Positions 1 to 64,000 of a stretch of 64,000 nucleotides of DNA are shown one piece after another; within the stretch, counting starts at the first letter, position 1, and each line of letters starts with the position of its first letter. The notes beneath the pieces are model-generated. The model worked only from the letters and a program-made list of their open reading frames with translations, was not told the DNA's origin and searched no databases. Position numbers and translations under genes: made by a program. Source of the stretch: Candidatus Planktophila sp. GTDB lineage: Bacteria; Actinomycetota; Actinomycetes; Nanopelagicales; Nanopelagicaceae. The stretch spans positions 27,012 to 91,011 of the forward strand of contig JAIOWZ010000002.1 in assembly GCA_021741905.1 (NCBI GenBank). The letters are read 5' to 3'.

Positions 1-100
1 CGATAGCAAGGGCCGCTAGGGAAATTCCTAGAACGATGTAGGCATAGGTCAGGTTTGCTCCGGTCACTTGGACCAGCGATACGGTGCTTGCAGCACGCAT
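1..100 (-). CDS. N-terminal fragment of a membrane protein, possibly pyrophosphate-energized proton pump (HppA); truncated by window edge
   Basis: Reverse translation from ATG at 100: MRAASTVSLVQVTGANLTYAYIVLGISLAALAI; RBS GGAGGAG just upstream; hydrophobic N-terminus resembles HppA N-termini. Only 33 aa are visible. Confidence 0.4.
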   Translation of the reverse strand, partial: MRAASTVSLVQVTGANLTYAYIVLGISLAALAI

Positions 101-229
101 AGGTTCTCCTCCATTGGAGTTGTGGCGCCCTAAATCGAGGGTCAGGCGCGAGACTGGTGAAGTGTAGGTCAGGAAGGGCTATTTAAGGCAAATTACACAT
201 ATCTATTACTGCATATTGGGCGTGAAAAT

Positions 230-1093
230 CTATTTCACAGCGCCAGAGGTTAGGCCTCGGATGAAGTATCGCTGCAGGGTAAAAAAGACCAGTAGTGGCA
301 CAGAAAGGCTGATGAAGGATCCAGCGGCAACAGCTTGCCAGCCTTCACCGTACTGGCCAAGCATCGCTAGCAATGTGTAGGTCAGCACTGGGCGTTCGTT
401 GCCAACAAATACGAAAGCAATCAAATAGTCATTCCACACCCACAGGAATTGGAAGATCGCAAAAGAGGCCAACGCTGGCACTGAGATCGGTAGGACTAAC
501 CTCCAAAAAATTGTGAAGTTACTTGCACCATCCACCCGCGCCGCTTCAATAAGGGCATTTGGAATTGTCATCATGTAATTACGCAAAATATAAATAGCAA
601 GCGGCATCGCAAAGGCTGAGTGCACAAACCATGCAGCGGCGTACTGCCCAGAAATTTCAATACCAGTCTTATCGGTAAATGAGATGAACATCTTTAAAAC
701 CGGAACCAAGGCACCTTGGATTGGAACAACGAGTAATCCAATAATTACTGAAAAGAAAAATTCACGACCACGAAATTTTAGAAATGTAAATCCGAACGCT
801 GCATATGCTGCAAACAGAAGGGGTAGAACCGTCGCAGGAATTGTTACCGCCAAAGAAGAGATAAAACTGGCTCCCAATTTATTTTCAGTTAAAACAGTGG
901 TGTAGGAGCTAAGGTCCCAATCTTGCGAAAATGGATTGAGGAATACATCCCACCAACCACTTGTTTGTGCTTCGCCCTTAGCGCGCAATGAGGTAATAAA
1001 CAATCCAACAGTCGGTATTAGCCAAAATGCAGCCAAGATGACCAGCACTACAAATGAGCCGCGGCTCTTTGTTTTTCCCTTTGAATAACTCAT
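230..1093 (-). CDS. Carbohydrate ABC transporter permease (MalG-like)
   Basis: 287 aa, multiple TM segments, EAARVDGASNFTIFWRLVLPISVPAL binding-protein-dependent permease EAA loop. Confidence 0.9.
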   Translation of the reverse strand: MSYSKGKTKSRGSFVVLVILAAFWLIPTVGLFITSLRAKGEAQTSGWWDVFLNPFSQDWDLSSYTTVLTENKLGASFISSLAVTIPATVLPLLFAAYAAFGFTFLKFRGREFFFSVIIGLLVVPIQGALVPVLKMFISFTDKTGIEISGQYAAAWFVHSAFAMPLAIYILRNYMMTIPNALIEAARVDGASNFTIFWRLVLPISVPALASFAIFQFLWVWNDYLIAFVFVGNERPVLTYTLLAMLGQYGEGWQAVAAGSFISLSVPLLVFFTLQRYFIRGLTSGAVK

Positions 1094-2079
1094 CTGGCGG
1101 CCTCAAACTTTCGATAATGACGAACTTGGTAGAACATCACTGGAATGATCGCAAGAATCAAGATCACTACCGCTGCCATTGCTTTTCCAGTATTTCCGTA
1201 ACTGAAATACTCAAGATAGAAAGTTTGAGCTAAAACTGTGGTGTTGTAATTTCCACCAGTCATAGCCAGAACAATGTCAAAGATCTTCATAGCTCCAATT
1301 AAGACGGTGATAAACACAGCAATAACCGTTGGCCAAATTTGTGGGAGCACAATTTTAAAAAAGATTTGCCCTGTATTAGCCCCGTCAACACGGCCGGCTT
1401 CCAGAGTGTCTTCAGGAACGCTTTTAATTGCAGCTGACAGTAGGACCATGGAATAACCAGCACTGAGCCAAATCAGAATCACCATCAGTAAGAGATTGTT
1501 AAATTTAAATGTTTCAATTTGGAACCAGGCTTGAGGCGAACCGCCTAATTTAATCCAAATATTGTTGAGTAAACCAACTTGGTCTTGACCTTCTGGGGCA
1601 TATGCATAGATGTATCGCCAAATGACAGCCGCGCTCACAAAAGAGATTGTCATCGGCATGAAAAATATTGATTTGAAAATCTTTTCAGATCTGGCACCAA
1701 CATTGTTGGCAAACTGTGCAATCGCTAATCCAATAGAAACGGTTAAGAACGGCACAATTGCAATCCACATTAAGTTGTTGACGACCATCTTTGGGAAATA
1801 CTCTTCGGCAAACAAGTCTTTAAAGTTTTGCAGACCAACCCAGGTGGTTGATCCATCAATCTCTTCCTCCATAAAGCTCAGGCGAATCGATTGAAGTGTC
1901 GGAATTACAATGAAAGCTCCGATTAGAAATAGAACTGGCCCAATGAAAACGTAGGGCTCAACTTTTTTCTTTATTTTTTCAGGAAAGCGGTGAATCAACA
2001 GATTAAGAAGCCAATAAATGAGAGCAGTGATCGCGATACCGGCAATTACAGCCTGTAAAGCGGTCAATAAATCTTTCAT
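1090..2079 (-). CDS. Carbohydrate ABC transporter permease (MalF-like)
   Basis: 329 aa, EAGRVDGANTGQIFFKIVLPQIWP EAA-loop motif; overlaps the next permease by 4 bp. Confidence 0.9.
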   Translation of the reverse strand: MKDLLTALQAVIAGIAITALIYWLLNLLIHRFPEKIKKKVEPYVFIGPVLFLIGAFIVIPTLQSIRLSFMEEEIDGSTTWVGLQNFKDLFAEEYFPKMVVNNLMWIAIVPFLTVSIGLAIAQFANNVGARSEKIFKSIFFMPMTISFVSAAVIWRYIYAYAPEGQDQVGLLNNIWIKLGGSPQAWFQIETFKFNNLLLMVILIWLSAGYSMVLLSAAIKSVPEDTLEAGRVDGANTGQIFFKIVLPQIWPTVIAVFITVLIGAMKIFDIVLAMTGGNYNTTVLAQTFYLEYFSYGNTGKAMAAVVILILAIIPVMFYQVRHYRKFEAAR

Positions 2080-2118
2080 TGGTATTCCCTACATTTGGTT
2101 AAAAAGTAATTCTAGTGC

Positions 2119-2155
2119 AATCAGCGCCAGTGGAAAGAATCCACTGGCGCTGATT
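2119..2155 (-). promoter_or_regulatory. Intercistronic hairpin between substrate-binding-protein gene and permease gene
   Basis: AATCAGCGCCAGTGGA-aagaa-TCCACTGGCGCTGATT: 16-bp perfect inverted repeat, 5-nt loop, no immediate U-tract. Confidence 0.8.
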
Positions 2156-2187
2156 ATTACACTCTGGTTTTAGCTAAAGCTAAATGC

Positions 2188-3471
2188 TTAAGCCTTTTTC
2201 CATGAAGCATCAATTGCATCAAATGCCTGCTTTTGAGTCTTCTTGCCTGCGATCCAGTTTGTTAGTTCGGTCCACTCAGTTGCGTTAACAACTGCTGGAG
2301 CTAGATCTGAACCATCAAATCCGAACAACTTTGCTGTTGAAAGAATTCCAGCAATGTTCTTTGTAATTGGGTTCTTGTAACCAGCACTTGGGAATGTCTT
2401 GTGTGCTGATAGGTATGAAGGATATGTAGCAAGCATTGCGCCTTTACCTAGCTTGTCAGAAAGGATGAAGTTAAGAACCTTCTGAGTTGCTGGGTTTGCA
2501 TCAAATGCTGCAGCTAGATCTCCGCCACCGAGAACGGCATCAGTTGTTCCAGCTGGTGCTGGAAGCTTGAATACGCCTACGCGTGTGAAGTTATTTGCCT
2601 TGTACTCAGCCTTGACTGCATCAGGGAAGAAGTCAGTGATAAATGAGCCTTGACGCATCATGAAGCACTTGTTCTTATCTGTTGCGAATAGGTTAGCTGT
2701 TGCACCAAAGCCTGTAGCTGCAATTGCCTTACCGCCACCGTTTACGTTACCTGGTGTTAGTGCAACTTCTGCAAACTTCTTTGCGGCCTTCTGAACTGTT
2801 GGTGATGACCAAGCAAGCTTGCCCTTCCACCATGCTGTGTATTCAGCTTCTCCGCCGTAGCGAAGTACGTACTCTTCCATCCAGTCAGTTGCAGCCCAAC
2901 CTGTTGCGCCACCTGACTCAATACCGATGCACCATGGGTATCCAAGCTTCTTTGTCTTGATTGTGTTTGTCAGCTTTGTCATTTCTGCATCTGTCTTTGG
3001 AACAGTTAATCCTGCAGCCTTGAAGTTTGCTGGGTTGTACCAAACAAGTGACTTAACGTTTGCAGAAACTGGAAGACCGTAAGTCTTTCCACCCTTAGTT
3101 GCTAAACCAGCCCATCCTGGAACGAGAGTCTTCTTGATTCCTGCTAGATCAACTGACTTCAATGAGTCGATTGGTTCTAGAACAGATGAGTACTCAAGCA
3201 ATCCGCCTGGCTGTGGCCACATTCCGATGTTTGGAGCCTGTCCTGCCTTTACCTTTACACGAATATCTGTGTCATAGGCAGCAAGAGTTGTGTAAGTAAT
3301 TTTGATTCCGTTTGCTGCACCGAATGCATCAAGCTCAGCTTGGAAGCCTTTAGCTTGATCTCCGCCGAAGCCACCAAAAATAGTAACTTCTTCAGCAGCG
3401 TTTGCTGATGGTAGAACAGCAACTGATGCTGCTACCGCAACTGCAATAAATGCAGCGCTAATTTTCTTCAT
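2188..3471 (-). CDS. Carbohydrate ABC transporter substrate-binding protein
   Basis: Start MKKISAAFIAVAVAASVAVLPSANA (signal peptide) preceded by RBS GAAAGGA; extracellular solute-binding protein family 1 pattern. ORF track extends upstream to 3513. Confidence 0.9.
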   Translation of the reverse strand: MKKISAAFIAVAVAASVAVLPSANAAEEVTIFGGFGGDQAKGFQAELDAFGAANGIKITYTTLAAYDTDIRVKVKAGQAPNIGMWPQPGGLLEYSSVLEPIDSLKSVDLAGIKKTLVPGWAGLATKGGKTYGLPVSANVKSLVWYNPANFKAAGLTVPKTDAEMTKLTNTIKTKKLGYPWCIGIESGGATGWAATDWMEEYVLRYGGEAEYTAWWKGKLAWSSPTVQKAAKKFAEVALTPGNVNGGGKAIAATGFGATANLFATDKNKCFMMRQGSFITDFFPDAVKAEYKANNFTRVGVFKLPAPAGTTDAVLGGGDLAAAFDANPATQKVLNFILSDKLGKGAMLATYPSYLSAHKTFPSAGYKNPITKNIAGILSTAKLFGFDGSDLAPAVVNATEWTELTNWIAGKKTQKQAFDAIDASWKKA

Positions 3472-3655
3472 GAAGATTCCTTTCGAAAGGGTACGAAGCG
3501 TACAAAGGCACACCTCATCGGAGCGAAAATTACTAGGTCAGGCACGGCAGTTGAAGCCAAATGCGGTAACGCTTTGCCAAAGATTTAGGGGGTTTTTTGC
3601 AGTTTTTTACAGTGCCCCTTGAGCGTAAAAGGGTGCAAAATCGTGTCGTTTTTGC

Positions 3656-4837
3656 CTAAATTCTGACTAGTTCGCGATTGGTACCTGGGGGAGGAAATAC
3701 CGAAAGGGTAATCACCCTGATTCCATCCCCAGTGAACAGTTCAATGGAGGATTGGTCTACAACAACCTTTAGATGCAACGTATCTGAATCAACTTCATAC
3801 GGTGCTTCGAATTGATCAATGAAAACAACTTTTGTGTCGGCGTTATAACCAACTTCAACAAATCCTTGCCAACCAACAACACCTGTATATGGCATTGGCG
3901 ATTTAATTTCATAGGTTAGTGAACACAATGGTTGTTGAGTAACAAAGATTTCATCGCCGTATACAGCTAATCCTAATTCTCGCGGAATAGTCATCGCATT
4001 TGTCCATGATGTTTCCGGATGTTCTTTAATAAATTCCCAATTGGCCATCCAGCCAATAAGAATTCTTTTTCCATTTGGTTCATTATTGAAAGTTACGCCG
4101 GCGTAATTATCTTTTCCATAATCTAACCAACGAGGTTCATCGGTTGAATACATGGGAGTAAATATTGTTCCGTCAAAATCTCCAATGAAGTATTGAGTTC
4201 CTGATCCATACAAACCTCCTGGATTGAGTGAGACCAATAAAATCCAGTACTCCTTGCCCTCTAAGGTTAATGGAAATAGATCAGGGCACTCCCATACGCC
4301 ACCAATAGCTGCTGCTGGTCCGAAGTCACTTAAGTGTTGCCAGGTAATTAAATCTAGGGATTTGTAGAAAGAGACTTTGTGATCCCAAGGTTGGACAGCA
4401 CACATAATCCAGTGATCTTCATACTTAAATACTTTTGGATCTCTAAAATCTTTTTTGTTTTCATCAAGAACAGGATTATTGTCATACTTCACAAAGGTCC
4501 GGCCGTTGTCAGTGCTACGTGCAATGCATTGTGATTGATTTGTTTCTGTGTGTCGTGTGTAAAACGCGACTATCTCATCACCGATGCTGACTGCGCTTCC
4601 GGAAAATATTGCACCGTCATCACTTTCGGCAATTGCTACAGGTAACTCTTCCCACTGTATTAAGTCTTGGCTTACCGCATGGCCCCAGGACATATGTTTC
4701 CACTGTGTTCCAAAAGGGTTGTGTTGAAAAAATAGGTGGTACTCACCCTTATGCCACACCAAGCCATTGGGATCATTCATCCAATTTTTCGCAGGGGTGA
4801 AGTGCAAGCGTGGGCGATACTCACGGTCTAGTGACAC
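3656..4837 (-). CDS. Glycoside hydrolase family 32 (beta-fructosidase / sucrose hydrolase-like), predicted cytoplasmic
   Basis: RPRLHFTPAKNWMNDPNGLVWHKGEYHLFFQHNPFG, FRDPKVF and WECPDLFPL motifs. GTG at 4837 (VSLDREYRPRLHF) preferred because TATGCT lies 6 nt upstream; an ATG at 4867 is the alternative. No signal peptide. Confidence 0.88.
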   Translation of the reverse strand: MSLDREYRPRLHFTPAKNWMNDPNGLVWHKGEYHLFFQHNPFGTQWKHMSWGHAVSQDLIQWEELPVAIAESDDGAIFSGSAVSIGDEIVAFYTRHTETNQSQCIARSTDNGRTFVKYDNNPVLDENKKDFRDPKVFKYEDHWIMCAVQPWDHKVSFYKSLDLITWQHLSDFGPAAAIGGVWECPDLFPLTLEGKEYWILLVSLNPGGLYGSGTQYFIGDFDGTIFTPMYSTDEPRWLDYGKDNYAGVTFNNEPNGKRILIGWMANWEFIKEHPETSWTNAMTIPRELGLAVYGDEIFVTQQPLCSLTYEIKSPMPYTGVVGWQGFVEVGYNADTKVVFIDQFEAPYEVDSDTLHLKVVVDQSSIELFTGDGIRVITLSVFPPPGTNRELVRI

Positions 4838-4843
4838 GGCGGA

Positions 4844-4858
4844 AGCATAGGCTAGCCT
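4844..4858. promoter_or_regulatory. Back-to-back divergent -10 elements: TATGCT (minus, 4849-4844) for GH32 and TAGCCT (plus, 4853-4858) for dedA
   Basis: TANNNT hexamers 6 nt (GTG 4837, minus) and 7 nt (ATG 4866, plus) from the start codons. Confidence 0.55.
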
Positions 4859-4865
4859 GCGCGAC

Positions 4866-5504
4866 ATGAACCTCTTTGATGCCAATTCAATCGTTGGTGA
4901 TCTGGGCCTAGCCGGAGTTCTGGCCATCATCTTCGCCGAAACTGGTCTGCTAGTCGGTCTAGCTTTCCCAGGTGACTCCTTGCTCTTCATTGCAGGAGTT
5001 GCTGCATCAGGTTCAGGTACTGCAATTTTGGGTAACGCCTCTTTAGACCCAGTTTTATTATTTGTGCTTTCACCATTTGCCGCGATTTTTGGAAGTGTAG
5101 TTGGCTACTGGTTTGGTGAAAAATATGGCAAGAAGTTATTTGATAAACCAGATGGAAGAATCTTTAATCATCAAAAGGTTGTTGCCACAGAAAAATGGCT
5201 CACTAAATACGGAATTGGTAAAGCGCTTGTTTTAGCTCGCTTTGTTCCATTTGTTCGCACACTGATTAATCCGATGTGCGGAATTATTGGTGTTCCAAAG
5301 AAAACTTTTATGATCTGGAATACGGTCGGAGCCTTAATATGGACGCAAGGCGTTATCGGTTTGGGATTTATTCTAGGCGATGTTCTAGAAGGTTCAGTTG
5401 ATAAGTACCTGTTGCCAGTTATTGGACTTATCGTTTTTGTAAGTCTTGTTCCAGTACTTTTTGAACTTTTTAGAGAGTGGCAATCAAAGCGCTTTAAAAA
5501 CTAA
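4866..5504 (+). CDS. DedA family membrane protein
   Basis: 212 aa; FAETGLLVGLAFPGDSLLFIAG and ARFVPFVRTLINPMCGI motifs typical of DedA/SNARE-associated family. Confidence 0.9.
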   Translation: MNLFDANSIVGDLGLAGVLAIIFAETGLLVGLAFPGDSLLFIAGVAASGSGTAILGNASLDPVLLFVLSPFAAIFGSVVGYWFGEKYGKKLFDKPDGRIFNHQKVVATEKWLTKYGIGKALVLARFVPFVRTLINPMCGIIGVPKKTFMIWNTVGALIWTQGVIGLGFILGDVLEGSVDKYLLPVIGLIVFVSLVPVLFELFREWQSKRFKN

Positions 5505-6038
5505 TTAAAGACCTAAATCTGCTAACTGATATGCCGCGCGGTATTCATAGCCTGCCTCTTTAATCTTTGGTTCTGCGCCCCGTTCGACAATTACTGCAAC
5601 GCCAACAACAATTGCACCAGCTTCGACTAAAGCCTCAACCGCAGTTAGAACTGATCCGCCTGTTGTTGATGTGTCCTCAACTGCTAAAACGCGCTTGCCC
5701 CTAACATCAGGGCCTTCGATTCTGCGTTGTAGGCCATGTGCTTTTTCAGCTTTGCGCACTACAAATGCATCAATCTTTTTTCCTTGTGATGCCGCCACAT
5801 GCATCATCGCTACTGCAACAGGATCTGCGCCAAGTGTTAATCCACCAACTGCTTCATAATCAAGATCTTTGGTTAGATCCAACATCACTTGACCAACTAG
5901 CGGGGCTGCCTGTGAATCTAATGTGACTCGGCGCAGATCTACATAGTAATCAGCCTCTTTACCGCTGGAGAGAATGACTTTTCCATGCACAACGGCCTTA
6001 GAAAGAATCTGTTCTCTTAGAGTTTCATGTGAATTCAT
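5505..6038 (-). CDS. pyrE: Orotate phosphoribosyltransferase
   Basis: 177 aa; VLAVEDTSTTGGSVLTAVEAL PRPP-binding motif, LSSGKEADYYVDLRRVTL. Confidence 0.93.
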   Translation of the reverse strand: MNSHETLREQILSKAVVHGKVILSSGKEADYYVDLRRVTLDSQAAPLVGQVMLDLTKDLDYEAVGGLTLGADPVAVAMMHVAASQGKKIDAFVVRKAEKAHGLQRRIEGPDVRGKRVLAVEDTSTTGGSVLTAVEALVEAGAIVVGVAVIVERGAEPKIKEAGYEYRAAYQLADLGL

Positions 6039-6082
6039 GCTTTAACCTTACCGCGATGGTCAAACATCTCTACATTATGGGG

Positions 6083-7381
6083 ATGAACGCGCAACGGTTA
6101 GAGACCTCACGATTACTGCAACGCTTTGGCTTTGGACCTCGCCCAGGTGAATATGCGCAAGCTATCAAAGACGGTGTTGAAGCAACTCGTGCCAAGGTTT
6201 TAACTGTCCCAGCTAATGATGCTGGAGCTGCAAAAGTTGCTGAACCTGGAATTACTGATTTAGGAAAGCGTCCTGCTGCTAACTCAGCGGAAATTGTCCC
6301 ATTTTCAATTGCTATGAGAAATCAAACTCAGCAAATGTCACTGTGGTGGCTAGATCGCATGGCGATGAGCGATCATGGTTTAACAGAACGAATGACATGG
6401 TTTTGGCATGGGCACTGGGCAACCTCGATTCAAAAAATTAATTATGCGATGCCTATGTTTAAGCAGAATAAAACCTTGCGCGATAACTGTCTAGGTAACT
6501 TTAAAACAATGTCGCGCGCCATGATTAATGATGGTGCATTGCAGTATTGGTTAGATGGTCAAGACAGTACGTTGAAATCGCCTAATGAAAATTTAGGGCG
6601 CGAACTAATGGAGCTCTTCGTCTTAGGTGTTGATCGGTACACAGAAGATGATGTAAAGGGTGCTGCTCGTGCACTAACTGGTTATCAAGTTGTTAATTCT
6701 GCGGGAACGGTCTTGTTTAATCCAAAACGCCATGACCCAAATCCAATAACTATTCTTGGGGCAACACAACCATTTAATGGCGAACAACTTTCGGATTTCT
6801 TAGTGGCGCGCGAAGATAATGCAACCTTTATCGCAGAACGTTTGTGGTACCGATTCATTTCAAGTACTGAAGCTATGCCAGCAACTTTTTCTGCCAAGAG
6901 CGCCTTTGCTGGTCGAGATATTGCTGCAGCGGTCAAAGCGATGGCAAGTGATCCAGCGATGAGTGATTCTAAAAATGACATGGTGAAAGCTCCTTTGGAA
7001 TGGTTTATCGCAGCATGTAGAGCCCTGGAGTTAACTCCATCAACTCTGAAGACACCTGGACAGCTGTTTAATTACTTGGACAAGTTAGGCCAAGTGCCAT
7101 TTGCCCCCCCAAATGTTGGTGGTTGGCCTGCAGCTGAGGCGTGGTTGTCCTCTGCAACGGCCCAGTACCGAATCGCATTTGCAACTTGGTTAGTAAAGCA
7201 AAGTGAATTGCGAGCACTTAACGAGATTCCGGTTGGATTACGAGTTGTTAAAAGTGCCGATTGGTTAGGTGTGGCTGAATGGAGTCCTCGTACTCAATCA
7301 ACATTGCGTGCATCGCTGGCGGATCCTGCGCAGTTTGCTTTGCTTGCATTGTGTAGCCCTGAATTTATCGTGAGTGCATAG
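6083..7381 (+). CDS. DUF1800 family protein
   Basis: LLQRFGFGPRPGEY...RMTWFWHGHW...NENLGRELMELFVLGVDRYTEDDVKGAARALTGY typical of DUF1800. Start placed at ATG 6083 (MNAQRLETS) with TACATT 6 nt upstream, not at 6029. Confidence 0.88.
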   Translation: MNAQRLETSRLLQRFGFGPRPGEYAQAIKDGVEATRAKVLTVPANDAGAAKVAEPGITDLGKRPAANSAEIVPFSIAMRNQTQQMSLWWLDRMAMSDHGLTERMTWFWHGHWATSIQKINYAMPMFKQNKTLRDNCLGNFKTMSRAMINDGALQYWLDGQDSTLKSPNENLGRELMELFVLGVDRYTEDDVKGAARALTGYQVVNSAGTVLFNPKRHDPNPITILGATQPFNGEQLSDFLVAREDNATFIAERLWYRFISSTEAMPATFSAKSAFAGRDIAAAVKAMASDPAMSDSKNDMVKAPLEWFIAACRALELTPSTLKTPGQLFNYLDKLGQVPFAPPNVGGWPAAEAWLSSATAQYRIAFATWLVKQSELRALNEIPVGLRVVKSADWLGVAEWSPRTQSTLRASLADPAQFALLALCSPEFIVSA

Positions 7382-7390
7382 GAGGCGACC

Positions 7391-8623
7391 ATGGATACAG
7401 TTACCAGAAGAAAGTTTCTTAAGCTAACAACAGGTGCGGTGGCAGTTGGTGCTGCGGCCCCACTGCTTAGCTTCGAAGACATCGCACAAGCTGCAATTGA
7501 TCGACCACTACCTGCGAACACTCCAATTCTTGTCGTTGTTACTTTGTATGGTGGAAATGATGGCTTAAACACCGTTGTTCCTTATACAGATCCTTTGTAT
7601 TACTCACTACGACCAGGGCTTGCTTATAAGCCAGAAGTTGTACTTCCATTAAATGCTGAACTTGCACTTAACCCTGCAATGAAGGGCTTAAAGTCTTTGT
7701 GGGATCAAAACAAAGTAGCAATTGTTCGTGGCGTTGGTTATCCCAATCCTGATCGTTCTCACTTTTCATCCATGGCAAAGTGGCAGACGGCATCTCCTGC
7801 AAAAAATATTTCAACAGGCTGGCTGGGTCGTTGGGTTGATTCACAACCAGAAGATTCCATGCTTGCAATCTCTTTAGGTTCGGTTTTGCCACCACTACTT
7901 GCTGGTGCAAAGCGTTCGGGCTCGGCTCTTCCTCTTGGTGGTTTAGTAATCCCAAAGGGAGACTTAGCTCTTCAGTGCCAAAAGCTTTCTATGCCTGTCA
8001 AAAAGGACTCAAAATTGATGGCTGCTGCAGCAACTTCTATGCGCAACCTCTTTACTGTTTCTACCAGTGTGCAGCCAGTGCTTAAGATGCCTGCCCCTGT
8101 AAGCCCAGATTTGCCAACAACTAATGGCGGAAACGCTGGCGGAGATAGCAATTTGGCGCAGCAGCTAGATGTTGTTGCAAAGCTTATTGCTGCAGGATCT
8201 CCCACAAAGGTCTGGTCTGTCTCCCTTGGTGGTTTTGACACCCATGCCAATGAAGCAAATGCACAAGCATCTTTACTTGGGACAGTTTCTGATTCTTTGT
8301 CACGATTTATGGGACAACTCAAGGCAACCACACGAAGTAATGATGTAACAATCATGGTTTATAGCGAGTTTGGTCGTCGAGTACTCGGTAATGGCTCAGA
8401 TGGAACAGATCACGGAACTGCAGGTCCAATGTTTATTGTTGGAAATTCAGTTAAGGGTGGGTTCTATGGCGAACAACCATCATTAAAGAATTTGTATAAG
8501 GGTGATTTAGCAGTGACAACAGATTTCCGTGATGTCTACGCCACAGTTATTGAAAAGGTTTTGAAATCACCGGTTGGGCCAACACTTGGTACCTGGTCCG
8601 GTCGAATTAATTGTATGAACTAA
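7391..8623 (+). CDS. DUF1501 family protein with Tat signal
   Basis: N-terminus MDTVTRRKFLKLTTGAVAVGAAAPLLSF (twin-arginine); VVVTLYGGNDGLNTVVPYTDPLYY and GTDHGTAGPMFIVG typical of DUF1501. Confidence 0.9.
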   Translation: MDTVTRRKFLKLTTGAVAVGAAAPLLSFEDIAQAAIDRPLPANTPILVVVTLYGGNDGLNTVVPYTDPLYYSLRPGLAYKPEVVLPLNAELALNPAMKGLKSLWDQNKVAIVRGVGYPNPDRSHFSSMAKWQTASPAKNISTGWLGRWVDSQPEDSMLAISLGSVLPPLLAGAKRSGSALPLGGLVIPKGDLALQCQKLSMPVKKDSKLMAAAATSMRNLFTVSTSVQPVLKMPAPVSPDLPTTNGGNAGGDSNLAQQLDVVAKLIAAGSPTKVWSVSLGGFDTHANEANAQASLLGTVSDSLSRFMGQLKATTRSNDVTIMVYSEFGRRVLGNGSDGTDHGTAGPMFIVGNSVKGGFYGEQPSLKNLYKGDLAVTTDFRDVYATVIEKVLKSPVGPTLGTWSGRINCMN

Positions 8624-9006
8624 TCTTCTTTATAAATAATTACTTCATTTTTACGACGGGTAGCTAAACCTTTAGGTGGGTTTTGTTCAATTAGTGCGTT
8701 TACTTCAATACGAAGTTGTGCAACCTCCAGCGCCATATTTGCAACTGCAGATTCCAATTCAATAATGCGCTTAATACCTGCATGGTTGATTCCTTCGCCA
8801 ACAAGTTTTTGAACTGCACGAAGAAGTGCAATATCTCGCAATGAGTATCTACGATTGCGACCTTCGGTGCGCGATGGGGAGACCAAACCTAATTTGTCAT
8901 ACTGACGCAAAGTCTGTGGGTGCATCCCAGAGATTTCAGCGGCAACGGAAATGACATAAACGCCAGCATCATCATCTGGTTGTGTGTTCTTCACTTCCTC
9001 GTTCAT
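8620..9006 (-). CDS. hspR: MerR-family heat shock transcriptional regulator HspR
   Basis: [40 protein letters not shown]; last gene of the dnaK-grpE-dnaJ operon. Confidence 0.93.
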
Positions 9007-9920
9007 ATCTTTGCCTTACTTACAAAATCAGAGCGAACATCTTCTGTTGCAGTTTCTTCGGCAAATGATTTCAATGCTTCTAGTGCTTTGCCATCAACGC
9101 GTTGTGGGACCTGGACCTCAACAGTGACCAATAAGTCGCCTGTGGTACTTCCTTTTGTGATGCCACGACCCTTCACCCGAAGTGTGCGACCGTTGGGTGT
9201 GCCAGGTGCAATACGAACCGTTACATCATCACCGGCCATAGTCGGCACCTTTATATCTGCACCAAGTGCAGCTTCTGCAAATGTAACTGGCAGAGTGATC
9301 ACTAAATTTTCACCTTTGCGAGAAAAGATAGGGTGAGGCTTCACATGTAGTTGGATAAATAGATCGCCAGGACCTGCTTCTCCAGCACTACCTTTTCCCT
9401 TAACCCGAATCTTTGCGCCATCGGCAACACCAGTTGGAACCCGCGCAGAGATATTTTGTGCTTGTCCACGATCAGTTGCTAAATGCAGATCAAGTGTTGT
9501 ACCAAAGACAGATTCGCGAAATGTAATGGTCGCTTCAGTTTGTAGATCTTGTCCTTTACGTGGACCGCGGCGGCCGCTACCACCAAAGAGAGTTGCAAAA
9601 ATATCTTGTGGATTTCCGCCACCAAAAACATCGTGGAAGTCTCCACCTTGAAATCCACCTTGCGACTGGCGAAAGCCACCTCTTTCAAACAATGATCGTG
9701 CTTCATCGTATTCAGCGCGCTTTTTGGCATCCGACAAGATTTCATAGGCTTCAGAAACTGCTTTGAACTTTTCTTCTTTTTCTGAATCACCCTTTGTTTT
9801 ATCTGGGTGAAGGTCACGGGCAAGTGCGCGGTACTTCTTTTTAATCTCATCAGCGGCAGCCTTTTTATCTACACCAAGGACTTTATAGAAGTCCTTTTCA
9901 TAGAGGTCTTTGGCTGCCAT
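9003..9920 (-). CDS. dnaJ: Molecular chaperone DnaJ (CbpA-like, no zinc-finger region)
   Basis: J-domain [38 protein letters not shown]-terminal substrate-binding domain; no CxxCxGxG repeats. Confidence 0.93.
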
Positions 9921-9926
9921 TGTTAA

Positions 9927-10403
9927 TTACGCTCCCTCTGGATCTGTCACAGATACGCGTGCCGGACGCAAGATGCGTTCTTTGTATTTGTAACCCGATT
10001 GCAAAATCTTAGATGCGGTCGGTACTAAAACCTCTGCAGACTCTTCGTGCATTAAAGCCTCATGGATCTGTGGATCAAATGCTTCGCCTTCGGTTCCATA
10101 CTTTTCTAGCCCGATGCGAGAAGTTATTGAATTGAGCTGGTCTGCTACCGCTTTAAAGCCCCCTGATAGCTCTCCATGTTGCTCTGCGCGATCAACGTCA
10201 TCAAGTAGTGCAAGGAGTTCTGTAAGGACAGCACCCACTGCGCTTTCATGGGCAACGGCCCGATCACGTTCAACCCGCTTTCGGTAGTTTGCATACTCTG
10301 CCTGTAGGCGTTGCAAATCAGATGTAAGTGTTGCCACCGGGTCAGCTTCCTGACCCGGCTCAACAACCTCTTCAACTACTTGTTCAGTAGTTTCCTCTGA
10401 CAT
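9927..10403 (-). CDS. grpE: Nucleotide exchange factor GrpE
   Basis: LQAEYANYRKRVERDR...EGEAFDPQIHEALMHEES; operon with dnaK. Confidence 0.92.
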   Translation of the reverse strand: MSEETTEQVVEEVVEPGQEADPVATLTSDLQRLQAEYANYRKRVERDRAVAHESAVGAVLTELLALLDDVDRAEQHGELSGGFKAVADQLNSITSRIGLEKYGTEGEAFDPQIHEALMHEESAEVLVPTASKILQSGYKYKERILRPARVSVTDPEGA

Positions 10404-12241
10404 TACTTAACTTCTTCATCAATGATTTCGGCATCTTCTACGCCATCTTCTTGTGGCCCAGACCCAGCGGCTTCGCCTTCAGTTGCTGCACTGGCTGCAT
10501 ACAAAGCTGCACCAAGTGATTGGCTGACGGTTGCAACCTTTTCAGTTGCTGACTTAATCATTTCGTAGTTTGAACCACCAAGTGCGGTCTTAAGTTCTGC
10601 AAGTGCAGCCTCTGTCTCACTCTTCTTCTCAAGAGCATCACCTTGTGACAATTTTTCTTCATTGTCTTTGATGAACTTTTCAGTTGAGTACAGAAGTGAG
10701 TCTCCGGCATTGCGGATCTCTGCCTCTTCCTTACGCTGACGATCTTCTTCAGCATGTGATTCAGCATCGGCCATCATGCGGGCGATCTCATCCTTGTTAA
10801 GTGCCGATCCACCAGTGATAGTCATGCTCTGCTCTTTACCTGTTCCAAGATCCTTTGCAGAGACATGAACAATTCCGTTTGCATCAATGTCAAATGTGAC
10901 TTCAATTTGTGGAACACCACGTGGTGAAGGTGGCAAACCAGTTAGTTCGAACATTCCTAGCTTCTTGTTATAAGCAGCCATTTCACGCTCGCCTTGGTAT
11001 GCCTGAATCTGAACAGCAGGCTGATTGTCATCAGCCGTTGTAAATACCTCGCTGCGCTTTGTTGGAATAGTCGTGTTGCGCTCGATTAGGCGAGTCATTA
11101 CGCCGCCCTTGGTTTCGATACCAAGTGACAGCGGGGTTACATCTAGGAGCAATACATCCTTTACCTCACCCTTTAAAACACCGGCTTGAAGGGATGCGCC
11201 AACTGCAACAACCTCATCAGGATTAACGCCCTTGTTTGGCTCTTTGCCACCAGTTAATTCCTTAACTAGGTCAACAACAGCTGGCATACGAGTTGATCCA
11301 CCAACTAGTACAACTGATTCAATCTTTGCAATTGGAATTCCAGCATCCTTTAGAACTGCTTGGAATGGCTTCTTGCAACGTTCTAGAAGGGCAGCGGTTA
11401 ATTGCTGGAACTGTGCGCGTGTAATTGTTTCATCCATAAACAATGGGTTCTTTTCTGAATCAACTGTTATATATGGAAGATTGACTGATGCAGATTGTGA
11501 TGATGAGAGTTCAATCTTTGCCTTTTCAGCAGCTTCACGAACACGTTGCATCGCCATCTTGTCTTTTGTTAAATCAATTCCATTGGCAGATCCAAATGTT
11601 TGCACTAGGTGATCAACTAGTGCTTGATCCCAGTCATCTCCACCTAGATTGTTATCGCCGTTAGTTGCCTTAACTTCAACAACACCATCACCGATTTCAA
11701 GAAGTGAAACGTCAAATGTTCCGCCACCAAGGTCAAAGACAAGAATTGTTTGTTCTTTGTCTGCTTTATCAAGGCCGTATGCGAGCGCTGCTGCAGTTGG
11801 CTCGTTGATGATGCGAAGAACATTAAGACCGGCAATTTCGCCAGCTTCTTTTGTTGCTTGACGTTGTGCATCGTTAAAGTAGGCAGGGACTGTGATAACC
11901 GCATCGGTTACTGTCTCGCCCAAATAGCTTTCTGCATCGCGCTTTAGCTTTTGTAGAACGCGTGCTGAAATTTCTTGTGAGGTGTACTTCTTACCATCGA
12001 TATCGATAGTCCAATTAGTACCAATGTGACGCTTAACGGATCGGATTGTGCGATCTACGTTTGTTACTGATTGACGTTTTGCGACCTCGCCAACAAGGAC
12101 CTCGCCATTTTTGGCAAAGGCCACGATTGATGGGGTTGTGCGCGCACCTTCTGCGTTGGCGATAACCGTTGGCTCGCCACCTTCAAGGACAGATACGCAG
12201 CTGTTTGTTGTTCCTAGATCGATTCCGACTGCTCTAGCCAT
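10403..12241 (-). CDS. dnaK: Molecular chaperone DnaK (Hsp70)
   Basis: [38 protein letters not shown]; start at 12241 rather than the 12316 ORF-track start. Confidence 0.98.
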
Positions 12242-12296
12242 TGTGAGTGCTCCTTTTATCCCGCTCGAGCCTGATTTAGGGTCGAGGAATGTTGAA

Positions 12297-12340
12297 CTTG
12301 AGTCGAGTATACACAAAAGGTTGAGTCGTTGCGACTCAGG
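12297..12340 (-). promoter_or_regulatory. Two HAIR-like HspR operators overlapping the dnaK promoter
   Basis: CTTGAGT-N7-ACACAAA (12297-12317) and GTTGAGT-N7-ACTCAGG (12320-12340), compared with HAIR consensus CTTGAGT-N7-ACTCAAG. Minus-strand TATACT -10 at 12311-12306 lies inside the first box. Confidence 0.85.
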
Positions 12341-12393
12341 TTTTTGTCTGGTTGAACACGCATGTAACGGGGTTTATTCCCTACCCTCTCCCT

Positions 12394-14439
12394 ATGAACC
12401 TTGCACTAGCAGGCCTGTCCTACGGCATCACCCTCGTAGCTCTCGTTCTTCTTGCTGTTCGCACAAAGGCGCTGATCGGTATCTATAAGAAAGGCCAACC
12501 AGATTCAACGCGCAGCAACAATAAATTGCAGCGTTTACGAATGGCAGCTACTGAGATCTTTGGCCACACCAAGATGCTCAACTTTACAGTTGTTGGTTTT
12601 GCTCACTGGTTTGTCATGGTTGGCTTCTTTGCACTCTTTGGAACATTAATTACCGCCTACGGACAATTAATCAACCCAACCTTTGCGCTTCCGATTATTG
12701 GACACTTGTGGGTCTATGAGTACATCACTGAGCTTGTCGCATGGGCAACTGGAATTGGAATTGTCGCTCTTATTGGTATTCGCCAGGTAACACGTCTCAG
12801 CAACAAGCGTTCACGTTTTGCTGGTTCTGGACATGCAAAGGCTTACTACGTTGAATTCACGATCGTACTCATAGTCTTCTGCGTCATCGCATTGCGTGGA
12901 CTTGAAGGTGCGTTGTCCACTGAGACACAGTGGAACCGCCACTACATTACCACCTGGTTTATAGCCGACATGTTTAAGTCAATGACTTTGTCACAAATAA
13001 CCTCCTGGATCCAAATAGTTGCAACTATCAAAATTGTTGGATCGATGACCTGGTTTATTGTTATTGCAACAAACTTTACAATGGGTATTGCATGGCACCG
13101 ATTCTTGGCACCGTTTAATATTTTCTATCGTCGTAACGCTGATGGCACATCTTCACTTGGCGCTCTTCCACCGATGTTGTCACATGGCGAAGAAATAAAC
13201 TTTGAAGATCCAAAAGATGATGATGTCTTTGGTTTAGGCACACGGGCCGACATTTCCTGGAAGGGATTGTTGGATATGACTTCGTGTACCGAATGTGGTC
13301 GTTGCCAATCGCAATGCCCTGCTTGGCACACCGATAAACCACTCTCACCAAAGCTATTAATCATGGCTATGCGTGATCATGCCTTTGCTAAAACCGTTGA
13401 AAATGAAGCACTTGTTGGTGAGAATTCACCCATCAGTTTAGATGTTTTGTGGTCCTGCACCACATGTGGTGCTTGCGTTAATGAATGCCCAGTTGATATC
13501 GAACACATCGATCACATCGTTAACATGCGTCGCTTCCAGGTTTTGGTCGAATCTGAATTTCCATCTGAACTGGGTGGAACTTTTAGAAATCTTGAAAAGA
13601 CTGGAAACCCGTGGGGTGCTAATCGCACAGATCGCGAAGCATGGATTGCGGAGTGTGATTTCCCGGTCAATGTAATTGAAGGTCAATTACCAGATGATGT
13701 TGAGTATTTGTTCTGGGTTGGTTGTGCTGGTGCCTATGAAGAACGGGCAAAAAAGACAACAAAGGCTGTTGCAGAGCTTCTATATATGGCTGGGGTTAAC
13801 TTTGCTGTTCTGGGAAAGAAAGAAACCTGCACGGGAGATCCTGCGCGTCGTGCTGGTAATGAATTCTTGTATCAGATCCTTGCCCGCGAAAACATTGAGA
13901 CTTTCAAAGAGACATTTGGTGATCGACCAAAGGGTAAGAAGAAAATTGTTGTTACCTGTCCACATTGCTTCACAACAATTGGTCGAGATTACGGACAACA
14001 AGGTTTTGAACTTGAAATGATTCACCACACGCAATTGCTTAATCAATTGCTTCGTGAAAAGCGTTTGATTCCCATTAAAATGTCTCACACCGCTATGACC
14101 TATCACGATCCTTGTTACTTAGGTCGTCACAATGAGATTTATCAACCACCACGAGAAATTCTGGAAGCAACTGGTGCTGAGCTAACTGAAATGCCACGAA
14201 ACAAAGAACGATCATTTTGTTGCGGCGCAGGTGGTGGCCGTATGTGGATGGAAGAGAAAATTGGCACACGCATCAACATCAATCGTGTTGAAGAGGCGAT
14301 CAACACTGGTGCCACAGAGTTAGCGGTTGCTTGTCCTTTCTGCCGCGTTATGACCTCTGATGGTATGAACGCCAAGGAGTCAGCAGTTGAAGTCTTAGAT
14401 GTTGCCCAGGTTTTGCTGCGCTCAGTTAAGCAAGATTAG
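12394..14439 (+). CDS. Membrane (Fe-S)-binding oxidoreductase, heterodisulfide-reductase-like; EtfD/Rv0338c-like
   Basis: N-terminal TM domain, two ferredoxin-like clusters (CTECGRCQSQCP, CTTCGACVNECP) and two CCG-type motifs (CPHCFTTI...YHDPCYLGRH, SFCCGAGGGRMW). ATG 12394 with TACCCT 6 nt upstream. Confidence 0.85.
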   Translation: MNLALAGLSYGITLVALVLLAVRTKALIGIYKKGQPDSTRSNNKLQRLRMAATEIFGHTKMLNFTVVGFAHWFVMVGFFALFGTLITAYGQLINPTFALPIIGHLWVYEYITELVAWATGIGIVALIGIRQVTRLSNKRSRFAGSGHAKAYYVEFTIVLIVFCVIALRGLEGALSTETQWNRHYITTWFIADMFKSMTLSQITSWIQIVATIKIVGSMTWFIVIATNFTMGIAWHRFLAPFNIFYRRNADGTSSLGALPPMLSHGEEINFEDPKDDDVFGLGTRADISWKGLLDMTSCTECGRCQSQCPAWHTDKPLSPKLLIMAMRDHAFAKTVENEALVGENSPISLDVLWSCTTCGACVNECPVDIEHIDHIVNMRRFQVLVESEFPSELGGTFRNLEKTGNPWGANRTDREAWIAECDFPVNVIEGQLPDDVEYLFWVGCAGAYEERAKKTTKAVAELLYMAGVNFAVLGKKETCTGDPARRAGNEFLYQILARENIETFKETFGDRPKGKKKIVVTCPHCFTTIGRDYGQQGFELEMIHHTQLLNQLLREKRLIPIKMSHTAMTYHDPCYLGRHNEIYQPPREILEATGAELTEMPRNKERSFCCGAGGGRMWMEEKIGTRININRVEEAINTGATELAVACPFCRVMTSDGMNAKESAVEVLDVAQVLLRSVKQD

Positions 14440-14495
14440 GCGTAATTTCCACCTGTTCTCAGGAAACTTTCAGGCTGTGAGAGCATTCTCTAGCC

Positions 14496-15209
14496 ATGAC
14501 TACTACACCAGAGAAAACCGCACAACGCATTCTTGTCGTTGATGATGAACCCAGCATCAGCGAGTTAATTTCTACCAGCCTACGATTTGTTGGCTTTGAT
14601 GTCCGCACCGCAGCTAATGGTGCCGAGGCTCTACGTGTAGCAGAAGATTTCAAGCCACATGCGATGGTTCTAGATGTCATGTTGCCTGATCTTGATGGAT
14701 TTGAAGTGTGTAAAAAGATTCGCAACGAAGGTGTCGACACAGGTGTGCTTTTTCTGACAGCAAAAGATGGCATGGAAGACAAAGTTAAGGGCTTAACCCT
14801 TGGCGGCGATGATTACATGACTAAGCCATTTTCACTGGAAGAGCTTGTTGCTCGTCTGCGCGCACTTCTCCGTCGCACAGGTGTAGATCACATTAAAATT
14901 GATGATGAAAAAATGCGCTTTGCTGACCTTGAATTAGATGAGGCAACACATGAAGTTCGTCGTGCTGGTCAAATGCTTGACCTCTCACCAACTGAGTTTG
15001 CGTTGCTTCGCTACTTAATTATTAACGCTGATCGCGTTGTCTCAAAGGCACAGATCCTTGATCACGTCTGGCAATACGACTTCCGTGGCGACATGGGAAT
15101 TGTGGAGACTTATATTTCTTACCTTCGCAAGAAGGTTGATTCCTTTGATCCGCCACTTATTCACACAGTGCGCGGTGTTGGCTATCGTTTAAGAATGCCG
15201 CCTAAGTAG
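14496..15209 (+). CDS. OmpR/MprA-family DNA-binding response regulator
   Basis: RILVVDDEPSISELI, LDVMLPDLDGFEV, winged-helix DLELDEATHEVRRAGQMLDLSPTEFALLRYL. Confidence 0.94.
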   Translation: MTTTPEKTAQRILVVDDEPSISELISTSLRFVGFDVRTAANGAEALRVAEDFKPHAMVLDVMLPDLDGFEVCKKIRNEGVDTGVLFLTAKDGMEDKVKGLTLGGDDYMTKPFSLEELVARLRALLRRTGVDHIKIDDEKMRFADLELDEATHEVRRAGQMLDLSPTEFALLRYLIINADRVVSKAQILDHVWQYDFRGDMGIVETYISYLRKKVDSFDPPLIHTVRGVGYRLRMPPK

Positions 15210-15212
15210 ACA

Positions 15213-16655
15213 ATGAAATCCCCGTTTGCAAATTCAAGTCTACGTAATCGTTTAACGGTTGGCGTACTTGTACTCTCTGCAATCGGATTTATTGGTGCTG
15301 GAGTTGGTGCACAAGCATTATTAAAAAATTACTTAATCAATCAAGTTGATGATCAGTTACTTAGTGTTGTTAACGGGACTGCTGATCGGCTTGACCAAGC
15401 TGGTATTGCTCGGGACGATGATGACGATGACCGTGGCCCACAGGCTGCGCGAGCAACAACACCGCTCAACCGGGTTCCAACCTCTATCTCAGTAACTGTT
15501 TTAGATCCTTTTGGCAATCTAGTAGGAGGTATCGGTGGGGACCTAAACTCAAACCAGGTCACTGAGTATGTGAAGGGTTTGCTGCCTGGGCAGGTTGCTG
15601 CCTTTGGTTCTAAGCCTTTTACGATTGAAGCACCTGGTGCTGATTTTCGTGTTGCAACAACAGTGTTGCCATCTTCACTTGGTTCGGTAATTGTTGCCCA
15701 ATCCTTAAGTGATTTTGATAAAACAACACGGCAAATTGGCATTGTATTTTTGATTATCGGAGGTCTTGTTCTCTTGTTCATTGCCTTTGCATCACGTCAG
15801 GTTATCAAGTTAAGTATGAAGCCACTTGAAAAGATCGAAGCAACTGCAGAAAAGATTGCTGCCGGTGATTTATCCGCCCGTCTGGAAAACTTTGAACCCG
15901 ATACTGAAGTTGGTCGCCTGAGTACTTCGCTCAACCAGATGCTTTCACGCATTGAAGAGTCTTTCACCGCTCGCACCGAATCTGAAAGCAAATTGCGCCG
16001 CTTTGTTGCAGATGCCAGCCATGAGCTGCGCACGCCACTGACATCAATTCGAGGCTTTGCAGAGCTACATCGACAAGGCGCAGTGCCGGAAGGTGAAAAG
16101 ACAAAGGAACTTATCTCTCGCATTGAAAAAGAATCAATGCGTATGGGCTCTTTAGTGGAAGATCTTTTAATGCTTGCCCGCATTGATCAGTCTCGGGAAA
16201 TTGTGATGGCAGATGTTGATCTTTCAACTCTCATTAAAGAGGCGGTCACTTCTGCGCAAGTTGCTGGACCGGAGCATCCAATTACTTCAGATATCGCCCA
16301 TGATGTTCACACACAAGGGGATTCAGACAAGATTTATCAGGTTGTTACTAATTTGCTAGCAAATGCTCGTGCGCATACTCCTGCAGGAACTGCGATACAT
16401 GTTGCCACCTACTCTGCTGACGATGGCACATTTGTAACAGTTGCAGATAAGGGTCCTGGACTCAGCGCAGAAGACCAGCAACACATCTTTGAGCGTTTCT
16501 ATCGCGTTGATACTTCTCGCCAGCGCAACAGCAGTGATGGCAGCGGACTAGGGCTTTCAATCGTTGATGAGGTTATGAAAGCCCATGGTGGAAGCGTCTC
16601 TGTTTCTTCAGAACCAGGTAATGGCGCAACCTTCACGCTGCATTTCAAAGCCTAG
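15213..16655 (+). CDS. Sensor histidine kinase (HAMP, HisKA, HATPase)
   Basis: HAMP region, FVADASHELRTPLTSIRGFAEL H-box, NLLANARAHTPAG N-box, DKGPGLSAEDQQHIFERFYR. Confidence 0.94.
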   Translation: MKSPFANSSLRNRLTVGVLVLSAIGFIGAGVGAQALLKNYLINQVDDQLLSVVNGTADRLDQAGIARDDDDDDRGPQAARATTPLNRVPTSISVTVLDPFGNLVGGIGGDLNSNQVTEYVKGLLPGQVAAFGSKPFTIEAPGADFRVATTVLPSSLGSVIVAQSLSDFDKTTRQIGIVFLIIGGLVLLFIAFASRQVIKLSMKPLEKIEATAEKIAAGDLSARLENFEPDTEVGRLSTSLNQMLSRIEESFTARTESESKLRRFVADASHELRTPLTSIRGFAELHRQGAVPEGEKTKELISRIEKESMRMGSLVEDLLMLARIDQSREIVMADVDLSTLIKEAVTSAQVAGPEHPITSDIAHDVHTQGDSDKIYQVVTNLLANARAHTPAGTAIHVATYSADDGTFVTVADKGPGLSAEDQQHIFERFYRVDTSRQRNSSDGSGLGLSIVDEVMKAHGGSVSVSSEPGNGATFTLHFKA

Positions 16656-16662
16656 AACTTAC

Positions 16663-17559
16663 TTAACCTAGGGACTCCATAGACCTAAGAACAGCGATTC
16701 GCTCTGCAATAGGTGGGTGCGTAGAAAACAGTTTTGAAACAGACTTTGCATCAAGTGGTGATTCAATCCAAATATGAGCAACAGCTGTTGATCGTTGTTG
16801 AACAACGGTTGAATCTGATGCCAGAACTTCAAGTGCAGAGCGCAACCCTGCAGGGTTGCGAGTAAAGGCAACGGCTGTTGCATCAGCTAAGGATTCACGC
16901 TTGCGCGAAATAGCAGATTTAAGCATCATCGCTGCAAGCGGTGCCAAAATAAGAATGACAAGTGAGACAACTAGTAACAATGGATTGCCGCCACCCTCAC
17001 GGTTGCGATCTCTACCTCCAAACCACATCATGCGGGTCAACATGTCAGACAAGATCGCAATCGCACCTGCTGTTGTTGCAGCAACGGCACTTACCAATGT
17101 GTCGCGATTAGCAACATGTGCCATCTCATGGGCGATCACACCTTGTAATTGATCGCGATCCATCGCATCCAAAATGCCTGTTGTGAAGGCAATAAGTGCA
17201 TGCTCGGGATTACGACCTGTGGCAAAGGCGTTTGGTGCGCTGTCAACAACAATTGCCACCTTAGGCATCGGTAATCCTGATGCAATTACTACTTCATGAA
17301 TCAAATCAAATAACTTTGGGTTATCAGATTGCTGAATTAATTTAGCACCAGTCATTGTTAACACTAATTTGTCAGAGCCATAGTACGAACCCCACACTGA
17401 AACTAATGCAATGCCAACAGCAATTGGAACTATCCCTGCTGTTGAAGTTCCAAAGTAGGTCAATGCTGCATAGACAACAAGCCACACCAGAAAACCCATG
17501 CCAATTAGCAAGCCGATTGTTTTGCGGCGGTTAGCCGCCTGCATCGTTCTAAAGTTCAT
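16663..17559 (-). CDS. htpX: Zinc metalloprotease HtpX (M48)
   Basis: GVIAHEMAHVANRDTLVS HExxH motif, PNAFATGRNPEHA, TM segments. Confidence 0.92.
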   Translation of the reverse strand: MNFRTMQAANRRKTIGLLIGMGFLVWLVVYAALTYFGTSTAGIVPIAVGIALVSVWGSYYGSDKLVLTMTGAKLIQQSDNPKLFDLIHEVVIASGLPMPKVAIVVDSAPNAFATGRNPEHALIAFTTGILDAMDRDQLQGVIAHEMAHVANRDTLVSAVAATTAGAIAILSDMLTRMMWFGGRDRNREGGGNPLLLVVSLVILILAPLAAMMLKSAISRKRESLADATAVAFTRNPAGLRSALEVLASDSTVVQQRSTAVAHIWIESPLDAKSVSKLFSTHPPIAERIAVLRSMESLG

Positions 17560-17573
17560 TATTTATTGTTGAG

Positions 17574-18125
17574 TTAGAAAGTCACTTTAGGAACGTTGCG
17601 ATCTTGTGGATCTTCAACCTCATAAAATTCACGCTCTGTTACCTTTGCAAGACCAGCAAAAAGACTGCTAGGTATTGTCTTTACTGCGGTGTTGAGTTCG
17701 CGCACATTGTCGTTATAGAACTGACGGGCAAAGGAAACTTTGTTTTCAGTTGTTGATAGCTCTTCTTGTAGTGACAAAAAGTTTGTTGATGCTTTGAGAT
17801 CTGGATATGCCTCAGCAACTGCAAGTAATCCGCGCAGTGCTTGAGTCAGCATTCCATCTGCAGCTGCAGTATCTGCAACTGTTGATGCAGTTGTTGCCTT
17901 TGCACGTGCTGTGATCACAGCATCAAATGTTGACTTCTCGTGGGCTGCATATCCCTTAACTGTTTCAACCAAGTTAGGAATCAAATCAGCACGACGCTTT
18001 AGTTGAACCTCAATCTGTGACCATGCTTCATCAACTGTGATGTTTAAACGAATCAAACGGTTGTATTGAGAGATGATAAAGACAGCGATAAGAGCTACTA
18101 CCCCAAGAACGATGATTATTTCCAT
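17574..18125 (-). CDS. lemA: LemA family protein
   Basis: YNRLIRLNITVDEAWSQIEVQLKRRADLIPNLVETVKGYAAHE, FARQFYNDNVRELNT. Confidence 0.93.
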   Translation of the reverse strand: MEIIIVLGVVALIAVFIISQYNRLIRLNITVDEAWSQIEVQLKRRADLIPNLVETVKGYAAHEKSTFDAVITARAKATTASTVADTAAADGMLTQALRGLLAVAEAYPDLKASTNFLSLQEELSTTENKVSFARQFYNDNVRELNTAVKTIPSSLFAGLAKVTEREFYEVEDPQDRNVPKVTF

Positions 18126-18131
18126 GTCTAA

Positions 18132-19403
18132 TTAAACCGCGCTTTCGGCAGATTTATTCCTTGAGTCTTCAGTCGGATTCTGAGAATTTCGCCAGAGCAG
18201 GCTCAGAAGGAGAGCCAGAACTACCCAGAGAATTAGAGATTTATGTCTAAAGGCTGTGCCCATGTTTCCTTCATACGCCCCAGCACCGACCACATACAAA
18301 GCGAAGAAAATCATTGAGGGCGCTAACTGATTAAACCTTGGTATGCCTCGGCGCTTAACTATGAAATAAGCGATGAGCCCAAAGGCTAGGAACCATATGA
18401 GATTTTCAATAGCTGCAAATGCACTGGATGTGCTGGTGACATCTCCAACAATAAACGGTCTCAATAGAAAAGTTGAGGTCGTATAGGGCGCTCTCCACAA
18501 AATGCACGCGTAGGTATCAACACGACTTGGAGTTGAAGCTATAACAGAATTTTGAGAAAGAGGGCAGTTGGGTGTTTCTATTACTGAAGCTGCATCTACT
18601 TGGTTTCCAGTATGTCTGGTAGGAATCCCATCCACCATGGTGATTACTACTCCAGGGTCTTCCAGAATTGAAACTCCGACATTTCCACTGGTTGCAATAC
18701 TGCCAAGAACTATTCCCGTTAGAACGGCAGAAATAGCAAGTAGGGCCTTGGTTTGTTTGATTCTTGAAACAAGGTAGATCAGTAAACCAACACCTAGAAC
18801 CAAGCCTGCCTGTGGTCTTGTGCTGAAACACATCACTATCGAAGCAAAGAGTGCGAAGTACGCTAGCACTTGTTGGCGTGTCTTGAAATGAAAAATCACA
18901 TACACCGAAACGAATGAGAGCAACACCCAAAACTCATTTGGGCCTTCACGCAAACCTAAAGTTGACCAAACAAAGTGGCTAGGTAGGAAAGCAAAAATAG
19001 TAAAGAAAAGAAGAACTAAGCGAGTATTAAACTTACTTAAATCATCTCTCCTATTAAGTAGCTTTACAGCAAGAAAAGTTAAAAGAAGTAGGCTTAAAAA
19101 GCCATAAAATGATGAGACTAATCTGACGGCATCAAGTTCATTCATACCAATACGATTTAAGGCGCTTGAAGGAATAATAATTGATCGGCCTGAAAGATAT
19201 AGGCCTTCACCATAGGCCGGAAAATCAGTAGCAGGCTTTGATTCTGCAATCCATTTAGTTAGCGCTGCATAAGTTCCTTCATCTGGTGCAAGTGATGAGG
19301 GTGTACTGGGCAAAATAAAAAACATAATGACTCGTGCTACGAATGAGGCAGCAACGATTGCCCAGAGTTTTTCCTTGAGCGTTCCAAGTTTGAATGCGCT
19401 CAT
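18132..19403 (-). CDS. Polytopic membrane protein of unknown function (possibly glycosyltransferase-39-like)
   Basis: 423 aa with many hydrophobic segments; no family motif recognised; likely cotranscribed with lemA-htpX. Confidence 0.55.
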   Translation of the reverse strand: MSAFKLGTLKEKLWAIVAASFVARVIMFFILPSTPSSLAPDEGTYAALTKWIAESKPATDFPAYGEGLYLSGRSIIIPSSALNRIGMNELDAVRLVSSFYGFLSLLLLTFLAVKLLNRRDDLSKFNTRLVLLFFTIFAFLPSHFVWSTLGLREGPNEFWVLLSFVSVYVIFHFKTRQQVLAYFALFASIVMCFSTRPQAGLVLGVGLLIYLVSRIKQTKALLAISAVLTGIVLGSIATSGNVGVSILEDPGVVITMVDGIPTRHTGNQVDAASVIETPNCPLSQNSVIASTPSRVDTYACILWRAPYTTSTFLLRPFIVGDVTSTSSAFAAIENLIWFLAFGLIAYFIVKRRGIPRFNQLAPSMIFFALYVVGAGAYEGNMGTAFRHKSLILWVVLALLLSLLWRNSQNPTEDSRNKSAESAV

Positions 19404-19425
19404 TTAATATCCTTTGATTTTCGAA

Positions 19426-20004
19426 TTAATTAATTTTTGATCTGTGAAAGTTCAAGAATGATCGGCTTGGTGTTGGGCCGCGCTGACCTTGGTATCTAGA
19501 ACCATACTTCTCGCTGCCGTAAGGATGCTCGGCAGGAGATGAGAGTTTGATGAGACAGAGTTGACCGATTTTCATGCCCGCAAATAACTTCACTGGCAGG
19601 TTGGCCACGTTTGAAAGCTCTAAGGTGATGTGACCGCTAAATCCTGGGTCAATGAAACCTGCTGTTGAGTGTGTGAGTAAGCCAAGGCGACCCAGTGAAG
19701 ACTTACCTTCTAGGCGTCCTGCGATGTCATCTGGAAGTGTGATGACTTCGTAGGTGCTGGCCAAGACAAACTCACCTGGGTGCAAGATAAACGGTTCTTC
19801 GCCATCGGCCACAACCTCGCGAGTTAGCTCTGGTTGTTCAATGGAAGGATCGATCACGCTGTATTTGTGGTTTTCAAAAACACGGAAGTACTTGTCCAGG
19901 CGCACATCAACAGATGATGGCTGGATCATGGCTTCATGGAAAGGCTCGCAGCCGACTCGGCCTGCCTCTATCTCTGCGCGGATATCGCGATCGCTAAGTA
20001 GCAC
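19426..20004 (-). CDS. dcd: dCTP deaminase (dcd family)
   Basis: [76 protein letters not shown] start at 20004 with TAGGCT 6 nt upstream. Confidence 0.94.
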
Positions 20005-20029
20005 GGCGTGAGCCTATAGGAATCTGCGC

Positions 20030-21622
20030 TTAATTCAGGGGATCGTTGGCCCAGAGCCAGATATTTCGATCCTCCGGTAAGCCCTCCATTAGTTCTAGCG
20101 CATAGGGTCCACCATTTTGGCGTTGCCAATCGTTTGCCGCCAAGAGACGAGAAAGTCCAGCAAGTGCAACTGGGTCAGCTAACTCATCTGGTGTTCCATT
20201 AAATACAACAGGGCCGGCATGATCAAAGACCACGGTCCCGATAGCAATTTTGCCGTTTGTTGTTTTCACAATCTCAATTACTCGTGATTGTTGTGGCCAA
20301 TCTATGTGCGAGCCAGTGCGGATCTCCCAAAACGCATGAGACCCGTCATTGTTCTTACTTTGTGTGATTTTGTGATCGTGCACGTGTCCCGAGAACCACA
20401 AAACAACATTAGGGTGTTTTTCAAGAAGTCTACGAACTTCTTCTTCCAGCGCTGGCGCACTTTCTTCTTCTGGCACATAACCGTTAAACAAATTCTCTAA
20501 TGGGTGATGTGAAGTCAATACCACGTACTTATCTTTAGATTCATCTAACATATGTGACAACCAGTCAAATTGTTCACGATGTAGACAGCCTTGCCACCCA
20601 CCAAAACGATTAACTGTATCTAAAGCAATCAATCGAACCTGTGTGCCGATATTTCTATACCAGTATGAAGTCTCTGGTTGTTCTGCATCTAAACCATGAT
20701 CGTGTCCGCAATTTGTATGAACGTTTACCCAGTCCTGCATCTTTACCAGCGCGCGACGATGATCAGCTGTTACCTCATTAGTGTCCATGTGATCTAACCC
20801 TGGATACACAGCAGGACCAACTTCACCAAAACCTGAAAAAAGGTCTGCTAAATCAGCCATGTTCTTCAGTGCAGCTAATTTTTCGGAACCTTGTGCAAGT
20901 GCATCTAACTCTGGAGTTGTTGCTGCTGTGCCCTGCAACAACGCATCATGGTTTCCATGGACTGCCAGCCACTTATGCGTTAAACCTTTTGCTATAAATT
21001 GACGCTCTGATGCTTCAAGTGCACCTTTAAAATGTGGAAAGTCATGGAGTACATGCGGGCGATCTGCCGGCATACCTGTTGGTGGTCCATCTGGATGGTA
21101 ATAATGCGCGTCATAGAGGTCAGCATTAGATGAGTGAGAGGCCTCAGAACGCTGTGGATCACCGCTTTTAGGGGTTACAACACCGCCATCTAAAATTCTC
21201 TTATACCAATCCAGTTCATTGCTTTGTGCGTTATCTGTGACATCACCTGTAATGACAACTGCATCAATTGGTGCTCCAGTCAGTGGTGCGCGCTTGATCT
21301 CATTTGCGGCAACCACCATTGCTTCTAGAACTTGGGTAGTTAAGAACTCTTGCGCGCGATATGTGCCGATGTATGGAACCAGCTGCGACAAAGGATTATC
21401 TGGATCTGCAATGCGATCTAGAAACTCGAGGCGAGCAGGTGATGCAGCATCGCAAATATGGATGTCACTTAAATGGATGAAGGCTGCAACAACTTGTGCG
21501 TTAAGTGGTTCATCACCGATTACATTTTCACCTTTGTCATGTAGTAATTCACGCCAATTGGAATCTGGTGAAACTTTAGATCGAACAATTCGGTTTGTTG
21601 ATGTGCTAGACATTAGTGACAA
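20030..21622 (-). CDS. Calcineurin-like metallophosphoesterase, large-insert type, no export signal
   Basis: FIHLSDIHICD, VVITGDVTDN, AVHGNHDALLQG, LTSHHPLE, WFSGHVHDHKI form the full metallophosphoesterase motif set. Confidence 0.85.
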   Translation of the reverse strand: MSLMSSTSTNRIVRSKVSPDSNWRELLHDKGENVIGDEPLNAQVVAAFIHLSDIHICDAASPARLEFLDRIADPDNPLSQLVPYIGTYRAQEFLTTQVLEAMVVAANEIKRAPLTGAPIDAVVITGDVTDNAQSNELDWYKRILDGGVVTPKSGDPQRSEASHSSNADLYDAHYYHPDGPPTGMPADRPHVLHDFPHFKGALEASERQFIAKGLTHKWLAVHGNHDALLQGTAATTPELDALAQGSEKLAALKNMADLADLFSGFGEVGPAVYPGLDHMDTNEVTADHRRALVKMQDWVNVHTNCGHDHGLDAEQPETSYWYRNIGTQVRLIALDTVNRFGGWQGCLHREQFDWLSHMLDESKDKYVVLTSHHPLENLFNGYVPEEESAPALEEEVRRLLEKHPNVVLWFSGHVHDHKITQSKNNDGSHAFWEIRTGSHIDWPQQSRVIEIVKTTNGKIAIGTVVFDHAGPVVFNGTPDELADPVALAGLSRLLAANDWQRQNGGPYALELMEGLPEDRNIWLWANDPLN

Positions 21623-22646
21623 GAACCTCAGAACTTAATACTCGTAGTTGAACAGATGATCCTGGAAGCAGGTCTCCGGTTGACGCACTTGTCATGAGCG
21701 ATTGCACAATGGTGCCATCTGCTGTTTGACAAATAATATTTGATGAAGCGCCCATAAAGGAACGTGTCAAGACCTTTGCGTTGCCCTGCGCAGTTGCTGC
21801 TGCCACAGAGATCGATTCTGGACGAATAAGTGCATGCACTTTTCCAGTTTCATTACCGCGCTTTAGAGCAACCACTTTGCTTCCAAAGATTTCAACCATT
21901 CCGTCTGTAATGTGTGCAGGGATTCTGTTCATGGTGCCAACGAAACCTGCAACAAATGATGAGGCAGGCTTGTTATACAGAACATCTGGGGTATCGATCT
22001 GCTCAAGTACACCGTTGTTCATTACACCCACGCGGTCAGAGATAGCCATAGCTTCTTCTTGATCATGTGTAACAAATAGAGTTGTTGTGCCTAAGGAAAG
22101 TTGAAGGCGACGAATCTCTTCACGCAGGTTCACGCGCACCTGGGCATCAAGTGCGGACAATGGCTCATCCAGCAAGAGAATTTCTGGCTCAAAGGCAAGT
22201 GCTCTAGCCAGTGCTACACGCTGCTGCTGACCACCTGAGAGCTGATGAGTGAAGCGCTTACTTTGTGAATCTAGGCCCACCAAATCCAAGAGCTCATGTG
22301 CTTTCTTAAGGCGCACATGCTTACTCACTTTTCGCATCTGCAAACCAAAAGCTACATTTTCTTCGACGGTTAAGTTAGGAAATAGTGAGTACGCCTGAAA
22401 AACCATTCCCATGTTTCGCTTATGTGCTGGTACATCTGAGATGTTTTTATCGGCAACCAACACTGTTCCAGAATCCTGATGTTCTAACCCTGCAACTACT
22501 CGAAGTGCTGTCGTCTTGCCGCAACCTGAGGGTCCCAGGAGTGCAACCAGCTCGCCCACGCCAACCTCAAGGTTGAAGTTGTCTAAAGCGATCACGTTTC
22601 CAAATCGCTTTGAAATGTTTCTTAAGGAAAGGCTCTTACTAGACAT
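21606..22646 (-). CDS. ABC transporter ATP-binding protein (PotA/FbpC/PhnT-like)
   Basis: LLGPSGCGKTTALRVVAGLEHQDSG Walker A, LSGGQQQRVALARAL signature, LLLDEPLSALD; start at MSSKSLSLRNISKRFG (22646). Confidence 0.92.
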   Translation of the reverse strand: MSSKSLSLRNISKRFGNVIALDNFNLEVGVGELVALLGPSGCGKTTALRVVAGLEHQDSGTVLVADKNISDVPAHKRNMGMVFQAYSLFPNLTVEENVAFGLQMRKVSKHVRLKKAHELLDLVGLDSQSKRFTHQLSGGQQQRVALARALAFEPEILLLDEPLSALDAQVRVNLREEIRRLQLSLGTTTLFVTHDQEEAMAISDRVGVMNNGVLEQIDTPDVLYNKPASSFVAGFVGTMNRIPAHITDGMVEIFGSKVVALKRGNETGKVHALIRPESISVAAATAQGNAKVLTRSFMGASSNIICQTADGTIVQSLMTSASTGDLLPGSSVQLRVLSSEVLVTNV

Positions 22647-23425
22647 TACTTTCTCCCTTGCGTAGAACGTTCTGGAACAAAAAGCGTTATAACAGTCAAA
22701 ATTAGGAATGGAATGATTAGAGACATCATTGAGATGGCGATGGCGCCAAGGATGTTGTCTTGTGCAACATATGTGACCCAAGTTGGGAATGTGTCCCAGT
22801 GAAGTAAAACAGTCAGTGTGTATTCGCCAAGGGATAAAGCAAATGTCAGCGCAATCGTTGCCATGACCGAACCTCTAATTACTGGAACAATCACAGTCGT
22901 AATCGTACGCAACCAGTTTGCACCTGCGCTACGAGCTGCTTCAGTGATCGTTTTCAGCGGAATTGAATTTAGGCCAATATCTAGTGATCTAAATGCATAC
23001 GGAAGCGCCAATACGAAATAAAGGAATGGAAGTTCTAGAACTGTATTTTGCACAAACTCTGGGAAAGAAATTTGCGCACCTACGGCAAATGCAACTACTG
23101 GAATAACAAGAGGTAGCAGGGATAAACCATCAATTAGGCCACGCACCTTTGAGTTTGATAAGTGAAGCCAAGTCAAAGTTGGAACTAATACAAATAATGT
23201 GATTAAAACTGTTACCCCAGCCAACCACATTGACCTAAGGATGTAATGAAAGAAATCTTCTTCTCTGACAGCCCAAATATAATGAGTCCATCCATATCCA
23301 CCAGTTAGGGGTGTGCGGATCGAGTATTCAAAAGCTGAAATCATCGGCACAAAAACAAAGAAGCCTAAAATCAGAAGTGTTGCCGCCAGCGCTGGCCGGA
23401 ACCTAATTTTTATCCCTTTTGCCAT
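22646..23425 (-). CDS. ABC transporter permease
   Basis: EAARSAGANWLRTITTVIVPVIRGS EAA loop; TM segments. Confidence 0.9.
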   Translation of the reverse strand: MAKGIKIRFRPALAATLLILGFFVFVPMISAFEYSIRTPLTGGYGWTHYIWAVREEDFFHYILRSMWLAGVTVLITLFVLVPTLTWLHLSNSKVRGLIDGLSLLPLVIPVVAFAVGAQISFPEFVQNTVLELPFLYFVLALPYAFRSLDIGLNSIPLKTITEAARSAGANWLRTITTVIVPVIRGSVMATIALTFALSLGEYTLTVLLHWDTFPTWVTYVAQDNILGAIAISMMSLIIPFLILTVITLFVPERSTQGRK

Positions 23426-24309
23426 CTGGCACTCCTACGTTGAATAGCAAGATATGGAATGACTGCACAGGCCGAAATCACAATCATCACAACACCTAAG
23501 GCTTTACCAAGGTTTAATTGTGCTGCTGAAACATTTCCATCTAATAATCCACCAATTTGAAGTGGTGTTAATGGAAGATTTCCAACCGTTAAAGCATTTG
23601 CTGTTGCATAGGCTGAAAATCCGCTTGCAAATAGCAATAAGAAAGATGCGATGAAACTAGGGAAAAGCAAAGGAATACCGATTCGAACCCAGTAATTAAA
23701 CTGGCTTGCACCTAGGTTGCGTGCTGCTTCGGACCATTCGCGGCGAAGAGAAACAATTGCCGGAGAAAAGACGATGATCATCAGAGGAAGTTGAAAGTAC
23801 AAATACACGATCAAGAGACCGATGAAGGAGCCAAGTGAAAATGTTCCTGAATATAGATCCCAGCCCAGATACTTGAGAGCTTTTGTAAGATACCCCTGAA
23901 TTCCAAGGGCTGCATAAAACATAAATGCCAGTGGGACACCACCAGTATTGGCAAGCACGCCACTCATGACAGCAATGGTCCGGCGTAGTTTTGAACTTCC
24001 TCGAGTTTCAATGAAGTATGCCGCTAGTGCGCCAGGAAATGCTGCGATGGCAGCGGAGAAGATGCCGATCTTTATGGAGTTGATAAACCCTGTTCGATAG
24101 GGCTCTTGAAGGGTGGTTTTGAAGTTATCGAGTGTGAAGGTATTTTCGTTGGACATAAAAGAGACATAAATCAACCGGCCAATTGGGAATAGAAAAAAGA
24201 AACCAACGATCAACAAAAGCGGAACCGCTGGAAGGATATTCCTTATAAAAGAAACGAGGGAGGCGCGTCCCCTTGAAGGCGCGCCTCCCTCTATGACTTG
24301 GGAGGTCAT
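23410..24309 (-). CDS. ABC transporter permease
   Basis: EWSEAARNLGASQFNYWVRIGIPLLFPS EAA loop; TM segments. Confidence 0.9.
   Translation of the reverse strand: MTSQVIEGGAPSRGRASLVSFIRNILPAVPLLLIVGFFFLFPIGRLIYVSFMSNENTFTLDNFKTTLQEPYRTGFINSIKIGIFSAAIAAFPGALAAYFIETRGSSKLRRTIAVMSGVLANTGGVPLAFMFYAALGIQGYLTKALKYLGWDLYSGTFSLGSFIGLLIVYLYFQLPLMIIVFSPAIVSLRREWSEAARNLGASQFNYWVRIGIPLLFPSFIASFLLLFASGFSAYATANALTVGNLPLTPLQIGGLLDGNVSAAQLNLGKALGVVMIVISACAVIPYLAIQRRSARWQKG
24256..24291 (-). promoter_or_regulatory. GC-rich hairpin within the first codons of the permease gene, just downstream of the substrate-binding-protein stop
   Basis: GAGGGAGGCGCG-N12-CGCGCCTCCCTC: 12-bp perfect inverted repeat. Confidence 0.7.
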
Positions 24310-24318
24310 ATTTCTTTT

Positions 24319-25524
24319 TTACAAACTAGCCCATGAAGAGATGATCTGTTCGCGAGCTGTTAGTACGTCGGCGATAGTTGCAGGTCCAACAATCTTTGCA
24401 GTTGAAGGAACCTTGAAATCAAGAAGTGATGGAACAAGTAACTTCTTCTTGGTCATTGCTGCAGACATGATTGGGTCTGCACCTGACTGCTGGAAGTAGT
24501 TCTGTCCACCTTGCATGATTGCAAACAACTTAGAACCAGGAAGCTTTAGATCTGCAGCAGTTAACTGAGCAGCTGTCTTTCCCTTGTTCTGTGAGTAAAC
24601 AAACTCTTGCCACAAACGAGCGTTGGCACAGTTTGGCGACTTAACGTTGATTGCGTTGATGTATGGAGGTGCTTGTAGAACGAAATCTGTTGGGTAAACA
24701 AACTTAAGGTCTAAGCCTGCTGCCTTTGCTGCTGGAATAATTCCAAGAGCGTTGAAGTCCCACATGAAACCAAGCTTTGCTGTTCCAGTAGCAAGGTTTG
24801 TTCCGTTTACCTTTACTAGTGGAGCTTGAGCCTTTACAGCCTTATAAAGTGCAAGACCCTTAGTTACATCTGAAAGATTCTTTTCTCCACCGTTTCCGAT
24901 GCTTGCTGCCAAAACTGACATAAAGGCTTGGTTAGAAGAGGTTGGGTCTCCAGTGATACCTACAAAGCCCTTGTATTCTGGCTTTGCGAAGTCTGCTGCC
25001 TTTGTTGGCACTGATGGAAGAGTTGTGTTGTATACAATCGCAAGCTTTCCACCGTAGTTTCCGTACCAAAGACCTGTTGAGTCCTTAGCTGCACTTGGGA
25101 TGTCATTCCAGTTAATAACTTGGTAAGGAGTAGACAAAGGCTTTCCTCCTGGAGGAGTTAGCTGTGCAACTACTAGAGGTCCAATATCGATTGAATCCGG
25201 TTGCTTTGACTTAGGTGCTGTCTTCATTGTGTCGATCTCGTACTGTGATGATCCATCTGGATTGTCAACAGTGATCTTTACGCCGAAAGCCTTCTCGTAT
25301 GCATCATGAATCGCACCGTAGTTTGCCCAATCGCGTGGTGTTGTGATGAGAGCAAGCTTGCCCTCTTTCTTAGCGGCCTTGATTAGGTTGTCTAATCCGC
25401 CTGCTTCTTTAACATTCTTTGCCTTACAGATATCTATGGCTGCTGTGGCTGGAGTTGCGATTGCAACGATTCCAACTGCAACTACTGCAGCGGTTGCTGC
25501 AGCTACTAAACGCTTTGCGCGCAT
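24319..25524 (-). CDS. ABC transporter substrate-binding protein (iron/2-aminoethylphosphonate-type fold)
   Basis: Signal peptide MRAKRLVAAATAAVVAVGIVAIATPATA; EGKLALITTPRDWANYGAIHDAYEKAFGVKI typical of this class. Confidence 0.8.
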   Translation of the reverse strand: MRAKRLVAAATAAVVAVGIVAIATPATAAIDICKAKNVKEAGGLDNLIKAAKKEGKLALITTPRDWANYGAIHDAYEKAFGVKITVDNPDGSSQYEIDTMKTAPKSKQPDSIDIGPLVVAQLTPPGGKPLSTPYQVINWNDIPSAAKDSTGLWYGNYGGKLAIVYNTTLPSVPTKAADFAKPEYKGFVGITGDPTSSNQAFMSVLAASIGNGGEKNLSDVTKGLALYKAVKAQAPLVKVNGTNLATGTAKLGFMWDFNALGIIPAAKAAGLDLKFVYPTDFVLQAPPYINAINVKSPNCANARLWQEFVYSQNKGKTAAQLTAADLKLPGSKLFAIMQGGQNYFQQSGADPIMSAAMTKKKLLVPSLLDFKVPSTAKIVGPATIADVLTAREQIISSWASL

Positions 25525-25641
25525 ATGTGGGATCCCTTCCTAAGGATTGTGAGCGCACTCTTTACCTAGAAAAGAAACAATCGGTGTTGTGAAGGTGTCG
25601 GAGTAAAGTCATGAGGGTGAACACTCATGAAAAACTCAGGG

Positions 25642-26310
25642 TTAAATAAGTGACTTTAAATCGGCTACAGAGTTAATAACAGATGTCGCGCCGGCATCAT
25701 GCAGCGTGTGCTCATCATGCGCGCCTGTTAAAACACCAATCGATTGACCGGCACCAAAGGTAACTGCAGCTTGCATGTCTGCTGCAGTGTCTCCCAGAAC
25801 AATCACATCCGCGGGATTTGTAATACCTAAAGTAGTCGCAGCTTTTTGTAACATATCTGGGTGTGGACGACCACGACCAGCCTCACCGGGTGTTACTGAG
25901 ATATCAATTAGATCTTTCCATTCTAGTTCGTTGATCAAAGTTTCTAATGTTGATCTGCTAAATCCAGTAGTTAGCGCAATTGCAATTCCCTTTGAACGCA
26001 GGTATTTAAACACATCTTCGGCACCTGCAATGGGAACTGCTCCAAATTCTGCAATCTTGCTGACATATGACTCTTCAAAAGCAACATTTGCTGTGTGTGC
26101 TTTTTCAGCATCACCTAATAACTTTGTAAAGACATCGAGCTTTGATTGACCCATGGTGTCAATTGCATACTGAGTCCATTCAGCGCCATGTGTGGGCCAC
26201 AATTCAGGCTGTGTTGCTTCAAATGCATTCTTGAATGCGGAAATGACGAGCCCATCATCATTCAGAACTGTTCCTGCAACATCAAAAGCAACCATTTCTA
26301 CGCTCATCAC
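25642..26310 (-). CDS. Phosphonatase-like HAD-family hydrolase
   Basis: MVAFDVAGTVLNDDGLV nucleophile motif, ALTTGFSRSTLETLI, VIVLGDTAADMQAAVTFGAGQSIGVLTGAH. Confidence 0.82.
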   Translation of the reverse strand: MMSVEMVAFDVAGTVLNDDGLVISAFKNAFEATQPELWPTHGAEWTQYAIDTMGQSKLDVFTKLLGDAEKAHTANVAFEESYVSKIAEFGAVPIAGAEDVFKYLRSKGIAIALTTGFSRSTLETLINELEWKDLIDISVTPGEAGRGRPHPDMLQKAATTLGITNPADVIVLGDTAADMQAAVTFGAGQSIGVLTGAHDEHTLHDAGATSVINSVADLKSLI

Positions 26311-27419
26311 AGCCCCTTAATTGTTTCTTCGGCAATTGCCGGAGCCAGGGTATTTCCTCGGCCTCCGGGTCCAGTTACTGAAATGATGTTGTGTGCCATG
26401 TGGCGACGATCGCAAACAGCACCATCTGTGCGCTGGCTATAAACACCATCCCAGCGATTAACAATTGGTGGCAGTTTCTTCCCTAGCAAATTGCTGGCAA
26501 CTTCATGGAGGTATGTGTATGGATCCTCATCTAATTTAAATTCAAATGGCTCTGCGTATTCATGTGTGTCACCAATCGTCAAGGTGCCATCTGCGCGCTG
26601 CACCATCAATAGCTGCATATGATTAGTTGATGCAATGTGATGTTGTGGTGGCAGATTCTCACGTGTGGGCACTTCATATCCTGGGTAATAACGCATTGAA
26701 TCACCATCAGCAATAGAGGTCGTTAAGACCTCATCAAGAGGTGCGGTACTCATCATCTGCAATCTCACGCGGCGAATTGGCGCGGTATCAAACTGTTCTT
26801 TAAATAAGGAAGTGTGGTCTGCCCCTGGGCATACAATCGCAACATCACCTTCAAACAATTCACCATTACGGGCAACAACTACCGCTTTACTTCCATCGCT
26901 TCTGATATCTACAACATCTAGATTATTCCGCCAAATATAGTTCTCATTGCGCAGCAAATACTCTCGCATTGACCGCAACACTGACCCTGGCTCAACTGTT
27001 GCATCCAGTGGACACCAAAGTGAGGCTAAGTAATTTCCGCGTAGCGCAGGGTTAATCTTCTGGGTTTCATCTCGATCAAGTATCTGCCATTGACGGTCTA
27101 GCGCATCCTCTTTCTTTAAACACTCTTCCATAACAGCTACTTCTTCTTTGTTTATTGCAAGAGTTAATGATCCGTTTGCGCGAAAAAGCATTTCTGGAAT
27201 TGCGCCATGAATCTCGTCCCATAAGTGGCGAGCGCGAACGGCTGCTTGTAATTCAGCACCACTTTTTCGGCCGCTGACCCAAACCAGCCCAAAGTTTCGA
27301 ACTGAGGCGCTTCTGGCCACATCATCGCGCTCAAGCTGGATGACCTGGTGGCCACCTTTGATCGCCTCAAAGGCATGGGCAGTCCCGATGATGCCGCCGC
27401 CGATAATCACAATCTTCAT
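26307..27419 (-). CDS. FAD-dependent oxidoreductase (DAO family; TIGR03364/HpnW-like by context)
   Basis: MKIVIIGGGIIGTAHAFEAIKGGHQVIQLERD Rossmann motif; SVTGPGGRGNTLAPAIAEE C-terminus; 4-bp overlap with the phosphonatase-like gene. Confidence 0.82.
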   Translation of the reverse strand: MKIVIIGGGIIGTAHAFEAIKGGHQVIQLERDDVARSASVRNFGLVWVSGRKSGAELQAAVRARHLWDEIHGAIPEMLFRANGSLTLAINKEEVAVMEECLKKEDALDRQWQILDRDETQKINPALRGNYLASLWCPLDATVEPGSVLRSMREYLLRNENYIWRNNLDVVDIRSDGSKAVVVARNGELFEGDVAIVCPGADHTSLFKEQFDTAPIRRVRLQMMSTAPLDEVLTTSIADGDSMRYYPGYEVPTRENLPPQHHIASTNHMQLLMVQRADGTLTIGDTHEYAEPFEFKLDEDPYTYLHEVASNLLGKKLPPIVNRWDGVYSQRTDGAVCDRRHMAHNIISVTGPGGRGNTLAPAIAEETIKGL

Positions 27420-27530
27420 GGTGGCTACTGTCCTGTGCTTGGCTGAACAGCGGGTTTATCCCACGCGAAGGTTAAGCAAACTGTCGCGTTCTGTGTTGAT
27501 TATGTTACTGGTGGGTAGCACAATTACCCC

Positions 27531-29354
27531 ATGAGCCACTACACAGCCAATCTACGTGACATTGAATTCTGCCTCTTTGACCTATTAGGTCGCGACAAAG
27601 TTATGGGTGCTAACCCATACGGAGAAGTTGATCGCGACACTGCAATAGGAATGCTTGAAGAGGTAAAGCGTATGTGTGAAAACGATCTAGCTGCATCATT
27701 TGTTGAAGGTGATCGCGTTGGTGCGATTTTAAATAAAGAAACTGGCAACGTTACTTTGCCTGAAAGTTTTAAGAAGTCATACAAAGCATATGTTGATGGT
27801 GAGTGGTGGCGTGTTGATGCACCAGTAGATCTAGGTGGAATGAAGATTCCTCCATCTGTTCGTTGGGCAATTGCTGAAATGGTTTTGGGTTCAAACCCTG
27901 CAATTCACATCTACGCATCTGGTTATGCCTTTGCACAGGTTGCATATGTTCTTGGAACAGATGAGCAAAAGAAGATTGCAAAGCACATGGTTGAAAAGCA
28001 CTGGGGTGCAACGATGCAGCTAACAGAACCTGATGCAGGTTCTGATGTGGGTGCAGGTCGCACCAAGGCTGTGCAACAAGCAGATGGCACATGGCACATC
28101 ACCGGAAATAAGCGTTACATCACTTCAGGGGATGCCGACTTCTATGACAATGTTGTTCACTTTGTGCTTGCACGCCGTGAAGGTGGCGGTCCAGGAACAA
28201 AGGGTCTTTCCTTATTCCTTATTCCTAAATTCATGTTTGACTTTGAAACAGGGGAGATGGGCAAGCGCAACGGCGTTTATGTCACAGCACTGGAAGACAA
28301 AATGGGACTCAATGTCTCTGCCACCTGTGAAGTTAACTTAGGTGAAAAAGAGCCTGCTGTTGGATATCTATTAGGAGATGTTCACGAAGGTATTAAGCAG
28401 ATGTTTAAGGTCATTGAATTTGCTCGCATGATGGTGGGAACAAAAGCTATTGCAACGCTATCTGCTGGCTATATGCAGGCGTTGTCATATGCCAAAGAGC
28501 GCGTGCAGGGCGGTGACATGAAGGTAATGAATGACAAAGCATCCCCTCGCGTCACCATCATTAAGCACCCTGATGTGCGCCGCTCATTGATGGTGCAAAA
28601 GTCTTATAGCGAAGGTATGCGTGCACTAGTGCTCTATACCGCCTCCATTCAAGATGAGATCGAGCTTGCAGAAGCAGCTGGCGATAAAGATCGCGCTGCA
28701 GACATGATTGCACTGAACGATTTATTGCTTCCAGTTGTTAAGGGTTACGGTTCAGAAAAGTCTTGGACTCTTCTTGGTACAGAATCACTACAAACATTTG
28801 GTGGCGCAGGCTTTACGCGCGATTGGCCAATTGAACAGTATGTGCGCGATGCAAAGATTGATACTTTGTATGAAGGCACAACAGCAATTCAAGGTCTTGA
28901 CTTCTTCTTCCGCAAAATTGTGAAAGATGGTGGACGTGCACTAGGTCTGCTAGGTAAAGAGATTCAGAATTTTGCCGAAACTGGTGGGGTACATGATGCT
29001 GAAAAGCAAGCACTACTTAAGGCACTGGGTGATCTCAATGGAATTGTTGCTGTTCTAGTGGGACATGCAATGGATTCACAAACAGACGCTGTCAAGATTT
29101 ATAAGGTTGGCCTTAATACATCTCGTTGTTTAATGGCTGTTGGTGACATCATCACTTCCTGGTTGTTACTACGTCAAGCAGATATCGCAGTTGAGAAACT
29201 GCCTAACGCTGGCAAGGACACTGATTTCTACACAGGCAAGATTGCAGCAGCTAAGTTCTTCGTTCATAACAATCTGCCACACATCACCGCAGATCGTAAG
29301 ATCGTTGAAGCAACTGATGGATCGATCATGGAGATCCCAGAAAGCGCCTTTTAG
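27531..29354 (+). CDS. Acyl-CoA dehydrogenase family protein
   Basis: 607 aa; MQLTEPDAGSDVGAGRTKA, ITSGDADF, SLQTFGGAGFTRDWPIEQYVRDAKIDTLYEGTTAIQGLDF. Confidence 0.94.
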   Translation: MSHYTANLRDIEFCLFDLLGRDKVMGANPYGEVDRDTAIGMLEEVKRMCENDLAASFVEGDRVGAILNKETGNVTLPESFKKSYKAYVDGEWWRVDAPVDLGGMKIPPSVRWAIAEMVLGSNPAIHIYASGYAFAQVAYVLGTDEQKKIAKHMVEKHWGATMQLTEPDAGSDVGAGRTKAVQQADGTWHITGNKRYITSGDADFYDNVVHFVLARREGGGPGTKGLSLFLIPKFMFDFETGEMGKRNGVYVTALEDKMGLNVSATCEVNLGEKEPAVGYLLGDVHEGIKQMFKVIEFARMMVGTKAIATLSAGYMQALSYAKERVQGGDMKVMNDKASPRVTIIKHPDVRRSLMVQKSYSEGMRALVLYTASIQDEIELAEAAGDKDRAADMIALNDLLLPVVKGYGSEKSWTLLGTESLQTFGGAGFTRDWPIEQYVRDAKIDTLYEGTTAIQGLDFFFRKIVKDGGRALGLLGKEIQNFAETGGVHDAEKQALLKALGDLNGIVAVLVGHAMDSQTDAVKIYKVGLNTSRCLMAVGDIITSWLLLRQADIAVEKLPNAGKDTDFYTGKIAAAKFFVHNNLPHITADRKIVEATDGSIMEIPESAF

Positions 29355-29371
29355 TCAGTTACTCTTACTAA

Positions 29372-30292
29372 ATGCTGAAAGCTAGGCGCAGTGAATTACT
29401 CCTGATTCTTTCTGCGTTGATGTTTGCAAGTAACGGCATCGCATCAAAGTTATTGCTAGATGGCCACATCACTGCTTGGCGATTAGCTCAAATTCGCGCA
29501 ATTAGCGCATGCGCAATCCTGGCGATATATCTATGGCGTAAAGCGCCTACAACCTTTCGCATTAAACGCTCAGAGATCCTGCCGCTCGTTTCCTATGGGG
29601 TCCTTGGAATCGCCATGGTCCAGGCGCTGTATTTCTTAGCCATTTCAAGAATGCATGTAAGCATTGCCCTGCTTATCGAATTCACCGCACCTGTCTGGAT
29701 AGTTGTCTATTTACGGGTTATTAAGCGCAAACATGTACCTAACCAAATGTGGCTGGCCTTGCTTTTGGCGCTCAGTGGTTTGGCGTTGATCGCACAAATC
29801 TGGGATGGCTTAACCCTTGATGGCATCGGCGTTATTGCAGGATTTGGTGCCTCTTTCATGCTCGCTTATTACTTCCTGTGTGGTGAAGCACTCTCTGAAA
29901 GCCGTGACAATCAATCAATCACAATGTGGGGATTCTTCTTTGCCGGGCTTGCCTGGTGTTTAGTCTTGCCAGTGTGGAGCTTTCCTTTTGATGTGCTCAC
30001 AACATCAATTTCGCTAGAAGGCGCGCTCGAAGGCAATAGCGCGCCAGGGTGGGTGTTAATTCTTTATGTTGTGTTAGTTGGAACGATATTTCCGTATCTC
30101 TGTGTGATGGTTGGACTGAGGAATTTGAAGGCATCTACTACTAGCGCATTTGGATTACTAGAACCAATTTTTGTTGGGATCATTGCCTGGTTTTGGCTTG
30201 CAGAATCATGGACAGTTATTCAACTTGCAGGCGGTGTTGTTGTTATCGCCGGTATCTATATGGCAGATCAAGCTCGAAGTAAAACTACTTAA
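29372..30292 (+). CDS. EamA family (DMT superfamily) transporter
   Basis: Ten hydrophobic segments; typical EamA C-terminus LLEPIFVGIIAWFWLAESWTVIQLAGGVVVIAGIY; TACTCT 6 nt before ATG. Confidence 0.88.
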   Translation: MLKARRSELLLILSALMFASNGIASKLLLDGHITAWRLAQIRAISACAILAIYLWRKAPTTFRIKRSEILPLVSYGVLGIAMVQALYFLAISRMHVSIALLIEFTAPVWIVVYLRVIKRKHVPNQMWLALLLALSGLALIAQIWDGLTLDGIGVIAGFGASFMLAYYFLCGEALSESRDNQSITMWGFFFAGLAWCLVLPVWSFPFDVLTTSISLEGALEGNSAPGWVLILYVVLVGTIFPYLCVMVGLRNLKASTTSAFGLLEPIFVGIIAWFWLAESWTVIQLAGGVVVIAGIYMADQARSKTT

Positions 30293-31734
30293 GCCCCGAA
30301 GTTATCATCCGGCGCAGTGTTGCCTTCGCGCTGTTGTGTCCAGTCGGTTCCACTGCCTGGGTTTTGTGGCATATCCACAAATCGTGCGTAGTGAAGTTGG
30401 GCGGAGATGACAATTTTTGCAGTAGGTCCGTTACGGTGCTTTGCAACAATTAAATCTGCTTCACCTGTTCGATTTTGTTGATCATACATATCATCGCGGT
30501 GCAACATGATGACTACGTCAGCATCTTGTTCAATAGAACCTGATTCACGAAGATCTGACAGCAGTGGTCTCTTATCAGTACGTTGTTCGGGACCACGGTT
30601 AAGCTGTGAAATTGCAATTACAGGAATGTTTAACTCTTTTGCCATCAACTTTAATTGGCGGGAAAACTCTGAAACTTCCTGCTGGCGGTTTTCCACCTTT
30701 TTACCCGATGACATCAGCTGTAAGTAGTCAATAACAATGAGTTTAAGGTCATGGCGCTGCTTTAAGCGGCGGGCCTTTGCGCGAATCTCCATCATGGAAA
30801 GGTTTGGTGAATCATCAATAAATAATGGCGCCTCTGAAATTTCACCCATACGGCGAGCAAGACGAGACCATTCATCATCAGATAATGAACCTGAACGAAT
30901 ATTGTTGAGGCCAACACGTGCTTCTGCTGACAACATACGCATTGTGATTTCACTCTTTGACATTTCAAGAGAGAAAATAACTGATGTTAATCCATCTTGA
31001 ATTGATGCTTGGCGGACAATATCCAGACCAAGTGTTGATTTACCCATTGCAGGACGGGCAGCGAGAATAATCATGTTACCTGGGTGCAGCCCATGGGTTA
31101 AGGCATCAAGCTCTTTAAATCCTGTCTTAACACCTTCTACACCAATACCTTTTGACATTGCTTCGATCTCATCAAGTGCTTTCGGCAAGAGTGTTGAGAG
31201 CATGACGTAATCTTCTGATGAGCGACGTTCGGTGACTGCATAGACTTCAGCTTGTGCAAGGTCGACCATGTCATCGACTTCACCTTCGGTGGTGTAACCG
31301 TATTGAACAATCTTTGTGCCTGCTTCAACTAAGCGACGCATGATTGCATGTTCGCGAACAATTTTTGCGTAATATCCAGCGTTAGCAGCTGTTGGAACAG
31401 AAGAGATTAGTGTGTGTAAATAAGGAGCACCACCTGCGCGTGCAATGTCACCACGTTTTGTAAGTTCTGCAGATACTGTCACCGCATCTGCTGGTTCACC
31501 GTGTCCATACAATTCAATAATTGCGTCGTAAATTAATTCATGTGCTGGGCGATAGAAATCGCGATCACGAATAATTTCAATAACATCTGCGATTGCATCC
31601 TTAGATAACAACATTCCACCAAGTACAGATTGCTCTGCAATGAGATCTTGTGGTGGTGTGCGCTCGAACTCAGCTCCAACAGAGTTGATGTTGGGATCAC
31701 GAGGGCGGTTGTTAGGAAGTTCTGCGATGCTCAC
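30289..31734 (-). CDS. dnaB: Replicative DNA helicase DnaB
   Basis: PPQDLIAEQSVLGGMLLSKDAI, AARPAMGKSTLGLDIVRQAS Walker A, LIVIDYLQLMSS, DLRESGSIEQDADVVIMLHR; GTG start with RBS GGGAGG. Confidence 0.97.
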   Translation of the reverse strand: MSIAELPNNRPRDPNINSVGAEFERTPPQDLIAEQSVLGGMLLSKDAIADVIEIIRDRDFYRPAHELIYDAIIELYGHGEPADAVTVSAELTKRGDIARAGGAPYLHTLISSVPTAANAGYYAKIVREHAIMRRLVEAGTKIVQYGYTTEGEVDDMVDLAQAEVYAVTERRSSEDYVMLSTLLPKALDEIEAMSKGIGVEGVKTGFKELDALTHGLHPGNMIILAARPAMGKSTLGLDIVRQASIQDGLTSVIFSLEMSKSEITMRMLSAEARVGLNNIRSGSLSDDEWSRLARRMGEISEAPLFIDDSPNLSMMEIRAKARRLKQRHDLKLIVIDYLQLMSSGKKVENRQQEVSEFSRQLKLMAKELNIPVIAISQLNRGPEQRTDKRPLLSDLRESGSIEQDADVVIMLHRDDMYDQQNRTGEADLIVAKHRNGPTAKIVISAQLHYARFVDMPQNPGSGTDWTQQREGNTAPDDNFGA

Positions 31735-31853
31735 GCGTTAAACCTCCCATAGGACACTGACAAGTGCGTTACCTGCTGCGCGTAACTTAAGCCTTTGCTC
31801 CCCACGCACGCGAAGATCACCCTTTGCCCCTGGGGAAAAGCTGTGTGTAAGTG

Positions 31854-31905
31854 GGTGGATAAGGGTGATTTCCTGTGCATGTAGCGGTGGATCCAGTGTG
31901 GATAA
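31854..31905 (-). promoter_or_regulatory. DnaA boxes upstream of dnaB
   Basis: Perfect TTATCCACA (plus-strand TGTGGATAA, 31897-31905) and one-mismatch GGTGGATAA (31854-31862), both in the dnaB/corA gap. Confidence 0.55.
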
Positions 31906-32049
31906 CTACAGGTGGCCGCTCTCATCCTTGCTAAAAGCGCAGGTCAGGGGCGATATCTATGCACACAGCCCTGTGGAGGAAAGTATTTTTGGGCATCCCA
32001 CATTGCGAGATCGCACCCGCTGTTTACCTATCTAGGGCAGAGTTCGACC

Positions 32050-33021
32050 ATGATCGTTGATTACGCCTTGTACCGCGCTGGGATTCGCTATACCGAACCA
32101 TCTAATTTGCCTGAACTAATTACAAAGGCAAAAACTGAAGGTGGCTTTGTCTGGGTTGGTTTAGCAGAGCCCACACAGGAAGAGTTTGAAAAGATCGTGG
32201 GAGATTTTCGCTTTCACACTCTCTCAATCGAAGATGCGGTCAATGCAAAGCAGCGACCTAAGTTAGAAGATTATCCTGGCTTGCAGTTTTGTGTTTTAAA
32301 AACAGTTTTCTACGATGAAGCACGAAGTGAAGTTTCAACAGGTGAAATATTTTGTTTTGTTGGCGAGCACTACATCGTTGTTGTTCGACATGGTGATGGT
32401 GCACCGCTTGCAAATACTCGTCACCAGTTGGAGGAAAATCCAGAACATCTCGCAAAGGGACCATACGCTGTCCTGCACGCGATCATTGACCACTGCATTG
32501 ATTGCTATATAGATGTTGCAGCAGAGCTTGAACAAGATGTAATGCAGGTTGAACAACGAGTCTTTAATACGGATCTAGCAACACAGTCTGGAGATATATA
32601 CTTCTTAAAGCGTGAAGTTATTGAGTTCCGCCACGCAATCGATCCACTACTTTCACCACTGCAAAAGTTAGCAAGTGAAGGCGCACCTCACATCAATCCA
32701 GTACTGACTCCATTCTTCCGCGACACATTAGATCACCTATCACGTGCATCAGATGCTGCAGCTGGGTTAGATGCATTGCTGACATCTGCCCTACAAGCAG
32801 ATTTAGCTCATATTCAGTTGCAGCAAAATATTGATATACGCAAAATTACTGCATACGTAGCACTTGCTTCTGTGCCAACTATGGTTGCTGGTCTCTATGG
32901 AATGAACTTTGATGTGATGCCTGAATTACGCTGGAAATTTGGTTACCCGATGGTGATGACGGGGCTACTTCTTATCACTGGTTTTCTCTACTGGAAGTTT
33001 AAGAAAGCTAAGTGGCTCTAA
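32050..33021 (+). CDS. corA: CorA family Mg2+/Co2+ transporter
   Basis: C-terminal ASVPTMVAGLYGMNFDVMPELRWKFGYP (GMN motif) and two TMs; start at MIVDYALYRAGI (32050). Confidence 0.93.
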   Translation: MIVDYALYRAGIRYTEPSNLPELITKAKTEGGFVWVGLAEPTQEEFEKIVGDFRFHTLSIEDAVNAKQRPKLEDYPGLQFCVLKTVFYDEARSEVSTGEIFCFVGEHYIVVVRHGDGAPLANTRHQLEENPEHLAKGPYAVLHAIIDHCIDCYIDVAAELEQDVMQVEQRVFNTDLATQSGDIYFLKREVIEFRHAIDPLLSPLQKLASEGAPHINPVLTPFFRDTLDHLSRASDAAAGLDALLTSALQADLAHIQLQQNIDIRKITAYVALASVPTMVAGLYGMNFDVMPELRWKFGYPMVMTGLLLITGFLYWKFKKAKWL

Positions 33022-33024
33022 AGA

Positions 33025-34710
33025 TCAACCCACTTTTTCTACTTTAACAACATCTCCAAAATCTCCCGACTCAACAACTGTGATTTTCCAACCGTTGGTT
33101 GTAACCGATTCTCCTAACTTTAAAGCACTATCTGTGTACCACTCACGATCAAGTGTGCGCGCTGGAACGATTAATTGCATGGGAGAACGCTTATAAGGAA
33201 CTCGTGTGTCTACCGTGTAGACCAAGACACCTTGGTCTTTAGGGGAGAGGAAAGAATCCCAGCCATAGCTTCGGCGAGACTCAATAGTAATCGCTGTGTA
33301 GGTTCCGGTCGGAATAATCAATCCCTTTAAATCAGTATCCCGCTGTTCTAGGGGACGAATCCAATGCGTACTCGTGCTTGGTTGAGAAATACACAGAACT
33401 TGCTTTGGGGCTAGAACATTTATGAGGAAACGACTCCACAATAAAATTTCTGGCACAGTGCTACCGCTACCCATCACATCAAAGACACCAAGTCCTTCTG
33501 GGCGTTGAATATTTGAATTAACTGAATCAACAAAGCGCATATCTGTTAAGCCAAGGGCGTGACCGTATTCATGCACCCAGGCAGAGCTATCTGTCTTAGT
33601 AACTCCTTTACCTGCCAACATGTAATTAAAGATAGATCCTTCACTTGTTACAAAGGTATTTTGAGTATCAACTACCCATGTACCAATTTGCTCTTGGGTT
33701 GTTGCTAGGGGAAATACAACAACTACTGTTTCAACTTTTGAGAAATCTATCTCTGAGTCATATTGGCTAACAACAAAGCGAACGAAATCTGAGTATTTTC
33801 TACTCTCAAACCCATATAAGCCGCTAGTAAGTTCATACTCTAAAACTTTCTTTGGTAACTGCTTATATTTAGAAGGCGTTCTGACCTCTATTTCGGTACC
33901 AACAAAGGATTGGGCCTCCCAAAAAGTCTTCATCACTTCGATAGGTTTTTTGTAATCAGCACCTGGATTTGTTTCACTCGTTATGTCAGAAAAACTAACT
34001 GGCAAAATCTGGACCACAGTTTTCTTCGTGAAATTAACTCGGCCCTGAGGCAATGGGAAGCCAACGGTCATATTTGTTAGTTGTGGGTCACCATCAGGTA
34101 AGCGGCAACTTGTTAAATCCTCAAAGGCGGTTGAGCTTGTGAGCTCTGTAATGGGCTTACTGGTTACAACTGGTGGTTTCACGTAAGGGTTTATTTCGGC
34201 GTTACCAGTTGGGACCGTAGGTTCGTTTCCCTTTGGCGGAACAGGTGGTGCGATTTCTCCTGTGTCTTGATCAACAGCCCTACCGCCAGGTCGTGGAAAA
34301 TATCTGTCATCGAATTGATTGCACATCAGAACAACTAAGACTTTGGCATCGTTGTAGCCAACAACATCTCCAGAGTTTCGAAGACATGCCTGTCCTTGGA
34401 CAGCTCTGGTTGGATCAATGGTTCGTGTTGGAGTCGGTGTTGGAGTCGGTGTTGGTGTGGGTGTGGGTGTTGGTGTGGGTGTTGGTGTGGGTGTGGGTGT
34501 GGGTGTGGGTGTTGGTGTGGGAGTTGGGATTACAACACCTTTGTTCCACACAAGTTTCTTTCCACTTTTAATGCAGGTGTACTTCTTGCCCAGATAAGTA
34601 GAAGTTTGTCCAGCTTTTTTACACACTCCACCAGCTTTAACGGCAGCTGTCGCACTCAAGGGAATTATTAGAGCGAAGACCAGGGTAAGTGCAAGCAGAG
34701 TCTTCTTCAT
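33025..34710 (-). CDS. Secreted M6-like metallopeptidase-domain protein with N-terminal Cys-containing module and Pro-Thr linker
   Basis: Signal peptide [55 protein letters not shown]; (PT)n linker; [17 protein letters not shown] HExxH zinc motif. Confidence 0.78.
34424..34529 (-). repeat. Hexanucleotide-type tandem repeat encoding a Pro-Thr linker
   Basis: Plus strand (GGTGTN)n array, minus-strand reading CCN-ACN codons = (PT)n. Confidence 0.92.
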
Positions 34711-34773
34711 AGGGTCAGTCTTGACTCAAATGGGTTGATTTACAACTATGTGACCACGCAAATCTAGTGAGAA

Positions 34774-34803
34774 TTAAAAAACCCGCCACATACGTGACGG
34801 GTT
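34774..34803 (-). terminator. Rho-independent terminator downstream of rplI
   Basis: Minus strand AACCCGTCAC-GTAT-GTGGCGGGTT-TTTT: 10-bp stem with one G-U pair followed by a T-tract. Confidence 0.85.
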
Positions 34804-34819
34804 CTCTAATTTTTAATGA

Positions 34820-35269
34820 TTACTTGTCAGCTACAACGCTTACTGAAACCTTTGCAGTCACGTTGTGACCCAAAGTGATCTTCACATCGTGTGCGCCAAG
34901 CTTCTTGATGTGGCCCTTAGTAGCGATCGCATGGCGATCGATATCTAGACCAGTTGCAGACTTGATTGCTGATGCAACATCTTTGTCAGTTACTGAACCA
35001 AAGAGTGCGCCCTTAGCGCCAACCTTGACCTTAGTAACAACTGTTGCGGCTTCAAGCTTTGCCTTGATTTCTTTAGCGTGATCGATATCGCGAACTTCGC
35101 GTACTGAACGTGCGCGACGGATGCTTTCGATCTGCTTTTCTCCACCAAGTGACCAAGCGATTGCGTTTCCGCGTGGCAACAAGAAGTTGCGAGCGAATCC
35201 GTCTTTAACAGTTACAACATCTCCTGCAGTGCCTAGGCCTGCAACTTCACGGGTAAGGATTAGTTTCAT
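34820..35269 (-). CDS. rplI: 50S ribosomal protein bL9
   Basis: MKLILTREVAGLGTAGDVVTVKDGFARNFLLPRGNAIAW. Confidence 0.97.
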   Translation of the reverse strand: MKLILTREVAGLGTAGDVVTVKDGFARNFLLPRGNAIAWSLGGEKQIESIRRARSVREVRDIDHAKEIKAKLEAATVVTKVKVGAKGALFGSVTDKDVASAIKSATGLDIDRHAIATKGHIKKLGAHDVKITLGHNVTAKVSVSVVADK

Positions 35270-35282
35270 ATCTCTAGCCCCC

Positions 35283-35570
35283 TTATCGTGCTGAAGATGT
35301 GTAAGGAAGTAGTGCTACTTCACGACTGTTCTTTACCGCTGTTGAGATTGAACGCTGGTGCTGTGTGCAGGCACCTGTAACGCGGCGAGCGCGGATTTTG
35401 CCGCGATCAGAAATGTACTTACGAAGTGTCGCAATATCTTTGTAATCGATAAATGTGACCTTCTGCTGGCAGAAGCTGCAAGGCTTCTTCTTAAACTTCT
35501 TGTTTAAGGCTGCAGCTTTTGCATTCTTATTCTTGGGCTCGCGTAGAGCCTTGTTATTTCTTGCTCCCAT
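35283..35570 (-). CDS. rpsR: 30S ribosomal protein bS18 (Cys-containing form)
   Basis: [63 protein letters not shown]. Confidence 0.96.
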
Positions 35571-35642
35571 TATGGTGCTCCTTTTCGGGCCCTAGTTTTT
35601 TAGAAGTTTCCTTCTGAACTAGGAATGGATTGTCGGTTTGGT

Positions 35643-36149
35643 TTAGAACGGTGGTTCGTCGGTAGTAGATGTTCCCCATCCACCACCTGCTGGTGCTGAA
35701 GAAGATGATGCTGCTGCCCATGGGTCTTCGTTAAATGAATCTGCTGCAGCTGGTGCAGAGAATCCGCCGGTTCCGCCTGAACGCTGGGCCTTTGTGACCT
35801 TTGCAGTTGCATTGCGTAGTGATGGACCTACTTCATCTACTTCTACCTCAAAGACGGTGCGCTTTTCGCCCTCTTTAGTTTCATATGAACGTTGCTTAAG
35901 ACGACCAGAAAGAATGACGCGCATTCCTTTTGTCAGTGACTCTGCAACATTTTCAGCTGCTTGGCGCCAAATCTGACATTGAAGGAAAAGGCTCTCGCCA
36001 TCTTTCCATTCATTAGTTTGCTTATCTAAATAGCGTGGTGTTGATGCAACACGAAACTTTGCAACGGCCGCACCTGATGGTGTGAAACGAAGCTCTGGAT
36101 CGTCAACTAAGTTGCCGATCATCGTGATAGTTGTATCGCCTGCTGCCAT
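35643..36149 (-). CDS. ssb: Single-stranded DNA-binding protein
   Basis: [39 protein letters not shown]; acidic-tip C-terminus. Confidence 0.96.
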
Positions 36150-36201
36150 TTTATTTCCTCATCTCTACTCGTGGAGTCCTAGCATCATGTACACAGAAAG
36201 T

Positions 36202-36489
36202 TTATGCGTCTAGACGCATTGCCTTTGTGCGTAACACTGATTCGTTCAAATTAAGCTGGCGATCTAATTCCTTAATCGCTGCTGGTTCACAGTTCATATC
36301 GATGACTGCGTAGATACCTTCGCCTTTTTTCTGAATTTCAAAAGACATACGGCGACGGCCCCACAAGTCGAGCTTGTTGACTGTTCCACCTGAGTCTTTA
36401 ATGATCTTCAAGTATGTTTCTAGGCTTGGCGTGACGGTGCGTTCTTCTAGTTCTGGATCAAGAATGACCATAAGTTCATAATGACGCAT
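36202..36489 (-). CDS. rpsF: 30S ribosomal protein bS6
   Basis: [52 protein letters not shown]. Confidence 0.96.
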
Positions 36490-36552
36490 GTGTTAACCCG
36501 ACCTCCTCTGGACTAAGACGGCCACGGTATTTCCGTGACAGGAGGGTTACAT
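36490..36552 (-). promoter_or_regulatory. Putative rpsF leader (S6:S18 autoregulatory structure) sequestering the RBS
   Basis: RNA AACCCTCCT-GT-CACGG-AAATA-CCGTG-GCCGTC...AGAGGAGGTCGGGTT...AUG: inner CACGG/CCGTG hairpin, outer AACCC/GGGTT + TCCT/AGGA pairing covers the GAGGAGG RBS; unpaired CCG present. Confidence 0.6.
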
Positions 36553-36579
36553 TTTCGCTTTTCCGAAGATTTGCGAGAG

Positions 36580-37770
36580 CTAAGGGTAAGGCTTCCCGCC
36601 CTCAAATAGTAAATCCAAGAGCTTGCTGTGGGTATTTCGAGCCTGTAAAGCCCGTCTGGCCAGCACAGCCATGAGGTAAATCGTGCCTGCGACTCGGACC
36701 AGGGTCAAGATCGCATAGGGGGTTGGGCCTAGTCCAAACTTTGCACCAGTAATAGATGCGATGTGTTGCCAGATTGCCACATGATAAATAACTTCCGTTG
36801 CCTGCCATAGCCAAAAAGCATGCAGGTCTTTTTTGTTAGTAAGTGCAATAACAGCTAACGGTGTCAACCACAACACAAACTGTGGTGAATACACCTTGCT
36901 GGCAACCATCACAGCTGACATGACAATAAAGGCAACTGAGGCAAGTGCTGGTGTGTACTTGAGTTCAAATAAAACAATAGCAACCGAGGTCAGTGCAATG
37001 AGTAATACCAAGATAGAAAGATAATTTAGATTTGTCAGGGAAAGCCCAAGTTGTTGTAACGCTAGCCAGATCGAACCCCAATCCGCTCCTCGTTCTAGAT
37101 TTAGTTTGAAAAAGCGCCACCAGCCAGTTGGGGTAGTGAGAGCAAATGGTACATTGATCGCCAGCCATGTTGCTGCAACAACTGCAACATATTTTACAAG
37201 CTCTTTCAATTTAGTATCTCGCCACAAAATAAATGCGATTGGAATAAGTAAGAAAATTGGTAAAAACTTTGTTGAAATTGAAAGAGCCAGAATGAGCGCA
37301 CTGTGTAAATACTGTTTTCGATCAAACCAATAGATTGCAAGCATCATGGTTGCAATTCCCCATAAATCCCAATTGATAAAAAGGGATACAATCATTGCTG
37401 GTGCTATGGCTGAGAGATATGCAAACTCTGGTCGAATCTTTCTGACAATGATAAGTGTTGCAATAAATAATAAAATGAGAAAGAAAATGTTGACATTAAA
37501 GTAGGAAGCAGGGGATTTGGCCGCAAAACTTGTTGCATACATAACCATGGCTGTGACAACTGGATACTCAACGCTGTTGTCATCACTTGAATATGGCCAT
37601 GTATTGGTATCTAACCCCCTGCTTCCATAGAGAGCAGGTAGGTCGCTGTAACAAGCGTGAATGTATTGATCTGGCGTTGCCCAGCCAGTGTTTTCGCACT
37701 GGCTAAATTTTGCAAATGAAACAAGAGAGGCAAATAGTGCAAGAGCTACAAGAGTTCTAACTTTCATCAA
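36580..37770 (-). CDS. Polytopic membrane glycosyltransferase-like protein (GT87/DUF2029 type)
   Basis: ~10 hydrophobic segments, LFINWDLWGIATMMLAIYWF and STKFLPIFLLIPIAFILWR motifs; follows the PBP gene as in other actinobacteria. Confidence 0.7.
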   Translation of the reverse strand: MMKVRTLVALALFASLVSFAKFSQCENTGWATPDQYIHACYSDLPALYGSRGLDTNTWPYSSDDNSVEYPVVTAMVMYATSFAAKSPASYFNVNIFFLILLFIATLIIVRKIRPEFAYLSAIAPAMIVSLFINWDLWGIATMMLAIYWFDRKQYLHSALILALSISTKFLPIFLLIPIAFILWRDTKLKELVKYVAVVAATWLAINVPFALTTPTGWWRFFKLNLERGADWGSIWLALQQLGLSLTNLNYLSILVLLIALTSVAIVLFELKYTPALASVAFIVMSAVMVASKVYSPQFVLWLTPLAVIALTNKKDLHAFWLWQATEVIYHVAIWQHIASITGAKFGLGPTPYAILTLVRVAGTIYLMAVLARRALQARNTHSKLLDLLFEGGKPYP

Positions 37771-39668
37771 GGCTTTGGCTTTTGCTTTCCACCAGATGTC
37801 ATTACAACCGGATCAAGACCGCCAATATTTGAAGGTGCTGGGAAATCCATAATTGGTTCGCCCTTTAACGCGCCCTTCATAAACTGTGTCCAGATGCGAG
37901 CCGGGAATGAACCACCCGTCACAGATGTCATGCCACCAATGCCGTTGAGGGATTGAGTTGCATTGTCACGGAAGAAGGCAACAGAGGCTGCGATCTGTGG
38001 TGTGTAGGCGCTAAACCACGCTGAAGCATTTGATTGTGATGTTCCGGTTTTTCCAGCTACAGGGCGGCCTAGTGCAAGGGCCGCTGCGCCTGTTCCACCA
38101 GTAATAGTTCCCTTGAGTGCATATGTTAAATCCGCCATTACATCTTTACTAAATACCTCTTGGGTTTGAGGTGTTGCTTCATACAAAACACCTTTATTAC
38201 TTCCAAGAACTTGGCTCACAAGGAATGGTTTTGATTTGATTCCTTGGGCGGCAAAGGTTGCATAAGCATTTGCCACATCAATGACATGCGGGCTTGATGT
38301 TCCTAGAACAATTGAAGGTGTTGGCATCATTGCAATACTTTCTGGGATTCCTGCACGGCGTGCAACATCAACAACATTAGTTGGGCCAACTTTGATTCCA
38401 AGTGGAACAAAGATTGTGTTGACGGAATGCTTTGTTGCATAGAGCAGATCTATTTGTCCCCACCCTTCGTTTCCATAATTGGAAACTTCATATGGCTTTC
38501 CTGCATCATCAAATGTTTGTGGTGAATCACCATTCCACATTGAAGTCAGCGGAATTCCTTGCTCTAAAGCTGCAACGAGTGCAAAGGGTTTAAAGGTAGA
38601 GCCAGCTTGAGTAATTGACTGAGTTCCATCATTTAACTGGCGCTCTAAATAATCTCTGCCGCCATACATGGCCAGGATTTCACCAGTTCCAGGGCGGATT
38701 GCGACTAAACCAATTCGAAGATCGGCAGGGGCTTTTTCAGGGTAGAACTTATTAACCGCATCAACAGCAGATTGTTGTGCTTTTTGATCAAGAGTTGTCT
38801 TTATGACTAACCCACCAACAAGTAGTTGTTCCTGACTAAATCCAAGTTTCCCTAACTCTTTTTGCACCGCTTCGATGATGTGACCCTTTGGTCCACTGAG
38901 TTGACCAGATGTTGCACGCGGCAAAACAGTTGGCAACTTCATCTTTGCTGCTTCTTCTTCAGTGAGCCAGCCAGCATCAATCATGTTGTTCTTTACATAC
39001 TCAAAACGGTTCGCTAAACGTTCAGCGTTACCTTCTTTAAATGCTGGGTCATACAAACCTGGCGAGCGCAAAATAGAGGCGATCACCGCTGCTTGTGCAT
39101 TTGTTAATTGATCAACATCACGATTGAAGTACTGCTGCGAGGCGGTCATAACTCCGTATGAACCACGACCAAAGTAAATAGTATTTAAGTAACTTTCAAA
39201 GATTTGATCTTTTGATAGTTGGTTTTCTAGTTTGATTGCAATTACAAGTTCTTTGATCTTTCGTTGGATTGTCCGACTAGGGGTCAAAAAGGCAGTTTTT
39301 GCATACTGCTGTGTGATTGTTGAACCACCTTGCAAGGCTCCGCCTCGTAAATTGTTAACGACCGCGCGCAAGATTCCTGTAACAGAAAAAGCTTTGTTTG
39401 AGTAAAAACCTTGATCTTCGGCGGCCAATACTGCGTGGCGAACATTGAGTGGAATTTTTGCCAGAGGGATGATCTGTCGGTTCTGTGTTCCTACGCGACC
39501 AATCTCTTCCCCATTTGAATACTGAATGATCGTTGCTTGGCTATTTACATATGCGTTGGCATCAGGGATATCAACTGTGAAATAGGCCAGTGCAAACAAG
39601 ACTGAGCCTGCAACAAATCCAAAGCCTCCCAAAAAGACTGAAACTCTAATCAGTAATTTGCGGGCCAT
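37767..39668 (-). CDS. Class A penicillin-binding protein (transglycosylase/transpeptidase)
   Basis: GT51 motifs AAEDQGFYSNKAFSVTGILRAVVNNLRGG, GGSTITQQYAKTAFL; transpeptidase AGSTFKPF, KHSVNTIF, GKTGTSQ. Confidence 0.95.
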   Translation of the reverse strand: MARKLLIRVSVFLGGFGFVAGSVLFALAYFTVDIPDANAYVNSQATIIQYSNGEEIGRVGTQNRQIIPLAKIPLNVRHAVLAAEDQGFYSNKAFSVTGILRAVVNNLRGGALQGGSTITQQYAKTAFLTPSRTIQRKIKELVIAIKLENQLSKDQIFESYLNTIYFGRGSYGVMTASQQYFNRDVDQLTNAQAAVIASILRSPGLYDPAFKEGNAERLANRFEYVKNNMIDAGWLTEEEAAKMKLPTVLPRATSGQLSGPKGHIIEAVQKELGKLGFSQEQLLVGGLVIKTTLDQKAQQSAVDAVNKFYPEKAPADLRIGLVAIRPGTGEILAMYGGRDYLERQLNDGTQSITQAGSTFKPFALVAALEQGIPLTSMWNGDSPQTFDDAGKPYEVSNYGNEGWGQIDLLYATKHSVNTIFVPLGIKVGPTNVVDVARRAGIPESIAMMPTPSIVLGTSSPHVIDVANAYATFAAQGIKSKPFLVSQVLGSNKGVLYEATPQTQEVFSKDVMADLTYALKGTITGGTGAAALALGRPVAGKTGTSQSNASAWFSAYTPQIAASVAFFRDNATQSLNGIGGMTSVTGGSFPARIWTQFMKGALKGEPIMDFPAPSNIGGLDPVVMTSGGKQKPKP

Positions 39669-39677
39669 TTGCCAATG

Positions 39678-40091
39678 CTATCCCTTGGCGTAATCCTCAT
39701 CCTCCAAGGTGCGAACTTTGCGCGGGGCTTTTCGTTCAACCCCGTCACCCAATATGTATGAGGCGCACAGGTGATTCCAAGAACAGTTCTTACAGACTTC
39801 AACGATGTAGACGGTGAATTCACCAAACTCGCGCTCCATCGTGATTAACTCTTTGGGAGTCTTAATGCGCCCTGAGTACTGGCCTAGTTGCTCACCAAAG
39901 GTGTAGCGCAATTCGACGAGCTCTTCCTTTTTACACACCGGGCAATTGCGTGTGACTTTGTCGCCATGCCATTTAGCAGCACGCATCAAATATGGATCAG
40001 CGTCGCAGGCGTCAACAACTCCACGAAACAGAGCCACCAGTGTGGCCCGCTTGTCGAGTGAATAGTCGGTGAACCCTCGTTGCGATTTCAT
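39678..40091 (-). CDS. DUF5318 family zinc-ribbon-like protein
   Basis: CPVCKKEELVELRYTFGEQLGQYSGR...EVCKNCSWNHLCASYILG; start MKSQRGF at 40091, TATTCT 8 nt upstream. Confidence 0.75.
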   Translation of the reverse strand: MKSQRGFTDYSLDKRATLVALFRGVVDACDADPYLMRAAKWHGDKVTRNCPVCKKEELVELRYTFGEQLGQYSGRIKTPKELITMEREFGEFTVYIVEVCKNCSWNHLCASYILGDGVERKAPRKVRTLEDEDYAKG

Positions 40092-40099
40092 TAGGGGTA

Positions 40100-40127
40100 A
40101 GAATAATCCCAATTAGAGGGTTACGCT
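40100..40127. promoter_or_regulatory. Divergent -10 elements TATTCT (minus, 40105-40100) and TACGCT (plus, 40122-40127)
   Basis: Spacing 8 nt to ATG 40091 (minus) and 7 nt to ATG 40135 (plus). Confidence 0.55.
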
Positions 40128-40134
40128 CTTTCTT

Positions 40135-41406
40135 ATGAACTTTGTTGGGCTACTCAGACACTCAAGACTTTCTCGATTGCTTGCGGTCCGTTGGACCGGC
40201 CAAGCAACCGATGGTGTCTTCCAAAGCGCTCTTGCCTCTTTTGTATTGTTTTCACCTGAACGACAGGCAGATGCATTAAGTGCTGCAGTTGGCTTTGCTG
40301 TTGTGTTATTGCCCTATTCGATAGTTGGTCCTTTTGTTGGCACAATTTTGGACCGCGTTTCCAGACAACGTGCACTCTTTTTCTCAAACTTGGCGCGCAG
40401 CGCAAACTTACTCTTGGTTGCGCTACTTATTTTTGGCGGAACCACCGGTGTTCAATTAACTGTTGTCGTCTTGGTTGCATTTGGAATTAACCGTTTAATT
40501 CTTGCAGCCTTATCTGCAGGTCTTCCATTATTAGTTGAGACAAAATCACTCATCACAGCAAATGCCATCGCCGTTACCGGTGGCTCTGTTTTAGTTGTGA
40601 TCGGTGGTGGAATTGGTGTTGGGGTTCGCGCACTCGTTGATGGTGCTGCAATTGCAGATCACGCTGATGCATTACTCATTGTGCTTGCCGCTGCTGGATA
40701 TTTCATCGCCGCACTTCTTACTATTCGGCTGAAGAAGCATGAAATAGGACCCCTTAAGCATGAAAAAGAATCGGCCTCTGTGATGCAGGGTTTTAGGGAT
40801 ATGCAGGAAGGTTTCCGATATTTGCGAGGGCATCTTGATGCATCACGCGGAATTATTGGGACCGCTGTTCAACGCGGTGGCCTTACCGCTTTAACGCTAA
40901 CCGCCTTACTGCTAGAGCGAAATACATTTAATGATCCTGCACAACCAGAAGCTGGGCTTCAAGGTTTTGGAATTGCTCTTACAATTGCAGGGCTCGGTCT
41001 TTTCTTAGGCGCATTCTTGGCACCTTATGGTGTTGCTAGATTTGGAAGACATCGCTGGATTAAGTTTGCGATGCTCGCCAGTGCTTTTTCGCCACTCATT
41101 CTTGCTGTTTCACAAACAGAAATTGGATTGTGTGTGACAGCTTTTCTAACGGCCTTTTTTGGTCAAAATATCAAAGTCACTAATGATGCCTTGGTGCAAT
41201 CAAAGATTGATGATTACCATCGCGGCCGCGTGTTTGCTGTTTATGATGTTGTAGTTAATGGCGCAATTGTTAGTGGTGGCCTATTGGCAGCCCTATTGCT
41301 TCCAACTTCGGGCTTATCACGCGCGGTTCCATTGGCTGTATCGGGTGCTTACTTATTTATTGCATTCGTAGTTCTTCGACCAGCAAAGTTTTACGCTACC
41401 TCTTAG
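40135..41406 (+). CDS. MFS transporter
   Basis: 423 aa polytopic; GPFVGTILDRVSRQRALFFSNLARS MFS loop motif. Confidence 0.87.
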   Translation: MNFVGLLRHSRLSRLLAVRWTGQATDGVFQSALASFVLFSPERQADALSAAVGFAVVLLPYSIVGPFVGTILDRVSRQRALFFSNLARSANLLLVALLIFGGTTGVQLTVVVLVAFGINRLILAALSAGLPLLVETKSLITANAIAVTGGSVLVVIGGGIGVGVRALVDGAAIADHADALLIVLAAAGYFIAALLTIRLKKHEIGPLKHEKESASVMQGFRDMQEGFRYLRGHLDASRGIIGTAVQRGGLTALTLTALLLERNTFNDPAQPEAGLQGFGIALTIAGLGLFLGAFLAPYGVARFGRHRWIKFAMLASAFSPLILAVSQTEIGLCVTAFLTAFFGQNIKVTNDALVQSKIDDYHRGRVFAVYDVVVNGAIVSGGLLAALLLPTSGLSRAVPLAVSGAYLFIAFVVLRPAKFYATS

Positions 41407-42826
41407 CCCACCATTCAAGAAGTGCCTTTGTTGCCGCTTCCTCACCAATTGGACCTTGCTCAAGCCTGAGCTCCAATAAGAAATCCATTGCTTGGCCAAC
41501 TTCGCGGGAAGGTTTCACTTTAAGAATTTGCATCACTTGTTCGCCATCTAAATCAGGTCGAATCTTAGACAACTCCTCTTGCTCCATTAATACTGCAATG
41601 CGAGCCTCTAAAGAATCATAGGTTGCCGCAAGGCGCGCGGCCTTTGTTGTGTTCCGGGTTGTGCAGTCAGCACGTGTTAAAACGTGCAAATGAGTAATAA
41701 ACTCACCGGCATCTCGCACATAACGGCGCACAGCTGAATCGGTCCATTCACCCTCGCCATAACCGTGAAAGCGAAGGTGCAGTGTTGTTAATAGCTCCAC
41801 CGCATCGATCGTGTCATTATCAAAGCGCAAGGCCTGTAAGCGCTTCTTGGCAAGACGAGCACCAACAACTTCGTGATGGTGGAATGAAACCCCACCTCCC
41901 TCAATGAAGGCGCGAGTCTTTGGTTTTCCGATGTCATGCAATAGCGCGGCAAGACGAATAACAAGATTTGGGCCACCTAATCGCTCTTCATGTTCAATCG
42001 CTTGTTCTAAAACAGTAATTGAATGCTCATAGACATCCTTATGGTGGTGGTGCTCATCAACTTCAAGGCGCAACTTTGGAATTTCAGGCAGCACTAAATC
42101 TGCAAGACCTGTGTCTACCAAAATTGTGATTCCGGTACGGGGATTGTCTGACATCAACATTTTCGTAAATTCATCACGCACACGCTCGGCAGAAATAATG
42201 TTGATGCGATGTGCCAAATCTTTCATTGATTCAATTACTTCTGGTGCTACAGCAAAATCTAATTGTGATGCAAAACGTGCAGCGCGCATCATTCGTAAGG
42301 GGTCATCATTAAATGAATCACCAGGTTTACCAGGTGTCCGCAAAACTTTTGCAGCTAAATCTTGCAAACCATTAAATGGATCAATGAACTCTGGTTTTTC
42401 TCCAGTTAGCTCAAGTGCCATCGAATTAACAGTGAAATCACGACGCGACAAATCACCTTTAATTGAATCACCGTACTCAACTTCTGGTTTACGTGAATCG
42501 TGATCATAATTTTCTGTGCGATATGTAGTTACTTCAACTGTTGTGTCACCCCGTTTTCCTGCAACGGTTCCAAAAGCAATTCCTGTTTCCCAAATATTTT
42601 CTGCCCACTCTTGCAAAATCTTTTTTGTTTCTGATGGGTGTGCATTTGTTGTGAAATCTAAATCATTTCCAAGACGACCTAAGATTGCATCTCGCACAGG
42701 TCCGCCAACCAATGCCAAGGTAAACCCTTTGGCCTTGAAGGCTTGGGCCAGGGAGCTTGCAAGCGGTGCTCGCTCAATTAATGAACGGATCGCTAACTCT
42801 CCTGCGGCGCCTAATGCTGTACTCAC
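41396..42826 (-). CDS. CCA tRNA nucleotidyltransferase / PcnA-like
   Basis: LALVGGPVRDAILGRLGNDLDFTTNAHP, RRDFTVNSMALEL, HD domain AALLHDIGKPKTR; GTG start with TAACCT 8 nt upstream. Confidence 0.93.
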   Translation of the reverse strand: MSTALGAAGELAIRSLIERAPLASSLAQAFKAKGFTLALVGGPVRDAILGRLGNDLDFTTNAHPSETKKILQEWAENIWETGIAFGTVAGKRGDTTVEVTTYRTENYDHDSRKPEVEYGDSIKGDLSRRDFTVNSMALELTGEKPEFIDPFNGLQDLAAKVLRTPGKPGDSFNDDPLRMMRAARFASQLDFAVAPEVIESMKDLAHRINIISAERVRDEFTKMLMSDNPRTGITILVDTGLADLVLPEIPKLRLEVDEHHHHKDVYEHSITVLEQAIEHEERLGGPNLVIRLAALLHDIGKPKTRAFIEGGGVSFHHHEVVGARLAKKRLQALRFDNDTIDAVELLTTLHLRFHGYGEGEWTDSAVRRYVRDAGEFITHLHVLTRADCTTRNTTKAARLAATYDSLEARIAVLMEQEELSKIRPDLDGEQVMQILKVKPSREVGQAMDFLLELRLEQGPIGEEAATKALLEWWAKR

Positions 42827-42834
42827 AATAAGTA

Positions 42835-42852
42835 AGGTTAAAGCACTACCCT
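42835..42852. promoter_or_regulatory. Divergent -10 elements TAACCT (minus, 42840-42835) and TACCCT (plus, 42847-42852)
   Basis: Spacing 8 nt to GTG 42826 (minus) and 6 nt to ATG 42859 (plus). Confidence 0.55.
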
Positions 42853-42858
42853 TGCTTC

Positions 42859-43437
42859 ATGATCCCGGCACCTGGTGCGGGCAGCGAAGGTACGAAGAAA
42901 AAGCGGAAGCGTAAGCGCTCCGGTAATCGCGGCCCACAACCTCAGACTCAAAACACTGCTCAAAAGAGCGCTCAGTCGACACGTCCTGATTCAAAACGAC
43001 CTTATGCAAAACGTGTCGATGAGGTCAGCGCAGGCGGCTTAGTTATTGATGCAACAGGCACGATGGGTTTATTAATTGGTCGTTACGACCTCAAAGATCT
43101 CACCGGAAAACGGATTTTATGGTCCTTACCCAAAGGGCATATTGAAGAAGGGGAAACCCCAGAACAAGCTGCTATTCGTGAAGTTGCCGAAGAAACAGGA
43201 ATCACCTCTTCGATTACTAAATCCTTAGGTGTTATTGATTTTTGGTTTATGGCAGGTGGCAAGCGAATTCATAAAACCGTTCACCACTTTATGTTCACTG
43301 AAGTTGGTGGAACTTTGCTTGCTCAAGAAAGTGAAGTGGATGAAGTTTCCTGGTTCCCACTATCTGAAATTGTTGAACGTTTGGCATATCCAGATGAGAA
43401 GAAATTGATTGCTAAAAGTGCAGAGTTGGCCCTATGA
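42859..43437 (+). CDS. NUDIX hydrolase (MutT4-like by synteny)
   Basis: GHIEEGETPEQAAIREVAEETGI Nudix box. Confidence 0.93.
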   Translation: MIPAPGAGSEGTKKKRKRKRSGNRGPQPQTQNTAQKSAQSTRPDSKRPYAKRVDEVSAGGLVIDATGTMGLLIGRYDLKDLTGKRILWSLPKGHIEEGETPEQAAIREVAEETGITSSITKSLGVIDFWFMAGGKRIHKTVHHFMFTEVGGTLLAQESEVDEVSWFPLSEIVERLAYPDEKKLIAKSAELAL

Positions 43438-44537
43438 AGAAACTAATTATCTTCATCGCGCTGTTTCTAATCGTGTTGCCATTATCTCCCGCACAAGCTG
43501 CTGATTCGATTGTGCGAATTACATCAATGGCTCATCAGACATTTACTGGTGAATTTAGAAATGATGATCTGGCCCAAGAATTAACACCTTCGGGAGAACT
43601 AGGGCTGCTTGTTTACACACCCCGGGTTAACAACAAAACTTGGGTTATTGATCCCGCTCTCATTGATGAAATCATTGCGATGTCAGGTGATTACACCTTA
43701 GCAACCGATGCTGCACCCATTGGTAGTCAAATTGCCACGGACTGGTTAAAACAACTACGACAAATCACTAACGGCCAAGAAGTAATTGCACTTGCATATG
43801 GAAATCCTGATGTCTCATTGGCCAAGCAATTAGCGCCGAGTGAATTAAGAAACTATTACGCATTTGGTAAATCACAATTAGAGGCTGCTCTGGGTCGTGC
43901 TGTTCGTAGCGAACCCAAAGGCGGTTGGAGTACAGGTAAATCAGGGCTGAGTTATCCACTGCGAAAGGCTTACTCAGATAATCGCAAGGCTTTAACAAAG
44001 CTCTCTCGGGTTGTTGAGGACCCTGAATTAACCAAGGTGCGAGCTCAGCTTGCGAAGTTATTATCGCCTAAATTAGATAAAGACTCTCGCGAATTCTTTT
44101 CCTACAGTGCACGCGCCGCCGTTGATGAGATAGTGCGCAAATTGCGAATAAATAGCGGTAGATATCAGATCACCACTACTAATGTGAATTTACCCGTAAC
44201 GGTGATTAATGAGTTTGATTCTGATATCACAGTCAATATTTTGATGATGCCTAATAATTCACGTGTTCTGGTTAATAGTTTTGAGAATGTGACAATCCCA
44301 GCGCGCTCAAAGAAGCAACTAGAAATGGGTGTGACTGTGATTGCCCCGGGTGAGACAACGGTTTCAGTGTTGATAACAGATAGTGATGGAAATGGAATCG
44401 TCCCAGAGACGATATTGACCCTAAATTCGACGGTGATTGATTCACGTGTGACCTGGTTTACCACTGGCGCTGCCATACTTCTTTTGTTGGCTGGGGTCAC
44501 ACAAAGCTTCCGCCGAGTTCGCAGGAGGGTTGAATGA
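43434..44537 (+). CDS. Secreted/membrane-anchored DUF6049-like protein (Rv3909 position)
   Basis: Signal peptide MKKLIIFIALFLIVLPLSPAQA, C-terminal TM; lies between NUDIX and murJ as in other actinobacteria. Confidence 0.65.
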   Translation: MKKLIIFIALFLIVLPLSPAQAADSIVRITSMAHQTFTGEFRNDDLAQELTPSGELGLLVYTPRVNNKTWVIDPALIDEIIAMSGDYTLATDAAPIGSQIATDWLKQLRQITNGQEVIALAYGNPDVSLAKQLAPSELRNYYAFGKSQLEAALGRAVRSEPKGGWSTGKSGLSYPLRKAYSDNRKALTKLSRVVEDPELTKVRAQLAKLLSPKLDKDSREFFSYSARAAVDEIVRKLRINSGRYQITTTNVNLPVTVINEFDSDITVNILMMPNNSRVLVNSFENVTIPARSKKQLEMGVTVIAPGETTVSVLITDSDGNGIVPETILTLNSTVIDSRVTWFTTGAAILLLLAGVTQSFRRVRRRVE

Positions 44538-46180
44538 AATCTAACGATCTCTTTCGCGCATCAGGAATTATGGCTTTAGGAACAATAATTTCTCGCATTA
44601 CTGGATTTGTTCGCGGAATTTTAGTTGTTGCGGTGTTAGGAACGACTTTACTTGCAGATACATACAATGTTGCAAACACAATGCCAAACATTCTGTATAA
44701 CTTACTTGTTGGGGGTGCTCTAACTGCAATTTTTATTCCACAGCTAGTTAGATCATTTGATCATGCAGATGGTGGCGATGATTTTGCGTCACGGTTAATT
44801 ACGACGATTTCACTCATTCTCCTTGTTCTCGTTTCTTTAGGAATGTTTTTTGCCCCTGCATTGGTTCGTTTATATGCGCCGGAGTTCTTTACCGTTGGTT
44901 TTGAAACAGAACAAGAGATCGCAATAGCATTTACTCGCTACTGCTTGCCACAAATCTTCTTCCTTGGGCTCTTTACAATGTTGGGCCAAGTTGCCAACGC
45001 TCGTGGCTCTTTTGGGCCACTTATGTGGGCTCCAATAGCCAATAACTTGGTGGGAATTGCACTATTTGGAGGGTTTTTAATCTTTTCTCCTGGTATCGAT
45101 ATCTCCAGCATTACCTCGAATCAAGTCGCTCTTCTGGGCTGGGGCACAACATTTAGTGTTGTTGTTCAAGCTTTGGTTTTGGTCCCGGTTATTAAGAAAC
45201 TTGGTATATCAATTAAACCAAGGTTGGGTGTTGCTGGTTTAGGAAAATCATTCAATTTAGCTGGCTGGACTCTTGTTTATGTCTTGATTTCACAACTTGG
45301 ATACTTAGTAACAGTAAATGTTGCAACATCTGCAGCGGTTCGCAGCGCCCAAGAGGGTGTTGTGACTGGTGTTGGTTACACACCGTATACATATGCCTAT
45401 TTTGTTATGTTGTTGCCATATTCAATCGTAACAATTTCAATTATCACCGCCATTTTGCCTCATATTTCAAAATTAGCACTTGATGGTAAGCGGGAAGAAG
45501 TTAAAGCCCAACTGGTACGAGCAATTCGTTTAGTTGGGGTAATAACAGTTCCAAGCGCTGTTGCCTTTTTATTATTTGGTCCGCTCATTACGCAAAGTAT
45601 TTTTATTGGGATCTCTGATGATGACTCTCGCTACATTGGTTATGTTTTATCCGCACTTAGTTTTGGCTTAGTCGCCTTTTCGATTAACTTAATTCTGATT
45701 CGTGGGTTTAATGCTTTCGAAGACACCAAGACGCAAGTCGTGTCAATCTTGGTGATCAATGTTTTATCTGTCGTAATGTCTTATTTCTTTTTGTATTTTG
45801 TGAAAAATCAATGGGTAACCATTGGTTTGGGTGTTGCTTTTTCTGTTAGTTATATAATTGGGTTATTTGTGACCCTTCGTCTGCTAAGAAAACACACAGG
45901 GCGGTTAGCTTTTTCTGAGTTTATCGGACAACATGTTCGGTTATTGATTGCATCTCTTTTAGCAATGCTTCCGCTTTTTGCTATGACTCAATACATTTCT
46001 TGGCTCAATATAGAATTTTCACGAGCTACGCGGGCGGGCGAACTATTGGTTGTGATGGTGGTCGCATTTATTGCATACATAGTGGGTGCTAAAGCCCTGG
46101 GTATTGAAGAGATTTCGATGATTCGCCATCTGGGTAGTTCAATCAGCCGGCGTTCAGCAAAAACTGAAGAAAACGATTAG
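44534..46180 (+). CDS. murJ: Lipid II flippase MurJ (MviN)
   Basis: [57 protein letters not shown]. Confidence 0.94.
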
Positions 46181-46202
46181 ATTTCAGGGTCTAGGAGGCA
46201 CC

Positions 46203-47129
46203 ATGAGTGAAGTGAGAAATGTTGTAATTGTTGGATCAGGTCCCGCTGGATATACCGCTGCCATTTATGCCGCACGTGCTCAGTTAAATCCAATTATTTA
46301 CGAAGGTTCTGTCACAGCCGGTGGTGCACTCATGAACACAACAGAGGTGGAAAACTTTCCTGGATTCACAGATGGTGTGATGGGTCCAGATTTAATGGAC
46401 AGCATGCGCAAGCAAGCTAAGCGCTTTGGTGCAGAATTAATTACCGATGACATTGTTGAAATGGATTTATCTGGAGATATAAAGATTTTGAAAGATGGTT
46501 CAGGAAATACAGTGAAAGCAAAATCTGTAATCCTTGCAACCGGTAGTGCATACCGTGAAATAGGTTTAGTAAATGAAAAGCGTTTATCTGGTCACGGTGT
46601 CTCATGGTGTGCTACCTGTGATGGTTTCTTCTTCCGCGGACAAACAATTGCTGTTGTTGGTGGTGGAGATTCTGCAGTCGAGGAAGCAACTTTCCTTACA
46701 CGTTTTGCTGACAAGGTAGTTCTGATTCACCGTCGTGATTCATTACGTGCATCAAAGATTATGGCAGAGCGCGCCAAGGCTAATCCTAAGATTGAATTTT
46801 TATGGAACACGGAAGTAATTGATGTTTTGGGTGCAGACAAGGTTGAGGGATTAAAACTGCGTAACACCGTTGATGGCACAGAAAGTGAACAAGCATTTAC
46901 TGGTCTCTTTGTTGCTATCGGACACATTCCTCGCAGTGAATTATTGATTGGTCAGATCACTGTGGATAACGAGGGGTATGTAATCTGTGAAGGTCGTTCA
47001 ACTCGCACCAACCTCAAGGGTGTCTTTGCATGTGGTGATCTAGTTGACCACACCTATCGTCAGGCAATCACAGCAGCTGGATCTGGATGTGCAGCAGCAC
47101 TTGATGCAGAAAAATTCTTGGCCCACTAG
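46203..47129 (+). CDS. trxB: Thioredoxin-disulfide reductase
   Basis: [36 protein letters not shown] redox motif, [30 protein letters not shown]. Confidence 0.97.
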
Positions 47130-47165
47130 TAATCTTTAACTAACACACAAATAAGGAGCAATACG

Positions 47166-47489
47166 ATGGCAACAAGCAAGGTAACAACGGCATCATTTGA
47201 TGCAGAGGTTCTTAAGAGCACAACCCCTGTTTTGGTTGATTTTTGGGCTGAATGGTGTGGTCCATGCCGTGCTGTTGGTCCAATCCTTGAAGAGATTTCA
47301 AATGAATACGGCTCAAAGATCAAGATTGTAAAACTCAATACTGATGAAGAGTCTGCTATCGCAATCAAGTATGGAATTACATCAATTCCATCTATGTATG
47401 TTTTTGTAAATGGCGAAGTTGTTAAGCAAATGGTCGGCGCTAAGCCAAAGCCAGCAATACTCAAGGAGCTAGAAAGCTTCCTCGTATAA
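47166..47489 (+). CDS. trxA: Thioredoxin
   Basis: LVDFWAEWCGPCRAVGPILEEI; cis-Pro SIPSMYVF. Confidence 0.97.
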   Translation: MATSKVTTASFDAEVLKSTTPVLVDFWAEWCGPCRAVGPILEEISNEYGSKIKIVKLNTDEESAIAIKYGITSIPSMYVFVNGEVVKQMVGAKPKPAILKELESFLV

Positions 47490-47493
47490 ATCC

Positions 47494-48486
47494 ATGTCAG
47501 ATTTAACCGAGTCGGAAATCCGCTCATTCCAGCAAGCCCGTGGCCTTGATGTCACGGGTTTTGTTGATGCGGTTACCGCTCGTGCCTTAGAAGAAGCACG
47601 CTGGAAGCTCGGTGATCGTTCGCTGTATGTGCAAGAGCATCCTTTAATGCATGGTGATGACATCGCCGCTTTGCAAGCACGACTAACTGAGATGGGTTTT
47701 GATTGTGGCCGAGTAGATGGAATTTATGGCCCGCGGACTGAGTTAGCTGTTAAAGATTTCCAAAAATCTGTTGGTGCAACCATTGATGGCAAATGTGGCC
47801 CTGCGACAATCATCGCTCTGATTCGTTTAACAAAGATTGTTTCAGGGGGAGTGCCCTCAACGCTTCGTCAAAATGCGATGCAGCAAAGTCGTGGTCCGGC
47901 ACTTGCTAATAAAGTTATTGTTTTAAACCCTGATGGTGATGATCAACTTGTTTATGATGTTGCCGTCCGTACTGAAGGGCGCTTACTTGCTTTAGGTGCT
48001 TCTGTTTTCTTAACACGGGGTGCAACAAATAACCCAACAGAATCTGAACGGATCTTATTTAGTAACAAAAGTAACGCTGACTTAATGATTTCCTTAAATG
48101 TTGATTCCTATATCAATGACAGAGCACATGGTGCAGCAACGTATTTTTATGGAAGCGATACTCATGGTGTTCATTCAATTGTTGGTGAGCGGTTTGCCTC
48201 CTTAGTACAACGAGAAATTTGTGCGCGCACAGATCTAACAAATTGTCGTACCCATGCAAAAACTTGGGATTTACTGCGCATGACCATGGCGCCTACGGTT
48301 CGAATTGATTTGGGGTATGTGAGCAACCCTGGTGATTTGGGACGCCTTTCACGACCAGATTTTCGTGATGTAATTGCGGAAGCACTAGTTATTGCTATCC
48401 AACGTCTTTATTTAGCCGCTGAAGATGATGCAAAAACTGGAACTTTGCGTATTTCTGATCTACGTAATGCTGGTATCCGCCGCTAA
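47494..48486 (+). CDS. N-acetylmuramoyl-L-alanine amidase family with peptidoglycan-binding domains (CwlM-like)
   Basis: Two PGRP-1-like repeats (LTEMGFDCGRVDGIYGPRTELAVKDFQKSVGATIDGKCGPATI); Amidase_3-like C-terminal domain; follows trxBA as cwlM does. Confidence 0.85.
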   Translation: MSDLTESEIRSFQQARGLDVTGFVDAVTARALEEARWKLGDRSLYVQEHPLMHGDDIAALQARLTEMGFDCGRVDGIYGPRTELAVKDFQKSVGATIDGKCGPATIIALIRLTKIVSGGVPSTLRQNAMQQSRGPALANKVIVLNPDGDDQLVYDVAVRTEGRLLALGASVFLTRGATNNPTESERILFSNKSNADLMISLNVDSYINDRAHGAATYFYGSDTHGVHSIVGERFASLVQREICARTDLTNCRTHAKTWDLLRMTMAPTVRIDLGYVSNPGDLGRLSRPDFRDVIAEALVIAIQRLYLAAEDDAKTGTLRISDLRNAGIRR

Positions 48487-48527
48487 ATAACATGCGGTCA
48501 TTCCCTTTGGTGTGACAGAATTAGCCC

Positions 48528-49793
48528 ATGTCGGAGATAACGCAGCGCTTTTCAACAGGTGCGCCTCAAAATCTTGAAGAGAGATTTGCATCCAGAGCTG
48601 CACATATGAAGCCAAGTGAGATTCGTTCACTCTTTGCTGTTGCCTCCCGCCCAGAAATTGTTTCTCTTGCAGGCGGCATGCCAAACCTTTCAGCACTTCC
48701 TATGGGAATGATGGCTGATGTTGTAAACAACCTCATTCGCAATAATGGCCAAGAAGCGTTGCAGTATGGAAATGGTCAGGGACACCCAAAGCTGCGTGAA
48801 CAAATCTGTGAAGTTATGGCACTTGAAGGTATTCGCGGTAATCCTGATGATGTTTTGGTTACCACAGGATCACAACAAGCTTTGGACCTTATTTCACGCA
48901 TCTTTTTAGATCCAAAGGATGTTGTGTTGGTTGAAGCGCCTTCTTATGTTGGTGCACTTGGAACTTTTCATCAGTACGAGGCATCTGTCGTTCATGTTGA
49001 GACAGATGAGAACGGTTTAGTGCCAGCAGCCCTGGCAGAAGCGATTAAGAGTGTGCGAGCTGCTGGTCGCAAAATTAAATTCTTATACATAATCCCTAAT
49101 TATCAAAACCCAAGCGGTGTTTTACTTCCAGCATCTCGTCGCACTGAAATCTTAAACATCTGCCGCGAGGCTGGAATTTTTGTTGTGGAAGATAATCCTT
49201 ATGGGTTGTTGGGATTTGATAAGCCATCACCCAATGCGATGCGCGCTGAAGACTCTGAAAATGTTATTTATTTGGGCTCTTTTTCAAAGACAATTGCGCC
49301 TGGTTTGCGTGTGGGTTGGGCTTTATTGCCACCCTCATTGAAGGAAAAATTGGTTATTGCAAGTGAGTCATCGATTTTGTGTCCTTCAAACTTCACTCAG
49401 TTAACTATTTCGAGTTATCTAGCTGATCAGCCATGGCGTGATCAGATCGCATCTTTTTGTGAGCTCTATAAGGTCCGCCGTGATGCGATGTTGGAATCAC
49501 TTGATGAACACTTTCCAGCAACTGCGCAATGGACTAAGCCTGGTGGTGGGTTTTATGTGTGGGTTACTTTGCCACCTGAAATCGACACAACAGCGATGAT
49601 GCCGAAGGCGATCGTTGCAAAGGTTGCCTATGTTCCGGGTACCGCCTTTTATGCAGATGGCTTTGGGTCATGGTCACTTCGTTTGTCTTATTGCTATCCA
49701 ACACCAGAGCGCATCCGTGAGGGTGTTAAGGCACTTGGTGGAGTTATTAAACAAGAGATGGCAGGACGTAAAGGATTTGAATTAAAAGGTTAG
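48528..49793 (+). CDS. PLP-dependent aminotransferase class I/II (2-aminoadipate aminotransferase-like)
   Basis: SLAGGMPNLSALP, IIPNYQNPSGVLL, YLGSFSKTIAPGLRVGW (PLP lysine). Confidence 0.92.
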   Translation: MSEITQRFSTGAPQNLEERFASRAAHMKPSEIRSLFAVASRPEIVSLAGGMPNLSALPMGMMADVVNNLIRNNGQEALQYGNGQGHPKLREQICEVMALEGIRGNPDDVLVTTGSQQALDLISRIFLDPKDVVLVEAPSYVGALGTFHQYEASVVHVETDENGLVPAALAEAIKSVRAAGRKIKFLYIIPNYQNPSGVLLPASRRTEILNICREAGIFVVEDNPYGLLGFDKPSPNAMRAEDSENVIYLGSFSKTIAPGLRVGWALLPPSLKEKLVIASESSILCPSNFTQLTISSYLADQPWRDQIASFCELYKVRRDAMLESLDEHFPATAQWTKPGGGFYVWVTLPPEIDTTAMMPKAIVAKVAYVPGTAFYADGFGSWSLRLSYCYPTPERIREGVKALGGVIKQEMAGRKGFELKG

Positions 49794-50653
49794 TTTTCTA
49801 GCGCCTTGGTAATTCGCTTTAAATCTTCTGCTCCGGCAAATTCAATAACAATTGTTCCTTTTTTTGCACTACCTTGAATTGAAACTCGGGTGTCTAGAGC
49901 ATCACCAATACGTTCTGCGATTTCCTGTAGTTCAGGGCTGGCCGATTTTGTCTGCTTAGGTTTCTTAGCAGATTGTCCTTTAGGTGCACCGGAAGAGATT
50001 ATTTCTTCAGTGGCACGAACAGATAAACCTTCGCTGACAATTCGTGCGGCCAGTTTTTCAATTGCACTGGCATCACTTAATCCCAACAATGCGCGAGCGT
50101 GGCTTGCTGATAGAACACCTGATGCAAGTTTTTGTTGAACAGATGTTGGTAAGTTCATCAAACGGATTGTGTTTGAAATAAGCGGGCGGGAGCGTCCTAG
50201 TTTTTGTGCAAGCTCATCGTGTGTGCAATTAAAATCTGTTAGAAGTTGTGAATATGCGGCTGCTTCTTCCAGTGCATTTAATTGGCTGCGGTGAATATTT
50301 TCAATCAGTGCTTCTCGCAGTAATTCATTATCTGGTGTTTGCCTGATGATGACTGGAATGGTTGTTAATCCAGCAGCTTTTGCTGCGCGGAAACGACGCT
50401 CTCCCATTACCAATTCATATTTACCTGGGGATGTTTGACGCACCACTGGTGGTTGTAAAATTCCAATTTCTTTTATTGATGCGATTAATTCATTAAGTGC
50501 AACAGGATCAAAGTGTGTTCGAGGTTGGCGTGGATTAGGTGAAATCGAACTGATAGCAACTTCGTTTTGTTGTCCAACCTCTTTATCGCCAACGGTTAAT
50601 GATGTTGGGATTAATGCATCAAGGTTTGTACCGAGCCCACCACGACGTGCCAT
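49790..50653 (-). CDS. parB: Chromosome partitioning protein ParB
   Basis: ISPNPRQPRTHFDP, VMGERRFRAAKAAGL, ALIENIHRSQLNALEEAAAY. Confidence 0.96.
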   Translation of the reverse strand: MARRGGLGTNLDALIPTSLTVGDKEVGQQNEVAISSISPNPRQPRTHFDPVALNELIASIKEIGILQPPVVRQTSPGKYELVMGERRFRAAKAAGLTTIPVIIRQTPDNELLREALIENIHRSQLNALEEAAAYSQLLTDFNCTHDELAQKLGRSRPLISNTIRLMNLPTSVQQKLASGVLSASHARALLGLSDASAIEKLAARIVSEGLSVRATEEIISSGAPKGQSAKKPKQTKSASPELQEIAERIGDALDTRVSIQGSAKKGTIVIEFAGAEDLKRITKALEN

Positions 50654-51561
50654 TAAGCGATCTCGCCTTCGCGTTTGTAATTAATTGAAACAACATTTGA
50701 ATCAAAGGGTTTTCCGCGTTCTGCTAACTCTCTAGCAACAGCCATGTATGCGATGGCACCTGGAGAGACAGGATCATATGTCATCACTGTTTGTTTAAAT
50801 CCTGGTGCTTCTGAAACACGAACCGTGCGGGGGATAGGAATATCAATTAATTCATTTGGGTAATGTTTTCTAATTTCATTAGCAACATCGTTAGCCAGGT
50901 TTGTGTTGTTAAACATTGTTAATACAAGTGTTGACAGTTTTAGTGTTGGATTCAAACGCTTCTTTACTAATTCAAATGTTTTTAACAGTTGTGATAAGCC
51001 TTCAAGTGAGTAGTACTCGCATTGAATTGGGATTAACACTTCTTTTGCAGCTGTAAATGCATTGATTGTTAACAAACCAAGTGATGGTGGGCAATCGATG
51101 AAGATGTAATCAATTGTTTCGCCAAGTGCTGCGCGATCTGCAATTAACTCTTCGATTGCTTCTTTTAAACGCATTTCACGTGCAACCATGGGAACAAGTT
51201 CAATTTCTGCTTGTGCTAATGATGTATTTGAAGAAACGCATTCAAGTGAAGGAAAGCCAGCAACTTTTTGAATTACTTGGGACATTGTTGAATTACCCAT
51301 CAACACTTCATAAATACCTTCATTATCAACATGTTCAACACCTAAAGCGGTGGATGCGTTTCCTTGTGGATCAAGATCAATGACGATTACTTGTAGGCCG
51401 CCCATAGAAAGGGCTGCTGCGAGGTTGACAGTGGTGGTTGTTTTACCAACCCCGCCTTTTTGGTTAGCCACGGTCAGGATTCGAAGGGAGGCAGGTTTGG
51501 CCATCGCCTCTTTGAGGCGGCGGGTGCCAACTACTGTTTTTGTTTCACGTGAATCATTCAC
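50653..51561 (-). CDS. parA: Chromosome partitioning ATPase ParA (Soj)
   Basis: VANQKGGVGKTTTTVNLAAAL deviant Walker A, VIDLDPQGNASTALG. Confidence 0.96.
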   Translation of the reverse strand: MNDSRETKTVVGTRRLKEAMAKPASLRILTVANQKGGVGKTTTTVNLAAALSMGGLQVIVIDLDPQGNASTALGVEHVDNEGIYEVLMGNSTMSQVIQKVAGFPSLECVSSNTSLAQAEIELVPMVAREMRLKEAIEELIADRAALGETIDYIFIDCPPSLGLLTINAFTAAKEVLIPIQCEYYSLEGLSQLLKTFELVKKRLNPTLKLSTLVLTMFNNTNLANDVANEIRKHYPNELIDIPIPRTVRVSEAPGFKQTVMTYDPVSPGAIAYMAVARELAERGKPFDSNVVSINYKREGEIA

Positions 51562-51569
51562 GTGGGTAG

Positions 51570-52148
51570 TTAAGCACCTTTTTTAACTTCAACTATACGG
51601 CTGAGCTCAATTCCCTCCAGATTTACCTCGTGGAGGATGGCTTTAGGTACAGATTTCATCTCTTCTTGGGCTTTTTCGCCCTTCATGGCCAGTAATGAGC
51701 CATTGGTTTTTAAAAGGTGCCAACTGATTTTCTTTAACTTTTCTAAAGGGGCAACCGCGCGGGCCGTTACATAATGAGCTGTTGTCTTCACATCTTGGGA
51801 ACGACCGCGGATTACCTCAATATCAAGGCCAATTACAGCCTCTTGGAGAAACTCCACGCGGCGCTCAAGGGGTTCAATCAGGGTTACCTTCAGATCTGGA
51901 CGGGCTATGGCGATAATAATCCCAGGCAGGCCAGCCCCAGATCCGATATCAAAGACGGTGGCACCTTCTGAGAAAAGGGTGGTGATTGGAAGGCAGTTAA
52001 AGATGTGGCGCTCCCAGATGCGGTCAGCCTCACGGGGGCCTATTAATCCACGCTCGATTCCCGCTGTTTCTAGGAATTTGGCGTAGGCGTGAACCCGCTC
52101 AACATCTGGAAAATGCCTCGCGATAAGGGTTTCACGTGAAACCTCCAC
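51570..52148 (-). CDS. rsmG: 16S rRNA (guanine(527)-N(7))-methyltransferase RsmG
   Basis: GPREADRIWERHIFNCLPI, VFDIGSGAGLPGIIIAIARPDLKVTLIEPLERR. Confidence 0.95.
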   Translation of the reverse strand: MEVSRETLIARHFPDVERVHAYAKFLETAGIERGLIGPREADRIWERHIFNCLPITTLFSEGATVFDIGSGAGLPGIIIAIARPDLKVTLIEPLERRVEFLQEAVIGLDIEVIRGRSQDVKTTAHYVTARAVAPLEKLKKISWHLLKTNGSLLAMKGEKAQEEMKSVPKAILHEVNLEGIELSRIVEVKKGA

Positions 52149-52151
52149 GAT

Positions 52152-52682
52152 TTAGGCTGGATAGATAACTACGAAACGGTTTGGATCTTCACCATCAGAT
52201 TCGCTGGTGAGTCCAAGGTCTTGGATTGTGTCATGGATGATTTTGCGCTCAAAAGCATTCATTGGCTTCAATTTAATTGAGTTGCCAGTTGTCTTTGCCT
52301 CTTCAGCCATATCTTCAGCCAATTTTTTGAGCTCTCTGCGGCGGCCAGCGCGGAATCCATCGATATCAAGCATTAATCGGCTGCGGTCACCTGTTGAGGT
52401 CTGCACAGCTAGGCGTGTGAGCTCTTGAATAGCATCTAGAACCTCACCATCGCGGCCCACAAGATGGCTGAGCTTTCCTCCAACAATTGCAAGGGCTGCA
52501 CGGTCGTTTTCAACATCAATATCGATGTCCCCATCAAGATCTGCGATGTCCAGAAGTGCCTCTAGGTAGTCAGCGGCGATATCGCCCTCTTCCTCTAGTC
52601 TGGCCACGCCCTTAGGCTTTTTTGTCTCTACCGCCTCTGTGCCTTCAGCCGCGACTGTCTCTTCAACTTTACTCTTTGCCAT
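52152..52682 (-). CDS. Jag/KhpB-type KH-R3H RNA-binding protein
   Basis: LVGRDGEVLDAIQELTRLAV KH motif; LKPMNAFERKIIHDTIQDLGLTSESDGEDPNRFVVI R3H. Confidence 0.93.
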   Translation of the reverse strand: MAKSKVEETVAAEGTEAVETKKPKGVARLEEEGDIAADYLEALLDIADLDGDIDIDVENDRAALAIVGGKLSHLVGRDGEVLDAIQELTRLAVQTSTGDRSRLMLDIDGFRAGRRRELKKLAEDMAEEAKTTGNSIKLKPMNAFERKIIHDTIQDLGLTSESDGEDPNRFVVIYPA

Positions 52683-52724
52683 GATGCCCCCTTTGTCGGG
52701 ATTGTAGTAATAAGTCCGTTTTGT

Positions 52725-53648
52725 CTACTTCTTCTTTTTCTTCTTTTTGGGTTGTTGGCGCTGACCTTTTTCTTCGATCGTTGTGCCTTCAGAACTCTTT
52801 GGCTCTTCGTTCTCCGCTACACCGTTTTTCTTATTGCGCTTTCGTTGCAGCTCTTCGTATGCAGGAGATCCAGGTGTTGGGTTTCGTTTAATGACGTAAT
52901 ACTGCTGACCCCACGTCCACAAGTTTGTTGTTGACCAATAAATCAAAACACCGACTGGGAAGTTAACGCCTGTAATTGCAAATATAACTGGGAATGCATA
53001 CAGCATAATTTTTTGTTGTTGCAACATCATGTTATTTGATGAGTCCATCTTTGGCATTCCCTTTGTCATTAACTGACGTTGGGTTGTAAAGGTTGTCGCC
53101 GACATTAATATAATCAAAATGACTGTAACAATTTTTACAGTTGTTATATCTGACCCTAAGAATTTGTCTGAAATTGGTGCGCCAAAAAATTTAGCTTGGG
53201 CTGCGCTTGCTAGATACTCACCCTTCATAAAACCGCGCGCTATTGGTGCTGGATTGCCTTCATCGTCTATAGCGGCGATTCCATTGAGAACTGTAAATAA
53301 TGCAAAGAAGATAGGTGCTTGGGCAAGGATTGGAAAACATGAGGCAAGAGGGTTTGTTTTGTGCTCTTTGTAAAGCTTCATCATCTCTTCTGATTGCTTT
53401 TGGCGATCATCTTTATACTTCTTTTGGATCTCTTTCATGTGTGGTTGAAGGGCGGTTAATGCTCGCTGAGATTTAATTTGTTTTACAAAGAGTGGAATCA
53501 AAATAATACGAATAATGATTACAAGACCCATGATTGCTAGTGACCACGTCACACCACTATTTGTTCCAAAGACGGGAGATAGTAAATCGTGGATGGTGAC
53601 AATAACCCAAGAAACAGCGATATATAAGGGGTTTAGGATGCTATCCAT
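52725..53648 (-). CDS. yidC: Membrane protein insertase YidC
   Basis: GVTWSLAIMGLVIIIRIILIPLFVKQIKSQRAL, LYKEHKTNPLASCFPILAQAPIFFALF. Confidence 0.96.
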   Translation of the reverse strand: MDSILNPLYIAVSWVIVTIHDLLSPVFGTNSGVTWSLAIMGLVIIIRIILIPLFVKQIKSQRALTALQPHMKEIQKKYKDDRQKQSEEMMKLYKEHKTNPLASCFPILAQAPIFFALFTVLNGIAAIDDEGNPAPIARGFMKGEYLASAAQAKFFGAPISDKFLGSDITTVKIVTVILIILMSATTFTTQRQLMTKGMPKMDSSNNMMLQQQKIMLYAFPVIFAITGVNFPVGVLIYWSTTNLWTWGQQYYVIKRNPTPGSPAYEELQRKRNKKNGVAENEEPKSSEGTTIEEKGQRQQPKKKKKKK

Positions 53649-53875
53649 TAAATAACTACCTTCTCTTTCGGAACAACATAATCAACACCACCGTGTGACC
53701 ATGGATTACAACGCAATAAACGCCAAGTGCTCATTGCTATACCTTTAAGACCGTAGCTTTCAATTGCTGTGACGGTATATGAAGAACATGATGGGTAATA
53801 CTTACAACGTGGGGCAAACATTGGAGAAACCCATTTTTGGTACACCTTGATTGGCGAAGTCAATAACTTCCTCAT
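53648..53875 (-). CDS. yidD: Membrane protein insertion efficiency factor YidD
   Basis: YQKWVSPMFAPRCKYYPSCSSYTVTAIESYGLKG...LLRCNPWSHGGVDYV. Confidence 0.95.
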   Translation of the reverse strand: MRKLLTSPIKVYQKWVSPMFAPRCKYYPSCSSYTVTAIESYGLKGIAMSTWRLLRCNPWSHGGVDYVVPKEKVVI

Positions 53876-54225
53876 TTTTGATTTGCCTTCTCAGACAATT
53901 TTTTTAAGAGTTGTCCGACAATTACTGCTACTTCTTTTGCAGTATCTGCATCATGTGCGCTATTAAGGGCCCTAACTACCAGCAAACCACCGGTTGGTAG
54001 TTGTGAGTAAATATCTCGAAAAGCGTGACGGAGTTTGCGGGCAATTTTGTGACGGGTTACAGAACCACCAACATTTTTACTGATGATTAAACCCGCGCGA
54101 GCAGGTTGATTTAAATTGGTTGGGTAGAGATATCCGACAAAGTTTTGAGTTGAAAATCTCAAACCACTCTTTGTTGCGCGCGCGAAGTCGGCGCTCTCAG
54201 TAAGGCGTGCGCTTTTTGCAAGCAC
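53872..54225 (-). CDS. rnpA: Ribonuclease P protein component
   Basis: LTESADFARATKSGLRF...GGSVTRHKIARKLRHAFRD; between rpmH and yidD. Confidence 0.93.
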   Translation of the reverse strand: MLAKSARLTESADFARATKSGLRFSTQNFVGYLYPTNLNQPARAGLIISKNVGGSVTRHKIARKLRHAFRDIYSQLPTGGLLVVRALNSAHDADTAKEVAVIVGQLLKKLSEKANQK

Positions 54226-54244
54226 GGGTATCGGTTATGAGCCC

Positions 54245-54382
54245 TTATGCAGAAAGCTTGGCGCGACCCTTGCCGCGACGAGCGGCAAGTACTGCACGGC
54301 CTGCGCGGGTTGCCATACGGGCACGGAAGCCATGCTTTTTGGCACGACGGCGTGTGTTGGGTTGGAAGGTGCGCTTTGTCAT
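54245..54382 (-). CDS. rpmH: 50S ribosomal protein bL34 (45 aa, below ORF-track length cutoff)
   Basis: Reverse translation [53 protein letters not shown]. Confidence 0.97.
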
Positions 54383-54404
54383 TGAAAACTCCTAATAATG
54401 ATCT
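54376..54404 (+). promoter_or_regulatory. Candidate promoter upstream of dnaA: TTGTCA-N17-TGATCT
   Basis: TTGTCA 54376-54381, 17-bp spacer, TGATCT 54399-54404; downstream TTTTACTGCGGGCC nearly identical to the tRNA-Ile promoter region. Confidence 0.4.
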
Positions 54405-54455
54405 TTTACTGCGGGCCAGAAATACGGGGGAAGCAAGGAGGTAACGGTAGAGGTC

Positions 54456-54642
54456 TGGGGATAAGCGGGTCAAACTGGCTTGTGTGGGGTGAGGGGTTTG
54501 TCTGGATTGTGGATAACCAGTTGCTTTTTTTGCCAAACCGCTCTACTTTTCACTCCCCCTCCACAGGTAATCGACCTTTTGGGGGTTTTGCAGGGCTCAA
54601 CCTGGGGTTTAGACCACAGGCTGTGGATAACCCTGTGGATGA
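54456..54642. promoter_or_regulatory. DnaA-box cluster upstream of dnaA
   Basis: TGTGGATAA perfect at 54508-54516 and 54622-54630; one-mismatch TGGGGATAA 54456-54464 and TGTGGATGA 54634-54642. Confidence 0.75.
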
Positions 54643-54668
54643 GTTTTTTTGAGGAATTGAGGCTTTGG

Positions 54669-56078
54669 GTGAGTGTTAAAGAGATTAATGAGATTGAACT
54701 ACCCACTCTTTGGGGCCGTGTAATTGAGGAAGTTGCGACCAACGCCCCGCAACACCGAGCGTTTCTACAGCTAACAAAACCTTTAGGGCTCCTACATAAC
54801 GATGATCAAACAACTTTATTGGTTGCTGCCCCTAATCTTTTTGCAAAAGATGTTTTAGAAAGCCGCCTCCGCACAGTTGTTAGTGAAGTTTTAACTCGCG
54901 AACTTGGATCAACTACAAATATTGCAGTAACTGTTGATGACTCTTTAGAAGTTGTTACCGCTCCACCACAAGATGTTGAAGTTGAGTTTGTTACTCCAAA
55001 AACTGGCACAGGTCGAGACGATGCCCCAGTTTTAAAATCTACCGAAACCTCAACTTTGAACCCTCGTTATATTTTTGAGACTTTTGTTATTGGTGCATCC
55101 AATCGTTTCGCACATGCTGCTGCAGTTGCAGTTGCTGAAGCGCCCGCTAAGGCATACAACCCATTATTTATTTATGGTGAATCTGGTTTAGGTAAGACTC
55201 ACTTGTTACACGCTATTGGTGCCTATGCTCAAGAGTTGTATGGAAATGTGCGTGTTAAGTATGTTTCTTCAGAGGAGTTCACAAATGACTTTATTAACTC
55301 TATTCGAGACGATAAAGCCTCTGCCTTCCAACGTCGTTATCGCGATCTAGATATTTTATTAGTTGATGATATTCAGTTCTTAGAAAATAAAGAGCGCACA
55401 CAAGAAGAGTTCTTCCATACATTTAATACTTTGTATAACGCGAATAAACAAATCGTTATTTCAAGTGACCGACCACCAAAACAATTAACAACTTTGGAAG
55501 ATCGTCTGCGTTCACGTTTTGAGTGGGGTTTGATTACAGATATCCAACCTCCTGAATTAGAAACGCGTATTGCAATCCTTCGCAAAAAAGCGGCACAAGA
55601 TAAATTGAATGCCCCGGATGATGTTCTTGAATATATTGCAAGCAAGATTTCAACAAATATCCGCGAACTTGAGGGCGCACTCATTCGTGTAACAGCTTTT
55701 GCTTCCCTTAATCGCCAAAGTGTTGATCTTTCACTCGCTGAAATAGTTTTAAAAGATTTAATTCCTAACGAAACAAACCCTGAAATCACCGGTGCAACGA
55801 TCATGGCTCAAACCGCCGCCTACTTCAGTCTGACAATTGATGATTTGTGTGGAACATCCCGTTCTCGAGTGTTAGTTAATGCTCGTCAGATTGCGATGTA
55901 TTTATGTAGGGAGCTCACAGAGCTTTCTTTGCCGAAAATCGGCCAAACATTTGGTGGGCGCGACCACACAACGGTTATGCACGCTGATAGAAAGATCCGT
56001 CAATTGATGGCTGAGCGCCGTTCGATCTATAACCAGGTCAACGAGCTCACCACAAGAATTAAACAGCAGGCAAGGTAA
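54669..56078 (+). CDS. dnaA: Chromosomal replication initiator protein DnaA
   Basis: [31 protein letters not shown]-terminal [18 protein letters not shown] 54669 ([18 protein letters not shown]) favoured; ATG 54639 is an alternative. Confidence 0.96.
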
Positions 56079-56129
56079 AGGATGGTTGATTTGGGCTATA
56101 TGTCCGAATTGCCACTCTTTACCCCCAGT

Positions 56130-56382
56130 TGGGGACAAGTTGTGGATAACTGTGGAGAATTAAGGTAATACCGTGGATAACCTCGGTGGATTAACTAGAG
56201 AGACGGGTGTGGCAGATATGAAGCAGAGTTATACCCACACCTTTCCACCAGTTATTCACACCTTATACAAAGCCAATCTCCGCGATGAGCAGGGGTTTTA
56301 TCACTTACCCACAGAAAACTGCTCTAGTTACTACGACTACCTTTATATACAGACATCCAGTTACGCGAATAACCTTTCCACA
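56130..56382. other. oriC: oriC candidate: DnaA-box array in the dnaA-dnaN intergenic region
   Basis: TGGGGACAA 56130, TGTGGATAA 56141, TGTGGAGAA 56151, CGTGGATAA 56172, then opposite-orientation TTATTCACA 56252, TTACCCACA 56305, CTTTCCACA 56374; gene-orientation switch around dnaA. Confidence 0.85.
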
Positions 56383-56423
56383 TACCCATCGCATTATAAG
56401 AATCTTAAGAGTCGAGGACAGAA

Positions 56424-57554
56424 ATGAAATTTACAGTTGAGCAGTCAGTGTTAACCGATGGGGTTAACTGGGTTTCGCGCTCTTTATCAACTCGTCCAAT
56501 TAAAACAGAGCTACTTGGAATTGTTATAGATGCAACTGGTGAAGAAGTCTTTCTATCAGCCTCTGATCTAGAGACAGCAAGTAAAGCGCATTTTGTAGCT
56601 GAAGTGAAAGAACCAGGTAAAGTTTTAGTACCTGGAAAACTACTTGCCGAGATCTCACGTTCCCTTCCTAACAAACCAATCACTTTTGTTTTAGATGGGA
56701 CACGAGTATCTGTGACTAGCGGAAACGCTAAATTCACATTGCCAACACTTTCAATCAATGAGTACCCAAATCTTCCTGAACTTCCAGATTCAACTGGAAC
56801 AGTTTCAAGTGACACATTTGCAACAGCTGTGGCACAAGTTGCAATCGCAGCAGGCCGTGATGATTCGCTGCCAACATTGACCGGTGTTCATGTCGAAATC
56901 AACGAAGACACAGTTACTTTTGCGGCGACTGATCGCTACCGCCTAGCGGTTCGTGAAATTCAATGGTCCCCATCAGCGCCAAACACCTCCACAACAGCAC
57001 TACTACGCGCTCGCACTATTGCAGATGCCGCCAAATCCCTTACTGGATCTAAAAATGTATCACTATCTTTTGCTCCCACCACCAGCAATGATCGTTTAAC
57101 AGGTTTTGCTGGCGATGGAAAAACCATGACATCACGCATGTTGGATGGAACATTCCCCCCATACCGCCACCTACTACCTCAAGAGGTAACAACAACTGCG
57201 CTAATCGAAGTAGCAGCTCTCTTGGATTCTGTTCGCCGTGTGGCACTTGTTACAGACAAAACAGTTCCTTTACGTCTTGATTTTGCAAACAACACCCTTT
57301 CACTTGAAGCAGGTGCGGGCGAAGAAGCACAAGCAACAGAGGCAATCGAGATCTTATTAACCGGAGAGGCCATCTCAATTGCTTTTAACCCAACATTTCT
57401 TGCAGACGGTTTAAATGCGGTAGGAACAAAGTTTGTGCAGATCTCCTTTACTGGTTCAAACAAACCAGCAATCTTGATGGGTAAGAGCGACAAAGATGGT
57501 GCGGTAATTGAAAACTACCGTTACCTATTAATGCCAATGCGTTACGCCTCATAA
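56424..57554 (+). CDS. dnaN: DNA polymerase III beta subunit
   Basis: MKFTVEQSVLTDGVNWVSRSLSTRPI...C-terminal YRYLLMPMR. Confidence 0.97.
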   Translation: MKFTVEQSVLTDGVNWVSRSLSTRPIKTELLGIVIDATGEEVFLSASDLETASKAHFVAEVKEPGKVLVPGKLLAEISRSLPNKPITFVLDGTRVSVTSGNAKFTLPTLSINEYPNLPELPDSTGTVSSDTFATAVAQVAIAAGRDDSLPTLTGVHVEINEDTVTFAATDRYRLAVREIQWSPSAPNTSTTALLRARTIADAAKSLTGSKNVSLSFAPTTSNDRLTGFAGDGKTMTSRMLDGTFPPYRHLLPQEVTTTALIEVAALLDSVRRVALVTDKTVPLRLDFANNTLSLEAGAGEEAQATEAIEILLTGEAISIAFNPTFLADGLNAVGTKFVQISFTGSNKPAILMGKSDKDGAVIENYRYLLMPMRYAS

Positions 57555-57577
57555 TCGCAAAACTTTAAGGACACCTA

Positions 57578-58672
57578 GTGCGTATTAACAAGTTGGCGCT
57601 GACCAACTTTCGTTCATATAACTCATTAGAGTTAGATCTAGAACCTGGTGTCATCACATTTATTGGCGATAACGGTTCTGGTAAAACTAATATTGCCGAA
57701 TCGCTAATTTATTTAGCGTTTCTCTCTTCCCACCGTGTTGCAAACAATGTGCCACTTATCTCTCTTGGAAACCAACAAGCAATTATCCGTGCTGAAGTTC
57801 AACGCGATGATCGCACCCTTCAGATAGATCTAGAGATTAATGCAAGTAAAGCTAATCGCGCACGCATTAACGGGAATCCAACCCGCAGCCAACATGAGTT
57901 GTTAGGTGCTATTCAAATTGTGTATTTCTCACCAGAGGATTTAGATCTAGTTCGAGGTGAACCAGGTAACCGCAGGGACTTTCTAGATCGGCTACTTATT
58001 ACCCGAACCCCACGTTTAGCAGGGGTAATTGCAGACTATGAGCGCGTAGTTAAACAGCGCAACGCGCTGTTAAAAACTAGAACATCAGTTGCGGCCCTTG
58101 TGCCCTGGAATGAACAACTTATTAAATTAGGGGCAGAACTAACCGCTGAAAGAATTGCATTAGTTGATGTGTTGAACCCATGGGTGGCTAAAAACTACGC
58201 AAATTTAAATGAAGTTAAACCAGCATCTATTTCATATAAATGTAGCACTGAAGATGTTACTAAAAATATTGGTGACAATATCGCAGCTTTAACCACGCGT
58301 TTAGAAGAGGTGGCATATCAAGAGATCGAGCGCGGTGTTTCTTTAATCGGCCCACACCGGGACGACCTACATTTACAAATCGGCGATTTTCCAGCAAAGG
58401 GATATGCAAGCCACGGCGAATCCTGGTCGATGGCAATTTCATTGCGTATAGGATCTTTTAACCTTTTAAAATCTGAAGGTTCCTCCCCAATTCTTATTTT
58501 GGATGATGTCTTTGCTGAACTTGATACATCACGGCGCATTCAACTAATGTCTGCTACCCAATTAGCAGAACAAACATTTATCACTGCAGCTGTTGAAAAT
58601 GATCTACCTGTAGAGTTGTTAACTCAAAAGTTTTATGTGACACCTGGTGTTGTGAAGAAAGGAAAGAGTTAA
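57578..58672 (+). CDS. recF: DNA replication/repair protein RecF
   Basis: LTNFRSYNSLELDLEPGVITFIGDNGSGKTNIAESLIYLAF; ILILDDVFAELD. Confidence 0.96.
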   Translation: MRINKLALTNFRSYNSLELDLEPGVITFIGDNGSGKTNIAESLIYLAFLSSHRVANNVPLISLGNQQAIIRAEVQRDDRTLQIDLEINASKANRARINGNPTRSQHELLGAIQIVYFSPEDLDLVRGEPGNRRDFLDRLLITRTPRLAGVIADYERVVKQRNALLKTRTSVAALVPWNEQLIKLGAELTAERIALVDVLNPWVAKNYANLNEVKPASISYKCSTEDVTKNIGDNIAALTTRLEEVAYQEIERGVSLIGPHRDDLHLQIGDFPAKGYASHGESWSMAISLRIGSFNLLKSEGSSPILILDDVFAELDTSRRIQLMSATQLAEQTFITAAVENDLPVELLTQKFYVTPGVVKKGKS

Positions 58673-59130
58673 TGGCAAAACGGGATTTAGCTCTCGATCT
58701 TTTCAAATTATTCAAAACAGGTGTTATAAGAAAACCCAATAAACCTGCACCAACTGTGCGAGTGGGGCAACCGGGCGATCCTGAATTAATCGGTGGAGTG
58801 TTAAATGATTTAATCTCAGAACGTGAATGGGATTCTGGATTGGCTGAAGGTAATCTTTTTGTTAACTGGAAGAAAATTGTCGGTGATGAGATTTCAGAAC
58901 ACGCGCAACCAATTTCTATATTAGATAATGTTCTAACAATTCAAAGTTCATCAACTGCTTGGGCCACCCAGCTGCAGTTGATCTCTAATGAACTTCTCTT
59001 AACGATCCAAAAGGATGCCACTGGGGTGCTTATTGAGCGGCTTGTGATCATTGGGCCTGCGACCCCAACCTGGAAGAAGGGGGTCCGCACCATCCGTAAC
59101 GCCCGTGGCCCCCGAGATACTTATAACTAA
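58672..59130 (+). CDS. DUF721 family protein (DciA-like; Rv0004 position)
   Basis: NWKKIVGDEISEHAQPISILDNVLTIQSSSTAWATQLQLISNELL DUF721 motif; between recF and gyrB. Confidence 0.88.
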   Translation: MAKRDLALDLFKLFKTGVIRKPNKPAPTVRVGQPGDPELIGGVLNDLISEREWDSGLAEGNLFVNWKKIVGDEISEHAQPISILDNVLTIQSSSTAWATQLQLISNELLLTIQKDATGVLIERLVIIGPATPTWKKGVRTIRNARGPRDTYN

Positions 59131-59233
59131 CCCAAACCCACTAGATCACCCCAGCCTCACGCTCAAAGTTCGGCTATGCCCGTCCACAGGGCTTTTCTCG
59201 GCTATTTATTATCTCCATTTATGACTAGGATAA

Positions 59234-61272
<2,039 letters not shown>

Positions 61273-61273
<1 letters not shown>

Positions 61274-63768
61274 TGGATGAATTAAACCCAAAAAACCTCG
61301 AGAACTTCGACAAGATTGAAACAGTTGATCTTCAAGTTGAGATGGCTCGTTCATATCTTGATTATGCAATGTCAGTTATCGTCGGTCGCGCTTTGCCAGA
61401 TGTTAGAGATGGTTTAAAACCAGTTCACCGCCGGGTTTTATACGCAATGTATGACGCTGGCTATCGCCCAGATAAGGGTTATTACAAATCTTCCCGCATT
61501 GTTGGTGATGTCATGGGTAATTACCACCCACACGGTGACACCGCTATTTACGACTCTGTCGTGCGTTTAGCTCAACACTGGTCACTTCGTTACCTACTGA
61601 TTGACGGAAATGGAAACTTCGGTTCGCCCGGAAATGATCCAGCAGCAGCGATGCGTTATACCGAAGCACGTTTGTCTTCACTTGCCATGGAGATGATGCG
61701 GGATATTGATGAAGACACAGTCAATTTCATCCCCAACTACGACGGACGCTCACAAGAACCGACAGTTCTACCAAGCCGCCTACCAAACCTCTTAGTTAAT
61801 GGCTCAGCAGGAATTGCAGTTGGAATGGCAACAAACATTCCACCGCATAACCTGCGCGAAATTGGTGAAGCTGTTATTTACTCCCTAGAACACCCAGAGA
61901 TGAAACAAGAAGAGTTACTAAATGAATTTATCAAGATTGTTAAAGGCCCTGATTTCCCCACCAAAGCGCTAATTGTTGGTCGCACCGGTATTGAAGAGGC
62001 ATATCGCACCGGCCGTGGCTCAATCACAATGCGCGCCGTTGTGCAGGTTGAAGAGATCAACAAGCGCACCTGCCTTGTAATCTCTGAACTTCCGTATCAA
62101 GTAAACCCAGACAACCTTGCTTTAAAAATTGCAGAGCTTGTTAAAGATGGAAAAATCAAAGGAATTGCAGATGTTCGCGATGAAGGAAATGAGCGCTTAG
62201 GACAACGCCTTGTAATTGTTTTGCAACAATCTGCAATTCCAAAGGTTGTATTAAATAACCTCTACAAACAAACACAACTACAAGACACATTTGGCGCAAA
62301 CATGTTGGCACTGGTTGATGGTGTTCCGCGCACACTTCGCCTTGATGAATTTATTCGTTACTACATCGAACACCAGATCGAAGTTATTGTCCGTCGTACT
62401 AAGTATCGTTTGGCAGAAAAAGAAAAGCGCGCCCACATCTTGCAGGGCTATCTCAAGGCACTAGATGCTCTTGACGCAGTAATTGCTTTAATTCGTGCAT
62501 CAACAACACCTGAAGAAGCTCGCACAGGGTTGATGAAACTACTTGATGTCGATGAAATTCAAGCTAATGCAATTTTGGACATGCAGCTTCGCCGTATTGC
62601 AGCACTTGAGCGCCAAAAGATCAATGATGAGTATGACGGCTTAATGGCTGACATTGTTGAACTCAACAAGATCCTGGTGAGCCCAGAAAGACAACGTGAA
62701 ATTGTAAAGACAGAGCTTGCAGAATTGACTGCAAAGTATGGCGATGAGCGCCGCACACAGATCGTTGCAAGTGAAGGTGATTTCAGTGCTGAAGATTTAA
62801 TTCCAGACCAAGATGTTGTTGTGACAATTACTCGCGGCGGATATTCAAAGCGCACCATGGCTGATCTTTATCGTTCACAACGCCGTGGTGGTCGTGGAGT
62901 AAAAGGCGCGGCATTAAAGGAAGATGATGTAGTCGATCATTTCTTCGTCGCATCTACTCATGACTGGTTGTTGTTCTTTACCAACCAAGGTCGCGTATAT
63001 CGTTCCAAGGTTCACGAATTACCTGATGCTGGCCGTGATGCACGCGGACAACATGTTGCAAATCTGATGGCATTTAAACCAGATGAGAAAATTGCAGAAG
63101 TATTGTCATTAAAGGATTACACAATTTCCCCATTCCTAGTTCTTGCAACTCGCAATGGTTTGGTCAAGAAGACCCCTTTGATTGAATATGACTCACCACG
63201 AACTGGTGGACTAATCGCAATCACCTTAAAACCTGGTGATGAGGTTGTGTCCGCATCCCTTATCAACACAGATGATGAGTTGTTATTAGTCTCAACAAAA
63301 GGAATGTCATTGCGCTTCACCGCAGATGATGAGTCACTTCGTTCGATGGGCCGTTCAACAAGTGGTGTGATCGGAATGAAGTTCCGAGCAGGTGACAACT
63401 TATTAACTATGGCGCGCGTTAATGCAGATCTTGCAAAAGATTCTTTTGTATTCACAGCAACCGACGGTGGTTATGGAAAGAAAACCCCAATCGATGAGTA
63501 TCGATTACAGGGGCGAGGTGGCATTGGTATTAAAGCTGCCAAAATCGATGAGAATTCACGTGGATCCCTTGTTAGCGCATTGGTTTTACGTGATGAGGAT
63601 GAAGTGCTTGCTATTACTTCAGCTGGAACTGTCATGAGAACCCCTGCATCAGAGGTCCGTCAGACTGGACGTGACAGTATGGGTGTGCGTTTGGTGAACC
63701 TTGATGAAGGTGTGAGCCTGCTATCTGTCACCAAAAACGGGGAAGATGAGATTTCAGCGAAAAGTTAG
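61273..63768 (+). CDS. gyrA: DNA gyrase subunit A
   Basis: [56 protein letters not shown] GyrA box. Confidence 0.98.
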
Positions 63769-63836
63769 TATGGTTCGCATCCTGAGTTAGAAGGCATTGC
63801 CTCCCGTTTTGGGAGTTAGTGAAGTTCAAGGTAATC

Positions 63837-63865
63837 TTGGCACTTCGCGCATTAAAGAGTGATCT
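63837..63865 (+). promoter_or_regulatory. Candidate tRNA-Ile promoter TTGGCA-N17-TGATCT
   Basis: -35-like 63837-63842, 17-bp spacer, -10-like 63860-63865, 7 nt before the mature tRNA 5' end. Confidence 0.45.
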
Positions 63866-63872
63866 TTACTGC

Positions 63873-63947
63873 GGGCCCATAGCTCAGCCTGGTTAGAGCG
63901 CTTCCCTGATAAGGAAGAGGTCGGTGGTTCAAGTCCACCTGGGCCCA
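63873..63947 (+). tRNA. tRNA-Ile (anticodon GAT)
   Basis: GGGCCCA...CTTCC-CTGATAA-GGAAG anticodon arm...GGTTCAAGTCC T-arm...TGGGCCC-A; CCA not fully encoded. Confidence 0.97.
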
Positions 63948-63960
63948 CCCGTTCTAATAC

Positions 63961-64000
63961 GGGGACCTAGCTCAATTGGTAGAGCACCGCCTTTGCAAGG
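63961..64000 (+). tRNA. tRNA-Ala (anticodon TGC), truncated by window end
   Basis: GGGGACCTAGCTCAATTGGTAGAGCACCGCCTTTGCAAGG; anticodon TGC 63994-63996. Confidence 0.92.

Follow-up and report, generated by a model that had tools for sequence, protein, structure and literature searches.

Organization of the GH32/dedA Locus

The window, which is the whole 64,000-nucleotide stretch of Candidatus Planktophila sp. DNA analyzed here, is part of a 1.25-Mb draft genome. It contains two divergent genes which encode a GH32 beta-fructosidase and a DedA/VTT-domain membrane protein (Table 1). The GH32 protein contains the motifs NWMNDPNG, FRDP, and WECPD and matches the Pfam families PF00251 (E=1.5e-94) and PF08244 (E=9e-9). 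Its gene adjoins a sugar-type ABC transporter cassette. Orthologues of dedA were found in most of the same-genus genomes searched, and their starts align.

A sequence-only reading of the locus had described the region between the two genes as a bidirectional promoter. The gap is indeed 28 bp long (4838-4865), bounded by the GTG of GH32 on the minus strand (4837-4835) and the ATG of dedA on the plus strand (4866-4868). The two hexamers named in that reading, TATGCT on the minus strand and TAGCCT on the plus strand, were both found at the positions given for them, and they are separated by 3 bp (4850-4852).

Table 1. Coordinates of the genes and sequence elements at the GH32/dedA locus, numbered from the first letter of the window.
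Feature	Position	Strand	Remarks
GH32 beta-fructosidase CDS	3656..4837	-	GTG 4837 start; 393 aa
Candidate dedA -35 GTGACA	4831..4836	+	5/6 match to TTGACA; 16-bp spacer; within GH32 codons 1-3
GH32 -10 element TATGCT	4844..4849	-	6 nt before GTG 4837; predicted start site, G of GTG
Alternative minus -10 TAGCCT	4849..4854	-	TA in common with the dedA -10; 11 nt before GTG
Perfect 10-bp palindrome AGGCTAGCCT	4849..4858	both	Two TA-sharing -10-like hexamers
dedA -10 element TAGCCT	4853..4858	+	7 nt before ATG 4866; predicted start site, A of ATG
Alternative upstream GH32 ATG	4865..4867	-	Overlaps the dedA ATG (CATG); judged not to be the real start
DedA/VTT-domain membrane protein CDS	4866..5504	+	212 aa; Pfam PF09335 (E=3.1e-19)

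Predicted Leaderless -10 Elements in the Gap

Both genes have a TANNNT hexamer 6-7 nt ahead of the start codon (6 for GH32 and 7 for dedA). In Actinobacteria, leaderless genes are marked by a TANNNT whose first T lies about 12 bp before the start, and on average they make up 19% of the genes (PMC3160421). No Shine-Dalgarno sequence was found ahead of either start, where GCGCGAC precedes dedA and TCCGCC precedes GTG 4837. From the sequence we infer both the start sites and leaderless translation. Taken together, the gap is probably a compact divergent promoter in which two leaderless cores of the sigma-70 type are combined. A literature search found no paper on leaderless genes in Nanopelagicales. 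The fixed 6/7-nt distance from hexamer to start codon, the palindrome, and the CATG overlap of the alternative ATG had all been overlooked in the sequence-only reading.

With a spacer of 16-18 bp, each -35 region would fall inside the opposite gene, as had been anticipated. This placement would cost little, because the -35 region is nearly free of signal across 287 leaderless promoters of this genus, in which the sole feature is a weak T at position -23 counted from the -10. Given these 287 promoters, the candidate GTGACA (Table 1) was not relied on as a -35 constraint. Scanning with a generic sigma-70 model of E. coli detected no promoter, a result that is uninformative because the boxes conform to TANNNT alone and have poor -35s, in a genus nearly without a -35.

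Start Codon of GH32

The layout depends on where GH32 begins. The sequence-only reading had allowed for a homologue-supported start at ATG 4867, but homologues in L134, L135, L136, and L137 support GTG 4837. In the further GH32/dedA pairs described below as type B, the GH32 start codon is ATG in some loci and GTG in others at a single position, which is the behavior expected of a real start. ATG 4867 itself was rejected as the start: L136 has no start codon there, conservation is lowest in the intervening residues, and the homologues begin at or near GTG 4837.

If GH32 did begin at ATG 4867, it would overlap dedA by 2 bases, its promoter would lie within dedA, and the gap would be the promoter of dedA only. 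The frame is open up to an in-frame ATG, and an AGAGG lies upstream on the minus strand. However, the AGAGG is just ~3 nt from the ATG and derives from conserved dedA codons. Moreover, L136 lacks this start, no part of the gap varies more than the would-be N-terminus, and in the other GH32 group the start lies close to where GTG 4837 is. A start at ATG 4867 is thus highly improbable.

Conservation in Related Genomes

Among dedA orthologues of the same genus, nearly all have a TANNNT 6-8 nt before the start, whatever the upstream neighbor. Close GH32/dedA pairs (type-A loci) comprise that of the window (L133), L134 and L033 (the latter an Actinomycetota MAG), L135, and L136. Both boxes are kept in these loci, with substitutions at N positions alone (TAGCCT/TAACCT and TATGCT/TATGAT), and TATGNT is found in L134/L033, L135, and L136. 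In four type-A loci the fixed TA and T positions are unchanged and the 7 spacer bases that separate TAGCCT from the start of dedA are all variable. A further homologue, L137, encodes a GH32 that is 72% identical and has TATGCT-N6-GTG, and no dedA was found beside it. Therefore the minus box belongs to GH32.

Type B consists of 20 further GH32/dedA pairs whose GH32 is 44-48% identical and whose core is ACCTTAYCCT. In this core a minus TAAGGT and a plus TATCCT or TACCCT share TA, and the distance from box to start codon is 7 nt for GH32 and 6-7 nt for dedA. In L138-L140, GH32 and dedA are ~170-190 bp apart, and therefore the compact form is not obligatory. No evidence was found for a functional link between GH32 and DedA, as the neighbors of dedA differ in many genomes and GH32 is also present without it.

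A second dedA-pyrE-DUF1800 block was found in the same draft genome (L002, G000:C1:1055-1299 region), in which a gene for an MFS-like transporter replaces GH32 upstream. It shares 78.5% DNA identity with the block in the window over 1754 aligned positions. The bin probably includes another species or strain, from which the second block comes, and therefore one of these two contigs may be foreign to it.

Frequency of the Double-Box Layout

Chance occurrence was examined with all divergent start-codon pairs having gaps of 18-40 bp anywhere in the window. A TANNNT 6-7 nt before both starts was found in 1 of 1629 such pairs (0.06%), and this one is the GH32/dedA gap. The corresponding rate for a related genome, over 800 kb, was 0.14%, a count in which real promoters are included.

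At predicted starts of related genomes, which come from a simple and crude coding-score gene finder, the hexamer is concentrated at the same distances. In 400 kb of the complete genome G014, offsets 6 and 7 account for 52+23 = 75 of 391 starts, against about 4 for each other offset. Both boxes were present in 14 of 25 divergent gaps of at most 40 bp (800 kb of G014 and 400 kb of G061) when starts were chosen without a promoter bonus; choosing them with a -10 bonus gave 25 of 34, which is an inflated count. Position-permuted decoys scored without the bonus yielded 0-1 double-box gaps per genome, except for A...TT (3 and 1), which a one-base shift brings into partial overlap with TANNNT. The double-box layout is not special to GH32/dedA, since it recurs at many divergent pairs of related genomes.

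Several further features of these promoters were observed. In two related genomes, the -10s of leaderless promoters have a TAGRCT-like consensus and are accompanied by hardly any -35 signal, and the compact divergent promoters (L113-L132, L163-L202) have discrete box spacings, of which -2 is favored, followed by +1 and -7. In the window, a second compact divergent gap of 32 bp (42827-42858) has leaderless-type boxes on both sides, with TAACCT at 8 nt from the minus start and TACCCT at 6 nt from the plus start. Adjoining dedA, a divergent pyrE-like/DUF1800-like pair is separated by 44 bp (6039-6082) with the leaderless-type boxes TAAGGT and TACATT.

The Palindrome and the Choice of Minus Box

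The palindrome AGGCTAGCCT offers a second minus-strand hexamer, TAGCCT, which shares key bases with the plus TAGCCT; the TATGCT/TAGCCT pair does not. The predicted start sites would be 29 bp apart with TATGCT and ~23-25 bp apart with the alternative box. It is possible, though on balance unlikely, that the gap is a true bidirectional promoter with a symmetrical -10, in which the minus TAGCCT (4854-4849) works, GH32 has a leader of ~3-5 nt, and TATGCT is secondary. The perfect palindrome is consistent with this arrangement, as are the TA-sharing ACCTTAYCCT of the 20 type-B loci, the box spacing of -2, which is the most frequent in the compact pairs of relatives (8/25), and the predicted start distance of about 23-25 bp, which agrees with a documented optimum (PMC12825309). 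However, a start 6-7 nt from the minus TAGCCT would fall on a C, whereas TATGCT places it on the G of GTG. Moreover, L137 retains TATGCT without the minus TAGCCT.

AGGCTARCCT is found at the position of the palindrome in L134, L135, and L136. In type-A loci, the block that extends from the start of GH32 through TAGCCT (4838-4858) is conserved in 18 of 21 columns, which is beyond what the two TANNNT boxes need, and an additional constraint, from an operator or on the spacer, is possible. The palindrome could accordingly be read as a repressor operator for the sugar gene, the minus TANNNT match within it being incidental. The high conservation of the entire block from GTG to TAGCCT and the neighboring ABC transporter cassette would fit an operator. 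In the 20 type-B loci, however, the palindrome is absent and just the two overlapping TANNNT boxes are retained, and dedA retains its TANNNT beside unrelated neighbors. An operator in place of a minus-strand promoter box is therefore improbable.

Proposed Mechanism and Polymerase Exclusion

The preferred reading remains that of two abutting leaderless cores, TATGCT and TAGCCT. A divergent promoter built from these two hexamers, as first proposed, is well supported as a prediction by spacing, conservation, and genome-wide statistics. The established parts of the explanation are its geometry, its conservation, and the enrichment over decoys. In the proposed mechanism, RNA polymerase with the main sigma factor would bind in one orientation and melt TAGCCT, so that the dedA mRNA would begin at or next to the ATG. 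In the opposite orientation TATGCT, or the overlapping minus TAGCCT, would be melted, and the GH32 mRNA would begin on GTG 4837 or adjacent to it. Neither mRNA would need a Shine-Dalgarno sequence for its translation, and only one polymerase would occupy the site at any time.

The geometry, with predicted starts ~29 bp apart, implies steric exclusion, in agreement with the earlier claim that two polymerases could not be bound simultaneously. The step from there to mutually exclusive transcription does not follow. Bidirectional promoters of E. coli bind polymerase exclusively, but none of the five tested (5/5) displayed basal competition. Their basal activity is too low for competition, and the divergent RNA is repressed only under strong activation in one direction (PMC12825309). 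Since the E. coli promoters compete only when strongly activated, exclusion at the level of the population or cell is a conditional prediction here. At low ordinary activity both genes would probably be transcribed independently, with interference expected only if one side were strongly induced. If GH32 were induced by sugar, as the adjoining ABC-transporter genes may hint, dedA expression could fall on induction.

Comparison With Known Promoters and Significance

The GH32/dedA gap is predicted to be a conserved, leaderless divergent promoter of an already-known kind, and the pair is ordinary within its own lineage. It would represent a minimal promoter serving two genes, with practically no untranslated sequence. 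Such a unit accounts for the packing of divergent genes 18-40 bp apart in such small genomes. The loci with a shared -10, an abutting -10, and a wide gap form a conserved natural set for testing when polymerase competition matters. It is doubtful that these streamlined freshwater-type Actinobacteria use leaderless bidirectional promoters as a general means of compaction and that GH32/dedA is, in addition, a selected switch in which sugar induction lowers DedA.

Two known promoter classes come together in the unit, the leaderless TANNNT promoters and the bidirectional promoters. Like the leaderless genes of Actinobacteria (PMC3160421), including those of mycobacteria (PMC3898074, PMC4633059), both genes have a TANNNT about 12 bp upstream, no Shine-Dalgarno sequence, and an ATG or GTG start. 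The difference is that here two such units, known from sequence, stand back to back and fill the whole intergenic gap.

Bidirectional promoters are defined by divergent start sites 7-25 bp apart (PMC10268837). The gap resembles those with a symmetrical -10 (Warman, Grainger; PMC12825309, PMC10268837) in that the starts would be tens of base pairs apart and the -10s of opposite strands overlap or abut. Exclusive polymerase binding, predicted here, would be a further likeness. The type-B relatives are similar to symmetrical -10 promoters, with a TA common to both -10s and predicted starts 24-25 bp apart. In contrast, the best -10 pair of the window is 3 bp apart and its predicted starts are separated by 29 bp, just beyond the 7-25 bp range, whereas use of the alternative minus TAGCCT would give ~24 bp, within that range. 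Both transcripts of the window, unlike those of symmetrical -10 promoters, are predicted to be leaderless.
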